From Pseudanabaena yagii GIHE-NHR1 (lineage in GTDB: Bacteria > Cyanobacteriota > Cyanobacteriia > Pseudanabaenales > Pseudanabaenaceae): 64,000 bases of DNA. The position numbers and the translations under genes are program-made. Position 1 is the stretch's first letter, and the number at the start of each line of letters is the position of its first letter. The DNA is taken from the NCBI RefSeq assembly GCF_012863495.1, contig NZ_JAAVJL010000002.1, positions 188,501-252,500 of the forward strand, in the 5' to 3' direction. The notes under the pieces are model-generated. The model saw only the letters and a program-made list of their open reading frames with translations, did no database searches and was not told where the DNA came from. Shown one piece after another: positions 1 through 64,000 of this stretch.

Positions 1-1
1 T

Positions 2-229
2 AAATTTCAAAGCTTTTTAGACAAAAAATTGCCAATAGATGTCTTCCGAGCTAAAGGCATTTTGCACTTTGCAAATATTGATAATCGCTATGTATTCCAA
101 CTGAGTGGCAAACGTTATGAACTCAAAAATGATGATCGCGGCAAATCTTTAAATAATCAGCTAGTGATTATCGGACGCAATTTACACCGAGAAGAGTTAT
201 TTGCTGAACTTACCGATTGTCTCGTCTAA
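2..229 (+). CDS. CobW-type GTPase, C-terminal end (partial)
   Basis: The window begins inside this gene; its frame is open from base 2 and stops at 229, so only about 75 residues are visible. They fit the C-terminal domain of the CobW/COG0523 GTPase family, with RAKGILHFA near the start and LVIIGRNL before a short acidic tail. Family members are GTP-dependent metal chaperones (zinc or cobalt), but the GTPase part is outside the window, so the metal and partner cannot be judged. A strong hairpin follows 12 bases after the stop and separates it from the convergent thioredoxin gene. Confidence 0.75.
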   Translation, partial: KFQSFLDKKLPIDVFRAKGILHFANIDNRYVFQLSGKRYELKNDDRGKSLNNQLVIIGRNLHREELFAELTDCLV

Positions 230-241
230 TTCGTCTAATCG

Positions 242-274
242 CTAGAGAGGCGGCGCATTGCGCCGCCTCTCTAG
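242..274. terminator. Hairpin between convergent cobW-like and trxA genes
   Basis: A 14-bp perfect stem (242-255 with 261-274) around the spacer cattg. There is no T-tract. It sits between two converging genes, so a bidirectional transcript end is likely. It belongs to the Y-NNN-G hairpin family seen across the window. Confidence 0.65.
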
Positions 275-276
275 GT

Positions 277-594
277 TTAAGCATGAACTGCTAAGCGATC
301 GCATAATTGATCAGCTTGGATGACCCCCTCAACCCGATCAACAGGTGCTCCGTCCTTAAACAAAACTAAGGTTGGCAAAGCATAAACCTTATATTGCGAA
401 GCAATTTCAGGATAATTGTCAGTATTGATCTTCACAATCTGCACCTTATCTTTCATTTTGTCGCTAACTTTGTCCAAGATCCCTGTCATTAGCTGACAAG
501 GACCACACCAAGGGGCATAAAAATCTACAAGAACGGGCAATTCTGAACTTTCTAATAACTCGTTAAAACTACCAAATTGCTTTGTTACTGACAT
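277..594 (-). CDS. trxA: Thioredoxin
   Basis: A 105-residue single-domain thioredoxin, the usual length for a cytosolic m-type protein. The active site WCGPC lies at residues 29-33 (Cys30, Cys33), with the cis-proline loop in YALPTLVLF further on. It reduces disulfides in target enzymes, drawing electrons from ferredoxin- or NADPH-thioredoxin reductase; in cyanobacteria this links light to carbon metabolism. The gene is alone on the minus strand, convergent with the CobW-type gene, and reads away from efp, with a long hairpin in the shared upstream region. The ATG start is preceded by AGGAG-like bases (ggagcgatc). Which thioredoxin isoform it is remains uncertain. Confidence 0.93.
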   Translation of the reverse strand: MSVTKQFGSFNELLESSELPVLVDFYAPWCGPCQLMTGILDKVSDKMKDKVQIVKINTDNYPEIASQYKVYALPTLVLFKDGAPVDRVEGVIQADQLCDRLAVHA

Positions 595-688
595 GGGGCG
601 ATCGCTCCTTTAAAAATTCAATTCTATAGCAATTCCCAAAAAAGTAGGAAGACGCTTCTCAGCAGTTATTGAATTTGCCTATGGACAT

Positions 689-743
689 AAAACCCAAAAG
701 ATGAGTAGCGGCGCATTGCGCCGCTACTCATCTTTTGGGTTTT
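689..743. repeat. 25-bp-stem perfect hairpin upstream of efp and trxA
   Basis: Perfect 25-bp arms (689-713 with 719-743) around cattg. It lies between two divergent genes, where a terminator would not be expected. It is therefore better described as a member of the dispersed hairpin family than as a terminator. Confidence 0.7.
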
Positions 744-846
744 GATTTGTGCTAGCTCTCTCTTGCGTTGCTATAGGTTTAAATTTTTTTGTCGCAAAGG
801 TTACACCTCTAGGCTAGAATAAGCTCTGGCTATTACTCAATCCGCA

Positions 847-1407
847 ATGATCTCTAGTAACGATTTTCGACCCGGCGTAACAATTGAACTCGATGGCGAA
901 GTCTGGCGTGTAGTTGAATTTTTACACGTAAAGCCTGGCAAAGGTTCAGCTTTTGTACGCACCACGCTAAAAAGCGCCATGACAGGTAAAAACCTAGAAA
1001 GAACCTTCAGGGCTGGGGAAATGGTTCCTCAAGCTGTTCTTGAAAAAAGCTCCATGCAGCATACCTATAAAGACGGTGAAGATTATGTCTTTATGGACAT
1101 GCAAAGCTATGAAGAAGCAACCTTGACCACTGCTCAAATCGGTAGCCGTGTCAAATACATCAAAGAAGGCATGGAAGTCAACGTTGTACGTTGGGGCGAT
1201 CGGGTAATCGATGTGGAATTACCTAACACTGTCGTACTAGAAGTTATCGAAACCGATCCCGGCTTAAAAGGTGATACTGCTACGGGTGGTAGCAAGTCCG
1301 CTAAAGTGGAAACAGGCGCATCGATCAACGTTCCGCTATTTGTGAATATTGGCGATCGCATCAAAATTGATACTCGTGAAGACACGTATTTGGGGCGTGA
1401 AAATTAG
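847..1407 (+). CDS. efp: Elongation factor P
   Basis: The 186 residues match the full three-domain EF-P. The KOW-like N-terminal domain carries the PGKGSAF loop, with Lys32 at the position that is post-translationally modified in some bacteria, and the C-terminal OB domain ends with [19 protein letters not shown] binds between the P and E sites of the ribosome and rescues stalling at polyproline stretches. The stop codon abuts the GTG of accB with no gap, so the two are probably co-translated, an arrangement commonly found in cyanobacteria. Confidence 0.97.
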
Positions 1408-1893
1408 GTGGAATTTAGCTTAGAGCAATTACGTGAACTAGTCACGATTCTAAACAAGACGGACATTACCGAACTCACTCTAGAATCAGGTGATTTACGT
1501 CTGAGCATCCGCAAAAGCGACACTAAGGTTGCGCCAACTGTGGTGCAAGCTGCTCCTGTTGTTTCTCCCTTGCCATCGGTAGCTGTAGTTGATAATGTAC
1601 CGAGTAGTCCTGTAGCCCATACAACGATCGCTGATTCGATTCCTGCCAAAAAGCTTATCGAAATCACATCACCAATGGTTGGCACATTCTATCGCTCACC
1701 TGCACCCGATGAACCTCCATTTGTAGAGGTTGGCGATTCAATCAAGAAGGGTGGCACTGTCTGCATCATTGAGGCAATGAAGCTAATGAATGAGATTGAG
1801 TCTGATGCTGGCGGCAAAATCGTTGAGATTTTAGTGGATAATGCCCAGCCAGTCGAATATGGTCAAGTACTCATGCGAGTTGAACCTAATTAA
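1408..1893 (+). CDS. accB: Acetyl-CoA carboxylase biotin carboxyl carrier protein
   Basis: A 161-residue BCCP. It has an N-terminal dimerisation segment, then a Pro/Val/Ala-rich linker (about 45-80), and a C-terminal biotinyl domain with [10 protein letters not shown], the biotinylated residue being Lys125. It carries carboxybiotin between biotin carboxylase and carboxyltransferase in the first step of fatty-acid synthesis. The GTG start directly follows the efp stop codon, which implies translational coupling. A hairpin with a T7 run follows the gene. Confidence 0.96.
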
Positions 1894-1907
1894 ATTTCGA
1901 TCTACAA

Positions 1908-1944
1908 CATAAAAAAAGGAGCGCTAAGCGCTCCTTTTTTTATG
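1908..1944 (+). terminator. Rho-independent-like terminator of efp-accB
   Basis: A 16-bp perfect stem (1908-1923 with 1929-1944), spacer ctaag. The 3' arm contains a T7 run, so this member of the hairpin family does look like a classical terminator, 15 bases after the accB stop. Confidence 0.8.
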
Positions 1945-2071
1945 AGTATTACTTTAGGATTGTTTTGCGATCGCTACAAACACCACCGCAGAAAGATTGC
2001 GCTCAATTGTAAATAATTGTTAAGCTAATCACATCAAATATCAATTAGCTTCACACATTAAGGGGACAAAA

Positions 2072-2308
2072 ATGGAAACCAAATTTGACTTTAGCGGACA
2101 AAATCTATTCATTCCAATCGTTTTTCGTGAAGATTTTAATCAATTTGCCAAATTGAGTGAAACCCAAGCTTGGTCACTATTTTTCACTGGTAGCCGCGAG
2201 GATAGTGCGCTAGGTTTTAGCAGAGCCTCAGGTAGATTCTGGACTGGTTTAGTAGTTGCTACAGTAATTGAATCTATTCTTGGTGCTTTTATATTTCACA
2301 TCAACTAA
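2072..2308 (+). CDS. Small one-span membrane protein, possibly HLIP-like
   Basis: A 78-residue protein with a convincing start: ATG at 2072 with aaggggac 7-14 bases upstream. Residues 1-50 are polar, and a single membrane segment covers about 58-76. From GR54-55 the pattern G-x7-E-x3-G (Gly59, Glu67, Gly71) resembles the chlorophyll-binding helix of high-light-inducible proteins. However, the spacing between GR and the next Gly is one residue short and the usual Asn before GR is Ser. The family is therefore not established, and it could equally be an unrelated small thylakoid or plasma membrane protein. It stands alone between accB and an insertion sequence, and has its own terminator hairpin. 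Confidence 0.6.
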   Translation: METKFDFSGQNLFIPIVFREDFNQFAKLSETQAWSLFFTGSREDSALGFSRASGRFWTGLVVATVIESILGAFIFHIN

Positions 2309-2349
2309 ACAACGTCAGTTCAGTTTAAACTGCAAATTTTATAAACTCA

Positions 2350-2384
2350 GAATCAAAAGCCTTGCTTGGCAAGGCTTTTGATTC
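2350..2384 (+). terminator. Hairpin after the small membrane protein gene
   Basis: 15-bp perfect arms (2350-2364 with 2370-2384), spacer cttgg, 41 bases after the stop at 2308. No long T-tract follows. Confidence 0.6.
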
Positions 2385-2443
2385 TGTACTTTAAGAGATG
2401 GTCTCTCAAATCCTGTTTTATAGCAGTTTTCGCCCCAAAGAAA

Positions 2444-2499
2444 CCTAAAGAAGCTTTTAAAGGAGATGCTTAAGCATCTCCTTTAAAAGCTTCTTTAGG
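2444..2499. repeat. 56-bp perfect palindrome without a loop
   Basis: Bases 2444-2471 are exactly complementary to 2472-2499, with no spacer; the centre is gcttaagc. It lies 50 bases upstream of the insertion sequence at 2550. The outer arm shares the word aaaggagatg with the hairpin at 4050-4100 on the far side of that element. Confidence 0.75.
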
Positions 2500-2549
2500 T
2501 CGAGTTTGAGAGCAAAGCTCTATAAATTATCCTGCATCTCCATAAAGAA

Positions 2550-4044
2550 CTGGAGTTTAGACTAAAAAAGGTAAAAAAGGCAGAGTAAAAGAGATACAAA
2601 CTGCCTAAAGTAGATGAAAAGTAAAGAGACATCTACAGCCATGATTATTGATAAACTACAAGACTTTCGTCAACAGGTATATAGATTTTTAGGGAACGGA
2701 CGGGATGCAATATTTGACTTGATGGATGCAGTATTGACCAGTCCGAGAGTGAAATCATTTGTAGAATTATCGTTATCCGCAGTGTATCGAAGAAAATGGT
2801 CAAGTCTGTATGAATCATTAAAAGACAGTCGCCCCAACCGAGGCAGGATAAGACGGTTATGTGTGGAACAAATACCCAAAGACATCCGCCCTTTGCTAGC
2901 AGGAGACCATACAGGATGGGGAAGACCCCATGCCAAAACGCTAAAAGACAGGAGTTTTGTGCATCAACCGAATTTGGTAGAAGGGAACAAACCGATCGTG
3001 TTAGGGCATGACTACAGCACCTTGGCATGGATACCAGAGATGACAGGGAGTTGGGCAATCCCGTTATGTCACGAGCGGATCAGTAGTTTTGAGACAGCAG
3101 GGCAAAGAGCCGCATTCCAACTGAGTCAAGTATGTCGAGATTTAACGGTAAGACCAATCGCTACTTACGACAGTGAATATGGCAGTGCCGTCTTTATGAA
3201 TTTGACTGAGGATATCCCTGCCGATTTACTAATACGTCTACGTCCTAACCGATGCTTATACAAAGCCCCTGCGCCCTACAGTGGTTATGGTCGTCCTCGT
3301 AAGCATGGGGATAAATTCCAACTTGCCAATGCTGATAGTTGGGGAGAGCCATCGGCAACTTTTAGCTTAGAAGATGAGACGGTTGGACAGGTGCAAATCC
3401 AGCAATGGTCTAACTTACACTTTCGGCAAGCAGCCCAACGACATATTCAAGTTATTCGAGTTACACATTCTCATTGCTCTGGTTTGTGGTTAGCTTGGGT
3501 GGGTGAACAGATGCCGACTTTAGACTCCCTTTGGCGCTTGTACTTACGTCGTTTTGCCATCGACCATTGGTATCGTTTTGCCAAACAAAGATTACATTGG
3601 ACTCTTCCCCATTTGTTGACTCCTCAGCAAGCTTTGCGTTGGAGTGACCTTATGCCTTTACTCTCTTGGCAATTGTGGTTGGCTCGTCAACTGGTTATTG
3701 ATACTCCTTTGCCTTGGCAGAAACCTCAAACCAATCTTAATTTTGGTCGAGTCGCTCAGGGCTTTGCCGCACTTTTGGTCAGGATTGGCTCTCCTGCTTG
3801 TTCTCCCCAACCTCGTGGTAAGTCTCTCGGTTGGAAATCTGGACGCAAGCGTTCTCCTTTTTCTCGCTTTCCTGTCGTCAAAAAACGAGCTTCTCGCTCG
3901 AAAAAGGTCAATCAAGACTACCTTAATTCCTAACTTTCAATATTCTCTTTTTCTCTCTCTTGCTTTTACTCAGTTCTCCGTTTTCTGGGTCACTTTTTCC
4001 TGCTCTTTTTCTGATTCTCTTAATCAACTTAGTCTAAATTCCAG
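2550..4044 (+). mobile_element. Insertion sequence (IS701-like), 1495 bp
   Basis: One complete transposase gene is enclosed by terminal inverted repeats of 16 bp, ctggaRtttagactaa, at 2550-2565 and 4029-4044, with a single mismatch. I could not find a clear target duplication: the left flank ends ataaagaa and the right flank begins taaataac. The element lies between two hairpins in otherwise non-coding sequence, so it does not seem to have broken a gene. Confidence 0.75.
2614..3933 (+). CDS. IS701-like DDE transposase
   Basis: A 439-residue transposase. Candidate catalytic acids are in AGDHTGWGR (about residue 93) and TYDSEYG (about 186). The third position, normally Glu in a conserved helix, falls in RRFAIDHWYRFAKQRLHW, where the aligned acid is Asp rather than Glu, so activity should not be assumed. 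The Arg/Lys-rich C-terminus is typical of DNA-binding transposase tails. An alternative ATG at 2641 is also possible. No internal stop or frameshift is visible. The family assignment rests on the general pattern and is moderate. Confidence 0.8.
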   Translation: MKSKETSTAMIIDKLQDFRQQVYRFLGNGRDAIFDLMDAVLTSPRVKSFVELSLSAVYRRKWSSLYESLKDSRPNRGRIRRLCVEQIPKDIRPLLAGDHTGWGRPHAKTLKDRSFVHQPNLVEGNKPIVLGHDYSTLAWIPEMTGSWAIPLCHERISSFETAGQRAAFQLSQVCRDLTVRPIATYDSEYGSAVFMNLTEDIPADLLIRLRPNRCLYKAPAPYSGYGRPRKHGDKFQLANADSWGEPSATFSLEDETVGQVQIQQWSNLHFRQAAQRHIQVIRVTHSHCSGLWLAWVGEQMPTLDSLWRLYLRRFAIDHWYRFAKQRLHWTLPHLLTPQQALRWSDLMPLLSWQLWLARQLVIDTPLPWQKPQTNLNFGRVAQGFAALLVRIGSPACSPQPRGKSLGWKSGRKRSPFSRFPVVKKRASRSKKVNQDYLNS

Positions 4045-4049
4045 TAAAT

Positions 4050-4100
4050 AACTAAAGGAGATGATTTGCTCACTTCATAAGCAAATCATCTCCTTTAGTT
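4050..4100. terminator. 21-bp hairpin next to the IS and the cNMP gene
   Basis: Perfect arms 4050-4070 and 4080-4100, loop of 9 bases. It lies just outside the right end of the insertion sequence and 43 bases beyond the 3' end of the minus-strand cyclic-nucleotide-domain gene, so it may end transcripts from both sides. Confidence 0.55.
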
Positions 4101-4143
4101 CTTAGTCATATCAAGACAAGGGGCTTAAGCCCCTTGCCAGAGA

Positions 4144-4686
4144 CTAGGCTCCACGCACATTTTTTACTAACCAATTAAGTTTTGCTTCAGCCAGTTCTAG
4201 ATTGCTAATCATGGACTGACCAAACTCTCCTAAATGAGCTTCTATATTATCAGCATCATTGCCATATCCTAGACGATTGACAGTTCCCCGGAGACGATCT
4301 GAAAGGCAAAGGCAAATAGCTCTATAAAAACGTGACGCAAAGTTAATATCCTGCTGTAGCTTAGCTAAAAGCTGCACCCTAGAAACTGATAGGACAACAC
4401 TTTCTTCTAGCGATCGCACGCTAGCAAGTGGAGGACGAGTATCAATGAAGGAAACTTCTCCTACAATTTCTCCTTCCGCAATTCTGGCAAGTTCCTTGTG
4501 ATCCTGTGACTCAATTGCCACACTAAATGAGCCACTCACAACAATATAAAGTGCTTCGCTTACATGACCTTCTCGGATTAAGAGTCGGTTAGGTGGAATT
4601 ACTTCTTTTTTGCCTTTCTGGACAAACCAGTCAAGGTCGCTATTATTAAGTTCACTAAAGAAAAGTAAAATTTTCTTCACTTTCAA
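4144..4686 (-). CDS. Cyclic nucleotide-binding domain protein
   Basis: 180 residues. A cNMP-binding (CAP-type) beta-roll fills about 10-125, recognised by PPNRLLIREG, LYIVVSGSFSV and the phosphate-binding cassette region GEIVGEVSFI around residues 72-81, with arginines at 84 and 91. The rest is helical. No helix-turn-helix is visible, so it is not an obvious CRP-type regulator; it may be a sensor or anchoring protein. It is transcribed away from an upstream AT-rich region shared with nothing on the plus strand, and is convergent with the insertion sequence. Whether it binds cAMP, cGMP or neither cannot be told. Confidence 0.82.
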   Translation of the reverse strand: MKVKKILLFFSELNNSDLDWFVQKGKKEVIPPNRLLIREGHVSEALYIVVSGSFSVAIESQDHKELARIAEGEIVGEVSFIDTRPPLASVRSLEESVVLSVSRVQLLAKLQQDINFASRFYRAICLCLSDRLRGTVNRLGYGNDADNIEAHLGEFGQSMISNLELAEAKLNWLVKNVRGA

Positions 4687-4894
4687 CCTCTATAACTGGA
4701 TTACACATAAGAAGACATATTTTTACAGATTCTCTTATGAAAACGATAATGATAATTCAAAAATTTAAGAAATTGTGATGTAAATATTTTGGTGTGATGT
4801 AAATATTGGGTTATTAAATATCAATTATAACTAGGGTGACAGGCTATTTAAAAAGCAAAGATGATAGTCCACCTCTGCTTTTTTTGAGTGAATT

Positions 4895-6484
4895 TTACTC
4901 AAGCAACATTATTCTTAGAGTGCTGGGTTGAGCAAGATCTCCTTCTAATAAGAGTTTACAGTTGGCATGAAGATGACGGGCAATGTGATACAAAGACTCA
5001 ATTTCATCTGGAGCACCGATTTTGTCAGCAATCTCGCCTAGCGAAAGAGATATAGTAGATGACTTTAAGGCGCTCATCATTTTCTTTTGTAAGGCTAATA
5101 CCTTGGCTCCTGCCTTTTTACCTGCTTCGACTCCAGGTTGGTGGTAGGCATTGATATTCACGAGCGACGCATAGAAACTGACAGCGCGTTCATACAGCGC
5201 AATTAATGCACCAATTGTGAGTTCAGAAACAATGGGTATTGTGACCGTAATCGAGTCGCGACCATTTTCGTAGAGGGCGCTCCTTGTACCTTGCAGGAAA
5301 CCTAGTAAATAATCTCCTGTGACTACTCCTTCTTCTACCTCGGGGTGTGGTTTTGCCGAATCTTGCAGGACTTCGATAAAAGTAGCAAAGAAGTTCGGAA
5401 CACCTTCACGGAGTTGCTGCACATAGGCATGTTGGTCGGTGGAACCTTTGTTGCCATAGACAGCAATCCCCTGATAAACCAAATTGCCGTCAAGATCTTT
5501 CTCTTTGCCGAGAGATTCCATGACTAGCTGTTGTAAATAGCGACTAAATAGCAAAAGCCGATCTTTGTAGGGCAGAATGACCATATCTTTTTCGCCTTTG
5601 CCATTGCTAGCAAAGTACCATGACATCGCGAGTAACGCCGCAGGGTTTTGGCGAAGGTTTTCTACACGAGTTGCGGCATCCATCAAGTTTGCCCCTCGTA
5701 ACATTTCACGAATATTAATACCTTGCAGGGCAGCAGGCACTAAGCCCACTGCGGATAGTTCTGAAGTTCTACCACCGATCCAGTCATACATGGGGAAGGT
5801 GTCAAGCCAGCCATTGCCGATCGCATATTTTTCTAAAGCACTACCAACACCCGTAATCGCGATCGCTTGTTTCGCAAAATCTAAGCCTGCTTTTTGAAAG
5901 GCAAATTCTGCTTCTTTCATGCCATTGGCGGCTTCAGGTGTACCACCAGATTTAGAAATAACCAACACAAGAGTCGTACTGAGGCGATCGCCTAATAGAT
6001 CAAGCACTAGGTCAATGCCATCGGGATCAGAGTTATCAATAAAGCTAATTTTGAGAGGGACATCAGCTTTAGCGAGAGCCTGAGCGACAAATTGGGGACC
6101 TAATGCTGATCCCCCGATACCAATCGATAAAATATCGGTAAATTTAGATGCAGTCGGTGGATGAATAGTCCCTGCATGAACTTTTTGGGTGAATTCCTCA
6201 ATACGATCAAGGGTTTCGGTAATGTCTTTACGCAATTCCTCAGTGGGGGCAATTTCTGGCGATCTCAACCAATAATGCCCAACCATGCGTTGTTCGTCAG
6301 GGTTGGCGATCGCGCCAGATTCCAAAGCCTTCATATCCGCGAAAGCTTTAACAAATTTAGGTTGGATCTGTGTTACAAAGTCTGGCGTAAACCTTACCCG
6401 ACTGATATCCAAGTATATACCTAGCTCTGAATGGTAATACAGCCAGTCTTGGTACCGTTGCCATAGATCCACAGCCGAATTCAT
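4895..6484 (-). CDS. pgi: Glucose-6-phosphate isomerase
   Basis: At 529 residues this matches the shorter cyanobacterial Pgi class. Recognisable elements are [13 protein letters not shown] (phosphate binding), SKSGGTPEA, the active-site region with Glu in [11 protein letters not shown], and the catalytic His in [12 protein letters not shown]. It interconverts glucose-6-phosphate and fructose-6-phosphate, joining glycolysis, the Calvin cycle outflow to glycogen, and the oxidative pentose phosphate route. The gene is monocistronic, with an ATG start at 6484 and a 440-base region upstream shared divergently with hpf. No terminator hairpin is obvious at its 3' side. Confidence 0.96.
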
Positions 6485-6927
6485 ACGAACCTCACATGCT
6501 TAAAACAGACGATGCACAATGCCAATCGTAAGCGATAAATAGCAACCTTGTTTGATCTTATTCATACAAAAAATAGAAGCGTCAGCAACTACCTTTTTAC
6601 TTTTGCAAGTTGTAGCGACTTAGGGATGATGAGTGGCGGTGCTTCGCGCTACCCACCCTTACCTACCTTAGAGAAATAGGCTTTACTCGACTGAAAGAAC
6701 GAAAAACATTGATTTACATTACCTTTCACTCGTCCTAGAGAGCTAAAGATGGCGATCGCTGTAAATCTACGTTAAGAAGTGCATCAAACCTTGCTTCATA
6801 ACACCAGCAAAGTGTTATGGTGATCTCATAGCCAAATCAGCTATTCGGCGCAGTGGGGTAACAAAAACAAGATTGCGCGTTTCCTTTTTTATTAGCTGGT
6901 TTGGAGGTTAAAAGCGAGGTCATTGAG
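6485..6927 (+). promoter_or_regulatory. Divergent pgi/hpf intergenic region with long hpf leader
   Basis: 443 bases without a gene. It contains a small hairpin at 6797-6819 (cataacac paired with gtgttatg, 7-base loop) about 110 bases ahead of the hpf start. The cyanobacterial hpf homologue lrtA is known to have a long untranslated leader that controls transcript stability in light and dark. The position fits such a leader, but no conserved element was verified here. Confidence 0.45.
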
Positions 6928-7506
6928 ATGAAACTTGTAATTCAAGGCAAGAATATTGAAGTCACTGAAGCTATCCGCGAATATGTCGAGCAAAAGATTG
7001 ACAAAGCGGTTAGCCATTTCCAATCGTTAACCACGGAGGTAGATGTACATCTATCTGTGGCTCGTAATCCTCGCATTGCGTCAAGTCAATCGGCGGAAGT
7101 AACAGTCTATGCCAATGGATCTGTAATCCGTGCCGAGGAAAAGACTGAGAATTTGTATGCCAGTATTGACCTAGTTGCTGACAAGATTTCACGCAAGTTG
7201 CGGAAATTTAAGGAGCGCAAGAATGATCGTGCTGCGGCAAAGACTAGCGTTGCCGTTATTGAGCAGCCTCCTGTACCACTTCCCAATGGTAATCGTGTGG
7301 TTGAACTGCCCAATCAGGTCGTGCGAAATAAATACTTCACAATGCCTGCCATGTCAGTGGATGAAGCACTGGAGCATTTGGAGTTGATTGATCATGATTT
7401 TTATGTTTTTCGCAATGCAGAAACAGGGGATATCAACGTTGTGTATGAACGCAATCATGGTGGCTATGGTGTAATTCAACCCCATGATGTCAACAAGAAA
7501 CATTAA
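6928..7506 (+). CDS. hpf: Ribosome hibernation factor, long form (LrtA/HPF)
   Basis: The frame is open from a TTG at 6901, but ATG 6928 is preferred because gagg lies 8 bases upstream and the protein then begins MKLVIQGKN as in the family; this gives 192 residues. The N-terminal HPF domain (about 1-105) binds the decoding region of the 30S subunit. A linker and the C-terminal dimerisation domain (about 130-190, with [13 protein letters not shown] and GVIQPHD) make it the long form that pairs 70S ribosomes into 100S dimers. In cyanobacteria this is LrtA, the light-repressed transcript product. A terminator hairpin follows. Confidence 0.95.
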
Positions 7507-7516
7507 AAATAACCTG

Positions 7517-7553
7517 TAAAAAAGAAGGGGCGCTTTGCGCCCCTTCTTTTTTA
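7517..7553 (+). terminator. Terminator of hpf
   Basis: 16-bp perfect arms (7517-7532 with 7538-7553) with spacer ctttg. The 3' arm ends in T6, so it resembles a classical terminator, 10 bases after the hpf stop. Confidence 0.8.
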
Positions 7554-7659
7554 TGCAGTAAATCTTGCCCTTTTTGAGTCTGGATTTGTTACGCTAGAAG
7601 ACTAGAACCCATCTGGCACTCAACTTTAATCAATTTTATCTTTTATCTTTAGAGCAGAC

Positions 7660-8043
7660 ATGACTGTTAAGTACGGCGAACAGGCGATCGCAGAAGCAAC
7701 TCTCACAACTTTTCCAAACCCTAGAATTGGCAGAGACTATAGCGTTCAGATCACATTACCTGAATTCACTTGTAAATGCCCATTCTCAGGCTATCCCGAC
7801 TTTGCCACCATTTACATTACCTATACCCCCAACCAAGTACTGGTTGAACTTAAAGCAATTAAGCTTTATATCAATAGCTATCGCGATCGCTTCATTTCCC
7901 ACGAGGAATCAGTCAACCAAATTTTGGATGATTTTGTTAAAGCGGGTGATCCTCTTAGAATTAATGTCAAAGGTGACTTTAGTCCTCGTGGTAACGTGCA
8001 TACAGTAGTAGAAGTCAATTACACAAAGCCAATTACTGACTAA
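7660..8043 (+). CDS. queF: NADPH-dependent preQ0 reductase
   Basis: 127 residues, the compact single-domain QueF. The motif CPFSGYPDFA places the nucleophilic Cys at residue 40 and the catalytic Asp at 47, seven apart as in characterised QueF. VELKAIKLY and a HEE motif (His81) complete the substrate and NADPH sites. It reduces the nitrile of 7-cyano-7-deazaguanine to the amine of preQ1, a step of queuosine tRNA modification. No other queuosine gene is nearby. The gene appears monocistronic. Confidence 0.94.
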   Translation: MTVKYGEQAIAEATLTTFPNPRIGRDYSVQITLPEFTCKCPFSGYPDFATIYITYTPNQVLVELKAIKLYINSYRDRFISHEESVNQILDDFVKAGDPLRINVKGDFSPRGNVHTVVEVNYTKPITD

Positions 8044-8248
8044 TAAATCTACAGCGATTGCCACAAATCATTAGGTAAATGCAATTAAACGTAGGATGTA
8101 TTGTGGATGCGTGCCCCATTTTTTGACATCATGGGTTACGCTATTGCTAAAGCGTCCTACGGTTATTTATTAACATTGAATTGATTTGTTGATATAGGGA
8201 ACCATCCTAGATATAGATACGTCACACTGATCTAGATGTAGTTAAATT
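8044..8248. other. Intergenic stretch with a diverged inverted repeat
   Basis: Bases 8090-8165 start with cgtaggatg and end with cgtcctacggt, with gcgtgcccc and catgggttacg inside. This is the shape of a decayed small repeat element about 75 bp long. No gene is seen. Confidence 0.3.
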
Positions 8249-8686
8249 ATGAGAATTCGCAAGAAATATCAATCATCGGCTAGTGCAGAAATCAATCTGA
8301 CAGCTTTGTTGGATGTGGTTTTCTCGATCTTGGCATTTTTTATCTTGCTATCATCAGCCCTAATCGTACCTAGCCGCATTGGCGTTGATTTGCCAGTTAG
8401 CGATCGCAATGGTAATACTGATCAAAACACATCTAATCTCAAATCTGAAGATATTTTTTTAATCACCCTTGATCCTAATGGTCAAATGCTCTCTAATGGC
8501 AAATTGATCGCTTCTCAAAAGTTAGAACAGGATATTCGGCAGTTCTTAGCAACATCTTCAAAGGGGGTCGTTGTCCTAAGTGCAGATAATGTTAATGTCT
8601 CCTACCAACTAGTAATTAATCGTCTTGCTGAGCTTAGAGGTATTGCAGGCAATCGTGTAGCGATCGCCACTTCTAAATCTTCATGA
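8249..8686 (+). CDS. exbD: ExbD/TolR-family proton-channel subunit
   Basis: 145 residues: a short basic N-terminus, one membrane helix (about 17-40) with the protonatable Asp in LTALLDVVF, and a periplasmic domain. It would work with an ExbB/TolQ pentamer to turn proton flow into force on a TonB-like partner. That partner follows 49 bases downstream. No exbB is in the window. The ATG is chosen because the residues before the helix (RIRKKYQSSASAEINLTALLD) are the normal N-terminus of the family when read from it. Confidence 0.88.
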   Translation: MRIRKKYQSSASAEINLTALLDVVFSILAFFILLSSALIVPSRIGVDLPVSDRNGNTDQNTSNLKSEDIFLITLDPNGQMLSNGKLIASQKLEQDIRQFLATSSKGVVVLSADNVNVSYQLVINRLAELRGIAGNRVAIATSKSS

Positions 8687-8735
8687 TTAGTTAAGTCGTA
8701 AAATGAAAATAAATTAAAAACTTACTAATAAAACA

Positions 8736-9824
8736 ATGTTACCGACCGAACCTGAAAGTCAACTAACTGTAAGTTCATCAAAGCAACCTATGACCTTTGT
8801 GCATAAAGCTTTGAATAAGGAAGCCATGCGTCAGGTTGCTAGCAAAGTAGGTAATTTCGTTATCAAAAATCCCTTTTGGGCATTAGTAGTTGGCTCTATT
8901 GGCTTGCATACAGCCTTTGTCCTACTTACTCCAAATCCGATTAAAAAAACAGAAAATCCCCCTGAAGTGATAGTGCCAACTGTTAAGTTGCCACCAACAC
9001 AAATAACTACTCTCCCCAAAACGAATAAATCGATTTTCGATAATTTATTTGTCAAACCAGCAAATAATAAGTTCGATATATCTAATAATGCATTGCCAAA
9101 TTCATCAAGCCTCTTAGACCGTGTAGACAACTTCCCGCTAGCAGACAATAATGCGACCTTTGATGATTCACTATTTTTAAATTCTCAAAACCCTACAACA
9201 CCTACTGAAAATAACAAAACCCAAACTCCTACTAATAAATCTAAGACAACAACTCCATCTCGATTTACAGAATCGGGACAAATTGATAACACTACTAAAA
9301 AAACAGCCAGTAATAATATCAAGCCTGAAGTACAAGGGAATGGCTTAAAAAATGAGGCTAATCCTGACACTAAAAACAGCGAAAATTGGAAGCTATCCCC
9401 AAGTGGCAATGGGAAAACAGTATCGCCAGTGACAAATAGTTTCCCAGAGAAACAGTTTAAAGATGTTACGACTTTAATGTTTAGTGATCCTGATATTATC
9501 GAGTATAGAAGGCAAGGTAATCTGAAAGATACAGTAATTGCCCCTAGAGATAAACTAATCTCCTTTTCTGATGAGAAGAGAGAAAAAGGCGTTGAATGGA
9601 TTCCCCCAAAAACAACAAAGGTTGCAGGCAAACGCGGCACTATTACCTATGCTTGGCTGTTAGAACCTGATGGCAAGATTGCAAAAACGTTTGTTGAGGC
9701 AAGTGCTGATCAAGACTTACTAAAAATTGTCAAAGAGACTGTTAAAGAATATAAATTCAAGCCTATTGATAATCCTACAAGTGGCAAACGTCGTTTTGTA
9801 TATGTTCAGTATGTTTTTCAGTAG
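8736..9824 (+). CDS. TonB-like energy transducer
   Basis: 362 residues with the TonB layout: a cytoplasmic N-terminus, one membrane helix (about 46-64, FWALVVGSIGLHTAFVLL), a long low-complexity periplasmic stretch rich in Asn, Thr, Pro and Lys (about 70-240), and a compact C-terminal domain with ITYAWLLEPDGKI and VYVQYVF, which resembles the TonB C-terminal fold. It follows exbD in the same direction, so the pair probably energises an outer-membrane receptor. The low-complexity region is strongly AT-rich compared with neighbours. The function is inferred from architecture and neighbour, not from close similarity. Confidence 0.75.
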   Translation: MLPTEPESQLTVSSSKQPMTFVHKALNKEAMRQVASKVGNFVIKNPFWALVVGSIGLHTAFVLLTPNPIKKTENPPEVIVPTVKLPPTQITTLPKTNKSIFDNLFVKPANNKFDISNNALPNSSSLLDRVDNFPLADNNATFDDSLFLNSQNPTTPTENNKTQTPTNKSKTTTPSRFTESGQIDNTTKKTASNNIKPEVQGNGLKNEANPDTKNSENWKLSPSGNGKTVSPVTNSFPEKQFKDVTTLMFSDPDIIEYRRQGNLKDTVIAPRDKLISFSDEKREKGVEWIPPKTTKVAGKRGTITYAWLLEPDGKIAKTFVEASADQDLLKIVKETVKEYKFKPIDNPTSGKRRFVYVQYVFQ

Positions 9825-10008
9825 AAAATATATCTGTTATAAATAATTTATAGATCTTTTAGTTTATAGAAATTTACCCCTTCGGGTAGCACTTCTATAA
9901 ATCGTTTAGGATTGATAAATATAAAATGCATTATGATACTTAACTTAATAAATTAGGAAGGTTTAATTAAATATAGGATATGTTAATGCAACTCAACGCA
10001 TCAATTTT

Positions 10009-11637
10009 ATGCAACTTAACATAAGCAAGTTAAATTTTTTATCAAATAAAAAGCCTTGGTTAGTATTTATATTTTTTACTCTGTTAGTTGTTGTTCTTCG
10101 CTGGTCTAGTTTTTATCGAACAGTTATTGATTGGGATGAAAGTTTATACCTATTGGTTGCAAAAGCTTGGGCTGATGGTAATCCTCCATACACAGCAATC
10201 TGGGATAACAAACCACCTGGGATTTATTTAATTTTTTTAGCTGCAATTACGACCTTAGGTCACTCTGTTATACCAATTAGAATTTTTGCTTGTGTGTTTA
10301 TTGCAACTACAAGTTTTTTCTTAAGTAAAATAGGTAGTCTAGTAGAGAAAAATGGCAATATTATTGGATTACTAGCAGGCGTATTATATGCTATTGCAAC
10401 TTTAAGTAATGGGGGGCTAGCAGCAAATACAGAAATATTTTTTACAACTTTTGTTGCGATCGCAATTTATATTTTTTTCTCTCATAACTTTTATGATGAA
10501 GAGATAACTCATACAAAATATACAACATTATTTGGAGTTGGATTTTTATTAGGGATTGCTTTTGAGATCAAGTATGTTGTTCTGTTTGACTTTATTGCAC
10601 TGTCTTTGATTTTAATGTCTACACTGATCTTCAAAGTACAGTCACATAAAAAATACTGGTTAATAGTTAAAACATTTTCTGTTCTTATTTTAGGATTTAC
10701 TCTACCTTTTATAGCTTTCTCTTTTTATTTCTGGGTGATTGGACATTTTGATGAATATTTTTATGCTAATTTTACGGCAAACAAACTAAGAACAATAGAT
10801 ATCCAATTCTCTTTCATAGAACCATTTAAAGCTATTTATCAAAAAAGCAGAATTGATATAATCATCTGGCTTTCTATGCCATTTTTAACTGTTATTTGCT
10901 TTTCGATCACTAAAAAAAACAACCATATTATATCGACAATATCAGTACGGGAGAAATGGCTATTATCTAGTTTGATGTTTTGGATGTTTACCATTTTGAT
11001 GGGCATTTATATAACACTTAGAGGCTCTTTTTATGGTCATTACTTTATTCAGGTTTTACCAATTCTTTGCTTTGTGGTTGCTTATATTTTGATTAACCTG
11101 ATCTTTGGTAGTAGAGAGATTGGTCAGATTACCATCAAGCAATATATGATCTTGGGATTCCTCTTAGCTTTGCTAATTGGTAATCCAGGAACATTTAGGG
11201 CTTTAGAATCTAGTGTTAAATATATATATTTTAGGAATATCCAAGGTTTTGAGGAATGGGGAGATACGGCAGCATTAATTTCTAAATATCTAAAGAACAA
11301 AGTTAATTCTAATGATTATATTTATGTTGTTAATGAAGTCCCGATAGTTTATTTCTTGACAAATACTAAAACACCTACTCGTTATGCCTTCCCACCTTTT
11401 TTGTTTATTCAATCTGACTTGCCTAATATTACAGGTGTTGAGCCTCATGAAGAACTTGATCTAATTTTGCAAAAGCGACCTTTATATATTATTAAATGGA
11501 TGTCTTTTGGCGATAGTCATTATGTTGGCATAAACAAAATATTTTTAAATAAACTTGATCAAGCCCTTTCGGAGAATTACCAATTTGAGACTTCAATTGA
11601 TAATCTTGGTTTATATCGATTAAAGAATCGGACTTAA
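10009..11637 (+). CDS. GT39-type membrane glycosyltransferase
   Basis: 542 residues with about ten membrane helices. The first extracytoplasmic loop has the acidic DWDESLY (Asp41, Asp43/Glu44) and, after it, NKPPGIYL, both hallmarks of the dolichyl/undecaprenyl-phosphate-mannose (ArnT/PMT-like, GT39) transferases. Such enzymes move a sugar from a lipid carrier to an acceptor outside the cytoplasm. The soluble C-terminal part (about 430-540) is short. The gene is much more AT-rich than its surroundings, which may mean transfer. The acceptor is unknown and no polysaccharide cluster is adjacent. Confidence 0.8.
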   Translation: MQLNISKLNFLSNKKPWLVFIFFTLLVVVLRWSSFYRTVIDWDESLYLLVAKAWADGNPPYTAIWDNKPPGIYLIFLAAITTLGHSVIPIRIFACVFIATTSFFLSKIGSLVEKNGNIIGLLAGVLYAIATLSNGGLAANTEIFFTTFVAIAIYIFFSHNFYDEEITHTKYTTLFGVGFLLGIAFEIKYVVLFDFIALSLILMSTLIFKVQSHKKYWLIVKTFSVLILGFTLPFIAFSFYFWVIGHFDEYFYANFTANKLRTIDIQFSFIEPFKAIYQKSRIDIIIWLSMPFLTVICFSITKKNNHIISTISVREKWLLSSLMFWMFTILMGIYITLRGSFYGHYFIQVLPILCFVVAYILINLIFGSREIGQITIKQYMILGFLLALLIGNPGTFRALESSVKYIYFRNIQGFEEWGDTAALISKYLKNKVNSNDYIYVVNEVPIVYFLTNTKTPTRYAFPPFLFIQSDLPNITGVEPHEELDLILQKRPLYIIKWMSFGDSHYVGINKIFLNKLDQALSENYQFETSIDNLGLYRLKNRT

Positions 11638-11653
11638 AAATTAGTAGTTTGTT

Positions 11654-12469
11654 ATGAATCACTTTCCAAATCATCGCTATTTTGCTTACCTTACTTCACC
11701 TGCGATCGCATCTATGACCAATAAAGAGAATGTAGTAATTATTCAGCCGATGGGAGCGATCGAGCAGCATGGCGCACATTTACCATTGATTGTTGATGCC
11801 GCAATTAGTATTGGGGTATTGGCAAGGGCTTTAGACAAGTTAGATCCCGCCATTCCTGCCTATGCTTTGCCACCTCTGTACTATGGCAAATCCAATGAGC
11901 ATAGTACCTTTGCGGGAACGATTACGATGAGTACGCAGACCATGCTGGCGGTACTAACAGATATTGCTGAAAGTGTCTATCGGGCAGGCTTTCGGAAATT
12001 AGCTTTGATGAATTCTCATGGAGGGCAGCCGCAGATTTTGGAAATAGTCGCTCGCGATCTGCATGATAAATATTCAGATTTGATGATTTTTCCTCTCTTT
12101 ACTTGGCGCGTTCCTAATGTGGCGAAGGATTTATTAACCGCAAAGGAATTGGAATTTGGAATTCATGGTGGGGATGCGGAAACTAGCTTGATGTTAGCGC
12201 TTTTGCCTGAACAGGTAGACATGGACAAAGCCGTAACAGAATATCCCTACGGATTACCTGAGCAAAGTATGCTGAGTATGGAGGGGGCAAATCCCTTTGC
12301 ATGGGTGACGCGAGATTTGACTAAGAGTGGGGTTTTGGGTGATGCTAGGGTGGCAACTAGAGAAAAGGGAGAAAAGATTTTGGCTTCTTTAGTTGATGGT
12401 TGGACAGAATTGATCGAAGATATCTATAAATTTGAGCAACCTAAGGCTTATGGCAATCATCTCCTCTAA
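11654..12469 (+). CDS. Creatininase-family amidohydrolase
   Basis: 271 residues. Metal-binding motifs of the creatininase fold are all present: [12 protein letters not shown] with Glu/His and a following Asp, [19 protein letters not shown], and HGGDAETS. Related enzymes open cyclic amides or cleave formamides (creatininase, FAPy deformylase, MftE). The actual substrate is unknown. The gene is 16 bases after the glycosyltransferase and its last 20 bases overlap the start of ruvB, so it is probably co-transcribed and translationally coupled with ruvB, although no functional link is evident. Confidence 0.85.
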
Positions 12470-13694
12470 ACCGAGTCCAAATCCTGATGGCGATCGTAAT
12501 GGCAATCAGGTGGACGATCAAACTGCTCAAAATTCTGCGCCAATCCCTGAAAAATCTCTTGGAAAGGCTGCTACCCAAAAATCAACCCGTCGTAGTAAAA
12601 AAGCTACACCATCGCCCGAAATAGAACAGGCGTTGGATTTACTGCAAGCAGAGGCAACTCCAGAGGAGAAAATAGCAGATCAACTAGCGAAAGATGATTC
12701 GGCGGCGGCGGCTCAAGTTGGTGCGGATATCAATATCCGTCCTAAAAATCTGCAAGATTATATTGGACAAAAAGATTTAAAGGAATTGCTTCATATTGCG
12801 ATCGCAGCAGCAAAGTCACGCTCATCAGCCCTCGATCATTTGTTACTCTATGGTCCCCCCGGATTAGGGAAAACTTCTCTGGCTCTGATCATTGCTCAGG
12901 AAATGGGCGTACAATGCAAAATTACTTCTGCTCCTGCCCTTGAGCGTCCCCGTGATGTCGCTGGCTTGTTGGTTTCTCTACAACAAGGCGATATTCTCTT
13001 TATTGATGAAATCCATCGTTTGCCCAATGTGACGGAAGAGATTCTCTATCCTGCGATGGAAGATTATCGCCTTGATATTACGATTGGCAAGGGGCAAGGG
13101 GCAAGGATTCGCAGTGTGCAGCTCAACAAATTTACACTGATTGGTGCGACTACTAGAATCGGTGCTTTGTCTTCCCCATTGCGCGATCGCTTTGGGTTTG
13201 TGCAACATTTCCGTTTCTATGAGCAGGATGAACTAACGCAAATTGTGTCGCGCAGTGCCAAGATTTTGTCAACACCAATTGATGATGATGGGGCTGTGGC
13301 GATCGCCGCAAGATCGAGGGGTACGCCTCGGATTGCCAATCGTCTCTTAAAACGAGTGCGGGACTATGCCGAAGTCAAGGCAAAGGGTGAACAAATTACA
13401 GGTGCGATCGCGGAATCGGCGCTGGAATTGTTTAATGTCGATCCCAAAGGATTAGATTGGATTGATCGCAAGTTGCTAACGGTATTAATCGAAAACTTTA
13501 ATGGTGGTCCCGCAGGTTTGGATACCTTGGCGGCGGCGACGGGTGAGGATGCTCATACGATTGAAGAAGTGTATGAGCCATATCTATTGCAAATTGGCTA
13601 TATCAATCGCACCCCACGAGGTCGAGTAGCCACAGCAGCAGCATGGAAGCATTTGGGCTATCCTGTGCAAACTGCGATCGCAGGTTTGTTATAA
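12450..13694 (+). CDS. ruvB: Holliday junction branch-migration ATPase
   Basis: RuvB with Walker [12 protein letters not shown], Walker B DEIHRL, sensor motifs in [18 protein letters not shown], and a C-terminal winged helix. It forms the hexameric motor that drives RuvA-bound Holliday junctions during recombination. ATG 12450 is preferred (414 residues); a TTG at 12432 would add six. Residues 1 to about 85 are a charged, low-complexity extension not found in typical 330-350-residue RuvB but seen in cyanobacterial homologues. It overlaps the creatininase-family gene by 20 bases. Confidence 0.95.
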
Positions 13695-13722
13695 GTCTTA
13701 CAGCGCTTGGCGCTGTAGCATT

Positions 13723-13765
13723 TAGAGTGATGAGCCACCCGCATAGCGGGTGGCTCATCACTCTA
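13723..13765. terminator. Hairpin between convergent ruvB and S9 peptidase genes
   Basis: 19-bp perfect arms (13723-13741 with 13747-13765), spacer catag. A smaller hairpin with spacer cttgg lies just before it at about 13700-13716. The pair stands between converging genes and is probably bidirectional. Confidence 0.65.
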
Positions 13766-13769
13766 GATA

Positions 13770-15713
13770 CTATTTAGCATTTTCAATTGCGATCGCCTCA
13801 ATCTCATCGGCAGGGATAAATCCAAAGATCTGGGAATAGAAATAGAACTCACCATCAAGGGCGCGTTTGATATTTTCGGCTTTACGGAAGCCGTGCTGCT
13901 CACCTTCAAAGGGAACGTAGGCAACGGGCAAACCCTTTTTGCGTAAAGCCTCCACCATCATTTCCGCTTGATTGGGCGGGACAACTTTATCTTCTAAGCC
14001 TTGGAAAAAGGCGATCGCGCAGGATAGCTTATCGGTGAAATGAATGGGCGATCGCTGAATATATAAATCCTTTTGTTCGGGATATTTGCCGATCAGACTA
14101 TCGAGATAGCGCGATTCAAATTTATGGGTGTCAGTGGCTAGAGCTTCCAAATCACAAATGCCGTAATGACTTGCCCCTGCTTTGAAATCATCGCGAAAAG
14201 TCAAGGCGCAAAGGGTGGTATAGCCGCCCGCACTACCGCCCGAAATTGCTAAGCGATCGCCATCGACTAAACCTTTATCCGCAAGGAATTTCGCCCCATT
14301 GGCGCAGTCATCCACATCGACAACGCCCCAATTACCCTTGAGGCGATCGCGATATTCGCGACCATAGCCTGTGCTGCCCCCATAGTTGACATCTAGTACC
14401 GCAAAGCCGCGACTTGTCCAATATTGAATACCGAGGCTCAAACTGCCTGAAGTGGATGCGGTCGGGCCTCCATGACTTTTGACTAGTAGTGGTGGTTTCT
14501 CATTAGGTTCTGCTTGGAAGTCTTTATTTTTGGGTGGATAGAATAAACCATGAGCCGTCTTTCCGTTCTCGGTAGGGAATTCCACAGGCTGAGCCGCCGA
14601 AATATAGTCGGAGTCAAGTTGCAAGTCGGAAGCAACTCGCACTTTTTGCCAAGTTCCCTTGGTAATATCTAGCAACACGATCGCTGTTGGTTCCGTTGCT
14701 GAGCCACCATGAAAGACAGCGCGATCGCCTTCGCACTGGATGCCTGAAATGGAAGTAAAGGGTAATGCAATTTCTTGTAAACCTGCTTCAAGATTCGCAG
14801 GATCGAGAATTGCTAAATGGGACTTGCCATGCTGTGTGTAAGAGCAGAGGATTTTCCCGTCGCCTGTAAAGTCATAGGTGGACATCCCGAAGACCCACTG
14901 TGGTAAGCCAAATTCGGCTTCCATTGGTGCAAGGGCTTGAATTGTCAGATCATCTGCGGCGCGATAGAGATTCCACCAACCCGTGCGATCGCTAACAAAA
15001 TAGAGATTGCCATCGGGCGACCAGCGAGGCTGAAAGATCGATTCCTGTTCACTGCCAGCCACTAATTGTGCATTCTGAATGGCGATAACCCCTACTTCCG
15101 TTTCCACTAAATCGGCAACCCATAGTTCCGTTCCATCCCAAGGCATATTTGGATGATTCCAACTAATCCATGCCAGCTTGTCACCCATAGGATTCAAGCA
15201 AGGCGAAGCATAGAAATCTGCACCCGTAACTAAGACTTGAATATCTTCCCCATTGCTGGTATTTACCGCTACTAAGGTATTAATCGGTTCACCACCTGCG
15301 GTGTGGTCTTCGCGCACACAAATCAATTTGCCATAGAGCCGATTCCACACAAAATCTGCATAACGATAAGCACTCTCAGTGGTTAAAGGTTTGCAAGAGC
15401 TACCGCCAACTTTGCGATAGACACAGCGATCGCTAAAGTTCGAGAAATAGATTCTGCCATCATCTACCAAATATTCGCCGCCGCCATATTCGTGAACTAG
15501 TGATCGCACATTTAAGGTGGTAGGAGTCATCTCGCGATATTTACCTTCGCTGTCGTAGCGCATAATCACATTGCGCCCCCCTTCCGTTGGTCTGCCCTCA
15601 TTCCAATAGACATAACCACCATCAATGGCGATCGCACCGAGGCGAATACTGCTCGAAACAATCAAATCAGAACTAATCGGCGATTTCCAAGAACCGTAGG
15701 GAGACATTACCAT
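13770..15713 (-). CDS. S9 family serine peptidase (prolyl oligopeptidase type)
   Basis: 647 residues. An N-terminal beta-propeller (about 20-370) carries WD-like repeats such as PRWSPDGNLYFVSDR. The C-terminal alpha/beta-hydrolase has the nucleophile in GGSAGGY, Asp in GLEDKVVPP and His in EQHGFRKAENI. The family cleaves short peptides or acylated N-termini. ATG at 15713 or a second ATG at 15707 could be the start. The 5' end overlaps the longest possible reading of the divergent Uma2 gene, but that gene probably starts at 15898. No signal peptide is visible, so it should be cytoplasmic. Confidence 0.93.
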   Translation of the reverse strand: MVMSPYGSWKSPISSDLIVSSSIRLGAIAIDGGYVYWNEGRPTEGGRNVIMRYDSEGKYREMTPTTLNVRSLVHEYGGGEYLVDDGRIYFSNFSDRCVYRKVGGSSCKPLTTESAYRYADFVWNRLYGKLICVREDHTAGGEPINTLVAVNTSNGEDIQVLVTGADFYASPCLNPMGDKLAWISWNHPNMPWDGTELWVADLVETEVGVIAIQNAQLVAGSEQESIFQPRWSPDGNLYFVSDRTGWWNLYRAADDLTIQALAPMEAEFGLPQWVFGMSTYDFTGDGKILCSYTQHGKSHLAILDPANLEAGLQEIALPFTSISGIQCEGDRAVFHGGSATEPTAIVLLDITKGTWQKVRVASDLQLDSDYISAAQPVEFPTENGKTAHGLFYPPKNKDFQAEPNEKPPLLVKSHGGPTASTSGSLSLGIQYWTSRGFAVLDVNYGGSTGYGREYRDRLKGNWGVVDVDDCANGAKFLADKGLVDGDRLAISGGSAGGYTTLCALTFRDDFKAGASHYGICDLEALATDTHKFESRYLDSLIGKYPEQKDLYIQRSPIHFTDKLSCAIAFFQGLEDKVVPPNQAEMMVEALRKKGLPVAYVPFEGEQHGFRKAENIKRALDGEFYFYSQIFGFIPADEIEAIAIENAK

Positions 15714-15804
15714 GAGTTTTACTAAAGTTTTTCTATCTATAAATGATTATATCGCGATCCGCAATTCTCATTATGTAACTGATTTTGGTGTTAACGCCAA
15801 AATT

Positions 15805-15841
15805 GTTTTTGAAAGCCCATCTGCGGTGGGCTTTCAAAAAC
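15805..15841. repeat. Hairpin in the S9 peptidase/Uma2 divergent region
   Basis: 15-bp perfect arms (15805-15819 with 15827-15841) and a 7-base spacer. It lies inside the open frame upstream of ATG 15898, and its presence there argues that the stretch before 15898 is not coding. Confidence 0.6.
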
Positions 15842-15897
15842 ATGACTCAGCGCTTGTGATAAAATCGGAATGTAGGCTCAAACCCTTACTGAGAACT

Positions 15898-16473
15898 ATG
15901 AATGCTTTAACGATCAGCCTAGAGTCTGTAATCGATCTTACCGATGAACAGTTCTTTCAACTTTGTCGCAAAAATAGTGACCTTAGGTTCGAGCGCAATG
16001 CTCAAGGAGATATTACCGTCATGGCTCCAGAGGGTGGCGAAACAGGGATGCGTAGTGCTAGCATCACCACCGATTTAGGAATTTGGAATCGCCAAACTAA
16101 GTTAGGCGTTACTTTTGGCTCGTCCACAGGTTTTAAACTTCCTAATGGTAGCGATCGCTCTCCTGATGCCTCATGGATCTTGAAAGAGCGATGGGAAGCT
16201 TTAACGACCGAACAGCGATCACGATTTGCGCCAATTTGTCCAGACTTTGTGATTGAACTGATGTCGCCTAGTGATAACTTGAAGGTCACGCAAGCGAAGA
16301 TGCAGGAATATCAAGACAATGGCGCAAGGCTAGGTTGGCTGATTAATCGCAAAGATCGCGAAGTGGAAATCTATCGTATTGGGAAGCCTAAGGACGTTTT
16401 GCAAAATCCGAGTTCTCTCTCTGGAGAAGATGTTTTACCTGAGTTTGTGTTGAGCCTTGCGGAAATTTGGTAA
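15898..16473 (+). CDS. Uma2 family protein (PD-(D/E)XK-like fold)
   Basis: 191 residues from ATG 15898; the frame extends back to 15712, but that part carries a palindrome and lacks Uma2 features. PDASWILKERW, CPDFVIELMSPSD and the downstream lysine-containing helix, then GARLGWLINRKDREVEIY, match the Uma2/DUF820 restriction-endonuclease-like fold. These are very numerous in cyanobacteria and often linked with transposable elements, but their role is unclear. It is followed by copies of the CTTCGACTTCGCTCAGC repeat. Confidence 0.88.
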   Translation: MNALTISLESVIDLTDEQFFQLCRKNSDLRFERNAQGDITVMAPEGGETGMRSASITTDLGIWNRQTKLGVTFGSSTGFKLPNGSDRSPDASWILKERWEALTTEQRSRFAPICPDFVIELMSPSDNLKVTQAKMQEYQDNGARLGWLINRKDREVEIYRIGKPKDVLQNPSSLSGEDVLPEFVLSLAEIW

Positions 16474-16494
16474 CTGTCCCTGTCTTAAGTGATT

Positions 16495-16627
16495 TAGCTT
16501 CGACTTCGCTCAGCTAACGAGGCACTTAACAGTTAAAACTGTAGCTGTCCTAATTTAGCTTCGACTTCGCTCAGCTAATGAGGTGCTTAACATCAGTAAC
16601 AATGTTGGCTGAGCGAAGTCGAAGCCA
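16495..16627. repeat. Dispersed repeat, three arms (CTTCGACTTCGCTCAGC family)
   Basis: Two direct copies at 16495-16530 and 16556-16591 differ at a few bases. An inverted arm at 16604-16627 can pair with either copy. The same family recurs at 28526-28573 and 32713-32780. It does not coincide with any gene. Confidence 0.8.
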
Positions 16628-16715
16628 TAATGACTTTAATCTTTAGTAAGCCCCTTAATTAAACATGAGAAAATAATGGATAATTACTAGAAATATGCAG
16701 TCTAGAGGCAAAAAT

Positions 16716-17138
16716 ATGCAAGAACAAAATTGGGGTGATGAGGAACTGTGGATTGTCACCGCTAGCTCACCAAATGTCCAAGAAAAACAAACAGGACAAA
16801 AAAGTCCAACTCGCGATTTTAATCCTTACGGTAGCTCCTCTAAAGCTACGGTATCAGGTGAGGAACTAAAAGAAAGTCGCGTCAAAGCAGAGACTTTAGC
16901 AGCACAAATGTCTCAGTTTGTGCGGGTAGTCAGTAAGGTGTTTGCAACTGTTGAGAAGCAGGTAGAGCCACAGGCGGGGCTGCAATTAGATGAGATTACC
17001 CTATCGGTGGAAATTAGTGGCGAGGGTGAATTTAAGTTACTGGGGACGGGTGGCAAGTTGGGTGGTAAAGGGGCGATCGAGTTAAAATTTAAGCGTGCTG
17101 AGTTACCCAAGGTTTCTAAGGCTTCGGAGACGGATTAA
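16716..17138 (+). CDS. Trypco1-like small protein
   Basis: 140 residues from ATG 16716, chosen because agagg lies 8 bases upstream; an ATG at 16695 has no such site. The N-terminal half is polar and probably disordered. The C-terminal half, with LQLDEITLSVEISGEGEF, LLGTGGKLGGKGAI and a final ELKFKR, has the short beta-rich pattern of the trypsin-co-occurring domain 1 (CU044_2847 family). That domain was described from biological-conflict operons next to trypsin-like or caspase-like proteases and NTPases. Here the caspase-GUN4 gene starts 5 bases after the stop, so the two are surely one operon. The domain assignment is from pattern recognition and is moderate to good. Confidence 0.75.
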   Translation: MQEQNWGDEELWIVTASSPNVQEKQTGQKSPTRDFNPYGSSSKATVSGEELKESRVKAETLAAQMSQFVRVVSKVFATVEKQVEPQAGLQLDEITLSVEISGEGEFKLLGTGGKLGGKGAIELKFKRAELPKVSKASETD

Positions 17139-17142
17139 ATCT

Positions 17143-18735
17143 ATGGCGAGAAATTATGCGGTAATTGTTGGAATTAATGACTACGATGAGATTTCGCCTC
17201 TGAAGTATGCCAAAAGCGATGCTGAGAGGATGCGTGATTTTTTCATGCAGGATTTGGGCGTTAGTCCTGATGACCTGTACTTTTTTACTGATGATTCGCC
17301 GCGCAATGTTCAGGGGCGCAAGACTCAGCCGACCTATGGCACGCTTAAGTCTTTTTTAGGCGATCGCTTTGAAAACTCATTTCTATCCGCAGGGGATACG
17401 CTGTGGTTTTACTTTAGTGGTCATGGGATGCCCTGTGAGGGTCGGGATTATCTGTTGCCTAGTGATGGTAATCCGCGAACAATGCCTGCTTTGGGGATTG
17501 CGATTAGCGATGTGACGGAACGCTTGCGGCGGAGTGGGGCGGATAATGTGGTGATGTTGATTGATGCTTGTCGCAGTGATGGCGCGAAGAATGCGGGTAT
17601 GGGCATCGGTGAGGAGAAGCAACAGGGTGTAATTACGTTCTTTTCTTGCAGTCCGTCGCAGGTTTCCTATGAGATTGATGAGATTGGGCAAGGGGCTTTT
17701 ACGAATGTGTTGTTGGAGGCATTGAGGATTCAGGGTGAGGGGAATTGTGCGACGGTGGAGAGGTTTGCTAATTATTTGAAGGCGCGTGTGCCGCTGTTGA
17801 CAAAAAGGTATAAGAATTATGTGCAGTCTCCCTATGTCAAGATTGAGCCTGAAACGAAGTTGCATTACATCCTATTGCCGAAGTTTGCGAATCTCTCGGA
17901 TATTGCTTTGCTTAGAGAAAATGCACTTGAGGCTGAAAATGAGGGAGATTATGATTTAGCTTTTCAGTTATGGTTGCGGGTAAATGTTGCGGCAGGTGGG
18001 ACGGATATTAAGGCTATTAAAGCTTTTCAGCGTTTGGCGAATAAGCAATCTGCTTCAAGTCCTCAGCCAAGGGACGCAGTTAGTTCTAGTGGTAGTAAAA
18101 CTCCTTCATCACCGCAAGTTTCACCCCCTGCGGTTCCTAAAGAATTTCAGAGAGAAGTTATTGGCAGAAAAACTCCGCCAGTGTCACCAGTGCCAGAGGT
18201 CAAGAAAAATTCTGTGGAATTGGTGAGTGCGAAGGGGATTGACTATCGCGAGTTAGAGAAATTGCTGAAGGCAAAGGAATGGCGCAAAGCGGATGAACTG
18301 ACGGCGAAACATATGCTGAAGGTGGCGAATCGAGAAAGTCAAGGTTATCTTGATGAGGCTTCAATTAATGCTTTTCCTTGCGAAGATTTGCGGACGATTG
18401 ACCAATTGTGGGTGCATTACAGCAGTAGCAAATTTGGTTTTAGCATTCAGAAAAAACTCTGGCTGGAGTGCGGAGGCGAGATTGGGAAATATGACTATGA
18501 GGTATGGAAAAAATTTGCAGCAAAAGTTGGTTGGTATCATCCACAAAAAGATGACTGGAGGACGTATACTGAATTTATGAATGACACTAAGAATGCCCAA
18601 AACGCTCTCCCATCAAGCCTCCCGACGCTTGTGAGGAAAAATGTATATAGTGGTGAGTTTGTTGTTTGGGGGTGGGAGTGGGGTGCATGCGTGTTCTCTT
18701 CTCTCACATCGAGACTTGTGAAGTGTAACCCATAA
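17143..18735 (+). CDS. Caspase-like protease fused to a GUN4 domain
   Basis: 530 residues from ATG 17143 (ggag 13-16 bases upstream). The open frame reaches back to 17095, but that part overlaps the upstream gene. Residues 1-240 are a caspase-like C14 domain with the His of FSGHG (His94) and Cys of LIDACRS (Cys143), so the dyad is intact. A helical stretch (about 250-300) resembles a degenerate TPR. A Ser/Pro-rich linker follows, then a GUN4 domain from about residue 367 with LLKAKEWRKADELT, FPCEDLRTIDQLWV and FGFSIQKKLW. GUN4 binds porphyrins and Mg-porphyrins and activates Mg-chelatase when free-standing. As a tail on a protease it is probably a sensor. It has no signal peptide. Confidence 0.92.
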   Translation: MARNYAVIVGINDYDEISPLKYAKSDAERMRDFFMQDLGVSPDDLYFFTDDSPRNVQGRKTQPTYGTLKSFLGDRFENSFLSAGDTLWFYFSGHGMPCEGRDYLLPSDGNPRTMPALGIAISDVTERLRRSGADNVVMLIDACRSDGAKNAGMGIGEEKQQGVITFFSCSPSQVSYEIDEIGQGAFTNVLLEALRIQGEGNCATVERFANYLKARVPLLTKRYKNYVQSPYVKIEPETKLHYILLPKFANLSDIALLRENALEAENEGDYDLAFQLWLRVNVAAGGTDIKAIKAFQRLANKQSASSPQPRDAVSSSGSKTPSSPQVSPPAVPKEFQREVIGRKTPPVSPVPEVKKNSVELVSAKGIDYRELEKLLKAKEWRKADELTAKHMLKVANRESQGYLDEASINAFPCEDLRTIDQLWVHYSSSKFGFSIQKKLWLECGGEIGKYDYEVWKKFAAKVGWYHPQKDDWRTYTEFMNDTKNAQNALPSSLPTLVRKNVYSGEFVVWGWEWGACVFSSLTSRLVKCNP

Positions 18736-18924
18736 GTCTTTTACACTTCTATTAAGATTTATAAACTGCCCTTTAGCTACGACATAATCAATATCCTAGA
18801 GATCCGTTACCTGTCACCAAACTCTTCTCCATTGCCACCGTCATTTTCCGAAAATTTCTGGCAAGCCACCTTGGGATCGTAACAATTTGCCATTACAAAT
18901 TTTTCCGATAATTAATAATTAAGT
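18736..18924. other. Intergenic stretch before the REP island
   Basis: No gene, RNA or repeat that I recognise is seen in this AT-rich stretch. Confidence 0.5.
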
Positions 18925-18995
18925 GTAGGGGTAGAGCATTTGCGCCACTATCTCGCAACACTCCACCACAATCTTCATTCGCAAATGCTCTACCC
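18925..18995. repeat. REP-like element 1 (type A)
   Basis: Arms gggtagagcatttgcg (18929-18944) and its exact complement (18980-18995), with a 35-base middle. Type A elements share this arm sequence, and the right or left outer end carries gtagg/cctac. Confidence 0.85.
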
Positions 18996-19097
18996 TCTTC
19001 GCTATAAACAACAATTTATCCCTGAGGTTGAGATATGGTCAGTAAATGTTAGATATTTTGGGCAGTTCGAGATTTTTGGTAAATGGCGAAGGTTAAG

Positions 19098-19166
19098 GGC
19101 AGAGCATTCCCGATTTAGGCGGATCTAAGAATTCATAAATGGTTGCGGGAATGCTCTGCCCCTACG
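19098..19166. repeat. REP-like element 2 (type B)
   Basis: Arms gggcagagcattcccg (19098-19113) and its complement (19147-19162), followed by ctac. It differs from type A mainly at gta/gca and at the inner ttgcg/tcccg end. Confidence 0.85.
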
Positions 19167-19249
19167 ACCTACAAACAAATATTTTCCGTTCCTTGTGTCT
19201 TACCAACAATCCTCAAACCGCAGGGATAGGCGATATGTAACAGCGAAGA

Positions 19250-19319
19250 GGGTAGAGCATTTGCGTACAGAGATTTCCGTGATAATTTATAAATATTGGC
19301 GCAAATGCTCTACCCCTAC
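19250..19319. repeat. REP-like element 3 (type A)
   Basis: Type A arms at 19250-19265 and 19300-19315. The middle shares gagattt and ggtaattt-like words with element 5. The shared sequence continues about 45 bases upstream through aaaccgcagggata, so elements 3 and 5 are copies of one unit of roughly 115 bp. Confidence 0.85.
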
Positions 19320-19346
19320 ATTTGGCATCTTTTCGGCATTTGATTT

Positions 19347-19826
19347 ATGTCTTACAACCCCGAAATTCATCATCGGCGTTCTATCCGTTTACAAGGATAT
19401 GACTATACAAACGCAGGAATCTATTTTGTAACCATCTGTTGCTATCAAAGACAGCATTTATTTGGAGAGATAGATAATGGAGAGATGAAAATAAATGCGA
19501 TCGGTCAAATTGTCTCTAACCTGTGGCAAAAAATTCCTCAGCACTTTCCGAATGTAGAACTTGATGGATTTATTCTGATGCCCGATCATCTACATGGAAT
19601 TATCATAATTTCCGAATCAAAGGAAAAATCCTCCTTAGCCAACATCATTCAAAACTTTAAATCTATTTCTTCTCGCAAAATCAACCGTATTAACAAAAGC
19701 TACGGCATATCAATTTGGCAACGCAACTATTACGAAAGGATTGTAAGGACTGAGCAGGAATTAAAAAACCTGCGTGAATACATTGAAAACAACCCAGCTA
19801 ATTGGACAGATCGCGATACCGAATAA
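19347..19826 (+). CDS. REP-associated tyrosine transposase (RAYT, TnpA_REP)
   Basis: 159 residues of the Y1 HUH superfamily. The HUH motif is in LMPDHLHGIIII (His81, His83). The catalytic tyrosine is Tyr128 or Tyr129 in WQRNYYERIVR, followed by the usual LREYIENNP tail. RAYTs are domesticated relatives of IS200/IS605 enzymes that cut and move REP/BIME hairpins in single-stranded form. The gene is flanked on both sides by three inverted-repeat elements each, matching the classical REPtron layout. The frame looks complete, so it may be active. Confidence 0.92.
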   Translation: MSYNPEIHHRRSIRLQGYDYTNAGIYFVTICCYQRQHLFGEIDNGEMKINAIGQIVSNLWQKIPQHFPNVELDGFILMPDHLHGIIIISESKEKSSLANIIQNFKSISSRKINRINKSYGISIWQRNYYERIVRTEQELKNLREYIENNPANWTDRDTE

Positions 19827-19850
19827 ATCGAAATAATTCCCATAATTGCC

Positions 19851-19920
19851 GTAGGGGCAGAGCATTCCCACAGAAATTTATGATTTTGCAAATGTGTCTA
19901 AATTGGGAATGCTCTGCCCT
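19851..19920. repeat. REP-like element 4 (type B)
   Basis: Begins gtaggggcagagcattccc at 19851 and ends with the complementary gggaatgctctgccc near 19919. It starts 25 bases after the RAYT stop. Confidence 0.85.
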
Positions 19921-20021
19921 AAACCTCCAACATACACCGAAAATCCCAAACCTCGTCCAAACCTTCAGCATTCACTCACAATCCCCAAACCGCAGGGATA
20001 ATTTATCGATAAATGCCCAAA

Positions 20022-20091
20022 GGGTAGAGCATTTGCGTATTGAGATTTCGGTGGTAATTTGCGGACATTGCCGCAAATGCTCTACCCCTAC
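20022..20091. repeat. REP-like element 5 (type A)
   Basis: Type A arms at 20022-20037 and 20072-20087, followed by ctac. It is the partner copy of element 3, including the upstream aaaccgcagggata word at about 19987. Confidence 0.85.
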
Positions 20092-20116
20092 GGCGATTGA
20101 TTTCATAGTTCTCTCA

Positions 20117-20183
20117 GGGGCAGAGTATTCCTGTCACAATCTAGAAATTCTGCGATCGCCTCAAATTGGGAATGCTCTGCCCT
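20117..20183. repeat. REP-like element 6 (type B, diverged)
   Basis: The left arm begins ggggcagagtattcc and the right arm is gggaatgctctgccc, with two mismatches. It is the most decayed copy, and its middle contains a HIP1 octamer. Confidence 0.75.
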
Positions 20184-20254
20184 AAGACTCCAAAATTTAC
20201 TTCCCTAATGGGCTTTAAGAGAGTGTTTGATACGCAAACCCTAACTGACATGAC

Positions 20255-21517
20255 TTACTGAATCTGTTTTAAAGCATCTTCAGAGCCAACCACAGAAATT
20301 GCGGGAGTCGTAAAATATTTTTGCGCCACATTTTGGACATCAGCCTCGGTTACTGCCTCGATCGCTTCGACAAATTTGCGATCGAATTCTAAGCCTAAGC
20401 CCATCACCTCGTACCAGCCGTATACTTGAGCAATTTGGCTATTAGTTTGCTTGCCGAGAGCATATTGTCCGAGTAACTTACTCTTGCAAGTGCTTAGTTC
20501 TTCAGTAGTAAGCGGAGTATGGGCTAAGCGTTCGCATTCATGGCGCAAACCTGCTAGAGCTGTACCTGTATTGTGAGAGGCAGTTCCCATATAGGCGACA
20601 AATTGCGAGGTTTCTAAACGGGTGGGATAAAATGCGGAAACTTCGTAGGCAAGTCCACGCTTTTCGCGCAATTCCACAAAGAGACGACTCGATAAACCAT
20701 TACCTAAATAGGTGGAAATAATTTTGATAGCGGCATAGTCGGGGGAATGTACCGATGGTGCGGGATAGCCGATCATTACGATCGCCTGTTGGGTGTCCTG
20801 TTGATGGGTGACTAATAGGGGCTGAAAATTGGGGTTAGGGGTAGTAATTACAGTGGATTGGGGGGATTGCCAGTCACCAAAGGCTTCTTCGACAAGGGCG
20901 ATCGCCTGTGCAGAGGAAATCTTACCAGCAATACTCACTACCATTTGATCGGGGCACAGATGCTGGTGGTGAAAGTCAACTAAATCTTCACGGGTAATGG
21001 CACTGACACTCGCCTCAGTACCTAAACTTGAAAACCCATAGGGATGATCGCCATACATCAAATGTTGCAAGCGATCGTAGGCAATTGTAAAGGGGCGCTC
21101 CTGCTGCGATCGGATTGATTGAATCGTCAAGCGCCTTTCAAGATCAAGTTCACTGCTGGGAAAACTTGGCGATCGCAAAATTTCCGAGCCTAAGAGCAAC
21201 ATGTCATGAAAATCTGAAGTAATGGTTTTCAATGACAGTACAAAATAATCGCTGGAAGCCTCAGTACCTAACGAAGCCCCGATAGATTCGACTTGCTCCG
21301 CAATTTCTAAGGAAGAATAGCGCTCTGTCCCGCGTGTCAGTAGTGAGGATGCTAAATGGGTAAGTCCAGATTTTGCTGGAGTTTCCACACGCTCACCACC
21401 TGCAAAAAAGCAACGCGCTGCAATAATGTCGGCAGTCGGATTTTCGGTGACTAAGACGACAATGCCATTAGATAGCACCAAGCGATCGCTAATTCGTTGT
21501 GAGACTGCTAGTGACAA
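20255..21517 (-). CDS. M16 family peptidase, non-catalytic-type subunit
   Basis: 420 residues with the two-lobed M16 (insulinase/MPP) fold. At the position of the zinc motif HxxEH it has SGLTHLASSLLTRG, lacking the Glu and second His, so it should not bind zinc. It keeps the SSRLFVELREKRGLAYEV segment with the conserved Arg/Tyr pair that contacts substrate. This is the alpha-subunit-like member of a bacterial MPP-type heterodimer. TTG 21517 is the likely start because gggagag lies 5-11 bases upstream. The catalytic partner gene is directly upstream on the same strand, with a hairpin between them. Confidence 0.92.
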   Translation of the reverse strand: MSLAVSQRISDRLVLSNGIVVLVTENPTADIIAARCFFAGGERVETPAKSGLTHLASSLLTRGTERYSSLEIAEQVESIGASLGTEASSDYFVLSLKTITSDFHDMLLLGSEILRSPSFPSSELDLERRLTIQSIRSQQERPFTIAYDRLQHLMYGDHPYGFSSLGTEASVSAITREDLVDFHHQHLCPDQMVVSIAGKISSAQAIALVEEAFGDWQSPQSTVITTPNPNFQPLLVTHQQDTQQAIVMIGYPAPSVHSPDYAAIKIISTYLGNGLSSRLFVELREKRGLAYEVSAFYPTRLETSQFVAYMGTASHNTGTALAGLRHECERLAHTPLTTEELSTCKSKLLGQYALGKQTNSQIAQVYGWYEVMGLGLEFDRKFVEAIEAVTEADVQNVAQKYFTTPAISVVGSEDALKQIQ

Positions 21518-21528
21518 AGTTCTCTCCC

Positions 21529-21569
21529 ATAATATTAAAAGCGCTGCTTTGCAGCGCTTTTAATATTAT
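21529..21569 (-). terminator. Hairpin between the two M16 genes
   Basis: 18-bp perfect arms (21529-21546 with 21552-21569), spacer ctttg. It fills the 58-base gap between two co-directional partner genes, so it may be an attenuating or RNA-stabilising hairpin rather than a full stop. Its inner end is within 12 bases of the next start codon. Confidence 0.6.
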
Positions 21570-21575
21570 CGATCA

Positions 21576-22892
21576 TTAAGCAGGAACGGCACAGGTAACG
21601 ATGTAATTTTCGAGGGAGAGATATTTTTTGACTAGATTTTGCAAATCCGATGGCTGTACCTTGCGAATGATGTCACAGTAGGCATTTGACCAATCCCTGC
21701 ATAGCTCCTCGCAACCTAACAAGCTGTGATATCCCAAAAAATTAGCTAACTGACTTGGTGACTCCAACGCAAAGACAAATTGATTGCAGAGCGATCGCTT
21801 GGCTTTATTAAGTTCTGCCTCAGAGATCGGATGATTTTGTAAATCTTGCACCTGCTGGATAATTTTATGCTCCACCAATTCCAAATTTTCCGCATCCAGA
21901 TATGCCGAAATTGTAAATAGTGCCGCCTCTTGTTGTAGAGCAAAGCTACCCGCAATGTCCTGCACCAAATCTGACTCCTCAAGCAATTCCCGCACTAAAC
22001 GCGCCGATCTCCCCTCGGTCAAAATCATCGTCACCAACTCAAGCTGAATGGCATCCTCTAAATTGGCAACACTTGCGCCCATCCATGCCATATTCAGGCG
22101 GCTATGCTGCACCATCGGCAAGCTAATTGTGTCACGGCGCATAGTTGGTGTTGGCAAATTTTGAACAGGATTAGCATCATTAGAGATGTTTCTCAAAATA
22201 TTTTTAGGAATATTGCGCGAAAAAGTATTCTGAGTAAAAGCTGAGTCTACAATTTTGATTACTTCCTCACGAGTTACGGCTCCCGAGATCGCCACAGTCA
22301 TATTTTCAGGACGATAGTAGGTCTGATGATATTCCCGCATTTGATTAGCCGTGATCCCAGAAACTACTGCTTCAGATCCCAAGACCGAACGGCTATAAAC
22401 GTGATCACCATAGGCAGTTTCCATGAGGTGCTGATAGGTAATCCAGTCGGGATCATCCATTGCTTGGCGCAATTCCTCAAGTACAACTAAACGCTCTTGC
22501 TCCAACTCCTGCTCATCGATCTTTGCCTCTAGCAACATTTGCGAGAGATAGGGCAAGGCGATCGCTAAACGATTAGCTGCCACCGTGAAGTTGTAATGGG
22601 CATAGTCGAGACTTGTCGCTGCGTTAGAAGTACCACCTTCAGACTCAATTACTAGATCAAATTCGCCCGCCGCGATCGCCTCAGTCCCCTTAAAAATCAT
22701 ATGCTCTAGGAAATGTGCCATCCCTAGACAGCTTGCGGGATCACTTGTTGCCCCTGCCTTTACCCACACATCAACGCTCACAACTGCGGATGCTGGCATC
22801 TCCTGATGCACGAGGGTAACTCCATTTCCCAATCTTAGAAAAGTCGCTTGAGACGATACTTTTGCTGCTAGGCGATCGCAGGTAATTGGCAC
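21576..22892 (-). CDS. M16 family zinc protease, catalytic subunit
   Basis: 438 residues. The zinc site HFLEHMIFKG (inverted HxxEH) and a downstream Glu region in LEQERLVVLEELRQ are intact, so this is the active member of the pair. The C-terminal lobe has the degenerate second repeat of the fold. Related bacterial and mitochondrial proteins cleave targeting or signal peptides and small peptides. It starts with GTG at 22892 and is followed on the same strand by the non-catalytic partner. Confidence 0.93.
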   Translation of the reverse strand: MPITCDRLAAKVSSQATFLRLGNGVTLVHQEMPASAVVSVDVWVKAGATSDPASCLGMAHFLEHMIFKGTEAIAAGEFDLVIESEGGTSNAATSLDYAHYNFTVAANRLAIALPYLSQMLLEAKIDEQELEQERLVVLEELRQAMDDPDWITYQHLMETAYGDHVYSRSVLGSEAVVSGITANQMREYHQTYYRPENMTVAISGAVTREEVIKIVDSAFTQNTFSRNIPKNILRNISNDANPVQNLPTPTMRRDTISLPMVQHSRLNMAWMGASVANLEDAIQLELVTMILTEGRSARLVRELLEESDLVQDIAGSFALQQEAALFTISAYLDAENLELVEHKIIQQVQDLQNHPISEAELNKAKRSLCNQFVFALESPSQLANFLGYHSLLGCEELCRDWSNAYCDIIRKVQPSDLQNLVKKYLSLENYIVTCAVPA

Positions 22893-23090
22893 AGTGATTA
22901 ATTATTAAAAAATTCTTATGATTTCATTATGAAGCGTATCGATAAGTACATGGTATTCAATGCTACATAATTTCTTAAATAAAAATATCTAGCATTTTGC
23001 ACCACAGCTTTTAATTATCGTCTTTAGGTGAAAAACTTGAGGATACACAAGCCAAAATGACGATATACACAATCTCCAACTTAATGAATT

Positions 23091-23567
23091 ATGAGTAAAG
23101 AGATATCTTTACCTACTCCTGAGACAGATATGCGTTTAGTGGCGATCGCCATATTGCAATACCAAGATAAATTCTTAATGCAATTACGCGATGACATTCC
23201 TACCATCGTCCACCCTGGGGTTTGGACAATGTTTGGTGGACATCTAGAAGCAGGGGAAAATCCAGATCTAGGAATTTGCCGTGAACTACAGGAGGAAATT
23301 GGGTATATTCCCAAGCAGATTAGCTTTTTCCGAAGCTATTTAGGAGATCAGGTGCAACGTTACGTTTTTTACGGTGTTTTGGATGTAGGACTAGATCAGC
23401 TTGAACTCAATGAAGGCTGGGATATGGACTTTCTGTCGGCAGCAGAGATTGCTGGTGGTTCGCATTATTCACAACGAGCTTTACAAGAGCGTCCCCTTGC
23501 CCCCAGTCATCAACAGATCATGCTAGATTTTCTATCATCTTCAGAGAGCCGTATTAATATGTTGTAA
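23091..23567 (+). CDS. Nudix hydrolase
   Basis: 158 residues. The Nudix box G-x5-E-x7-REUxEExGU is complete at residues 50-72 (GHLEAGENPDLG, then RELQEEIGY). The enzyme should split a nucleoside diphosphate linked to another group, with Mg bound by the REUxEE helix. Substrate specificity cannot be read. The stop is close to the following gene: the HD-like gene's ATG is 44 bases downstream, so they are probably co-transcribed. Confidence 0.93.
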   Translation: MSKEISLPTPETDMRLVAIAILQYQDKFLMQLRDDIPTIVHPGVWTMFGGHLEAGENPDLGICRELQEEIGYIPKQISFFRSYLGDQVQRYVFYGVLDVGLDQLELNEGWDMDFLSAAEIAGGSHYSQRALQERPLAPSHQQIMLDFLSSSESRINML

Positions 23568-23611
23568 TGTGTGTGGTGCTTCGTGAAAGTTTTAAATGCG
23601 GAGAGGATTGG

Positions 23612-24970
23612 ATGAGTATTGCAACGGATAAACAAAAATGCCTAGATTGCTTGGCAGAAGCAATCGCCGACCTGCAAGGTCAAGTTGACAAAGAGCAATT
23701 GACTAAAATCTCCAATTTGATCATTCAGACAATGACTGGTCCATGGCGATCGTTTCATACACCTAATCACATTTTTGAGGTAGGTGCTGGGGGAGATGCG
23801 ATCGAAGTAATATCGGCATTATTTCACGATCTGGTTTATGTACAGGTCGATCAAGGCATCAGTGTTAATATCAGTCGTTATATTGCTCCCTACATCAAAG
23901 AAGATCGCGAGCAATTAGTAATCCTTGAGCCACCTGAACTCCAAGAAGATGCAGTTTTTCAAATGGTACTCATGCTATTTGGATTTAGTCATGGTCAGGC
24001 TTTACTCCCAATGTCTGGACAAAATGAGTTTCTCAGTGCACTCATTGCAGGAAAAGCTCTAGAAAACATTCTTCCTCTTCGCAGATTGACAGAGATTGCA
24101 GCTTGTATCGAAGCCACAATTCCATTCCGACCTCAACCAGCTTCAGGCTTAACTTCCTCTGATTTGCTTTTTGGACGATTAGTTAACGCGAATGAAGTAT
24201 TTCAGTTGGGATGGGATGACGATGAAATTGCTGAAATCGTCAAACGTGCCGTGCGTCTGTCAAATCGAGATGTCGAGAACTTTGCCAGTCCTAATTCCTC
24301 GCATTTTCTCAACAATACTTGGAACCTAATTCCCGAAACCAATCACGATCTAAAAAATGTCAATTCCTATACGGTACATGGCTATCGAGTTTCCATGCAG
24401 AAAATGGAAGGATTTATGAACTTCCTTTCTCCTGAAATCGTGTTTCGCCGCTATCGCAATGAACCTGATGAGAAATCGTATTACAAGCTCCTTGCCCAAA
24501 CTAAGCAAAATCTGGAAGTCTCTCGGCTGTACCTAGGCACGAAATTAACCTCGATCGCCATCTTAGAAGCCCTATCATTTCGGATTGGCGATGATATTCC
24601 CCTCTCAACAATGATGGGAGAGTTACCCCGCGAAGATAAGCCCGTGATTGGTTTAGAACAATTTCTGCCAGAGATTTCTGACCCCTATCTTCCTTCAACT
24701 CCCATCGAAGCAGAAGTGTTAGGACTATTGGAAAAAGGACGAACTGTTGATTCTAGCTACGATATCAAAAATTCCCCTGTTACTACTTTCATGGTCAAAG
24801 CGATCGGTTTTGCGGAAATGCAGCGCATGTTAGGACTTTCTAAGGAATTTTTTAAAGGTAACTTGACCCATGAGCAATTAATTGCCAATTGTGATAACTA
24901 TGTGATCGAATCGATCAAGAATGCGGTAGTTCAGTTGTTTGACTCGCGTAAAGCTGCCCTTTCTCAATAG
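23612..24970 (+). CDS. Protein with an HD-like N-terminal region, function unknown
   Basis: 452 residues from ATG 23612, supported by ggagagg 5 bases upstream; the frame is open back to 23567. Residues about 40-80 contain FHTPNHIF and ISALFHDLVY, which look like the H...HD pattern of HD-superfamily metal phosphohydrolases. Further His or Asp ligands, perhaps in FGFSHGQ, are less clear. The remainder is largely helical and I do not recognise it. Its position behind a Nudix gene might suggest nucleotide clean-up, but this is only inference. Confidence 0.7.
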   Translation: MSIATDKQKCLDCLAEAIADLQGQVDKEQLTKISNLIIQTMTGPWRSFHTPNHIFEVGAGGDAIEVISALFHDLVYVQVDQGISVNISRYIAPYIKEDREQLVILEPPELQEDAVFQMVLMLFGFSHGQALLPMSGQNEFLSALIAGKALENILPLRRLTEIAACIEATIPFRPQPASGLTSSDLLFGRLVNANEVFQLGWDDDEIAEIVKRAVRLSNRDVENFASPNSSHFLNNTWNLIPETNHDLKNVNSYTVHGYRVSMQKMEGFMNFLSPEIVFRRYRNEPDEKSYYKLLAQTKQNLEVSRLYLGTKLTSIAILEALSFRIGDDIPLSTMMGELPREDKPVIGLEQFLPEISDPYLPSTPIEAEVLGLLEKGRTVDSSYDIKNSPVTTFMVKAIGFAEMQRMLGLSKEFFKGNLTHEQLIANCDNYVIESIKNAVVQLFDSRKAALSQ

Positions 24971-24978
24971 CGAATTCA

Positions 24979-25407
24979 TCAACAGACAGGTGAATGTTCA
25001 ATAAAGGCATAGTCAGTGACGACTTTGCCTTTAATTATATGCTCTTGCAATACTCGTTCTAATACCTCTGGAGTTGCAGAGTGATACCAAACACCATCGG
25101 GATAAACTAATAAAATGGGACCGCGATCGCATACTCGCAGACAATTAGCTTTAGTCCGAAAGATTTTTGTTTCTAGGTCAAGCTCTTTAAGACGACGTTT
25201 AAGATAGTCCCATGCTTGCAAACTTAATTCTTTTTGGCAGCAGATGGGTTTAGTTTGGTCTGCACAGAGAAATAAATGCTTTTCGATTTGAGGAATTGCT
25301 AAATTAGCCGCACGGATCGCGAGTTGCTGTTTGATAACCTCTAAATCTGTAATTACTTCTTCTGGATTAATATCTACATTCATGATTTCAGGCTCGCATT
25401 TACACAC
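24979..25407 (-). CDS. Thioredoxin-like [2Fe-2S] ferredoxin
   Basis: About 134-142 residues. The ligand pattern is [12 protein letters not shown] then [17 protein letters not shown], i.e. C-x7-C..C-x3-C, as in thioredoxin-like (Shethna-type) [2Fe-2S] ferredoxins and the NuoE C-terminal fold. [10 protein letters not shown] is also typical of this family. It probably transfers electrons in the cytoplasm, with unknown partners. Either GTG 25407 or ATG 25383 may be the start; neither has a strong ribosome-binding site. It is convergent with the HD-like gene with only 8 bases between the stops. Confidence 0.85.
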
Positions 25408-25431
25408 AATACTTGCAACAATTCTCTAACC

Positions 25432-25470
25432 AATGAAGATAGTCTGTGCTTTGCACAGACTATCTTCATT
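25432..25470. terminator. Hairpin upstream of the ferredoxin gene
   Basis: 17-bp perfect arms (25432-25448 with 25454-25470), spacer ctttg. It lies between the 3' end of the thioredoxin-like gene and the 5' end of the ferredoxin gene, so it fits a terminator for the former. Confidence 0.65.
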
Positions 25471-25490
25471 ATTTGCATTAACGCAAATTC

Positions 25491-26072
25491 TTAGGGGTTT
25501 AGCTCGTTGATCACTTTGTCAGTTTTACGGAACTTCAGTTCAGGAGGAGCATCGGGTAAATCAAGCAAATCACGAATTGCTGAATCTAACTCTTCAAATC
25601 CGAAAATACCTTCGCGATCGAAGCTCACCTTACCATCACTACCAATTAAAACCGTTTGCGGAACTGTACCTCTATAGTAATAAGCCTCTTCATTTGGGCT
25701 ATAGTTCTGCTTCTGCAAGTCCAAGCTATCCACAGGAATCGCAATTAAACTCAGACTTTTGCCGTAAAATCCTTGTGCGAGGTTAAGGATGGGCGAAAAA
25801 CGCTTACAGTCAGCACTATCATCAACATAAAACACGACCATTGCAGGGCGACCTAGCTGAAGTGATTGGTCTAGGGTGATCCGAGGCGGCACAATTGAAC
25901 CATTACCGCCATAAAGCGCAAATATATTGCCATCGTAGGTATCATCTGTGAGTTTCGCTTGGACAGGTTGAGCATTACCAAATACTGTTCCTAATAATAT
26001 GCTGAGGCTTATACAACTCGCGATCGCTACACAAAGTCCTAAATAAAAAGATTTCTTCAGCCAGTTTTTCAT
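25491..26072 (-). CDS. Membrane-anchored thioredoxin-like protein without CxxC
   Basis: 193 residues. An N-terminal membrane helix or signal anchor (about 7-30) is followed by a thioredoxin fold (about 55-175). Where CxxC is expected the sequence is DDSADCKRF, so only the second Cys remains and normal disulfide exchange is unlikely. The cis-Pro loop is present as TVPQTVLIG. This fits the cyanobacterial thylakoid proteins annotated as photosystem I accumulation factors, but I am not certain of that assignment. It is probably in the lumen or periplasm. It is transcribed toward the ferredoxin gene with a hairpin between. Confidence 0.8.
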   Translation of the reverse strand: MKNWLKKSFYLGLCVAIASCISLSILLGTVFGNAQPVQAKLTDDTYDGNIFALYGGNGSIVPPRITLDQSLQLGRPAMVVFYVDDSADCKRFSPILNLAQGFYGKSLSLIAIPVDSLDLQKQNYSPNEEAYYYRGTVPQTVLIGSDGKVSFDREGIFGFEELDSAIRDLLDLPDAPPELKFRKTDKVINELNP

Positions 26073-26234
26073 CGTCTTTAAATATAAACTCTTTTTAAAC
26101 CACTATATGAGGTTAGCGTAAAGCTCACCATAAATCACAGCTTTAGACTGATTCATAAGACAAATACTATGGACATTCATAAGCCCAAAACTATAAATTG
26201 TTGAATAATTACCATCTAATTTTTAGTTGATTAT

Positions 26235-26277
26235 TTAGTCTAATAGTTTATTAAAGCTTAATAAGCTATTAGACTAA
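26235..26277. promoter_or_regulatory. 20-bp inverted repeat upstream of the methyltransferase remnant
   Basis: Arms 26235-26254 and 26258-26277 pair with one mismatch around agc. It is AT-rich and lies about 95 bases before the start of the broken methyltransferase gene. It could be an operator or a terminator for an RNA from the left. Confidence 0.4.
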
Positions 26278-26371
26278 TAACAAGGTAATTATAATATCAA
26301 GAACACTTTAATCAAGACTAGAGTTGCTTCATGATAGGATTATTTAGATTTAGTTTTTATTAGTTGAACCT

Positions 26372-27047
26372 ATGAAATCGATTGTAGCTTTTTTAAACAA
26401 AATACTCTCTAAACTGCCCACACTAAGAGATTATGAAATTAAATTAAAATACTCTAGTTTTGACGACGAAAAATTTTATCAACAAACAAACGGGATTGAG
26501 ATTCTTGACACTCACAAATTAACAAGAATTAACTATGCTTGTGGTTTAGATTACGTTAAAGGATGGCTAAATGTTGATTCAGTATGATCCACAATACAAG
26601 AGGGGAGGGGAGGATTGTCTATACCGTCAAGTCAATTTAATTGCTAAACATCCTTTTCCAGACAACTACTTTGAATTTGGTTTCGCCGAGGATTTTTTAG
26701 AACATATTCATCAAGATGATTCTATTGTTTTTTTAGCTGAATGCTATCGAACTTTAAAATTTGGAGGGGTACTACGTCTATCTTTCCCTGGTCTAGAGGG
26801 GGTTTTAGAGAAGCATTATACCGAAATTAATTATAGAAACATTTTAAAGGCAAAAAAAGAGGCATACACTATGTATGACCATCTACATTTTTATTCTAAA
26901 GATGAACTTAGATTAGTAGCTAAACATATTGGCTATCGAGAAGTAAATTTTGTAGAGTATGGAGTTTCAAAATTTTCAGATCTTAATGGGCTAGATAATA
27001 GAGATGGTCAAATTGGCTTGAACACGTACGTTGAGTTAATCAAGTAG
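26372..27047 (+). pseudogene. Frameshifted SAM-dependent methyltransferase
   Basis: Two overlapping frames make one protein. The first (26372-26587) ends with NYACGLDYVKGWLNVDS, the glycine-rich SAM-binding motif I and strand 2. The second takes over near 26571 with YDPQYKRG and continues with HPFPDNYF, DFLEHIHQDD and LKFGGVLRLSFPG, the class I methyltransferase motifs seen in glycan-cluster enzymes. A single-base change near 26580 would join them into a protein of about 225 residues. There is no slippery heptamer, so decay or a sequencing error is more likely than programmed frameshifting. The gene is AT-rich and isolated. Confidence 0.75.
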
Positions 27048-27053
27048 TGTGTT

Positions 27054-27095
27054 TTAGTGATAGAGGAGAATTCTTGGATTCTCCTCTATCACTAA
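27054..27095. terminator. Hairpin between methyltransferase remnant and folE
   Basis: 18-bp perfect arms (27054-27071 with 27078-27095), 6-base spacer tcttgg. It lies between two converging genes. Confidence 0.65.
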
Positions 27096-27118
27096 TTAAG
27101 ACAACCTAAGCAAACCAA

Positions 27119-27883
27119 TTAGTTGCCAAAGCCATGGGCGCGAATGAGATCGAAAAATTCTTTTTTCATATGTGGGTCATTGCGGAATGAGCCACGGACG
27201 ATTGAGTTTACCATCTGGGTTTCTGGTTCCTTGACTCCCCGCCATGTCATGCACATATGCTGAGCTTTGATTACAAAGGCTAGTCCCTTAGGCTTGATCA
27301 GTTGTTCAATTGTATCTGCAACCATGATTGCTGCTTCCTCTTGGATATGAGGACGGCTCATTACCCAATCTACGATGCGGTTAAATTTGGAAATACCAAT
27401 CACGCGATCGCTAGGGACAATGCCAATCCATGCTTGTCCCACGATGGGTACAAAGTGATGTGAGCAAGCGGAACGGACAGTAATTGGACCAAGGGTATAG
27501 ATTTCGTCTAGTTCTTTGGCATTGGGGAAGTCAGTGACCTTGGGCATGGGGTGATAGCGTCCTTTAAAGACCTCATCCACATACATTTTGGCAACACGTT
27601 TTGCCGTTTCTTTGGTGTTGTGATCGTTCGCAGTATCAATAATTAGAGAATCAAAAACGCCTTGCAACTTAGCCTCGATTTCCTTTTTTAGCTCTTCACG
27701 CTCGATGTCACTGATGTGATGTGAGATCGAATCATTAGCAAAATAAGGATCTCCAGCCGCTATGATGCGATCGCGAATAATTTGCGAGATAGCTTTTCTG
27801 GTGGGTAGAGGTTCGAGGACTTTTGCGCTTTTGGAATCGTTCTCAGAATTGTTGGTAATAGGGCGGGAGATACTGATCGTCAT
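27119..27883 (-). CDS. folE: GTP cyclohydrolase I
   Basis: 254 residues. The type I zinc-site motifs CSHHFVPI and AQHMCMTWRG are present, together with VDEVFKGRY and SVNSIVRG-like segments at the C-terminus. It converts GTP to dihydroneopterin triphosphate, the first step to folate and, in cyanobacteria, to glycosylated pterins. The N-terminal ~35 residues are an extension compared with the ~220-residue bacterial enzyme. It stands alone, with a long empty region upstream. Confidence 0.95.
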   Translation of the reverse strand: MTISISRPITNNSENDSKSAKVLEPLPTRKAISQIIRDRIIAAGDPYFANDSISHHISDIEREELKKEIEAKLQGVFDSLIIDTANDHNTKETAKRVAKMYVDEVFKGRYHPMPKVTDFPNAKELDEIYTLGPITVRSACSHHFVPIVGQAWIGIVPSDRVIGISKFNRIVDWVMSRPHIQEEAAIMVADTIEQLIKPKGLAFVIKAQHMCMTWRGVKEPETQMVNSIVRGSFRNDPHMKKEFFDLIRAHGFGN

Positions 27884-28525
27884 GGTGTGATACTTACTAG
27901 ATATCCAGTGATTTAACTTAAAACTGAGGAAGCGAAAAAAATACCGAGGAAACAGTAATTAAACATCAAAATTTTGTGTTTGAGCTTGATTCAAATACGC
28001 CTGCATAAAAAGGTGATTGATCAGCATTTCAAACTAGAAAATTTAATATATTCTCCCATATTTGCAGATCTGTGGAGGTTATCGCTTCTCTCAATAGATT
28101 GAACTTTTTCAATCGTAATTTAACATTCCTATATAATTCTAGACTATTCTTTACTATCTTCAGGGGCTAAAAGCTAGAATCTGTGGCTAAATGCACCGAT
28201 CTCTCTAGTTTGGATATTTTAATTACTGTGATAATGGAAAATTATATTTTTCAGTTGGAAGAAATTCTGGACAACTATTAAAAATGTGATCAAGAAGACT
28301 TTGTATCCTCTATCACTCATAAAAATGGAATTGTCATTAATTTATCAATAGATAGCCTTAAAACTTGCATATCTATAGACAAATAGTTATGAATATTTCT
28401 TGAATAAGTGTATTTACTAAAAAAATTAGCAATCATGTTTAAAGCGATCGCTCAACCTCAGAACACTATTATAACGGTTTGCATTTAGCCTAAGTCGCTA
28501 ATAAAAATGTCCCACTCAATTTATC
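27884..28525. other. Long AT-rich non-coding stretch upstream of folE
   Basis: About 640 bases with no convincing open frame on either strand and no tRNA-like structure. It has few HIP1 sites. It may hold the folE promoter and decayed sequence; I see nothing specific. Confidence 0.5.
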
Positions 28526-28573
28526 TAGCTTCGAGTTCGCTCAGCTAACGTTGGCTGAGCGAACTCGAAGCTA
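28526..28573. repeat. Dispersed repeat, hairpin form (CTTCGAGTTCGCTCAGC variant)
   Basis: 20-bp perfect arms (28526-28545 with 28554-28573) around taacgttg. Compared with the copies at 16.5 and 32.7 kb, both arms carry compensating changes (gagttcg with cgaactc), so pairing is preserved while sequence drifts. Confidence 0.8.
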
Positions 28574-28610
28574 CAGGTTTTAGCTATGTTTTCAAATGAG
28601 TATGCACTCA

Positions 28611-28660
28611 ATCCAAGATGATGATTGACGGCACTTCGTGCCGTCAATCATCTCTTGGAT
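28611..28660. terminator. Hairpin at the 3' side of the SDR gene
   Basis: Nearly perfect 22-bp arms with spacer cttcg (28634-28638) and one extra base in the left arm. It ends one base before the SDR stop codon region and can terminate that minus-strand gene. Confidence 0.65.
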
Positions 28661-28661
28661 T

Positions 28662-29408
28662 TTAGAAAACACCTGCATTAGGCATTAATACAAGGTCATT
28701 GATAATCGCATCTTCTGGAAGATTTACCAAAGTCATAATCGATTCTGCGACTGTGGCTGGTGTGAGCATAGCAGCACGATTAAAGCTGGGGGGGACTTTA
28801 TCGCCTAGAGTATCCCATAGTCCTGTGTTGACGGAACCAGGGCAAATGGACATGACTTTGATGCCATGAGGCTGCTCTTCGGCGGCAACTGACTGTGTTA
28901 AGCCCAAGAGCGCAAATTTACTGGCGCAATAGGCTCCCCAGTTGGGAAATCCTTGTTTTGCCGCGATGGAGGCAACGTTGATGATTGTGCCGCTTTTTTG
29001 CGATCGCATTGTCGGCAAGACAGCCTGTAAGCATTGGAAGACACTGGTGAGATTCAGATCCAATAGTTTTTGCCATTCCCCAAGGGGCATATCAATCAGT
29101 TCACCAATATAGGCGCTGCCTGCATTATTGATCAAAATGTCGATACCACCCAGATCGGTGATGATTGCTTGGATTTGCGATGATACTTTGGTGGTGTCAC
29201 CTAGATCAATGGCATATCCTTTAGCATTAGATTCTGGGGGTAATTCACTTAAAATGCGATCAGGATTGCGGCTAACTAAAGCTACCTGTACGCCTTCTTG
29301 AATGAGTCGTAGCGACACTTCTTTACCAATGCCACTACTGGCTCCAGTAACAATCGCTCGCTTACCCGTTAATTTTCCTGCTAATTTAACTGATACTGTA
29401 TCTGACAT
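28662..29408 (-). CDS. Short-chain dehydrogenase/reductase
   Basis: 248 residues, classical SDR. Cofactor motif TGASSGIGKEV near residue 18, NNAGSAY, catalytic Ser in NVASIAA and YxxxK in YCASK. A basic residue after the second strand (SRNPDRI) suggests NADP(H). The C-terminal segment is short. The substrate is unknown; the overall pattern is close to 3-oxoacyl-ACP reductase-like enzymes, but fatty-acid genes are not adjacent. It is divergent from the membrane protein at 29447 with only 38 bases between the two starts. Confidence 0.9.
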   Translation of the reverse strand: MSDTVSVKLAGKLTGKRAIVTGASSGIGKEVSLRLIQEGVQVALVSRNPDRILSELPPESNAKGYAIDLGDTTKVSSQIQAIITDLGGIDILINNAGSAYIGELIDMPLGEWQKLLDLNLTSVFQCLQAVLPTMRSQKSGTIINVASIAAKQGFPNWGAYCASKFALLGLTQSVAAEEQPHGIKVMSICPGSVNTGLWDTLGDKVPPSFNRAAMLTPATVAESIMTLVNLPEDAIINDLVLMPNAGVF

Positions 29409-29446
29409 GGTTTAACTTGTTTTCCCTTAGTCTATTGCAAAAGTCG

Positions 29447-30019
29447 ATGTCAAAAAAAGTGGGCTGGAGCTTTTGGTGGCTATGGACAATCGCTCACGTT
29501 ATTGGAAGTGCGCTTTTGCCATTGCTAGTTTGGCAAGATCCTTACGATCTGCGATCGCGTATTTTCCTCAATGAAATTCTACAGGGGATTGGGATTGCCT
29601 TTGCTCAGTCCATAGTTTTGCGCGATCGCTTTACCAAAGAGGGTTGGTGGTTACCTTTAACCTTAATTGGTTGGACAATTGGTATGACATTAATCTTTTT
29701 TGTGCCATCCCTATCAATCCATAACCATTTAGCCAACTTTCCCCCAATCACAATTTTGCTGAGTGACTTTGCAATCATTGGGGCGATTGTGGGTATTTGC
29801 CAATGGCAATTGCTCAAACCATTTCGCTCAGGTGGTTTATGGTTATTGGCAAGTACGATCGCCTTGTCAGTGAGTGTAGTGGGGCTACAACTGGGCTACA
29901 TGGCAAAATCAGCCGTATTAGCAACAGCTTTGCAAGGCGCAATCTATGGTGCAATTACAGGATTAGCGGCAATAAAAGTTTTGCGATCGCCCAAAATATT
30001 ACCTAAAGCTCGAAAGTAA
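29447..30019 (+). CDS. Polytopic membrane protein of unknown function
   Basis: 190 residues from ATG 29447 (a TTG at 29417 would add ten). About five membrane helices: near 8-28, 42-60, 70-88, 100-122 and 130-180 (two). WWLPLTLIGW and GICQWQLLKP are repeated-type motifs seen in small cyanobacterial integral membrane proteins of unknown role. No catalytic motif is visible. Divergent from the SDR gene, convergent with the next one. Confidence 0.7.
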   Translation: MSKKVGWSFWWLWTIAHVIGSALLPLLVWQDPYDLRSRIFLNEILQGIGIAFAQSIVLRDRFTKEGWWLPLTLIGWTIGMTLIFFVPSLSIHNHLANFPPITILLSDFAIIGAIVGICQWQLLKPFRSGGLWLLASTIALSVSVVGLQLGYMAKSAVLATALQGAIYGAITGLAAIKVLRSPKILPKARK

Positions 30020-30058
30020 TGAAGTGCGGCGCAGGGCAACGCATTTCACTACTTTCGA

Positions 30059-30583
30059 TTATTCAGATGCTGCCTCTACAAATCGCAGATCGCGTTTTAA
30101 GAAAGTTTTTTCGCCTGAGTCAGTCTCCACTGTTGCTCGAATGAGGCTAGTTTTAATGACTGATAGCTTTGCCATGTAGTAGGGGCTATCGGGTTCCAAA
30201 ATTAAGACGCGATCGCCAACCTGCAAAGGTCGAATTGTCGGAATAGGCATAGCTCTTTTGCTATCAGATTCTTCGGCAAGATTATCTTTGGGTGAATATT
30301 CCGATGATTCAGAGGATGAAACCCGATCTTTAATCAGACTTTCTACATATTGCTTAAGCTTGCGTTCTAGATTTAGCTCTAATGCTAAAAAACGATCCTC
30401 CTCTTCATTTTGTTGAGAAATCTCCTCAAGAATGTACTGTAAGCCCTGAATTACTAGCTCTGTCTCTGTTTTACCAGTTGTGCTGACTTTTGCTAACAAA
30501 GCCGTATAAAGTTCACTAGGTATTTCTATGGTTAACGAATGATTAGTCAGAGAATTAGTTGGTGGTGGATTGAGGCTTTCCAT
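30059..30583 (-). CDS. Hypothetical protein with RHH-like N-terminus and KOW-like C-terminus
   Basis: 174 residues. Residues 15-50 (LTIEIPSELYTALLAKV and GKTETELVIQGLQ) read like a ribbon-helix-helix segment. An acidic coiled-coil follows (about 55-90), then a Ser/Glu-rich linker. The last 55 residues (LQVGDRVLILEPDSPYYMAKL onward) resemble a small SH3/KOW-type beta-barrel. I do not recognise a named family. An imperfect hairpin (about 30010-30058) separates it from the convergent membrane protein. It reads away from the peroxiredoxin gene, with 117 bases between the starts. Confidence 0.65.
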   Translation of the reverse strand: MESLNPPPTNSLTNHSLTIEIPSELYTALLAKVSTTGKTETELVIQGLQYILEEISQQNEEEDRFLALELNLERKLKQYVESLIKDRVSSSESSEYSPKDNLAEESDSKRAMPIPTIRPLQVGDRVLILEPDSPYYMAKLSVIKTSLIRATVETDSGEKTFLKRDLRFVEAASE

Positions 30584-30700
30584 GATAGAGACTTTTATGA
30601 TGGGGATTGTTGATAAGATGATGGTTGGCTATGCAACAAATGTTATATCCAGTCTAAATCCCAAATCAAAACCACATCAAAAGGTAACGCAGGAAACTCT

Positions 30701-31153
30701 ATGTCTGTCGAAGTCGGTCAAAAAGCTCCAGATTTTACTTTGCCTAGCGATCGCGGCGACATTACCCTCAGCCGCTATGAAGGTAAAGCCAATGTTGTAC
30801 TTGCCTTTTATCCGGGGGACTTTTCTCCACTCTGCACTAGTGAGATGCAATGCTTTGCCGATGATTGGACAAAGTTTCGTGAAGCTGGGGCAGAGATTCT
30901 CGGTATTAGTACTGACCCCATTGATAAGCATATTTCTTTTTCTAAAAAGTTAGGTTTGCAGTTTCCCCTCCTCAGCGATCGCAATCAAGAGGTCTGCAAG
31001 AAATATGGTGTAGCTGGTTTATTTGGTAGTAAACGAGCCTACTGCATTATTGATATTCATGGCATCGTACGTTATAAACACATTGAATTTTTACCAGTTT
31101 TCAAGCGTGAAGATTCGGAACTCTTAGTCGTATTGAGAAGTCTTAAATCTTAA
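30701..31153 (+). CDS. Peroxiredoxin (AhpC/TSA, BCP-like)
   Basis: 150 residues. The peroxidatic Cys is in FSPLCTSEMQCF with the preceding Pro/Thr geometry of BCP/PrxQ-type enzymes, and a second nearby Cys (four residues on) may act as resolving Cys. The ATG has aggaa 7-11 bases upstream. It reduces hydrogen peroxide and organic peroxides using thioredoxin. It seems to be transcribed alone. Confidence 0.92.
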   Translation: MSVEVGQKAPDFTLPSDRGDITLSRYEGKANVVLAFYPGDFSPLCTSEMQCFADDWTKFREAGAEILGISTDPIDKHISFSKKLGLQFPLLSDRNQEVCKKYGVAGLFGSKRAYCIIDIHGIVRYKHIEFLPVFKREDSELLVVLRSLKS

Positions 31154-31218
31154 GCTGAAGCTCCAGAGCGTAAAGGATTAATCATCTTCAGCTTATAAAT
31201 CAGTTGGGGATGTTACCT

Positions 31219-31599
31219 ATGAAATCTGTGAAAATTTGCTCTCTAATACTTGCAGAGATCACCGCTTTAATTACTTTTGTGCCGCAATTTACTGCCAGTG
31301 CCAGCGCTCAATCTGTTACCGATAAAAGCTGTGTTGCCGATGTCATCGGAGAAGATATCGGTTCACAGGTGAATATTCGTTCTGGCGCAGGTACTATTTT
31401 TAGTGTGATTGGCACTGTATCGGTAGGTAATCGTGTAATTGTAGTCAATGATGATCAAGACAAAAGTGGCGTTGTATCTCCCTTTAAGCGCACCGATAGC
31501 CAAGGGGATGTTTGGTATCTCACAACGAGATTGAGACAAAGTCCTTACAAAGGATGGATAAGAGCCGATTTCTTAAAACTAAATTGTCCTTATCCTTAA
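31219..31599 (+). CDS. Secreted SH3-domain protein
   Basis: 126 residues from ATG 31219, which has gggg 10-13 bases upstream; in-frame ATG 31210 and TTG 31204 are also possible. A signal peptide (about 1-30, ending near ASAQS) precedes a bacterial SH3b domain with VNIRSGAGTIFSVIGTVSVG, and GWIRADFL closes the barrel. Such domains bind peptidoglycan or act as protein-protein adaptors in the periplasm. Two Cys residues may form a disulfide. A hairpin with a T-rich 3' arm follows. Confidence 0.85.
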   Translation: MKSVKICSLILAEITALITFVPQFTASASAQSVTDKSCVADVIGEDIGSQVNIRSGAGTIFSVIGTVSVGNRVIVVNDDQDKSGVVSPFKRTDSQGDVWYLTTRLRQSPYKGWIRADFLKLNCPYP

Positions 31600-31600
31600 A

Positions 31601-31633
31601 AAACAAAGGGAGCGTAAAGCGCTCCCTTTGTTT
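31601..31633. terminator. Hairpin between SH3 gene and ispD
   Basis: 14-bp perfect arms (31601-31614 with 31620-31633), spacer taaag. It sits between converging genes; the right arm overlaps the last bases of ispD. Confidence 0.7.
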
Positions 31634-32318
31634 ATGATTGGCGCTGTTTCAAAATAAATTCAGCGATCGCTAAATCTTGAGGAGTTGTAACCTTGAGATT
31701 AGTTTCTTCACCCATCACAATTTTCACTTCTAAACCAACCTTCTCAAATAAAGCCGCATCATCAGTGACTTCCCAACCTAAATCAACGGCTGTCAGATGG
31801 GCATTTTTGAGTAAATCCACTTGAAAACCCTGAGGAGTTTGGGCTGCCCAGAGATGATCGCGATTGGGTGTATCGACAATGGTTTGCCCATCGACAATTT
31901 TAATCGTGTCCTTAACTGGCACAGCAGCGATAAAGCCCTGCATCGTCTGCAAAGACTCATCACAGCGATCAAACAGTTCAGGAGTTGCTAGACATCTCGC
32001 TCCATCATGAATTAAGACGCGATCGCCATCAGTTGGTAAGGCTTTTAATCCATTAAATACGGAAGCTTGGCGCGTATCTCCCCCTTGGATGAGGCGAATC
32101 GGTTTGGTGGTATTGAGTCTATTAAATATTTTCTGAAACTCAGGATAGTCATGGGGTTGAGCGATGACACCAATCCAAGAAATCGCTGGAGATGCGATCG
32201 CTGCTTCGAGAGTCCATTGCAAAATTGGTTTGTCGAGTAGGGGCAATAGCAATTTATTGCGATCGGCTCCCATGCGTTTGCCACTACCCGCCGCAGGAAT
32301 TAATAAATAACAGGTCAT
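31632..32318 (-). CDS. ispD: 2-C-methyl-D-erythritol 4-phosphate cytidylyltransferase
   Basis: 228 residues, the standard IspD length. N-terminal nucleotide-binding loop AAGSGKRMGADRNK, CTP-site HDGARCLATPELF, and the C-terminal TDDAALFEKVG. It activates MEP with CTP in the plastid-type isoprenoid pathway, which supplies carotenoids and the chlorophyll phytyl chain. It lies 3 bases downstream of the DUF2839 gene on the same strand, so the two are probably one transcript. Confidence 0.95.
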   Translation of the reverse strand: MTCYLLIPAAGSGKRMGADRNKLLLPLLDKPILQWTLEAAIASPAISWIGVIAQPHDYPEFQKIFNRLNTTKPIRLIQGGDTRQASVFNGLKALPTDGDRVLIHDGARCLATPELFDRCDESLQTMQGFIAAVPVKDTIKIVDGQTIVDTPNRDHLWAAQTPQGFQVDLLKNAHLTAVDLGWEVTDDAALFEKVGLEVKIVMGEETNLKVTTPQDLAIAEFILKQRQS

Positions 32319-32321
32319 AGG

Positions 32322-32540
32322 TTAGTCAGCCAAGTGCCACCAGCCAAAGGCGGGACCAATAAAGCGGATCGTTACCCAAATGGCTACAGTGACACCAATG
32401 CCATACCATGCCCCCTGTGTGGAAACTTTTACAAATGCTTCGGCTTTATCTTTGGTTACAAAGGGTATCCAAGAGGCGATCGGCTCAGCTTTACCATAGT
32501 TCTCACCCAACACATCTTTGCGGCGCTTTGACTCACCCAT
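32322..32540 (-). CDS. DUF2839 family small membrane protein
   Basis: 72 residues from ATG 32540 (taggagc about 8 bases upstream); a GTG at 32561 would add seven. It starts MGESKRRKDVLG and ends with one membrane helix and RFIGPAFGWWHL, the hallmark of this cyanobacteria-specific family. Function is unknown. The stop codon is 3 bases from the ispD start, so the two are co-transcribed. Confidence 0.88.
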   Translation of the reverse strand: MGESKRRKDVLGENYGKAEPIASWIPFVTKDKAEAFVKVSTQGAWYGIGVTVAIWVTIRFIGPAFGWWHLAD

Positions 32541-32594
32541 AAGTTTTGCTCCTAAACTCACAATTCCTCTAATAATATCAGTTGATACAGCCTG

Positions 32595-32659
32595 TTAAAA
32601 CCAGAGAAATTTTGAGAAGCATGGCTTTGCCATGCTTCTCAAAATTTCTCTGGTTTTAA
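32595..32659. repeat. 30-bp-stem perfect hairpin
   Basis: The longest exact stem of the family: 32595-32624 pairs with 32630-32659 around ctttg. It lies upstream of DUF2839 and downstream of the DUF5682 gene (both minus strand), so it could terminate the latter. Confidence 0.75.
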
Positions 32660-32712
32660 TATCAAACAAGTTTTAGGCTCTTGCAGATAAAAAATGTCTC
32701 ACCAAAGTTATC

Positions 32713-32780
32713 TAGCTTCGGCTCCGCTCAGCTAACGTTCGACTTCGCTCAGCTAACGTTGGCTGAGCGGAGTCGAAGCC
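32713..32780. repeat. Dispersed repeat, three arms
   Basis: Two direct arms (32713-32732 with cggctccg, and 32738-32752 with cgacttcg) and one inverted arm (32762-32780, ggagtcgaag). The inverted arm is a chimera that matches one direct arm at its outer half and the other at its inner half. Confidence 0.75.
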
Positions 32781-32793
32781 AGAGATACTTTAA

Positions 32794-35169
32794 TTAATGG
32801 TAATTAATGCCCAGTAATTGCGCGATCGCAGGTAAAATTGCCTCAGCTCTTTGAATATCGAGATTGGAGAAATTAGAATCGCTACTTACGGTGATTTGAT
32901 TTGATTGATTGCGTTTGACCCGTTCTCCCATCTGGCGGCGTTCTGGCGAGGGGAAAGTGGCAAAGGTGCGGCGGAGTAATGGCAAAACTAAATCAAAGGT
33001 ATCCGTTGAAAGTTTTGTGACCCAGTTATCGAGAACTTGCCAGAGGCGATCGTCATGGAGCAGGACTAAACCACTACCCTTGAGTAAACCTTCTAACCAT
33101 GCGGCGGCTTGGCTCGGTTCATTGGCTAGGGATAGAAATAGCCCCATGCGCATTTCTACATCGTTGGCGGTAAATACACCTGCATCGAGAAGTAAGCGAC
33201 AACAGCAACCCGCTAGCAGTCCATGCAGTCCCGATTGATCGGCGAGTTGAGAGAGAACACCATGCCATGCTTCCGCATATTCAGAATTTTGTAAGAGCAG
33301 GATTGCCCGATTAACTGCGATCGCTAACTCATACATCGCGGCAGCAGCTTCATCGTTGAGGGAAGCACAAGCAACGGGCAGACCCACACAAATGCGGGTA
33401 ATTAAGCCATCCATCACTTGAGCAACAATATTGGTATCGATTTGGCGGACATTGCCATAGCGGAGGAGATTGGCGAGGGATGGGACGGCTTGCATCAGGT
33501 GAGAGATATCGGCAGCGATCGCCGCTTCCGCTTGGAGACGCACCATCAAGTAACTAGCTGCATCACCAAGATTCGCTAGCAGAACTTTATCGACTAGTTT
33601 GGTGAGAGTCGGTAAATCCTTGGCTTCGTTGGCTTGATTACGGGTAAAAGCCGTAGCCGCTTCGATAAGCGTTTGTCCCCATACTCCTGCCTCAACTAAT
33701 CTGACCGCAAATTCTGGTTCCCATTGCAATTGCCAAGGTTCTTTAAAGGTTCCTTTGCTAGTGCTGTACTGGGTTCTGCCCCAAGGAATATTGAGCAAGG
33801 CTAAGCGATAGAGTAAGTGCGATCGCTCTAAATCGTTGGCATTACGCAGATCTAGCTCTAGGGTTTTGGTATCGGGCTTGAGGCGGAGCCGCTTTTGCTG
33901 ACGGATTAAGTCCTGTTGCAACGGAACCATCGGCGTATCGTCAGGGACTTTGCCCATGCGATCGCCCACAATCAATTCCTGATGAATGAACTGCATCGGT
34001 AAGGGATCGCCAAAACACAGCACTGATTGAATTGCTTCGTTGAGTTCGGGCAATCCTGCTAAGGGGCGATCGCGCATTGCCGATAATGCTTCTGCGAGGC
34101 GCACTGATTCGATCACACTTGCGGAAGAAGCATCAATATCTTTGGTGCGTAAAAGTCTGGCGACGCGAGTAATCCAACGAATTGCGACTTGGCTAGAACT
34201 ATGATGGAAGTTATGCCAGAGATGGTCATACCAGCCGGGGGAAACTACGCCAGCACCATAACCACTAGCGATCGCTAATCTTCCATACGTCCAAGGAATC
34301 CAAGTTGCTTCTACTTTGATCTTGGGTAATCCTTTGAGAATTGCAGTATCATTCTTAGCAGGTGGCAAATTCACCAGAGCAGGGGCGTGCCAAGCACCAC
34401 AGACGACAGCGATGCGTTCTTTGCCTTCAGTGATAGCAGCACGGATGGTTTGCCGCATATGCGCCTCACGCTGTTGTTCGAGTAGGCGATCGGCGGGAAT
34501 TTCTGACAAATCTTCGGCAGCATCTAATTCTTCTCTTAAAGCCGTCATCGCTTCTAAAATCGCCGCAAACAGTTCATGACTATCGCGCCGATGTTCCACC
34601 ATATATTCCCACCAGCGCTCACCATCGCTAAAGCCTGCCGCTTCCGCTAGCCAACCAAGGGGATCTTGGCGATAAAGTCTTAAATCAGATTCAGGAATTA
34701 CTTGGGGAGCTACTTCAGGACTTGATTCAGAATTTGGTGCAACATCTTCTGAAGAACTTATTTCTGATTCTGGATTAACCTCTGTTTGTTCTTTCTCTTT
34801 AATCGCCAAACGATGGGATTGGGGTAAATCCATAAACTTGATCGGAATATCCCGCTCTAAGCCATAGCGAATCGCTTGCCATTCTGGAGAGAAGATGGCA
34901 AAGGGGTAATAGACGGAATTTTCGGGGCGATCGCTGGCATAGATGAGAATGGCAACAGGGGGCTGCATTTCCTCTCTGATCACAAAAGGCAACAGGGCTT
35001 GAGCATCGGGCGGTGCTTCAATCAGGATGGCATCAGGTTGCAATTGTTCGAGGGCTTGGCATAAACTCCGCGCCGAACCAGATCCATGATGGCGAATGCC
35101 GAAAATATGGACTTTATCGGTATTATTTTTAGAGCTAGTAGAACTAGAGGCTTGGCGATCGCTCTTCAA
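32794..35169 (-). CDS. DUF5682 family protein
   Basis: 791 residues beginning with TTG at 35169, only 2 bases after the stop of the MoxR-like gene, so translation is coupled. The N-terminal region has VHIFGIRHHGSGSARSL and LIEAPPDA, and later VVCGAWHAPAL, motifs that define DUF5682 and recall the TraB/ChaN-type fold. The rest is helical repeats. Across bacteria the family is encoded with a MoxR AAA+ ATPase, a VWA protein, a SWIM zinc-finger protein and DUF5691. Only the ATPase is adjacent here. The molecular role is unknown; a chaperone- or conflict-related role has been suggested for MoxR-VWA systems in general. Confidence 0.88.
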   Translation of the reverse strand: MKSDRQASSSTSSKNNTDKVHIFGIRHHGSGSARSLCQALEQLQPDAILIEAPPDAQALLPFVIREEMQPPVAILIYASDRPENSVYYPFAIFSPEWQAIRYGLERDIPIKFMDLPQSHRLAIKEKEQTEVNPESEISSSEDVAPNSESSPEVAPQVIPESDLRLYRQDPLGWLAEAAGFSDGERWWEYMVEHRRDSHELFAAILEAMTALREELDAAEDLSEIPADRLLEQQREAHMRQTIRAAITEGKERIAVVCGAWHAPALVNLPPAKNDTAILKGLPKIKVEATWIPWTYGRLAIASGYGAGVVSPGWYDHLWHNFHHSSSQVAIRWITRVARLLRTKDIDASSASVIESVRLAEALSAMRDRPLAGLPELNEAIQSVLCFGDPLPMQFIHQELIVGDRMGKVPDDTPMVPLQQDLIRQQKRLRLKPDTKTLELDLRNANDLERSHLLYRLALLNIPWGRTQYSTSKGTFKEPWQLQWEPEFAVRLVEAGVWGQTLIEAATAFTRNQANEAKDLPTLTKLVDKVLLANLGDAASYLMVRLQAEAAIAADISHLMQAVPSLANLLRYGNVRQIDTNIVAQVMDGLITRICVGLPVACASLNDEAAAAMYELAIAVNRAILLLQNSEYAEAWHGVLSQLADQSGLHGLLAGCCCRLLLDAGVFTANDVEMRMGLFLSLANEPSQAAAWLEGLLKGSGLVLLHDDRLWQVLDNWVTKLSTDTFDLVLPLLRRTFATFPSPERRQMGERVKRNQSNQITVSSDSNFSNLDIQRAEAILPAIAQLLGINYH

Positions 35170-35171
35170 GT

Positions 35172-36338
35172 TTAATCAACCTCCCGACAAGCGCGATACA
35201 AGTCTTTCCAGTTGTCCCGTTCCTTCACCACCGTTTCTAAATATTCTTTCCAAACAAGCTGATCCTGTACGGGATCTTTGACTACTGCGCCGATCAGGCT
35301 AGAGGCAACATCTCCAGCCCGTAAGTAACCATCGCCAAAGTGAGCCGCCAGCGCTAAACCACTATTCACTACGGAAATTGCTTCGGCAGTGCTGAGAGTG
35401 CCACTGGGGGATTTGAGCTTGGTTTTGCCATCACTGGTCACACCATTTCGCAGTTCACGAAAAATGGTGACAATGCGACGTACTTCTTCGAGGGCAGGAG
35501 GTTCGGCGGGTAATTCGAGGGCACGACCGAGGCTTTCTACGCGACTCTGGACAATCTCCACTTCTTCATCGGCACTATCGGGTACTGGCAAAATCACGGT
35601 ATTAAAGCGCCGCTTTAACGCACTAGATAGCTCATTCACGCCGCGATCTCGATTATTCGCAGTGGCAATCACATTAAATCCCCTTGTGGACTGCACTTCC
35701 GAATTCAGTTCAGGAATTGGTAAAGTCTTTTCCGAAAGAATCGTAATCAAAGTATCTTGGACATCGGAAGGAATGCGGGTTAGTTCTTCTACTCTGGCGA
35801 TTTTGCCATCTGCCATCGCTCGCATCATCGGACTCGCCACTAGTGCCGCCATCGAGGGACCATCGGCTAGCAATCTGGCATAGTTCCAGCCATAGCGAAT
35901 TACTTCTTCGCTAGTTCCTGCTGTGCCTTGAATCAATAATGTGGAATCCCCAGAAATAGCGGCGGCTAAATGTTCAGACACCCAAGATTTGGCGGTTCCC
36001 GGAACTCCAAAGAGGAGCAGGGCGCGATCGGTGGTGAGGGTAGCGATCGCAATTTCAATGATGCGCTTGTTGCCAATATATTTCGGAGAAACCTCAAAGC
36101 CGTTATCTAGCTTGCCACCAAGGAGATAGGTAGACACTGCCCAAGGCGATAGCTTCCAATTGGGAGGACGTTGTTTTGTATCGATCTTGGCTAGTTCTGC
36201 TAACTCTTCCGCAAATTGACTTTCGGCATGTTCACGCAGTAGGGTTGATACAGAGGTAGTTACTGTTGTGGCTACTTCGGTATTGTCTACTTTTGCCTTG
36301 GCAGTTTTAGCAGTTTTGGCTGGTTTTTCCGTATTCAT
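35172..36338 (-). CDS. MoxR-like AAA+ ATPase
   Basis: 388 residues. Walker A is GVPGTAKSW, the Walker B region is KIARVEELTRIPSDVQD (the first acidic position is Val-Glu-Glu rather than Asp-Glu), sensor 1 is in NVIATANNRD, and the arginine finger region is ELSSALKRRFN. The first ~55 residues are Ala/Thr/Lys-rich. MoxR ATPases work with VWA partners to remodel proteins or load metals. This one leads a two-gene operon with DUF5682. No VWA gene is nearby. Confidence 0.92.
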   Translation of the reverse strand: MNTEKPAKTAKTAKAKVDNTEVATTVTTSVSTLLREHAESQFAEELAELAKIDTKQRPPNWKLSPWAVSTYLLGGKLDNGFEVSPKYIGNKRIIEIAIATLTTDRALLLFGVPGTAKSWVSEHLAAAISGDSTLLIQGTAGTSEEVIRYGWNYARLLADGPSMAALVASPMMRAMADGKIARVEELTRIPSDVQDTLITILSEKTLPIPELNSEVQSTRGFNVIATANNRDRGVNELSSALKRRFNTVILPVPDSADEEVEIVQSRVESLGRALELPAEPPALEEVRRIVTIFRELRNGVTSDGKTKLKSPSGTLSTAEAISVVNSGLALAAHFGDGYLRAGDVASSLIGAVVKDPVQDQLVWKEYLETVVKERDNWKDLYRACREVD

Positions 36339-36521
36339 AGAAATATACGATCAAGGGAGTTAAGTTCCCTTTAGTCTTTTGATCTGGTTCATTTTAACAA
36401 AATGTTTGGAATGATGAGCAATGATTCCAGTTATTTACAGAATTTCATATCTATGGTGATGCGTTGTAAAAACTGTGCAGGAAAGCGCTCAAAGCTCCCA
36501 TTTATAAACCAGAACCAAGAA

Positions 36522-36797
36522 TTACCATTTCAGACATTCCCAATCCTCTTCATCTATGATTGGGCTAACAATATCACCTAGAATTTCAACTTTTCCTGCT
36601 AGATGCTTTGGTGTTGTGCGCTTTGGCTTTTTGTTAGGGATATCTTGGTCGGGTACAGTCTCTTTCTGAGGTGGAATAGATATAGATTTTAGATATAAGC
36701 TAACGATCGCCTGTAGTGCTTGACGATGTTCTGGGGTTGCATTTTGGTATGCGTCTGCGATGGGTGCTTCGACTTCTAGGGTAATTTGTTTGATCAT
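36522..36797 (-). CDS. Antitoxin-like small protein, orphan
   Basis: 91 residues from ATG 36797 (TTG 36827 would add ten). The N-terminus MIKQITLEVEAPIADAY with EHRQALQAIVSLYL looks like a short DNA-binding or dimerisation unit. The C-terminus ends in an acidic IVSPIIDEEDWE tail like those that cap toxins. No toxin gene lies next to it. The identification as an antitoxin is by appearance only. It marks the left edge of the accessory island. Confidence 0.5.
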   Translation of the reverse strand: MIKQITLEVEAPIADAYQNATPEHRQALQAIVSLYLKSISIPPQKETVPDQDIPNKKPKRTTPKHLAGKVEILGDIVSPIIDEEDWECLKW

Positions 36798-37006
36798 GGT
36801 TTTGTTAGGATTTGAGAGATTTTTCAAACTCTTGTTTTTTGCTAGAGATTAAAGAACGCAGGTGATCGCCTTCTAACCCTTGTTTCCTATCCTCAAGTTC
36901 TAAGCGATAAGATTAATCTCTTCAATCTAAAATTGTTGCTATTATAATCAGTATTAGAATTGAAACATAAAATATCAACCATAACTTCTAAGAGAAAAAC
37001 TTTACT

Positions 37007-37116
37007 ATGGCGAGAATGATACCTCAGACGCTTTCCGTAACAACTAAAAGCAATGCTGAGAAAAAATTATTTGCTATCCTAGAAAAAGAACTAGATAAAG
37101 ACTATGTAGTTTTTCA
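37007..37116 (+). pseudogene. NERD-helicase gene, fragment 1 of 3 (codons 1-36)
   Basis: Begins with ATG 37007 and reads MARMIPQTLSV, then a helix with KKLFAILEKEL and DYVVF, the usual N-terminus of a NERD nuclease domain. It is cut after agtttttca (37108-37116), which is duplicated at 39681-39689 beyond the inserted element. The frame runs into the element and stops. See the third fragment for the reconstructed protein. Confidence 0.85.
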
Positions 37117-37251
37117 CTTAGTACAGGACAAAAAGTTGCAAAAGTAGGCAGGGAGGGGTTTTATAAAAGATAACCACATCGTAAATAAAACCCCTATGAA
37201 AGAGATTAACCTATTCCGAGAAAAGTTGCAGCAACATCTGCAATGGAATCA

Positions 37252-38665
37252 GCAATTCTCATTATGAACGAAGGCTAGTCAAACCGTTGATATAGGGATA
37301 TTGTAAATAACATGATGATTGATTTAGGGGAAGAGCTTTGAAAGCACAAGGCTCATTCGACAGAATTGTAGAAATTTTCCGACAACAACTAGAATCATTG
37401 CCAGACAAGCGGACAGGCAAAAATAGTCGCTATGGCATGGAAGATGCAGCCATGAGTGCATTCAGTGTATTTTTCACTCAAAGTCCATCATTCTTGTCTT
37501 ACCAGCGGACAATGGAGCAGACAAAAGGGCGAAGCAACGCCCAAAGTTTATTTGGGGTGCATAAAATACCAACGGATAACCATATCCGAGACTTGCTAGA
37601 CCCAGTGCAACCTAAAGAAATGTTTCCAGTGTTCGAGACAATCTTGGAGACGATAGAGCAAAAGGGGAAACTGCAAGGATTTCGAGGATTCGCCAACAAT
37701 CTATTAATGGCGCTAGATGGGACAGAGTACTTTAGTTCAAAACAAATACACTGTCACCATTGTTCGAGTAGGAAAATGAAATCAGGAGAAATTCATTATT
37801 TTCATAGCGTAGTTACGCCAGTTATCGTCAGTCCACATCAATCGCAAGTGATTCCCCTAGTACCAGAATTTATTGTGCCGCAGGATGGAAATGACAAGCA
37901 AGACTGTGAGAATACAGCCGCCAAAAGATGGTTGTTACAACATGGCAGTAAGTACAGTGCATTCAAGGTAACTGTTTTGGGTGATGACCTTTATTCTCGC
38001 CAACCCTCTGCCAAATGCTATTAGAGCAACAGTTCAACTTCATCTTAGTCTGCCGCCCGAATCTCACCCCACTATCTATGAGCATATAGAAGGGATTGCT
38101 TTGCCAACGGTGGTTGTCAATAAGTGGACAGGGAAAGTTCAAGAGACCTATACCTACCAATATGTCAATGGGCTACCTATCAAAGATGGTGACGATGCTT
38201 TGCTGGTTAACTGGTGTGAACTAACTGTGACTAGACCTGATGGCAAGGTAGTTTACAAAAACTCTTTTGCCACCAATCACCTGATTACTGAGCAAACAGT
38301 GGTGGAAATCGTGCTGGCTGGTCGTACTCGTTGGAAAGTGGAAAATGAGAATAACAATACTCTCAAAACTAAGGGCTACAACCTAGAACACAACTTTGGA
38401 CATGGCAAGGAGCATCTTGCTTCATTCCTAGCCACCCTCAATATTTTGTCCCTACTATTTCACACGTTATTGGAATTGGTCGATGACAAGTACCAGTTAT
38501 TGCGCTCTCATTTGCCAACCCGCAAAACCTTTTTTAACGATTTACGCGCCTTGACTCGATATCTTGTTTTTGATAGTTGGGATCATCTTTTGACTTTTAT
38601 GATTCAAGGTTTGGAGTTAGATCTCCCTCCCAACAGTAGTTAATTTTTCATAATGAGAATTGCTG
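37252..38665 (+). mobile_element. Nested insertion sequence (IS-A), 1414 bp
   Basis: 19-bp perfect terminal inverted repeats (cagcaattctcattatgaa at 37252-37270, complement at 38647-38665). It is flanked by a 10-bp target duplication, gcaatggaat (37242-37251 and 38666-38675). It inserted into the transposase gene of IS-B, so it is the younger of the two. Confidence 0.92.
37338..38643 (+). pseudogene. Transposase of IS-A, twice frameshifted
   Basis: A DDE-type transposase of about 435 residues. The first part (from TTG 37338) has SRYGMEDAAMSAFSVFF and LLMALDGTEYFSS with the first Asp, and the last part has RTRWKVENENNNTLKTKGY with the Glu. Around 38010-38080 the expected reading moves through all three frames: SRQP in the first, CQMLLEQQFNFILVCRP in the second, ESHPTIYEH in the third. 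Two single-base losses within about 70 bases explain this. The protein cannot be made intact, so the element could move only with help from another copy. Confidence 0.85.
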
Positions 38666-39689
38666 GCAATGGAATAGAGCAAGACTAGCCTTTGTGTCCA
38701 TGTTCTTGATCGCGCTAATGCGAGTAAAGACAGTAAACCTAGCTGAAATTGCCACAGGATTTAGTGGTTATGCCAAAGTCGAATCACACTATAAGAGGTT
38801 ACAGAGATTTTTTCGAGACTTTGAAGTGGACTATGAAAAGATCGCACTCATGGTCGTCAAAGTCATGCAAATCCCCGAACCTTGGGTAATTTCTATCGAC
38901 CGCACCGATTGGGAATTCGGTAAAACCGTGTTTAATGTGCTGACATTGGGAATAGTGCATTACGGTATTGCATTCCCGTTGGTATGGATGATGCTGGACA
39001 AAAAAGGTAACTCAAACACCCGTGAGCGCTGTGAATTGTGTAATCGATTTCTGGAAATATTTGGAGACCGCAAAATCGACTTTTTGAGTGCAGACCGAGA
39101 GTTTGTCGGTGAGGATTGGTTAGATTACTTGTTGTGTGAACCATGTAACCGTTTTCGTATCCGCCGTAAAAATACTTTGCTCAATGACGGGCAGAAAAAA
39201 CTGCGTGCCGACATTTGTTTTCAAGACCTCCAAGTTGGTCAGTCCAAAGTATTGTCCAAGCCCAGAAAGGTTTGGAACCATTGGCTTCGTATAGCCGCTA
39301 TGCGTCTTGATGATGGCGATTTATTAATTGTCGCGACGACTCATGACCCTGATACGGCTATTGCTGACTATGCTAAGCGTTGGGCTATTGAGACTTTATT
39401 CGGGTGCTTTAAAACCCGTGGCTTTTGTTTGGAGTCCACTCATCTTCAAGATCCTGAACGTCTTTCCAAACTAATTGCTTTGCTTACTCTGGCTTTATGT
39501 TGGGCTTTTTCTTCTGGGCTTTGGTTGGCTCAACTAAATCCCCTCAAGCCTAAAAAACACGGTCGTCTTCCTAAAAGCATTTTTCGCCTTGGTTTTGATT
39601 TCCTTCGTCACATCATCTTTGACTTACATCTCAATTCTCAAGCCTTCTTTAACTCCATTAAATTTTTGTCCTGTACTTAGAGTTTTTCA

Positions 39690-40047
39690 TAGTGCATGGT
39701 GGCAAGCTGATAAGTACTATATACAAGAACGTGAAAGTGATTTTACTATAGTTCATCCAGAGAAAGGAATCCTATTATTAGAGGTAAAAGGAGGGAAAAT
39801 ATCTTATGACTCTATAAATAAATCTTGGTATCAAAATCAAGATAGGATGAAAAGGTCTCCATTTGATCAAGCTAGAGAAATTAGGTATTCATTTATAAAA
39901 TTTCTGAGTAGGTCTAGTAGTAACCTATCAAGAGCGTGTATTGGTCAATGCGCAGCTTTTCCTGATGTGGATGCTATAGAAAATGGATTGCCATCTGAAG
40001 CTCCTCGCAATATATTGCTATTGCGTCCTCAACTCAAAGATATTAAT
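39690..40047 (+). pseudogene. NERD-helicase gene, fragment 2 of 3 (codons 37-156)
   Basis: Holds the nuclease core: SDFTIVHPEKGILLLEVKGG with Asp54 and the E-x-K pair Glu68/Lys70 in reconstructed numbering, the metal-binding pattern of NERD and related restriction-endonuclease folds. It also contains RSPFDQAREI, typical of NERD domains. It ends at gatattaat (40039-40047), duplicated at 41360-41368 on the other side of the next element. Confidence 0.88.
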
Positions 40048-41359
40048 CTGATTGACTGACAAAAGTGGTAAGAGAAGTTGCGAGAAAGTATACAGAGATT
40101 GAATTTGAGTAAAAAAGAGGCGTATGCTGTTTTTTGAAGAAAAAGGAGCATAGGACAAATGACCCAAAACGCCTCACGTATCTATAATGAACTAATAAAA
40201 TTCGGGAGTCAATACAGCCAGTGGTCAGATGTGCGCCATTTGGGAGTAATGGCGTGGATGATGGTGGGAATGATCGCCACAGGGAGTGTGAATTTAACGA
40301 AGTGGTTAAGCCATATCAACACAAAAGCATTGATCGCCCAAAGCACGCAAAGACAACTATCAAGATGGCTGAACAATCCGCGCATAAATCCAGCTAAGCT
40401 ATACAGTCCAGTAATCAAAGAGTTAATCGCTAAATGGAAAGAGCCAGAAATATATCTGAGTTTTGATACCAGTCAACTGTGGGAAGAATACAGCATGATC
40501 CGATTGTGTGTAGTTCATCAGGGAAGAGCTTTACCGTTATGTTGGCGTGTAATCAAACATCGCAGTAGTAGTGTGGAGATGAGTAGCTATCAAGACATGC
40601 TCAAACGCGCATCGAAACTGTTGCCCGTGAATGTCAAAGTAGTTTTATTAGCAGACCGAGCATTTGCTAATCCAGAACTGGTGCGCTATGTGTGGGAATT
40701 AAAATGGCAATGTCGGATTCGGATCAAGGGTAATTTCTGGATATATGCCCCCAAGCATGGCTGGCAAACAGTCAAACAATTACATCTTCGTCTTGGTGAA
40801 GCTAAGTTGATCCACAATGTTAAAGTTCACAAAACTGAGTCCAAGCGTCTTACCGATGTGCATATTGCGGCGGCTTGGGAATCTGGGAGCCGAGAGTATT
40901 GGTATATTCTCAGTACTGAACCTACCACACTCCAAACTTTTTGGGAGTATGGTCTGAGATTCGATATTGAGGAGAATTTCTTGGATGATAAATCTAATGG
41001 CTTTGATTTAGAATCTTCGCGTTTACGTTCGGCTCCTGCCATTTCTCGCCTTTGTTTTGTGATAGCACTGACCACCTTGTTTTTAACGGCTCAAGGACTG
41101 GCGGTTGCTGATTCTGGCTATCGTCGTTTGGTTGATCCTCATTGGTTTCGTGGGCTTAGTTATCTCAAGATTGGCTGGAACTGGATTCACACCGCTATCA
41201 CTAAAAACTGGGCTTTCTTGCCTTTCTACTCTTTTACTTCTTATCTTGACTCTCACCCTGCTATTGCTTCTCGTCGAAAACATCTTCAGAAATTATTCCG
41301 CATTGAGTTCTATGCTTCTACTCTCGACTATGCTTCATAGACTTTTGTCAGTCAATCAG
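40048..41359 (+). mobile_element. IS4-type element (IS-C), 1312 bp, intact
   Basis: 19-bp perfect inverted repeats (ctgattgactgacaaaagt at 40048-40066, complement at 41341-41359) and a 9-bp target duplication gatattaat. It carries one uninterrupted transposase gene and broke the NERD-helicase gene between codons 156 and 157. Confidence 0.93.
40159..41340 (+). CDS. IS4-type transposase of IS-C
   Basis: 393 residues. Catalytic acids appear in YLSFDTSQLW, VVLLADRAFAN and RFDIEENFLDDKSNG, the last with the Glu of the DDE triad and the following Lys. The frame is complete and the element ends are intact, so it may be active. The stop codon tag (41338-41340) directly abuts the right terminal repeat. 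Confidence 0.92.
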   Translation: MTQNASRIYNELIKFGSQYSQWSDVRHLGVMAWMMVGMIATGSVNLTKWLSHINTKALIAQSTQRQLSRWLNNPRINPAKLYSPVIKELIAKWKEPEIYLSFDTSQLWEEYSMIRLCVVHQGRALPLCWRVIKHRSSSVEMSSYQDMLKRASKLLPVNVKVVLLADRAFANPELVRYVWELKWQCRIRIKGNFWIYAPKHGWQTVKQLHLRLGEAKLIHNVKVHKTESKRLTDVHIAAAWESGSREYWYILSTEPTTLQTFWEYGLRFDIEENFLDDKSNGFDLESSRLRSAPAISRLCFVIALTTLFLTAQGLAVADSGYRRLVDPHWFRGLSYLKIGWNWIHTAITKNWAFLPFYSFTSYLDSHPAIASRRKHLQKLFRIEFYASTLDYAS

Positions 41360-41368
41360 GATATTAAT

Positions 41369-42463
41369 AGACATATATCATCTATCTTTGATTACTATTC
41401 TTGCAGTGGAAATCACTTAAGGTTGGGAGAAAAGGGTGTAAATAGAATTATAGATTTGATTTCGCCGAAAACCAACTTCAAGAAGTATATTGGTAATGAT
41501 CTAAGCGAGATTCATCAAGAAATTCTCCGCTTAACTGAGCAGCAATTTGCGATATTAAATAGCCTGTATTTTCAATCTCAATGCACAATTTTAGGGTGTG
41601 CTGGATCAGGTAAAACACAATTAGCAATAGAAAAGACAAGGCAACTATCTCAACAAAATTATACAACTCTTATAACTTGTAAGTCTCTTAATTTAAGTCT
41701 TTATATTGCAGCTTCATTATCACAAGAAATCGAGTCAAATCATTGCGTAGTATCACATTATAGTAAAGTAATAGAAAATTATAACAACAGAAAATTTGAT
41801 GCTATTATTCTTGACGAAGGTCAAGATTTTGAGCGTAGTGAATTAGATCTTTTAAAGAAGCTCCTAACTGAAGAAGAAATATTTTACATATTTCAGGATA
41901 GCAATCAAAATATATCCAAAAAGGAAAATATTAGCAAGTATACACTTCAATTAAATCCTATGGCTTTAAACAAAAACTGTAGGAATACCAATCAAATATT
42001 TCATTATGCTAAGCCATTTGTATCTTGCTTACATCCTCTAGAAAGCTCATCAATTGATGGCAGGGATGTAGTTCAAAAAGTATATGATAGACCTTGTAAT
42101 CTTCTACTAATGATTGAGAAAGATATCTCTTTTTTGGTTAATGAAGAGAAAGTAAATTCCAATCAGATTATTATATTGACTGATATACATCCACTATCGA
42201 AGTCATTTTTAGCAAGTTTATCTAAAATTGGAAATTTCTCTTTAATAGAATATTCACTAAACAATAAAGAGAAGCAAAGTATTCAATATGAAAATATAGG
42301 AAGATATAAAGGGCTTGAAAATGACATTATTTTACTTGTTCTTGAAAAGCCTAAAACATTAGTTCCAAACAACTGGGATATTGCCAATAAATACATCGGA
42401 GCTACTAGAGCAAAAAGTTATTTAATTGTCTATGAAGCTCCTGATCCAGAAATTGACTTTTAA
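41369..42463 (+). pseudogene. NERD-helicase gene, fragment 3 of 3 (codons 157-520)
   Basis: Superfamily 1 helicase part: Walker A GCAGSGKT at 232-239, Walker B DEGQD at 305-309, motif V-like YKGLEND, and motif VI ATRAK at 501-505 of the reconstructed protein. The three pieces are 110, 358 and 1095 bases, 1563 together, exactly 521 codons including the stop, in one frame without an internal stop. NERD plus SF1 helicase proteins include antiphage nuclease-helicases such as Nhi. Here it is disrupted by two separate insertions and cannot make the full protein. An ATG inside this fragment might still give a helicase-only piece, but no ribosome-binding site is evident. Confidence 0.9.
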
Positions 42464-42473
42464 AATATGATTT

Positions 42474-44198
42474 TTATTGAAACAAAAAACTTTCAGATTC
42501 AATTGTTACTTCACTTTCCTCCAATATTTCTTCAAATGAAGGTAATTTAGGTGAACCTTTATAATACAGTGTCCCAATCTGATAAACAGCATTTTGTATA
42601 GGCTCTGGTATTGGACGATTTAAATTTATCGATATCAAATCTTGTAATAAATGATAATCTTGAAGAATTAAATAATAAGCGTAAATGCAATTTAGTTGCA
42701 AAGCTATGCAATTACTTCTTATTAACTCAGTTATACATAGAAGTAACCTCTCTTTTAATTTTTGTCTTGTTGACATCCTTTGTATATAAGTCAAAGCTCC
42801 CTTTCTTGGTTTTATAAGATTATGAATTATTCTAGTCTTAATAAATGTATGTATTTCAGTGTCGTCAAGCACTTTAAATAGGTATTTAAGACTAATTTTT
42901 TGAATATCATCATTATTTTCTAAAGATACAAATCTAACAAACAACCAAGCATATAATTTGGAATGCTTAGTATATTTTTTAGATAATTGATATAGCCACT
43001 CAATATGATAAATAAATAGTTTAGGGTCTATTTTTTTACCTAGAGGTATTTTGTGTAGAAATTCACCAAATTTCTTTGCTTTTTCTTCACTGTCTATTTC
43101 TTCAAGGCTAACAAATATATCTTTATCTGATACAGAAATTGATTTGTCTGGCAGTTCTTGCTCATATTCTGTACTTGAGTTTATTTCCCTAATTAAAACA
43201 CTTTTATCTATAATTTTTTCTTGCTGAGGATCAGAATCTTCCTCTTCTATGAATGGAATTGTTGATGTCCCCCCTTTTTTTGATTCTTTAATAAATTCAA
43301 TAATCTTTTCTTGAGCTTCTATTATTTTTGTTTTTGAAGCATTTAGATTTACTCCAATTTTTAAAAGAAACTCTTGCAATATTATTAATCCTTTTATCGC
43401 ATCACTTTTACTCTTTGTAAAAATACGAAAATCATCAACATATCTTCCAAAGTTTATTTTTTGGTTGAATAAGGCTTCATCAACTTCTTTAAGAAATAAA
43501 TTAGCAATGAATCCTTCTGCTTCATTGCCAATCGGTATCCCTTGACTATTATAAGTTTCGTTTAATTTACCATCTACGAAAGAGTAGTAACAAACTTTGA
43601 ATTTTAAGGTTTTAGCAAAAATCAATATGAATTGTGATTCTTTGGGTATGCTAAGTTGTTTTGAAATTGCCGAAACCAAATATTCATGAGATATAGAATC
43701 ATAGAAAGATGAGATATCAGTTTTCAGTAAACAGAAGCTATGATCGACTTGTTTTGTTTGCCAATCTGTAAACTCTTCAAACCCGTAGAAGTAGTATCTA
43801 TACAATCCTTCTTTAGATTTTTTGTCTTTATCTCTATTTCTCTCTAGTCTATGTGAAAAGCAGTTTTTTACTAGTGTAAAATCCAATAGATCAGCTAGAA
43901 TTATTACAATAATAAATTTTATTACTAAATCTTTAAAGGGGGTATGTATCATTCGCCTAAAGAACATTTCTGATTTAGGTAGATAGAAAGAAAATGCAGT
44001 TTCTGGTTCGTATACATTAGGATTTTCAAAAATAGACTTTATTTCTTCAAACAACTTTTCCTTATCTTGTCTATAGTAATCTATCTCTATAAAATTACAG
44101 TAGGAATCTTCCTTAATCCTATAATATATTGCATATACATATGCTTTGTCGAAAGTCTCTCTCTTTTTTATTAGTTCTAGGAGAAAGTGTTGATTCAT
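42474..44198 (-). CDS. Stand-alone reverse transcriptase with long helical C-terminus
   Basis: 574 residues. RT motifs are complete: RRMIHTPFKDLVI (81-93), motif A LKTDISSFYDSI (158-169, Asp161), QGIPIGNEAEGFIANLFL (219-236), catalytic YVDD (253-256) and LNASKTK (286-292). After about residue 300 there is an acidic, low-complexity stretch and then roughly 200 residues of predicted helices. No maturase or endonuclease domain and no intron boundaries are seen, and the palm pattern is unlike group II intron enzymes. It resembles the UG/Abi class of defence-related RTs, but the subgroup cannot be told. It is AT-rich, in an IS-laden island, 10 bases tail to tail from the NERD-helicase remnant. Confidence 0.88.
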   Translation of the reverse strand: MNQHFLLELIKKRETFDKAYVYAIYYRIKEDSYCNFIEIDYYRQDKEKLFEEIKSIFENPNVYEPETAFSFYLPKSEMFFRRMIHTPFKDLVIKFIIVIILADLLDFTLVKNCFSHRLERNRDKDKKSKEGLYRYYFYGFEEFTDWQTKQVDHSFCLLKTDISSFYDSISHEYLVSAISKQLSIPKESQFILIFAKTLKFKVCYYSFVDGKLNETYNSQGIPIGNEAEGFIANLFLKEVDEALFNQKINFGRYVDDFRIFTKSKSDAIKGLIILQEFLLKIGVNLNASKTKIIEAQEKIIEFIKESKKGGTSTIPFIEEEDSDPQQEKIIDKSVLIREINSSTEYEQELPDKSISVSDKDIFVSLEEIDSEEKAKKFGEFLHKIPLGKKIDPKLFIYHIEWLYQLSKKYTKHSKLYAWLFVRFVSLENNDDIQKISLKYLFKVLDDTEIHTFIKTRIIHNLIKPRKGALTYIQRMSTRQKLKERLLLCITELIRSNCIALQLNCIYAYYLILQDYHLLQDLISINLNRPIPEPIQNAVYQIGTLYYKGSPKLPSFEEILEESEVTIESESFLFQ

Positions 44199-44199
44199 T

Positions 44200-44457
44200 G
44201 TGCTTATCTATTTGATTGATCTAAAATATAATAATATAAATCAGTGTAGTATAAATTGCCCAATGCAATTTGGAGCAAACTATCCCAAAATAATATGCTG
44301 CAAAATTGAGATTTTTAGTCAGTCTGAATTGTTTTCTTTACATGATCAACTGAAATTAACTGCTTTACCAGACTTACGCTCAAAGTATGAATATGAAATA
44401 GTCGAACAAGCTCAAGCTACGGGGCATAAAGCTCTGAAAGCAGCTGTAGTTAAATAA
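44200..44457 (+). other. Open frame ending in the repeated tail
   Basis: Directly divergent from the reverse transcriptase. The 3' part (from about 44345) encodes LKLTALPDLRSKYEYEIVEQ and ends GHKALKAAVVK, the same peptide encoded by the repeat copies at 45.97 and 46.70 kb. The 5' part looks non-coding. It is most likely the remnant of the end of a lost gene rather than a real small gene; it also holds the RT promoter region. Confidence 0.35.
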
Positions 44458-44502
44458 TTGTATGATATGGCGATCGCTAATCTATACCACTACTTGCAAT
44501 AA
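44425..44502 (+). repeat. Island repeat, copy 1
   Basis: First of four same-direction copies of a ~75-bp sequence with core gtagttaaac, gtctgatatggcgatcgcta and accactact. It is followed by the VapBC-like pair. Confidence 0.75.
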
Positions 44503-44529
44503 TTTATTTGTCAAACCACTAAAAAAACT

Positions 44530-44769
44530 ATGCAAACACTACCTAAAATCGAAGAAACATTAATTGCAGTCATCAAAGCCTTACCAATCGAAAAACAGCA
44601 AGCACTATTAGAATTTGCCGAATTTTTGCAAGCCAAAACATCACCTAAATCCCCAAGCAAAAGTATCAAAGGCTTATGGGCAAATGCAGATATTAACCTC
44701 ACCGAAGAAGAACTCGCTGCAACTAGAAAAGAAATGTGGGCAACCTTCCCCAAGGACATTGAATTATGA
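44530..44769 (+). CDS. VapB-like antitoxin (DUF2281-type)
   Basis: 79 residues: a helical N-terminus ALPIEKQQALLEFAEFLQAK typical of DUF2281/VapB-like antitoxins, then a basic linker and a toxin-binding C-terminus GLWANADINLTEEELAATR. Its stop overlaps the toxin's ATG by 4 bases (atga), the normal antitoxin-toxin coupling. Confidence 0.85.
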   Translation: MQTLPKIEETLIAVIKALPIEKQQALLEFAEFLQAKTSPKSPSKSIKGLWANADINLTEEELAATRKEMWATFPKDIEL

Positions 44770-45167
44770 GCGTTGTAGCTGACACCCACACAATCATTTG
44801 GTACTTGCGAAGTCCTGAAAAGTTATCAACAAATGCAGTGAACGCTGTTGATAATGCCTTGAACAATGGCGAATCAATTTTTATATCTGCGATTTCTCTT
44901 GTGGAAATAAATTATTTAGTTGAGAAAAATCGGATTCCCACCAGTTCGTTAGAGCAACTTTTACAACTCATAGACGATCCACTTGTAAAATTAGTTGTTG
45001 TTCCACTGGATACCCCAGTAGCTAAAGCTTTTACTCAAATCTCCCGTAAAATTGTCCCAGAAATGGGCGATCGCATTATCGCAGCAACTGCTCTATATCT
45101 TGGTCTGCCTCTAGTTACCAAAGACCATAAAATCAGTAACTTATCCAATATTCAGATAGTTTGGTAG
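44766..45167 (+). CDS. vapC: VapC-type PIN-domain toxin
   Basis: 133 residues. The PIN acidic residues are in SVVADTHTIIWYL (Asp6), the Glu of SLVEINYL, and MGDRIIAATA with the third and fourth acids, followed by LVTKDHKI. Such toxins cleave tRNA or rRNA when freed from antitoxin. It pairs with the preceding antitoxin and is bounded by repeat copies 1 and 2. Confidence 0.92.
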   Translation: MSVVADTHTIIWYLRSPEKLSTNAVNAVDNALNNGESIFISAISLVEINYLVEKNRIPTSSLEQLLQLIDDPLVKLVVVPLDTPVAKAFTQISRKIVPEMGDRIIAATALYLGLPLVTKDHKISNLSNIQIVW

Positions 45168-45235
45168 ATTTAAAAGCAGATGTAGTTAACCAATCGTCTG
45201 ATGTGGCGATTATTTTACCTACTCACAACCTGAGT
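45168..45235 (+). repeat. Island repeat, copy 2
   Basis: Shorter and more diverged copy with gcagatgtagttaacc and gtctgatgtggcgat. It lies between the VapC stop and the 3' end of the HigA-like gene. Confidence 0.65.
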
Positions 45236-45544
45236 ACGAGCCTGAGAACGAGATTTAGGCTTATCTTTCACCACAATCTCCACATCACGACCTAGAGAAT
45301 TTAAAAACCTAAACAACCTCACAGTCGAGAAACCTGATAACTTGCCATTGATCAAAGCCGACATCTTAGGCTGATCGATCCCCAATAGTTTAGCCGCTTC
45401 AACTTGAGTAATTCCTAATTTAGTAATGATACTGCTAATTTTGTAAGCAAGTTCTGCTTTGACCAGCAACTCATCAGAATTCTCTAATCCCAAATCCGCA
45501 AAAACATTACCACTACTTTTTTGCACCTTAATCTCTTCAGTCAT
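45215..45544 (-). CDS. HigA-like XRE antitoxin
   Basis: 109 residues with a helix-turn-helix in GITQVEAAKLLGIDQPKMSALINGKL, then FSTVRLFRFLNSLGRDVEIVV as in HigA-type antitoxins of reversed-order modules. It follows the toxin gene by 13 bases. Its C-terminal two thirds are duplicated at 46799-47003 at very high identity. Confidence 0.88.
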   Translation of the reverse strand: MTEEIKVQKSSGNVFADLGLENSDELLVKAELAYKISSIITKLGITQVEAAKLLGIDQPKMSALINGKLSGFSTVRLFRFLNSLGRDVEIVVKDKPKSRSQARTQVVSR

Positions 45545-45557
45545 TTAAAACCTCCAT

Positions 45558-45932
45558 TTACTTTTTCTTGTTGTAATGCTCAGCATAGTGTTCTTTAGCC
45601 CGTTTTAGTCTTGCTTCAATCAAATCGATATCTTGCTTTGGAGTAGCAATGCCCTGTTTCGATTTCTTTTGAAAGGAATGCAAAACATAAACAACATCAG
45701 CAAATTTGATCGTATAGACTGCCCGATAAGTGTCTCCATCAAAATCTTCTACCACTTCCACAACGCCAGCACCTTTAAAACCTTTAAGTGGCTTAGCAGA
45801 AGGATGTTTATCTCCACATTGAGCGATGTACAAAGCATAACCCACAACTTGCTGAACCTCGTCTGGGAAATCTTTTAAATCATCTAGCGAACTCCCAATC
45901 CACTCAACAGGTTTCAACGGTAAAATACTCAC
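45558..45932 (-). CDS. HigB/RelE-like toxin (phage Gp49-type)
   Basis: 124 residues: PVEWIGSSLDDLKDFP, then RAVYTIKFADVVYVLHSFQKKSKQGIATP, the core of the Gp49/HigB-like ribonuclease toxins that cut mRNA on the ribosome. Toxin first, antitoxin second is the usual order in this subfamily. GTG start at 45932. Bounded by repeat copies 2 and 3. Confidence 0.9.
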   Translation of the reverse strand: MSILPLKPVEWIGSSLDDLKDFPDEVQQVVGYALYIAQCGDKHPSAKPLKGFKGAGVVEVVEDFDGDTYRAVYTIKFADVVYVLHSFQKKSKQGIATPKQDIDLIEARLKRAKEHYAEHYNKKK

Positions 45933-45972
45933 ATTACAAATATGCCAATACTAGCATATCGCATAAAATTAA

Positions 45973-46056
45973 TATTGTGGCATAAAGCTTTAAAGGCAGA
46001 GGTAGTTAAACAATTGTCTGATATGGCGATCGCTAATTTTTATCATTACTTGCGAT
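45973..46056 (+). repeat. Island repeat, copy 3
   Basis: The best-preserved copy. It reads as HKALKAEVVKQLSDMAIAN and stays open to a stop at 46086-46088, so the repeat may descend from the 3' end of a coding sequence. Confidence 0.75.
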
Positions 46057-46144
46057 TTCCTCAAGAAAAGCGATCGCATCTTGAATGACCATCACAACAC
46101 TTGGTTAATCAGAAGAAATTACTTGATCAAAATAATTCCTAAAA

Positions 46145-46378
46145 CTATTGCACGACATTTCTTAAGTTAATCTCTAATTCTTGCCGTAAAGCTAGATAAT
46201 GACGGTAATTACTCGCCCAATCAAACCTCTCTTCATCATCATCCGTCTCACCTTGTTGATACTGCACAAAAAAGTCAGCCGAATCAGTTTGGTATTTAAT
46301 CTCATAACCGTATAACTGCTTAGTCAAAGCTACTAAAGCATCTAGAGGCGATGTATATTCAGTAATCTGTTTACGCAT
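46145..46378 (-). CDS. Small acidic protein, TumA-like antitoxin candidate
   Basis: 77 residues: YTSPLDALVALTKQLYGYE, an acidic middle, and SNYRHYLALRQELEINLRNV at the end. The pattern recalls TumA antitoxins of TumE-TumA modules in cyanobacteria, but no TumE-like toxin is next to it. It lies 40 bases downstream of a ParD-like antitoxin, in the place where ParE would be expected. Function by resemblance only. Confidence 0.55.
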   Translation of the reverse strand: MRKQITEYTSPLDALVALTKQLYGYEIKYQTDSADFFVQYQQGETDDDEERFDWASNYRHYLALRQELEINLRNVVQ

Positions 46379-46418
46379 GATAATAATCGAATTTATTCTT
46401 TATGTATTTGAGAAACTT

Positions 46419-46667
46419 CTACATACGAACCTGTTCTTTTAATCTTGCTATCACACTCTCACCATCCAGCCCTTCACCCCGATCTAGTTGAGCTAGACCA
46501 TCAGCAACCTTTTGGCGAGTATCTTGCAGCCATTGCTCATAATGTTTATCTCTTTCCTCAAGCAACCGAAACGCCTCAAAAATCACCTCATCAGCAGAGC
46601 TATACTTACCACTTTTCAGCTTTTTTTGAATAAACTGCTCTTGCTCAATTTTTAAGGCAATACTCAT
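46419..46667 (-). CDS. ParD-type antitoxin, orphan
   Basis: 82 residues from ATG 46667, with agga about 8 bases upstream; an ATG at 46676 is also in frame. MSIALKIEQEQFIQKKLKSG and YSSADEVIFEAFRLLEER are the ribbon-helix-helix of ParD/CC2985 antitoxins, followed by the toxin-wrapping tail. No ParE toxin follows, which is unusual; its place is taken by the TumA-like gene. Confidence 0.88.
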   Translation of the reverse strand: MSIALKIEQEQFIQKKLKSGKYSSADEVIFEAFRLLEERDKHYEQWLQDTRQKVADGLAQLDRGEGLDGESVIARLKEQVRM

Positions 46668-46703
46668 GATTTGCATCCTAAGTCATATAATTATCAGCAA
46701 TTA

Positions 46704-46786
46704 TAGCAAAAGCTTTAAAATCAGATGTAGTAAAATGATCGTCTGACATGGCGATCGCTAATTTATACCACTACTTTCAATAAGCG
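46704..46786 (+). repeat. Island repeat, copy 4
   Basis: Copy with tcagatgtagtaaaatgatc, gtctgacatggcgatcgcta and accactact, shortly before the 3' end of the truncated higA copy. Confidence 0.72.
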
Positions 46787-46798
46787 AAACAAAGTAAC

Positions 46799-47023
46799 TT
46801 ATCCACTCACCACCTGAGTACGAGCCTGAGTAAGAGATTTAGGCTTATCTTTCACCACAATCTCCACATCACGACCTAGAGAATTTAAAAACCTAAATAA
46901 CCTCACAGTCGAGAAGCCTGACAACTTGCCATTGATCAAAGCCGACATCTTATGCTGATCGATTCCCAATAGTTGAGCCGATTCAACTTGAGTAATTCCT
47001 AAATTGAGAGGTCGTTGTTGCAT
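46799..47023 (-). pseudogene. Truncated duplicate of the HigA-like gene
   Basis: From 46803 to about 47003 it matches the gene at 45215 with few changes (for example KPKSLTQ for KPKSRSQ), then similarity stops abruptly inside GITQVES. The first 25 residues of the real gene are missing and are replaced by unrelated bases (MQQRPLNL). The HTH keeps H for P in IDQHKMS. No toxin accompanies it. It might still make a 74-residue protein, but is most likely a relic. Confidence 0.85.
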
Positions 47024-47234
47024 AAAAAGGTGAGTGAAGAAGGAAACTCCTATAGAATCTAAAGATTTGCCAAAATCTTGTCCTTATACATCTACGCAGA
47101 TTTTGGATGTCAATTTTCCTGAAGGCATGGAGGTTTAATTTATGGCGATCGCATTAGAATCAAGTTAAAGACTTAAGATGGATGGTAGGGCGCTTTGCGC
47201 CCCACCAATCACATAGTAATTATCAGTTATCAAA
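47024..47234. other. Right edge of the accessory island
   Basis: Starts with gaggtcgttgttgcataaa, which looks like the end of a lost insertion sequence, then non-coding bases. A hairpin-like ggtagggcg ctttg cgccccacc at about 47187-47209 (one mismatch) leads into the DUF3181 gene. Confidence 0.35.
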
Positions 47235-47525
47235 ATGAGTACTACAGAACGCATTGAACAGTTAGCTGCGGCGATCGCAGAAGATGTCTATATCGATATC
47301 GCGAAGTGGCATTTATATTTGAATGATGCCCATTTGCATCGCCCCCTTGCCGAGAAGTTTTATCCAATGATCGTGGCGGGGATTAAGGCTTCGGATGTGA
47401 GCCAAGTCCTAGAAGAAACTAAGATTGCTATTGGTGGCGGTAAACGCGAGATTCCTCTAAGTGATTTAATTCCCAGTTCTTGCCAAAACCGATTGTTAAC
47501 TATTTTAGAAGAGTTTGACTATTAA
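47235..47525 (+). CDS. DUF3181 family protein
   Basis: 96 residues: EQLAAAIAEDVYIDIAKWHLYL, LAEKFYPMI and a C-terminal GGKREIPLSDLIP are the pattern of this cyanobacterial family. Soluble and helical, function unknown. Its last 11 bases overlap the TTG start of the histidine kinase gene, so the two are probably translated together. Confidence 0.85.
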   Translation: MSTTERIEQLAAAIAEDVYIDIAKWHLYLNDAHLHRPLAEKFYPMIVAGIKASDVSQVLEETKIAIGGGKREIPLSDLIPSSCQNRLLTILEEFDY

Positions 47526-48849
47526 TCCTGCATCCAAACCTACCACCAATCCAGTATTTCAAGCCATGCGCCGCCGCTTGGCTCTGTGGTATGCGATCGT
47601 CACAGCGATTTTGCTGATTGTCTTTGCGACGGGATTCTATCTCTATGTGCAATCTACCTTGATCGATCGCATTGATGACACGATTGATCATGTTGCCGAA
47701 GTCATCGAGCGATCGCTAATTCGTTCTAATCTGATTGATTTAGAATCAGATTTCAGTCATAACTTTTCGGCAAATGCTCAAGAAATCGATGCCGATCACA
47801 TTGATATCGACTGGTTTAGCCCTAGAGGAGAGATTCTCTGGACAACTAATGGCAATTCTGATTCTTTGCAACAAAGAGAACGCGAAATTTTACAGCCAGT
47901 TTATCGCACGGTGCATTTGTCGGAAGCGGAACCTTTGCGCCAGATGACCGAACCGATTGTGATTAATGGCAAATTGCTGGGATATTTGCGGATTAGTCAT
48001 CCTTGGTTTGAAGTCACTAAGCCCGTGAAGCAGCTATTTCTCGATCTCGCGGTGGGGACAACGCTCATGGTGGGCGTAGTATTGTTATGCGGTTGGTGGT
48101 TAGCAGGAATTGCCATGGAACCTGTGCGCGAATCTTACCAACGCTTAAAACAATTTACTGCCGATGCTTCCCATGAATTGCGGAACCCGATCGCCGTAAT
48201 TCAAACCAATGTCCAAGTAGCCCTCTCCGATCCCAGTCCCGATCTAGAATTTCAGAAATCCCAACTAGAAACTATTGAAAGGATTACGCGCCGCTTAGGA
48301 AGATTGATTGAAGATTTACTCTTTTTAGCGCGGCATGATGGCGGTATTACGAATCAGAAGCGTGAGACTTGCAATTTGTCACAAATCCTCTACGAGGTAG
48401 GCGAAGAACAACAGGCGATCGCCCAGCAAAAACAAATTATGCTCGAATTACCTAGCGAAGATGCAAATCTTTTGATATCTGGAGATCGTGATCGCTTAGG
48501 ACGCTTATTTACAAATCTAGTTAGCAATGCGATCGCCTATACGCCCAAGGGTGGCAAAGTGGAAATTGTTACCCAACCGCTCCATTCTACAAATCAAGTA
48601 CAGGTTCAGGTCAGGGATACTGGCATTGGCATTCCTGAAACAGAACTATCACAAATTTTTGAAAGGTTCTATCGCTATCAACCACAAAAGAGTAGTAAGT
48701 CTAGTTCTAAATCAGGAAATTCAGCTACGAGTGAATCAGGTTTAGGTTTAGCTATTGCCAAAGCGATCGCCGAAAGTCATCAGGGACAAATCAAAGTCGA
48801 AAGCAAAGTCGGACAAGGAACTACTTTCACGGTCAATTTGCCAATTTAA
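47515..48849 (+). CDS. Sensor histidine kinase
   Basis: 444 residues. Two membrane helices (about 22-44 and 170-192) enclose an extracytoplasmic sensor region. A HAMP-like linker follows, then the phospho-acceptor H box ASHELRNPIAVIQTN, the N box LVSNAIAYTP, G1 DTGIGIP, the F box FERFYRY and G2 GLGLAIAK, so the kinase is complete. TTG 47515 overlaps the DUF3181 stop; ATG 47566 is an alternative that would still keep the first helix. No response regulator lies next to it. Confidence 0.93.
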   Translation: MTINPASKPTTNPVFQAMRRRLALWYAIVTAILLIVFATGFYLYVQSTLIDRIDDTIDHVAEVIERSLIRSNLIDLESDFSHNFSANAQEIDADHIDIDWFSPRGEILWTTNGNSDSLQQREREILQPVYRTVHLSEAEPLRQMTEPIVINGKLLGYLRISHPWFEVTKPVKQLFLDLAVGTTLMVGVVLLCGWWLAGIAMEPVRESYQRLKQFTADASHELRNPIAVIQTNVQVALSDPSPDLEFQKSQLETIERITRRLGRLIEDLLFLARHDGGITNQKRETCNLSQILYEVGEEQQAIAQQKQIMLELPSEDANLLISGDRDRLGRLFTNLVSNAIAYTPKGGKVEIVTQPLHSTNQVQVQVRDTGIGIPETELSQIFERFYRYQPQKSSKSSSKSGNSATSESGLGLAIAKAIAESHQGQIKVESKVGQGTTFTVNLPI

Positions 48850-48885
48850 TAACGAATGGTGTATGCTTCGCGCTCGCCATTCGTT

Positions 48886-49536
48886 CTACTTTTTAGTAAG
48901 TTTTGAGTAGATCAAAACAGCGATCGCGCCTACCACAAAACCACTGACATGAGCTAAATAAGCTACCCCTGGTAAATTTGGATTTGCCATCGCCGCATAT
49001 ATAGTTTGTCCAGCAATCCATAAGCCGAGAAATACGACTGCGGGAATGGGAATGGGAATAAAAGAAAATCCAATCCATAATAAGGTCACAATTCTAGCGC
49101 GAGGAAATCTGACTAAATATGCACCCATCACTCCTGATATTGCACCACTTGCCCCTACCATAGGCAATTCAGACATTGGTGCAGTTATAACCTGTGCTAA
49201 GCCTGAACAAGCTCCACAAAACAGATAAAAAAATAAAAATTTCCAATGACTGAGCTTATCTTCAATGTTATTACCAAATAGATAGAGAAACCACATATTC
49301 CCCACTAAATGGAAAATATTGCCATGAAGAAATTGTGATGATATGACAGTAACTGCTGCCTTGGTTGGCTGTGTAATAAATTCCTTCGGAATTAAAGCCC
49401 AATTTCTGATCCATTCAACAAATTGAAAATCTAGCAAACTCAACTGATATCCAAAGATCAGTACATTCACAACAATTAAGAGATAGACAACAATGGAAGT
49501 ATCTTGGGTCGGATTGTCATCATATAAAGGAAACAT
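48886..49536 (-). CDS. Rhomboid family intramembrane serine protease
   Basis: 216 residues with six membrane helices. The catalytic Ser is in GASGAISGVMG (second helix pair), the catalytic His in YLAHVSGFVVG, and the N-terminal HGNIFHLVGNMWFLYLFGN motif is typical. It cleaves membrane proteins within or near a helix. A short hairpin lies between it and the convergent kinase gene. Confidence 0.93.
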   Translation of the reverse strand: MFPLYDDNPTQDTSIVVYLLIVVNVLIFGYQLSLLDFQFVEWIRNWALIPKEFITQPTKAAVTVISSQFLHGNIFHLVGNMWFLYLFGNNIEDKLSHWKFLFFYLFCGACSGLAQVITAPMSELPMVGASGAISGVMGAYLVRFPRARIVTLLWIGFSFIPIPIPAVVFLGLWIAGQTIYAAMANPNLPGVAYLAHVSGFVVGAIAVLIYSKLTKK

Positions 49537-49627
49537 TGCGAACCATGGGTAATAGTTGGATAGATCTTAACAAGGCTAGTGACAGCTATAGCAATAAAAG
49601 AGATAGATAAGACAAATCAAAACCCAA

Positions 49628-49664
49628 AATACAAGTGGCAGCGCAAAGCGCTGCCACTTGTATT
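49628..49664. repeat. Hairpin upstream of the rhomboid gene
   Basis: 16-bp perfect arms (49628-49643 with 49649-49664), spacer caaag. It lies in a divergent intergenic region, so it is not a terminator for either neighbour. Confidence 0.65.
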
Positions 49665-49805
49665 AAGCAACCATTTTATTGCTATATGCAGAGTAAAAAT
49701 TCGTAAATTCCAATTTTTGGGGAACTAATTCCCAACTTAAGAAGTCTATTGTGTCTGGGGTATCTAGAGGCAATCTAAAGGCTTAAATATTAAGGGAGAT
49801 AAATT

Positions 49806-50291
49806 ATGAAATATTATAAAAAAACTGTCACATTGCTATGCGCTCTAACTTTGGGTAGCAGTGTTTTAGTTCCTGTGATGGCAGAAGCCAAAAAGCCTAC
49901 TAAGGTCAAACCAGTTGAAAGCAGTGAAGTGACTACCACTAGAACAACCACAACTACAACTATTTCTCAGACAACTACTTTCAGTACTTCTCAAACCACG
50001 CAAATAGTTGAAATTATTCGAGGGACAAGTTCATCCAGTTATTTAATTACTGACAGTCTGCGCGACCAAATTTATGCTCAGCAAGCTTCTTTACCCCCAG
50101 GGATTCGGAAAAATCTGTTGCGGGGCAAGGGTTTACCACCAGGAATCGTGAAGAAGGTAAAACTTCCCATAGAAGTTTGTAACTACGTCAATCTACCTGA
50201 GAATACAAATATTATTGTTGTCGGTTCTAATATAGTTTTAGTGAACTCAGTTACAAATGTAGTTCTTGATATAGTTTTCAATATTCTGTAA
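49806..50291 (+). CDS. Secreted protein with a Thr-rich stretch and CigR-like motif
   Basis: 161 residues. Signal peptide about 1-27 (cleavage near AEAKK), then a Thr/Ser-rich run (about 42-70) that may be disordered or glycosylated. After it come LPPGIRKNLLRGKGLPPGI and a C-terminal beta-rich domain with IVVGSNIVLVNSVTNVVLDIV. The duplicated LPPGI pattern is that of CigR/RcnB-like periplasmic proteins. Its function here is unknown. Good ribosome-binding site (agggag). Confidence 0.75.
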   Translation: MKYYKKTVTLLCALTLGSSVLVPVMAEAKKPTKVKPVESSEVTTTRTTTTTTISQTTTFSTSQTTQIVEIIRGTSSSSYLITDSLRDQIYAQQASLPPGIRKNLLRGKGLPPGIVKKVKLPIEVCNYVNLPENTNIIVVGSNIVLVNSVTNVVLDIVFNIL

Positions 50292-50315
50292 CTTTAAACA
50301 TAATGCGATTTCAAG

Positions 50316-50368
50316 ACCAACTAAGGTTCAAAGTCCTTGCTATACAGGGGTTTTGACCCTTAGTTGGT
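50316..50368. terminator. Imperfect hairpin between convergent genes
   Basis: Arms of about 24 bases with several mismatches; the outer half, accaactaagg with ccttagttggt, is nearly perfect. It follows the CigR-like gene. Confidence 0.5.
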
Positions 50369-50404
50369 AAAAATGAGAGATACACCGTATCGCTCATTTG
50401 AGTT

Positions 50405-51433
50405 TTATTCCATATCATCGAGCTTAATACGAGGATCGACGGCTTTAAGCAGTAAATCACCGATTAGATTTCCTACAACTAACATCAACGTGCCGAGCAT
50501 CAGCCCCGCCATGACCAAATTAGTATCTTTTTCTTGAGTTGCTTGTAGGAGTAATTTTCCTAGCCCCGGCCAACTGAAAAAGAACTCGGTGATAAATGCT
50601 CCCCCCAGTAATCCGCCAAACTCAAAGCCTAAGAGAGTAATTAAAGGGTTGATTGCATTACGCAAGGCATGGACATAAATGACTTTACTTTCAGGTAAAC
50701 CTTTGGCGCGGGCGGTTTTGATATAGTCTTGGCGCAATACATCGAGCAAACTACCACGCATGATCCTCTGTAATCCTGCAAAACTGACAATGGTAAGGGT
50801 CAAAGTTGGCAAGACCATGTGATGGGCAACGTCTAAAAATTTGCCCAAGGGTGAAAGATCCGCAAAATTGATACTGGTCATACCACCCACAGGAAACCAG
50901 CCTGTATTTTGTGCCAGCATCAGTAATAAAATCGCCAAGACAAAGCTGGGAAAGCCCTGTGTGGCATAGCTAATTACTTGAATTATGCGATCGCTCCATG
51001 TATTTTGCTTAACAGCGCTATAAATACCGAGAGGAATTGCTAAGAGCCATGTGGTAAACAATGAAGCAAGAGACATTAGTAGCGTATTACCTGCTCGTTC
51101 CACAATTAATGGCGTGACAGGAGCTAAACCTTGACAACGCACGCCCAGATTACCTTTCAGCGTATTTTGCAACCATAACAAGTATTGCTCAGCATCACTT
51201 TTATCGTAATTTAGTTGCTTCTCCAATAGCTCAATCGTCTTTTTTGGGGTACTAGGATTGTTCCGCAATTCTGAGAAGCAATTACCTGGGGATTTAGTAA
51301 TTGCAAAAAAACTAAGGATCGATACTCCCAAAATAACGACAACTGCTTGCCCCAAGCGCTTGATGACAAAGCCTGTCGTATCATTGAAAATAAAACGCCA
51401 GAAAGATCGATTTCCTCTATTTGCCGTTGTCAT
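50405..51433 (-). CDS. Peptide/nickel-type ABC transporter permease (DppB family)
   Basis: 342 residues, six membrane helices. The EAA-like loop RQDYIKTARAKGLPESKVIYVHALRNAI... and TQGFPSFVLAILLL are typical of DppB/OppB/NikB permeases. The N-terminal periplasmic loop is of normal length. No DppC, ATPase or binding-protein gene is adjacent, which is common in cyanobacteria where these genes are scattered. The substrate is not readable. Confidence 0.92.
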   Translation of the reverse strand: MTTANRGNRSFWRFIFNDTTGFVIKRLGQAVVVILGVSILSFFAITKSPGNCFSELRNNPSTPKKTIELLEKQLNYDKSDAEQYLLWLQNTLKGNLGVRCQGLAPVTPLIVERAGNTLLMSLASLFTTWLLAIPLGIYSAVKQNTWSDRIIQVISYATQGFPSFVLAILLLMLAQNTGWFPVGGMTSINFADLSPLGKFLDVAHHMVLPTLTLTIVSFAGLQRIMRGSLLDVLRQDYIKTARAKGLPESKVIYVHALRNAINPLITLLGFEFGGLLGGAFITEFFFSWPGLGKLLLQATQEKDTNLVMAGLMLGTLMLVVGNLIGDLLLKAVDPRIKLDDME

Positions 51434-51909
51434 AGCTTGAAATTGCTAACTAATCACGTTTGTGCATCTCCAGTCATATTACAGCGCTTTGCCATAACCA
51501 ACTGGGAAATTGATTTGTTGGAATTAAATATAGTGGATAGATACGTCTAAAACGATGCAATAGATTTTAGGCTAAATGCTTACGGTACTGGACAGTTAAA
51601 GCACGTGATCGACGTATTTACGTCTTTCTTATCGCTATGGAGTGAGAGTTTCAGTAACCTTCTCCGATTAGCTAGCCAGTGCCTTTGGTTGAAATTTATG
51701 CTATTCATTTGAGGTGTTCAATAACCGAACCTTATTAAGATGAATGGTCTTTTTTCTCTTTTCTAAATCTATCTGAAGTGCTGATGCTCATCTGAAAACA
51801 AAAAATCAATCTCAGTAGCTTTTTTGAGTTTTCGTTTTGCAGTAGACAAAATGAAAACCACTATAAGTTTTTTAGGCTTGTACTTACTTTATTCAATTGA
51901 CTAAATCTT
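51434..51909. other. 476-bp region between permease and gloB
   Basis: No open frame, RNA or long hairpin that I can support. A G+C-balanced part (51540-51720) changes to T-rich sequence near 51760-51880. It may hold the gloB promoter. Confidence 0.45.
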
Positions 51910-52686
51910 ATGCAAATCTATCGCCTACCTGTTTTAAGTGACAATTACGTTTTTGTTTTACATGATCCTGCGAGCAAGACTGCCGCAGTCGTTGATCCTG
52001 CTGTTGCTGAGCCAGTCCTAGCCAAATTAGAAGAATTAGATGTCACTTTGGTAGCGATTTTTAATACGCACCATCACGGGGATCATGTGGGTGGTAACTC
52101 GGCATTAATCAAAAAATTTCCTAATGCAGTTGTCTACGGTGGCGAAAAAGATCGCGATCGCATTCCTCATCAGCAAGTATTTCTCAAAGGTGGAGATCGC
52201 GTAACTTTTGGCGATCGCGAAGCAGAGGTATTTTTTGTCCCAGGACATACCTATGCCCATATTGCCTATTACTTTCCCTCAGTTGGCGATGAAGGCGGAG
52301 AACTATTCTGTGGTGATACAGTGTTCGCGGGTGGCTGTGGCAGATTGTTTGAAGGCACTCCTGCCCAAATGCTTGCCTCCATTGACCAACTGCGGCAACT
52401 ACCCGACGATACTCGCGTTTGGTGCGCCCATGAATACACCCTAGGCAATCTCAAATTTGCGCTGACCGTTGATAGTGAAAATCCTGATTTGCAGGAACGA
52501 ATGGTCACTGCTACTGCAATGCGTCAAAGGGGAGAGGCGACTGTACCTAGTACCATTGGTTTAGAAAAGCGGACTAATCCATTTCTGAGATGGGATGTCC
52601 CCGCAATTCAGCGATCAGCAGGTATAGATATTCCCGATCGCGTATTTGCCAGAATTCGCGGACAAAAAGATAATTTTGCGGGTTAG
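51910..52686 (+). CDS. gloB: Hydroxyacylglutathione hydrolase (glyoxalase II)
   Basis: 258 residues. The binuclear metal motif [10 protein letters not shown], the bridging Asp in [26 protein letters not shown] and [13 protein letters not shown] are all present, as in glyoxalase II rather than generic metallo-beta-lactamase proteins. It hydrolyses S-lactoylglutathione in methylglyoxal detoxification. Terminator and tRNA-Gln follow. Confidence 0.95.
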
Positions 52687-52688
52687 AA

Positions 52689-52723
52689 AATAAAAAAGCT
52701 CCTCAAAAAGGAGCTTTTTTATT
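52689..52723. terminator. Terminator between gloB and tRNA-Gln
   Basis: 15-bp arms (aataaaaaagctcct at 52689-52703 and complement at 52709-52723), 5-base spacer, with a T-run in each direction. It can serve the plus-strand gloB and the minus-strand tRNA. Confidence 0.8.
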
Positions 52724-52731
52724 TTTATTTA

Positions 52732-52803
52732 CTGGGGTGCAAGGATTCGAACCTCGGAATGGCTGGACCAAAACCAGCTGCCTTACCGCTTGGCGACACC
52801 CCA
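52732..52803 (-). tRNA. trnQ: tRNA-Gln (UUG)
   Basis: 72 nt on the minus strand. Acceptor stem TGGGGTG pairs with CACCCCA; D arm GCCAAGCGGTAAGGC; anticodon stem GCTGG/CCAGC with loop TTTTGGT, so the anticodon is TTG (reads CAA). The T arm has GGTTCGAATCC. The CCA end is not encoded, as is common in cyanobacteria. Confidence 0.97.
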
Positions 52804-53011
52804 ATTTGTCAGCGCGTTTTTCAAATCTCTTTGATTGCGCGGTAATTACTATAGCAAAGGGTGGCAGTATTTTGTCAACCTATTTGCCAAAAAAGTTTAA
52901 ACAATTTTTTTATTCAATTTGGAGAATGTCACCAGACGCTTATAGCACTGTTTTGTTTACCCGCCTTCGGCGGGTAAACAAAAATCTGTACCTTGATAGA
53001 GGTTTACTTGG

Positions 53012-55570
53012 CTAGTTATCTAACAGTACCGAATCCTTGGACAAAGCTATTTGTAGCTTACAGAATCCCTCAATGTGGCTACACACCTCTTGGAGTTGAT
53101 GCTCCGCCCATGCCTGTCCATTGCTCAATGGGGTGTCAAAACCATTGGAAAATACATGGACAAGGGGATCGCCCGCATCGGGTAAAACTAATACCCAATC
53201 GCGATCGCTATAAAAAATCTTCACCCCATCAATTAGCTCCATTCTTTCGCGCCCATAGGACTCAACTAAATGGCGCATGAGTGTACCTTTGATGCTCCAA
53301 GGACAGCGCACCGTCTGCTGGCGGAAATGACAACGGGGGAGATGGGTGCGTACCTGCGATAGCGATCGCTTTTGGAGCGTGATCCATTCCATAATTTTGG
53401 CAATGCTAAACATGGCATCAAAGCCGGGGTGCAACTGCGGGAAAATAAAGCCCATGTCAGCAGCGCCACCGAGTACTACTCCCTCGGTACTATGACAAGT
53501 TGCCATCAAAGCCGTAGGATTTGCCTTGGTGCGGATCACTTTGCCCCCATGTTTTTCCGCGATTAGCTCTACCATCCCTGAAGCCGAAACTGGCACAACC
53601 ACTGTCCCCCCATTTTTAGACATGAGTGCCATTTCTACCATCAGCCCCGTCAATACTTCATCACGAATTGGTTTTCCCAATTCATCAATCAAAATAAATT
53701 TTTCGCCATTGGCAAACACCTGTACGCCAAAGTTGGCTCTGACGGCTTTCACCACATCGGTTAACTGCGTCAACATTTTTTCGCGATCGACTGGTGCAGG
53801 GGCAATCTCATTGAGGCTAGCGTTTAACACCACCACATCAGTGCTAAATTTGCCGAGAATTCTTGGCAAAACTGCTCCTGAAACTGCATAGACATAATCA
53901 ATGACGATTTTTTTGCAATCACTGTAGCGAATTGCTTCGACATCAAGGTTTTTCGCAAAGCCGCTATTGTAATAGTCCAAAACACGGGTCGGGTAGCTAA
54001 TCTCACCAATTTCCTCAATACGGGAGCGGCGAAAATCCTCTTTAAAGAATGTCCCTTCAATCTTCTTTTCCCCCGCTTTGTTGATATTGATGCCATTAGC
54101 ATCGAGAAACTCGATCATTACGCAATCATTGCGATCGGGATGGACGCGCACATGGATACCACCAACTACACCAAGACTAGGCGCAATAAATCGTGAGATC
54201 GGGATTGCCGTAGCTTCTAAGTTCTCAACATTGATCCCCACCGACATTAATCCCGAAATTAGCGATCGCGTCAGCATTCGGCAAATCGTGCGCTGATCCC
54301 GTGAGACCATTACATGGGAATTGGGACGAAGGGTTGCGCCATAGGCGGCTCCTAGTTTCACCGCAAATTCGGGCGTAATATCGACATTAGCTAAGCCCGA
54401 TACGCTATGTTGCCCAAATAAATTGCGCGAAGCCATTGCGCCCCAAATCAGATTAGTGGTTAGGGTTGCGCCTGCCTCTACATGCTTACTGGGCCAAATT
54501 CGCACATTGGGGAAAACTCTCGCCTCTTCACCAATGACTGAATTTGAGCCAACGACTGCTCCCTCCATCACATGCACACGGCGACTGATGCGGGCATTGC
54601 GGGAAATGGTACAAGCCCAGAGATGACATTCCTCGCTGATCATGGCGCTATTGCCAATGATCGGGCGTTGCAAATCGCAATCAGAACCAATCGTGACGCG
54701 ATCACCGATGACTGTACCTGCGGAAATCTTCGTGCGATCGCCAATCGAGCAATTGCTGCCAATCAGAACAGGCGGCTCAATCTGCACCGTGGGCGAAATC
54801 ACCGTATGCTTACCAATCCATAGCCCTGTGCGTAGTTGCACATAATCTAAGTCCAGATGGACGCGCCCCCTAATCGCATCGTACTGAGCCTGCCGATAAG
54901 CCTCTAGGGAACCAATATCACACCAGTACCCACTGGCAATATAGCCAAACATTGGCACACCCTTAGCCAATAACATCGGAAAGAGCTCATTAGAAAAATC
55001 ACTTGGCTCATTTGCAGGCAAAAAGCTCAGGACTTCAGGTTCGAGAATGTAAATACCTGTATTGACCGTATCGGAAAAAATTTCGCTAGTTGATGGCTTC
55101 TCTAAGAATCTTTGAATGCGATCTTCTTCATCGGTAATTACTACGCCAAAGGCAAGGGGATCACTCACTCGTCGTAAGATCAAGGTCGCTTGTGATTTTT
55201 TTGCCCGATGAAATTTGATCGCTGCGGTCAAATCGAAATCTGTAATGCTATCGCCACTGATCACAATAAAGGTGCTGTCTAACAGGCTTTCCACGTTTTT
55301 GACACAGCCTGCGGTTCCCAAGGGTTGATCTTCCTCAACCACATACATCATATTTACGCCAAAATCCGAGCCATCGCCAAAATGTTCGCGAATGACATCG
55401 GGCAGATAATGCAAGGTCGCGATTACCTCACGGATGCCGTGACGCTTTAATAAGTTGAGAATATGTTCGGTAATTGGACGATTTAGCACCGATACCATCG
55501 GTTTTGGTAAATCACAAGTAAGAGGACGTAACCGCGTTCCCGATCCGCCTGCCATTAATACCGCTCGCAT
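53012..55570 (-). CDS. Mannose-1-phosphate guanylyltransferase with degenerate phosphomannomutase domain
   Basis: 852 residues from ATG 55570, fixed by ggagg with a 4-base gap; an upstream start would add six. Three parts: a nucleotidyltransferase (1-230; VLMAGGSGTRLRPLT, VISGDSITDFD), a left-handed beta-helix of hexapeptide repeats (about 245-370), and a phosphomannomutase-like region (380-850). In the last the phosphoserine loop (normally TASHNP) reads GGIHVRVHPDR, and the metal loop DGDxDR reads GGAADMGF, so mutase activity is unlikely. The family probably makes GDP-mannose for cell-surface polysaccharide. The gene is monocistronic, divergent from pyrF. Confidence 0.92.
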   Translation of the reverse strand: MRAVLMAGGSGTRLRPLTCDLPKPMVSVLNRPITEHILNLLKRHGIREVIATLHYLPDVIREHFGDGSDFGVNMMYVVEEDQPLGTAGCVKNVESLLDSTFIVISGDSITDFDLTAAIKFHRAKKSQATLILRRVSDPLAFGVVITDEEDRIQRFLEKPSTSEIFSDTVNTGIYILEPEVLSFLPANEPSDFSNELFPMLLAKGVPMFGYIASGYWCDIGSLEAYRQAQYDAIRGRVHLDLDYVQLRTGLWIGKHTVISPTVQIEPPVLIGSNCSIGDRTKISAGTVIGDRVTIGSDCDLQRPIIGNSAMISEECHLWACTISRNARISRRVHVMEGAVVGSNSVIGEEARVFPNVRIWPSKHVEAGATLTTNLIWGAMASRNLFGQHSVSGLANVDITPEFAVKLGAAYGATLRPNSHVMVSRDQRTICRMLTRSLISGLMSVGINVENLEATAIPISRFIAPSLGVVGGIHVRVHPDRNDCVMIEFLDANGININKAGEKKIEGTFFKEDFRRSRIEEIGEISYPTRVLDYYNSGFAKNLDVEAIRYSDCKKIVIDYVYAVSGAVLPRILGKFSTDVVVLNASLNEIAPAPVDREKMLTQLTDVVKAVRANFGVQVFANGEKFILIDELGKPIRDEVLTGLMVEMALMSKNGGTVVVPVSASGMVELIAEKHGGKVIRTKANPTALMATCHSTEGVVLGGAADMGFIFPQLHPGFDAMFSIAKIMEWITLQKRSLSQVRTHLPRCHFRQQTVRCPWSIKGTLMRHLVESYGRERMELIDGVKIFYSDRDWVLVLPDAGDPLVHVFSNGFDTPLSNGQAWAEHQLQEVCSHIEGFCKLQIALSKDSVLLDN

Positions 55571-55636
55571 AGATCCTCCGAACGACAATACGTAATAGGA
55601 TTAGGCTCTAGTATCGTTTAAATTTGCGATAAAGCA

Positions 55637-56362
55637 ATGAAAATAAACCTTAATCCTGTAGTCGATCCCCAAACCCAAATTATTGTGGCGCTAGATTTTC
55701 CTTCGGCGCGTGAAGCTATAGATTTATGCGATCGCCTGCCTCAAGTAAGTTTCTGGAAAGTAGGCCTAGAGCTATTTATCGCCGATGGTAGTACGGTTTT
55801 ACGGGAACTAAAAGCACGTAATAAAAAGATTTTTCTCGATCTAAAGCTCCACGATATCCCCAATACTGTCGCCTCAGCTACTCGCGTTGCTACAAAATAT
55901 GGTGCTGATTTCCTCACAATTCATGCTTCTGGGGGTAAAGCGATGATGCAAGCAGCGCAAGCTGAAGTAGCGGGATCATCAACACAACTCTTGGCAGTGT
56001 CGCTATTAACCAGTATTGCCGCCGAGGCTCTAAAGTCGGATTTACAAGTCCCCCTCGAAGTCCCTGACTATGTTTCTAAATTGGTGTTACTAGCTCAAGC
56101 AAGTGGTCTCAGTGGTGCAGTTTGTTCACCCCATGAGGTGGCAAATTTGCGATCGCTCCTGAAGTCAACGGGTGGTGATGAATTTTGTTTTGTGACTCCG
56201 GGGGTACGTCCCGCAGGCTCAACCGTTGGCGATCAAAGCCGAGTGATGACACCCAAAGAAGCGATCGCCGCAGGGGCAAATTATTTAGTAATTGGTAGAC
56301 CAATTAACGCTGCACCTGATCCCGCTATAGCTTGGGAACAAATCTGTCAAGATTGCGTCTAG
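55637..56362 (+). CDS. pyrF: Orotidine 5'-phosphate decarboxylase
   Basis: 241 residues, type I (short bacterial) enzyme. The catalytic tetrad is in IFLDLKLHDIPNTV (Asp-Lys-x-x-Asp), and the phosphate-gripper ends are TPGVRPAGS and GANYLVIGRPI. It completes UMP synthesis. ATG 55637 is near the transcription region shared with the guanylyltransferase, 66 bases away. Confidence 0.96.
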   Translation: MKINLNPVVDPQTQIIVALDFPSAREAIDLCDRLPQVSFWKVGLELFIADGSTVLRELKARNKKIFLDLKLHDIPNTVASATRVATKYGADFLTIHASGGKAMMQAAQAEVAGSSTQLLAVSLLTSIAAEALKSDLQVPLEVPDYVSKLVLLAQASGLSGAVCSPHEVANLRSLLKSTGGDEFCFVTPGVRPAGSTVGDQSRVMTPKEAIAAGANYLVIGRPINAAPDPAIAWEQICQDCV

Positions 56363-56406
56363 GAAAAACATAAGTATAAATACAGCGTGTTGCGCTGAAT
56401 TAAAAA

Positions 56407-56457
56407 CTAAGAAAATTTTTGAAAGCTTGGCTTCGCCGCTTTCAAAAATTTTTCTAG
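56407..56457. terminator. Hairpin after pyrF
   Basis: 20-base arms with one mismatch (56407-56426 with 56438-56457) and an 11-base middle that itself contains tgg cttcg cc. It lies 45 bases after the pyrF stop. Confidence 0.6.
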
Positions 56458-56633
56458 ACTACTTTAAGCTTCAGCAGCATGTAAATTTTACCTAGAGCAA
56501 AATAAAAACCTCTATGGTTATGAATTGCTCGGAATTGGGGAATATTAGGAAAAGGTCAAGCTAATTTCTTAGGGATATGTTTCTTGGCTACATATCTCAC
56601 AAAAAATTCAAGTCAGAACAAGCTAAATAAATC

Positions 56634-57071
56634 ATGAAAAGATTAAATGCATTAATTCTTGCGACTTGTGTACTTCTTGGCTCAGCTTTTGCATGGAAAG
56701 CAGTACCAGCGATCGCTGAATCTTGGAGCAAGGCAGATACTAAGGGGATTGTTAAGTCTGAAGGGGATATTTCACCAGAAAAGTTAGTCCAAAAGTTAAA
56801 CTTATCTGCGGATCAAAAGAAAAAGATTGCGAAAATTTTTGGAGAGACAAATCCCAAAATCTTCCAAATCCTTAATCTTGATCAACGCAAAAAACTAGAG
56901 GCAGGCATCAAGTCCAAGCAAAGCGTGGGAAATATCATTGGTTCTCTCAATTTGTCGGCTGATCAAAAGAAAAAGATTGGGGCAATCGTGGTTGAACGCC
57001 GCAAGCAGATTCTTTTAGTTTTAACTCCTGAGCAAAAGAAAAAATTGGAAGCCTTAGTTACCAGTAAATAA
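56634..57071 (+). CDS. Secreted protein with two LSADQKKKI repeats
   Basis: 145 residues. Signal peptide about 1-27. Then two copies of a unit beginning LNLSADQKKKI (about 60-82 and 101-123) and a third half-copy LTPEQKKKLEAL. Lys content is very high. The helical repeats recall the LTxxQ motif of Spy/CpxP-type periplasmic chaperones, but each unit is shorter. Function unknown. Followed by three hairpins in series. Confidence 0.7.
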   Translation: MKRLNALILATCVLLGSAFAWKAVPAIAESWSKADTKGIVKSEGDISPEKLVQKLNLSADQKKKIAKIFGETNPKIFQILNLDQRKKLEAGIKSKQSVGNIIGSLNLSADQKKKIGAIVVERRKQILLVLTPEQKKKLEALVTSK

Positions 57072-57095
57072 CGTGAGTTCGGGATAATTTGAAAC

Positions 57096-57140
57096 GGTCT
57101 TTGAGAGAGGGTTTGCGTAGCAAACCCTCTCTCAAAGACC
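57096..57140. repeat. Hairpin cluster, member 1
   Basis: 20-bp perfect arms (57096-57115 with 57121-57140), spacer cgtag. First of three hairpins in 170 bases. Confidence 0.7.
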
Positions 57141-57177
57141 AAAAGTAAAAGCCTTGTATAGCAAGGCTTTTACTTTT
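57141..57177. repeat. Hairpin cluster, member 2
   Basis: 16-bp perfect arms (57141-57156 with 57162-57177), spacer tatag. Its stem shares gtaaaagcct with member 3. Confidence 0.7.
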
Positions 57178-57211
57178 GGATTTTTAAAATTTGCTAGGTT
57201 AACCCGAACTG

Positions 57212-57264
57212 ACGTTAAATAGAGTAAAAGCCTCGCATTGCGAGGCTTTTACTCTATTTAACGT
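57212..57264. repeat. Hairpin cluster, member 3
   Basis: 24-bp perfect arms (57212-57235 with 57241-57264), spacer cattg. It lies next to the 3' end of def and may end that minus-strand gene. Confidence 0.7.
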
Positions 57265-57274
57265 TAAGCGATCT

Positions 57275-57826
57275 TCATTTGTTGAGCTTGTGATATTCCG
57301 CTTCAGTAATTAAATCCAAGTTTGTTTCCACCCGATCTAGGAAGACTTTACCTTCAAGGTGATCGTATTCATGCTGAAAGATGCGGGCAACAAAATCAGT
57401 GAGCTTAGTAACTTGGAGATCGCCTTGACGATCTAGATATTCCACCTCGATTTCTCGATAACGGGGGACAAGTCCACGAATCATCGGCACTGAGAGGCAA
57501 CCTTCCCATCCTTTTTCAGTTTCTATGGAATAGGAAATAATCTTAGGATTAATCATGGCAGTTGGTTCCATTTGGGGCGCATTGGGATAGCGCTCATTGG
57601 GATGAGATGCAACGATGATTAATTGAAGCGATCGCCCAACTTGCGGAGCTGCTAAACCCACACCTTTGCTTTCCTTGAGCGTGAGCAGCATCTCATCAAT
57701 TAATTTCTGAATTTCACGATCACGCACATTAGTGATCGATTGAGCAACCTCCCGCAATGCTGGATTACCAAGTTGATGAATGGTCAACTTTTTGGCAAAT
57801 ATTTTGTCAAGTGATGGAATTAACAT
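57275..57826 (-). CDS. def: Peptide deformylase
   Basis: 183 residues. All three motifs are exact: GVGLAAPQVG, EGCLSVP, and HEYDHLEG with the two His metal ligands. It removes the N-formyl group from nascent proteins. The C-terminus is of type I-B-like length. Upstream, 15 bases away on the same strand, is a small hypothetical gene. Confidence 0.96.
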   Translation of the reverse strand: MLIPSLDKIFAKKLTIHQLGNPALREVAQSITNVRDREIQKLIDEMLLTLKESKGVGLAAPQVGRSLQLIIVASHPNERYPNAPQMEPTAMINPKIISYSIETEKGWEGCLSVPMIRGLVPRYREIEVEYLDRQGDLQVTKLTDFVARIFQHEYDHLEGKVFLDRVETNLDLITEAEYHKLNK

Positions 57827-57841
57827 ATGCTTGTTTGGGAA

Positions 57842-58069
57842 TTAAGCTTTAGGATTAGCTTCATAGGCTAAAATATCAATCAAAGCATCAGCTTCAGCAA
57901 CGGCTAGACGTGCTTTTTGGTACTCATCCTCAAATTTTGCATTGGCGGCGGTATATCCTTGCATAATTAAAATTGCAAAGTATTCACGCTTGGTCATCCC
58001 TTCGACCAAACTATCAGCATCGCGGTTATAACTTACAGGAAATGCGCTATCAGTACGTCTAGTCGGCAT
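57842..58069 (-). CDS. Small hypothetical protein, co-transcribed with def
   Basis: 75 residues from ATG 58069 (agga about 9 bases upstream); the open frame extends to 58192 but that part includes a palindrome. SLVEGMTKREYFAILIMQGYTA followed by an Ala-rich helix EYQKARLAVAEADALIDIL resembles small phage-derived or unknown proteins widely distributed in bacteria. Function not known. Confidence 0.6.
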   Translation of the reverse strand: MPTRRTDSAFPVSYNRDADSLVEGMTKREYFAILIMQGYTAANAKFEDEYQKARLAVAEADALIDILAYEANPKA

Positions 58070-58152
58070 ATATTGTTTTCCTAACAAAATATCAAGGCAT
58101 ATTTTAGCACCAAGACAACCGAGGAAAGTGATTAGGGGCTTACAGTAAAATA

Positions 58153-58205
58153 AAGAACTAATTTTTTGTGTCTTGACAAAGCCAAGACACAAAAAATTAG
58201 TTCTT
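58153..58205. repeat. 23-bp-stem hairpin between divergent genes
   Basis: Perfect arms 58153-58175 and 58183-58205, spacer of 7 bases (acaaagc, which contains a caaag core). Its position upstream of both genes excludes a simple terminator role. Confidence 0.65.
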
Positions 58206-58236
58206 CATCATTATTCAGTTGCAGGATAGTGCCCAT

Positions 58237-59847
58237 ATGAGTGAGCCATCAATTTTACAAACTATCACCACTACCGCGCTCATCGGTACGCAAAGACAAT
58301 CATTTATACCGATCGCAACAGATGGAAATCTCGGCAAGCTTCTCGCAAATATTGATACTAGTAATCAAGAAGCTGCTTTGCTGAGCACTGTGGCGATCGC
58401 TACGCTGTATCAGCAAGCAGGACAGTTACCAATTACGAATTACGAATTACGAATTATTGAACCTTGTGAGTTGGAGGATTTACCTAGTTGTAGCGATCGC
58501 ACTAGTTACTATCTATCCTTGATGCTTAATGGTGAACATCAGCAATTACTGCCCGAACTGCTCGATCGCTTAGCTGCTCTTGGGCAAAGGGTTAATGAAA
58601 CTAGTTTGCCGAGCTTACTGGACTTAGGTAAAAGACAATCGGATCTGCGTGAGGCGATCGCTAAGGTATTGGGTAAGCGGGGGCAATGGTTAGCGGCACA
58701 AAATCCTGAATGGAACTACGTGGCGAGTGAGGATGAAGCGTTATGGGAGACGGGTAGCAAGGCGGCAAGGTTAATGTGGCTGACGAAATTACGTCGTCAA
58801 GAACCTGATCAAGCAAGGCAATTGCTAGAGTCAAAATGGAAGCAGGAAAGTGCTAGCGATCGCACTAACTTTTTGGAAGTTCTGGGAACTGGTTTAAGCA
58901 TGGCGGATGAGCCTTTTTTAGAATCATTGCTTGATGATCGCAGTAAGGAAGTGCGGCGAGTTACCGTTGATTTGTTGACTTGTTTGCCTGAGTCGAGATT
59001 TTGCCAAAGAGCGATCGCTAGAGTTCAGAATTTAGTCAAATTACAGCGTGAAGGGAATCAGCAATATTTTACGGTTGATTTGCCTGAAGCCCATACGCCT
59101 GAGATGCTGAGGGATGGGATTGAAGCAAAAAGTAATGATAGTCAAGTAGGCGATCGCGCTTCGTGGTTATTGAAGATGCTGACATCAACGCCGTTATTTT
59201 TCTGGAATCAGCCTTTCAGGAATGAACCTTTAGCGATGTCTGTTGAGGATTTAGTGAATACAGCTAATCATTCCCAAAGCGATCGCTTAGTCCTCCAAGG
59301 ATGGATTGCGGCGGTTCAGAAAACAGGGAATTTAATGTGGTTGCAAGCCTTGGTTGAGTTTAGCCAAGAGGAGGAGGTTAATCGCATTGCTGGTCAGCCT
59401 TTAGCTGATAGCCTCATTTTGGATTCTCAACAACAAGCTGCAGCAATCCATCTGCTCAAAAATCCCGATTTAGCTTTTAGTAATCTTTTTAAGTCGCTTC
59501 TCTTTAGGAATAAAACAATCTGGAATGAAGATGTAAGTGCAATTGTTCTTGAAGTAATTATCACCACTCTGGATCGATTTATCACAACTTCTCAATTAAT
59601 AAGTAATTATTGGGGCATCAGTGAATTTATTCGCGATGCTGCGAAATATATAGCGCCATCATTAATTCCTGCGGCTAAGGATCAGGCGCTTGTAGTTAGT
59701 CAAAGGTTACAGGAGTTTATTCTAGATTCTGAAAATAAAAGAGAGCATAGGGAATGGGAGTATCTGCAAACAACATTACATAAATCCATTAAACAATTTG
59801 TAGATTTATTGCAAATTAGACGGGAAATGTTGAATCCCTATTCCTAA
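58237..59847 (+). CDS. DUF5691 family protein
   Basis: 536 residues from ATG 58237 (aggat about 11 bases upstream). TTALIGTQRQ near the start, then LWETGSKAARLMWLTKLRRQEPDQAR and HEAT-like helices EPFLESLLDDRSKEVRRVTVDLL define the family. DUF5691 normally sits with SWIM, MoxR, DUF5682 and VWA genes; here it is 22 kb from the MoxR/DUF5682 operon. Near residue 70 a short direct repeat, encoding TNYELRI from acgaattacgaatt, seems to be an inserted repeat that was accommodated in frame. Confidence 0.88.
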   Translation: MSEPSILQTITTTALIGTQRQSFIPIATDGNLGKLLANIDTSNQEAALLSTVAIATLYQQAGQLPITNYELRIIEPCELEDLPSCSDRTSYYLSLMLNGEHQQLLPELLDRLAALGQRVNETSLPSLLDLGKRQSDLREAIAKVLGKRGQWLAAQNPEWNYVASEDEALWETGSKAARLMWLTKLRRQEPDQARQLLESKWKQESASDRTNFLEVLGTGLSMADEPFLESLLDDRSKEVRRVTVDLLTCLPESRFCQRAIARVQNLVKLQREGNQQYFTVDLPEAHTPEMLRDGIEAKSNDSQVGDRASWLLKMLTSTPLFFWNQPFRNEPLAMSVEDLVNTANHSQSDRLVLQGWIAAVQKTGNLMWLQALVEFSQEEEVNRIAGQPLADSLILDSQQQAAAIHLLKNPDLAFSNLFKSLLFRNKTIWNEDVSAIVLEVIITTLDRFITTSQLISNYWGISEFIRDAAKYIAPSLIPAAKDQALVVSQRLQEFILDSENKREHREWEYLQTTLHKSIKQFVDLLQIRREMLNPYS

Positions 59848-60010
59848 AATTCAACGTAGTGATTTAGAATCTCAGTCGATCCTAACCTTCTAAAATTCAA
59901 AATCAATATATCCTAACGATTCTCTAGCTCTCGTCTTTCCTGTCTATACAAAGAAGCAGTCCCCTCTATTCAGTAGATTAGGAATGTGGGCAACCAAATA
60001 TTTTATAAGA

Positions 60011-60060
60011 ATTACCCATAGGGTGGGTTACGTGATCGCGTAACCCACCCTATGGGTAAT
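60011..60060. terminator. 22-bp hairpin between convergent genes
   Basis: Perfect arms 60011-60032 and 60039-60060, 6-base spacer. It sits between DUF5691 and the convergent 2TM gene, so it is probably a bidirectional terminator. Confidence 0.65.
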
Positions 60061-60065
60061 CAAGC

Positions 60066-60308
60066 CTAGGCTTTTTGTGTTTGCCTTTCCTTAGTCAATA
60101 CCCAGATGCCATGTCCGAGGATCGATATTCCCCAAATTACTGCGACCCATACTGACCAGATCCATACTTTTTCGGTGATAGATTGGATAAACCACATGCA
60201 GGTACTGCAAGCAGAATAGATGGCAAGGTGCAGGTAAAAGTTAACTCTACGTTCAAGATTTTGGTATTCAGGATCGTTAGGATCTGGCGGCTTGGATAGC
60301 TTAGGCAT
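60066..60308 (-). CDS. 2TM-domain membrane protein
   Basis: 80 residues. A polar start with LERRVNFYLHLAIYS leads into two membrane helices (about 26-44 and 48-68), matching the 2TM domain that is often attached to signalling proteins but here stands alone. Function unknown. Confidence 0.75.
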   Translation of the reverse strand: MPKLSKPPDPNDPEYQNLERRVNFYLHLAIYSACSTCMWFIQSITEKVWIWSVWVAVIWGISILGHGIWVLTKERQTQKA

Positions 60309-60511
60309 AGAAAATTATGAATTGAGTCAGGTTCAACTAAAACTTATGCTAACGCAAAACCTGATACAGCGCTTTGCGCCGCCTATACTTATTTTAATTT
60401 CGCTCTATGAGATGATGCTAAATCCAAGGTGTAATGGTAAGTTCCAATGAATACCTCCATGACGCTTTGCGCCTTGGCAATATCTAAAAAAATAAATCAG
60501 GAAATTTCAGG

Positions 60512-61738
60512 ATGGATACTTGGGAAAGCTTACGCATGGCAGGGAAAACCCTTGCGGCTAATCGATTGCGTAGCACATTAACGATGCTAGGTATCATCAT
60601 TGGCAATGCCTCAGTAATTTTGATGGTGGGTGTTGGTCAAGGTGCTCAGAAATATGCTTCGCAGCAGTTTCAGGCACTAGGTACGGATGTGATCTTTGTA
60701 ATTACGGGGACTGATAATGCCCGTCGTAATGTGATCGCCCCGCCCAATCGTCTTGTCCTTGCCGATGCCGAAGCGATCGCTACTCAAGTACCAACTGTCC
60801 GCAGTGTCGCCCCCCAGATCAATGGTTCAGAACTCGCGATCGCAGGTAATAACACCAAACGTGCCACCCTGATTGGCACAACCGATAATTATGTAAAAGT
60901 AAGAACTGCGGAGGTTGGGTCAGGACGCTTTTTTAATGCGGAAGATATTAAGCGCAATTCAAGGGTGGTAACTCTAGGCTCCGCGATCGCCAGAGATTTA
61001 TTCCCACAGGGTAACGCCCTCGGACAGACAGTCAGAATACGTGGTACTAGCTATGAAGTAATCGGCATCATGTCCGAGAAAGGTGCATTTTTGGGGACTA
61101 ACCAAGATGACACAATTTTTCTGCCGATTACGACAATGACGAGTCGCCTCACAGGTAAAACCTCACCCTATGGCGTTGCCGTTGCTGTAATTAATGTATC
61201 TGCGACCAGTAATGATAATGTCAGCGCTGCCCAGTTCCAAATAGCGAATCTATTGCGATTGCGTCACCGTACTTCCGATGTCAATGCCGATGACACATTC
61301 ACCATTCGTACCCAACAGGATGCTTTAGAAATTGTGGGTAACATCACGGGCGCACTAACGATCATGCTTGCCGCGATCGCAGGAATTTCGCTCCTAGTCG
61401 GCGGCATCGGTATTATGAATATCATGCTCGTCTCAGTTACCGAACGCACCAGCGAAATCGGACTGCGTAAAGCGATCGGAGCTTCTCCTAGTGATATTCT
61501 TACTCAATTCACCATCGAAGCTGTGATTTTGTCGTTACTAGGTGGTGTGATCGGCACAGGGATCGGGATTGGGGGCATCCTTTTAATCGCCGCAGTTTCC
61601 CCACTCCAAGCAGGTGTATCCATCGGTGCAATTTGCCTAGCCATTGGTGTATCTGGGGGCATCGGTCTATTTTTCGGTATTTTCCCTGCCCGTCAAGCTG
61701 CCAGACTCGATCCAATTGTGGCACTGAGAAGTATTTAA
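60512..61738 (+). CDS. MacB-type ABC transporter permease (FtsX fold)
   Basis: 408 residues. One N-terminal helix (about 20-42) after MDTWESLRMAGKTLAANRLRS, a periplasmic MacB_PCD domain (about 50-260), and three C-terminal helices with RTSEIGLRKAIGAS. This is the mechanotransmission type of ABC exporter. The ATPase gene follows 102 bases later. There is no membrane-fusion gene nearby. The substrate is unknown. Confidence 0.92.
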   Translation: MDTWESLRMAGKTLAANRLRSTLTMLGIIIGNASVILMVGVGQGAQKYASQQFQALGTDVIFVITGTDNARRNVIAPPNRLVLADAEAIATQVPTVRSVAPQINGSELAIAGNNTKRATLIGTTDNYVKVRTAEVGSGRFFNAEDIKRNSRVVTLGSAIARDLFPQGNALGQTVRIRGTSYEVIGIMSEKGAFLGTNQDDTIFLPITTMTSRLTGKTSPYGVAVAVINVSATSNDNVSAAQFQIANLLRLRHRTSDVNADDTFTIRTQQDALEIVGNITGALTIMLAAIAGISLLVGGIGIMNIMLVSVTERTSEIGLRKAIGASPSDILTQFTIEAVILSLLGGVIGTGIGIGGILLIAAVSPLQAGVSIGAICLAIGVSGGIGLFFGIFPARQAARLDPIVALRSI

Positions 61739-61840
61739 GCAAGGAAAAAGGGGAAATTCCCAAATTCCCAATCACCAATTACTAAAAGCTAATTACGAAT
61801 TATCAAAAGCTAACTGCTAACCGCCAAAAGCCCAAAAAAC

Positions 61841-62596
61841 ATGCTAACCAACGACCTCATAACTCCTATTCCTGAAATATCTGAATCAAGACGCAAGATT
61901 GTGCGCCTTCATGAAGTTTGTAAATACTATGGTCAAGATGACACCTTAGTAAAAGCCTTAGATAATGTCAGCTTTGTAATTAAGCAAGGGGAATATTGTG
62001 CGATCATGGGGGCTTCAGGTTCGGGCAAATCCACCTGTATGAATATTATCGGCTGCCTCGATAGCACTACCTCTGGTCACTACTTCCTAGATGAAGAAGA
62101 TGTCTCAGGCATGGAAGAGAAGGATCTCGCTAAGGTTCGCAATCTCAAAATTGGCTTTGTGTTTCAGCAATATCATCTGCTACCACAACTCTCAGCTTTA
62201 GAGAATGTGATGTTACCAATGGCTTATGCCAATGTGCGCCCCAAGGAACAAAAGGAAAGAGCGACGGCGGCGCTAGAACGGGTAGCTATGGGACATCGCC
62301 TCAATAATCGCCCTAATCAGATGTCTGGTGGTCAACAGCAGAGAGTCGCGATCGCTAGAGCGATCGTCAATAATCCCGTAATGTTACTTGCCGATGAGCC
62401 GACTGGGGCGCTTGATTCCCATACTACTGCCGAAGTCATCGAACTATTTGGCGAACTTAATGACAGTGGCATTACTGTGGTGATGGTGACCCATGAAGCA
62501 GATGTTGCGAGAAATACTCAACGGATTATCTGGTTCCGTGATGGTCAAATCATGAATGATTACCTATCTCCTTCCGATCTCAATCATGTGATTTGA
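61841..62596 (+). CDS. MacB/LolD-type ABC transporter ATPase
   Basis: 251 residues. Walker A GASGSGKST, Q-loop FVFQQYHLLPQL, signature MSGGQQQRVAIARA, Walker B LLADEPTGALDS, H-loop VMVTHEAD. It couples to the permease upstream, in the usual two-gene unit. The 102 bases between contain short aattac/aattcc direct repeats of the type also seen in the DUF5691 gene. Confidence 0.93.
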   Translation: MLTNDLITPIPEISESRRKIVRLHEVCKYYGQDDTLVKALDNVSFVIKQGEYCAIMGASGSGKSTCMNIIGCLDSTTSGHYFLDEEDVSGMEEKDLAKVRNLKIGFVFQQYHLLPQLSALENVMLPMAYANVRPKEQKERATAALERVAMGHRLNNRPNQMSGGQQQRVAIARAIVNNPVMLLADEPTGALDSHTTAEVIELFGELNDSGITVVMVTHEADVARNTQRIIWFRDGQIMNDYLSPSDLNHVI

Positions 62597-62889
62597 TAAC
62601 CCAAGTTGCTGGTGAGAAGAAAAAATGAGAATTTCTGACTAGAAATTTACTCAGATTACGAGATACAAATATCGTGGTAGAAGATGATGATGAAACCGAG
62701 CCAAGAGGGGATGGACAATAAAATTTCAAATTAAAGTTTTTACGATATCAGGATGATTTGCTTACGAGGCAAGTCATCCTATTTTATTTTTGAGTGAAAA
62801 TATTTCTAGAGTAATGAATTCATAACAAAAAGACACAAAAACTCCTTTCAAAAAGTAAACTAAACTCTCAAGTACCTTAGATTTTTTGT

Positions 62890-64000
62890 ATGAGCCAGCC
62901 AACAGCCCCCCAACCTTGGAGTCAGCGTTTCGAGACCGCGCTGCATCCTGCGATCGCCAGATTTAATGCCAGCATTAGTTTTGACATCAATTTAATTGAA
63001 TATGACATTACAGGATCACAGGCGCACTCGCGGATGTTGGCGAAAGTGGGGATCATTAGTGCCGAAGAAGGGGAACTACTTGTCAATGGTTTAGAGCAAG
63101 TCCGCCAAGAATATCGCTCTGGGAATTTTAATCCGGGGGTTGACGCTGAGGATGTCCATTTTGCGGTGGAGCGTCGCCTGACTGAGTTGATCGGTGATGT
63201 CGGCAAAAAAGTGCATACAGCGCGATCGCGTAATGACCAAGTTGCTACGGATGTGCGTTTATATTTGCGCGATCAGATTCGCAAGATCCAAGACGATCTG
63301 CGGACATGGCAGAAAACCCTCGTTAATAAAGCTGAACAATATATTGAGACTTTTATTCCTGGCTATACCCATCTGCAACGTGCCCAGCCGATTAGCCTCG
63401 CCCATCATCTTCTTGCCTATTTCGAGATGGCGCAGCGTGACTGGACAAGGCTAGATGAAATATACAACCGCGTCAATGTTTCGCCTCTCGGTTCAGGTGC
63501 TTTAGCAGGAACGCCCCACCCCATCGATCGCCATTACACTGCGGAGCTATTAAACTTTGGTTCTGTGGGACGCAATAGCCTTGATGGTGTGTCCGATCGC
63601 GATTTTGCTGTGGAGTTTCTCTGTGCAGCAAGTTTGATCATGGTGCATCTTAGTCGCTTGTCTGAAGAAGTGATTCTTTGGTCATCGCAGGAATTTAGCT
63701 TTGTAAAACTCAGCGATCGCGTCAGCACTGGCTCTAGCATCATGCCCCAAAAGAAAAATCCTGACGTTCCCGAATTGGTACGTGGTAAAACAGGACGGGT
63801 ATTTGGACATTTGCAAGGTTTACTGACAATTATCAAGGGACTGCCTCTGGCTTATAACAAAGATATGCAAGAGGATAAGGAAGGAATCTTTGATGCTGTG
63901 GTCACAGTTCGTGCTTGTTTAGAAGCAATGACGATTCTAGTTGAGGAAGGGATCGAATTTCAGCCTCAGCGACTTGCTGAGGCAGTTGCTGAGGACTTCT
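62890..64000 (+). CDS. argH: Argininosuccinate lyase (partial, 3' end outside)
   Basis: ATG 62890 opens a frame that is still open at the window end (370 codons of about 460). Features: [41 protein letters not shown]-type segment ([12 protein letters not shown]), and the fumarase/aspartase-superfamily signature [12 protein letters not shown] with the catalytic Ser. It releases arginine and fumarate in the last step of arginine synthesis. Confidence 0.96.

Follow-up and report, generated by a model that had tools for sequence, protein, structure and literature searches.

The reverse transcriptase gene

The window (the whole 64-kb stretch of Pseudanabaena yagii DNA analyzed here) carries on its reverse strand, at 42474..44198, an intact single open frame of 574 amino acids for a UG34-type reverse transcriptase (RT). 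Its product matches the PADLOC RT_UG34 model over the full length (1-511 of 512; 6.8e-199) with 660 bits, where the next model scores 128, and Pfam RVT_1 over residues 148-296 (2.4e-17). The catalytic motifs are intact: motif A, a TDIS at residues 160-163 (43710..43721, reverse strand, coordinates computed from the ORF), contains D161, and the YVDD at residues 253-256 (43431..43442, reverse strand) contains D255 and D256, all three aspartates being invariant in 11 of 11 aligned RTs. More divergent members of the group, described below, also score best on the UG34 model (608.7, 594.5, 596.2, 533.2, 479.1 and 478.7 bits). These model scores place the window RT, with very little room for doubt, in group UG34 of the UG/Abi (DRT) lineage, in agreement with the preliminary description, which had proposed an RT of UG/Abi type with intact motifs, YVDD included.

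The same description had taken the enzyme to be of a non-intron type, and this also holds. No maturase or endonuclease domain was found in it by Pfam; the NCBIfam group II maturase model gives 81.7 bits against a cut-off of 300, the St85-family retron RT model 36.9 against 235, and other retron RT models have no match at E <= 1. At the gathering score, Rfam matches nothing in the window but a tRNA, and thus there is no intron, retron or other Rfam RNA element in it.

In its 5.57-Mb host genome, the RT matches only itself (E <= 0.001). A first draw of relatives comprised 97 genomes, including its own and 25 of the same genus (E <= 0.001); only its own exceeded 93 bits on the UG34 model, and the gene therefore looks horizontally acquired. 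By tblastn, only distant RTs were hit, in 218 plasmid records (none at 80% query coverage, all below 60% identity) and in eight phage records (all below 60% identity), and two scans of viral contigs found no UG34. In the collections searched, the cassette is not seen to be carried by phages or plasmids.

A GGCGAT-containing repeat lies within 44423-46781, with 78-nt copies at 44423, 45979 and 46704 and a 45-nt copy at 45166, between small genes of toxin-antitoxin type: by Pfam, DUF2281 and PIN genes (44530-45167), HTH_37 and Gp49-like genes (45215-45932), and a ParD-like gene (46419-46676). A 207-nt piece of the HTH_37 gene (45215-45421) is duplicated at 46799-47005 with 94% identity; the ORF list holds no accompanying toxin-like frame of at least 60 amino acids for this second copy.

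The broken NERD-helicase

Facing the RT, tail to tail, is a gene for a NERD nuclease-helicase, whose stop is separated from the end of the RT by 10 nt (42464..42473). It lies on the forward strand in three pieces, all matching the PADLOC RTasNERD-Hel model and together covering it: the N-terminus (37007..37116, profile positions 1-37), the NERD nuclease (39682..40047, profile 34-157, also matched by Pfam), and the helicase (41360..42463, profile 153-519). None of the three contains an internal stop. Two forward-strand insertions separate them, each flanked by terminal inverted repeats. Insertion A (37117..39680) carries an IS4-family transposase (38694-39680) scoring above its NCBIfam cut-off, and is bounded by the 9-bp duplication AGTTTTTCA at 37108-37116 and 39681-39689. 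Nested in it is a presumed second IS on the same strand (37250..38665), with two frames that matched no Pfam family, perfect 19-nt inverted repeats, and the 10-bp duplication GCAATGGAAT at 37240-37249 and 38666-38675. Insertion B (40048..41359) carries an IS4-like transposase (40159-41340) that misses both its cut-offs (22.2 against 23, and 130.9 against 152), and is bounded by the 9-bp duplication GATATTAAT at 40039-40047 and 41360-41368. The preliminary description of an open RT 10 bases from a ruined, inactivated nuclease-helicase is thus accurate.

Insertion B has 13 full-length copies of 99-100% identity in its own genome (itself included), eight of them at the top score. This suggests recent IS activity, and since the copies are nearly identical, the break that insertion B made in the helicase is probably recent as well. 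The RT-helicase pair in this genome is probably defunct, and the RT, without its partner, is probably idle or residual rather than an active defense.

Distribution of UG34 loci and their partners

UG34 RTs were sought in several overlapping sets of genomes, covering at most 860 overall. At E <= 1e-40, 386 genomes of the phylum gave four matches, one of them a fragment. At E <= 1e-38, 217 genomes of the family of G155 gave seven, 291 of the order of G404 gave eight, 61 of the family of G404 gave six, 27 of the family of G750 gave one, and 14 of the family of G736 gave one. A scan of a contig collection yielded six loci: four already counted, one in a Crocosphaera MAG (L046), and a Bacteroidetes match (L047, 28% identity over 109 residues) that was dropped as a different RT. 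Altogether, UG34 is present in 17 distinct cyanobacterial genomes and the Crocosphaera MAG, making 18 loci.

A convergent NERD-helicase, whole or as a remnant, accompanies the RT in 15 of the 18, and a convergent dGTPase in two (G736 and G750). Both RT and helicase are whole in seven loci (G155, G404, G466, G499, G534, G614, G790). The RT is whole and the helicase broken in three: the window, by IS elements; G832, by an in-frame stop at codon 29 of the helicase; and G490, where what is left of the helicase is a C-terminal remnant, adjoined at the contig end by an IS630-like transposase frame (DDE_3, 83.6 bits). Both genes are reduced in three (G776, G202, Crocosphaera). Contig ends cut the remaining loci: in G825 the helicase is whole; in G846 it is partial and the RT has one in-frame stop; in G610 the contig ends inside the RT, and the partner side is absent from it. 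G490 also has a gene for a DEDDh 3'-5' exonuclease (L063:714-1391, reverse strand) directly behind the RT and in the same direction, before the convergent-helicase remnant.

The junction between RT and helicase is 10 nt in seven loci (the window, L039, L040, L059, L060, L069, L078), 26 nt in L066 and 25 nt in L079, with a 4-nt overlap in L061 and L062 (whole junctions). The convergent NERD-helicase pair recurs in cyanobacteria. The preliminary description had suggested a former two-part system, a suggestion that a neighbor peculiar to this one genome would have spoken against; the RT being UG34, the ruined gene PADLOC's RTasNERD-Hel, and the convergent pair recurrent in other cyanobacteria, that objection falls away and the suggestion is borne out.

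The two genes have also diverged in step. Across eight pairs (the seven whole ones plus the one with the G832 stop), RT and helicase identities are correlated with a Mantel r of 0.992, none of 4080 sampled permutations being as high, with a sub-lineage contrast accounting for much of the correlation. Nine aligned helicases share without exception the NERD-domain E-x-K (E68, K70), the Walker A residues and the DExQ; no convincing solved relative of the helicase was found by sequence. When the same order was searched with RTasNERD-Hel, scoring at most four candidates per genome, 12 of 291 genomes had matches at E <= 1e-25. All four full-length matches that score over 680 bits (G825, G404, G155, G790) are beside a UG34 RT, and G776 and G202 have helicase remnants beside RT remnants. 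There is no UG34 RT near the truncated gene of G823 (441.5 bits) or near the complete, distant NERD-helicases of G646 and G251 (328.1 and 323 bits; L093:385-2025 and L094:5116-6756, both forward strand). G810, G223 and G750 have weaker, partial matches; that of G750 (an 830-aa frame, 148.6 bits) is on a different contig from its RT and was left uncounted as a partner. Since the full-length, high-scoring helicases all stand beside a UG34 RT and the distant ones alone, the close lineage of helicases accompanies the RT, while relatives of the helicase also occur by themselves.

A dGTPase in the place of the helicase

In G736 and G750, the convergent gene encodes a dGTPase, whose scores (446.3 and 486.7) exceed the NCBIfam PRK01096 cut-off of 439. 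The two enzymes are 54% identical to each other, and sit at a similar junction (an 8-nt gap in L065, a 4-nt overlap in L067). Both partner RTs have YNDD in place of YVDD, a replacement of V254 by N. Passing PRK01096 makes these enzymes resemble the E. coli-type dGTPases, and the one in L067 resembles structures 3bg2 and 7tu0 and, more distantly, 4x9e; they differ from the anti-phage dGTPases in falling below the cut-off of that NCBIfam model (212.7 and 237.8 against 400). PADLOC 2.0.0 matched them only to its general dGTPase model.

Among 19 chosen genomes, close matches to the G750 dGTPase were found only in G736 and G750 themselves; the remaining five, one of them a second gene in G750, were partial and 36-38% identical. 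Six other genomes of the genus of G736 had no match to it. Because close matches are confined to the two UG34 genomes, the enzyme is linked to the UG34 RT rather than being a common gene there, on the evidence of two loci only. Directly upstream of the RT in G736 are two overlapping genes (L065:9657-11476, reverse strand) for proteins of 291 and 317 amino acids, which have no family match in Pfam, PADLOC or NCBIfam at the thresholds applied.

The exchange of NERD-helicase for dGTPase at the tail-to-tail position is the most interesting point of this locus family. No print report of it was found in the literature searched, the UG/Abi survey lying outside its scope.

Predicted structure of the UG34 RT

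An AlphaFold2 model built on 11 UG34 sequences has a pLDDT of 77.4 and a pTM of 0.78. The C-terminal part of the protein had been described from the letters as acidic and then helical, and the prediction has the same layout: an acidic, low-confidence linker at about residues 309-364 is followed by helices over 371-546. Residues 366-574 (42474..43103, reverse strand), folded alone (pLDDT 86.5), form a confidently predicted, entirely helical alpha-solenoid with a disordered acidic tail.

Over the RT domain, the highest-ranking folds are group II and DGR RT structures. Of the 50 structures that VIA lists for the complete model, only four have more than 300 aligned residues, and these are DRT6 (9wy8; Z 15.6, 401 residues, 6.9 A), DRT4 twice (9vdv, Z 15.3, 409 residues, 5.7 A; 9vdo, Z 14.8, 386 residues, 4.9 A) and AbiA (8oz7; Z 15.2, 358 residues, 5.5 A), with sequence identity of only 12-14% over the structural alignments. 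AbiK and AbiP2 are in the Foldseek list of the model, and absent from these 50. Alignments with DRT2 (9c0i) and DRT9 (9vma, 9nlv, 9ioa) stop at residues 309-317 of the model. With the C-terminus alone, the best of the 50 structures listed are a designed helical repeat (Z 11.5), a phosphatase-complex chain (11.3), the symplekin HEAT domain (11.1) and importin ARM repeats (about 10), with no class 1 RT among them, and Foldseek has no match at E <= 0.001; scores near 11 may reflect only a common helical arrangement. The model predicts a helical solenoid, which may correspond to that of the class 1 DRTs. Three tyrosines, Y22, Y471 and Y506, are invariant in the 11 UG34 sequences, as candidates only for a priming residue.

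Search for an associated RNA

Upstream regions were aligned and pairs compared with 40 mononucleotide shuffles each. On the RT side, the upstream sequence is clearly conserved within the close pairs L039/L059 and L040/L078. With these two left out, the 26 pairs of core cassettes gave 78 comparisons beyond the first 50 nt, five of them with z >= 2 (highest 3.2) and the other 73 not above shuffles; within the first 50 nt, four pairs reached z 2.7-3.9. None of 45 upstream comparisons among the six divergent cassettes rose above shuffles. On the helicase side, upstream conservation is found in L039/L059, L040/L069 and L060/L061 (to 100 nt). At the 3' junction of the cassette there is no space between the genes, and the RT is only 2, 87 and 106 nt from the upstream gene in L065, L067 and L062. 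A conserved 5' ncRNA was therefore rejected as unsupported, with little upstream conservation between sites and no Rfam match, in a search that would miss an RNA conserved only in structure or encoded in trans. The stretch from 44199 on, originally put forward as a source of template RNA, has no clear conservation with the other loci and so is a poor candidate.

Relation to known systems

Since the helicase is PADLOC's RTasNERD-Hel, the pairing of UG34 RT and NERD-helicase is already catalogued, and the window matches that entry in having a full-length RT and helicase pieces that cover the model; it differs in that IS elements interrupt the helicase gene. RT_UG34 with RTasNERD-Hel was reportedly listed as a candidate DRT in the 2022 UG/Abi survey by Mestre et al. 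The tail-to-tail geometry and the dGTPase alternative are described here. No experimental paper on UG34, and no paper on its pairing with a NERD-helicase or a dGTPase, was found in a search outside of which most subscription journals lie; UG34 is not named in the available portions of PMC8934634 or PMC12632851, and the available text of PMC12489045 has dGTPase only in one reference entry (twice). UG34 is best regarded as a rare, catalogued candidate DRT group with a putative antiphage role.

In the accessible parts of recent accounts, class 1 UG/Abi RTs join the RT domain to HEAT-like repeats (alphaRep) and synthesize DNA without a template (PMC13174585), class 2 enzymes use an ncRNA, and class 3 enzymes have a nitrilase or phosphohydrolase (PMC13174585, PMC12489045, PMC13275509). 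UG34 may resemble the class 1 DRTs (DRT4, DRT6, AbiA, AbiK, AbiP2) in combining an RT with a helical-repeat C-terminus, a predicted one in its case; with DRT4, DRT6 and AbiA, the structural alignment of the model extends over both parts. It differs in having a convergent enzymatic partner, whereas DRT4 and DRT6 are single-gene systems in the available text of PMC13213688. There is a likeness to class 3 too, in the association with a phosphohydrolase (PMC12489045, as far as its accessible text goes), the two UG34-locus dGTPases being HD-domain enzymes; in UG34, however, the dGTPase is a separate convergent gene, and the dGTPase-paired RTs score only 50.1 and 49.5 bits on the Drt1a model, against 596.2 and 533.2 on UG34.

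Possible mechanisms

Our preferred reading is that the UG34 RT acts like the class 1 DRTs (AbiK, AbiA, DRT4, DRT6): its helical solenoid would mediate assembly, and phage infection would set off protein-primed DNA synthesis with no nucleic acid as template. This DNA would then be acted on by, or would switch, the partner enzyme from the opposite strand, which in most loci is a NERD nuclease-helicase and in a sub-lineage a dGTPase. That the RT works in this way, with the partner sensing or processing its DNA, is a tentative proposal, based on likeness to characterized relatives and in our estimate falling just short of an even chance. The account taken whole, in which the window holds the UG34 half of a convergent cassette whose partner has been destroyed and whose action was class 1-like, seems to us evenly poised between right and wrong. 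A bolder and unlikely form makes UG34 a generator of a DNA signal with exchangeable effectors: infection would lead to protein-linked, untemplated DNA, which would switch on the tail-to-tail NERD nuclease-helicase or dGTPase, the latter then destroying dNTPs and so ending both replication and the RT's own synthesis.

An alternative that we rate equally improbable is that the NERD-helicase is a safety device, degrading the RT's DNA until a phage blocks the helicase, a role that host nucleases play for DRT3 and DRT4. In the absence of RecBCD, DRT3 is toxic (PMC13174585), and exonuclease can attack the DRT4 product as long as no phage protein shields its end (PMC13213688), according to the available portions of both papers, and the DEDDh exonuclease gene beside the RT of G490 would fit the same pattern. 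A toxic RT left unguarded should be the first to go, however, and in the window, G490 and G832 it stays open beside a broken helicase. This speaks mildly against the helicase as an essential antitoxin; the counterargument is a weak one, with only three cases, an RT stop in G846, where the contig ends within the helicase, and both genes reduced in three further loci.

Somewhat more doubtful is a class 2-like RT, copying an ncRNA that is encoded elsewhere, overlaps a gene or is conserved only in structure. The PADLOC models nearest after UG34 (UG21, UG9, Drt8, UG19) and the five core comparisons with raised z may point that way, and the class 2 DRTs examined to date rely on ncRNAs in cis, in the accessible text of PMC13174585; 73 of the 78 core and all 45 divergent comparisons are at shuffle level, intergenic room is lacking at the 3' junction and scant upstream in three loci, and the predicted solenoid C-terminus also tells against it.

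About as doubtful is the idea that the RT is a complete single-gene defense, as DRT4 and DRT6 are listed to be in the available text of PMC13213688, and its convergent neighbor an independent hitch-hiker. The intact RT beside a broken helicase here, and related NERD-helicases with no UG34 RT nearby (G646, G251), speak for it; the matched divergence of the pair, the near-constant junction and the presence of two unrelated partner types at the same position speak against it. Finally, it is very improbable that the RT belongs to a group II intron, a retron or a DGR and has lost its RNA element: group II and DGR structures do lead the fold list over the RT domain, but the UG34 model is ahead by more than 500 bits (making even a DGR identity unlikely), the group II maturase score is far below its cut-off, and maturase or endonuclease domains and intron RNA were not found.

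Significance

The tail-to-tail geometry and the exchange of NERD-helicase and dGTPase lift the locus above the routine. With two alternative partners in a fixed tail-to-tail position, the UG34 cassette offers a clean genetic system, in which deleting or swapping the partner can ask how the DNA product of a DRT becomes an antiviral act. The dGTPase link, if true, would tie untemplated DNA synthesis to dNTP depletion.
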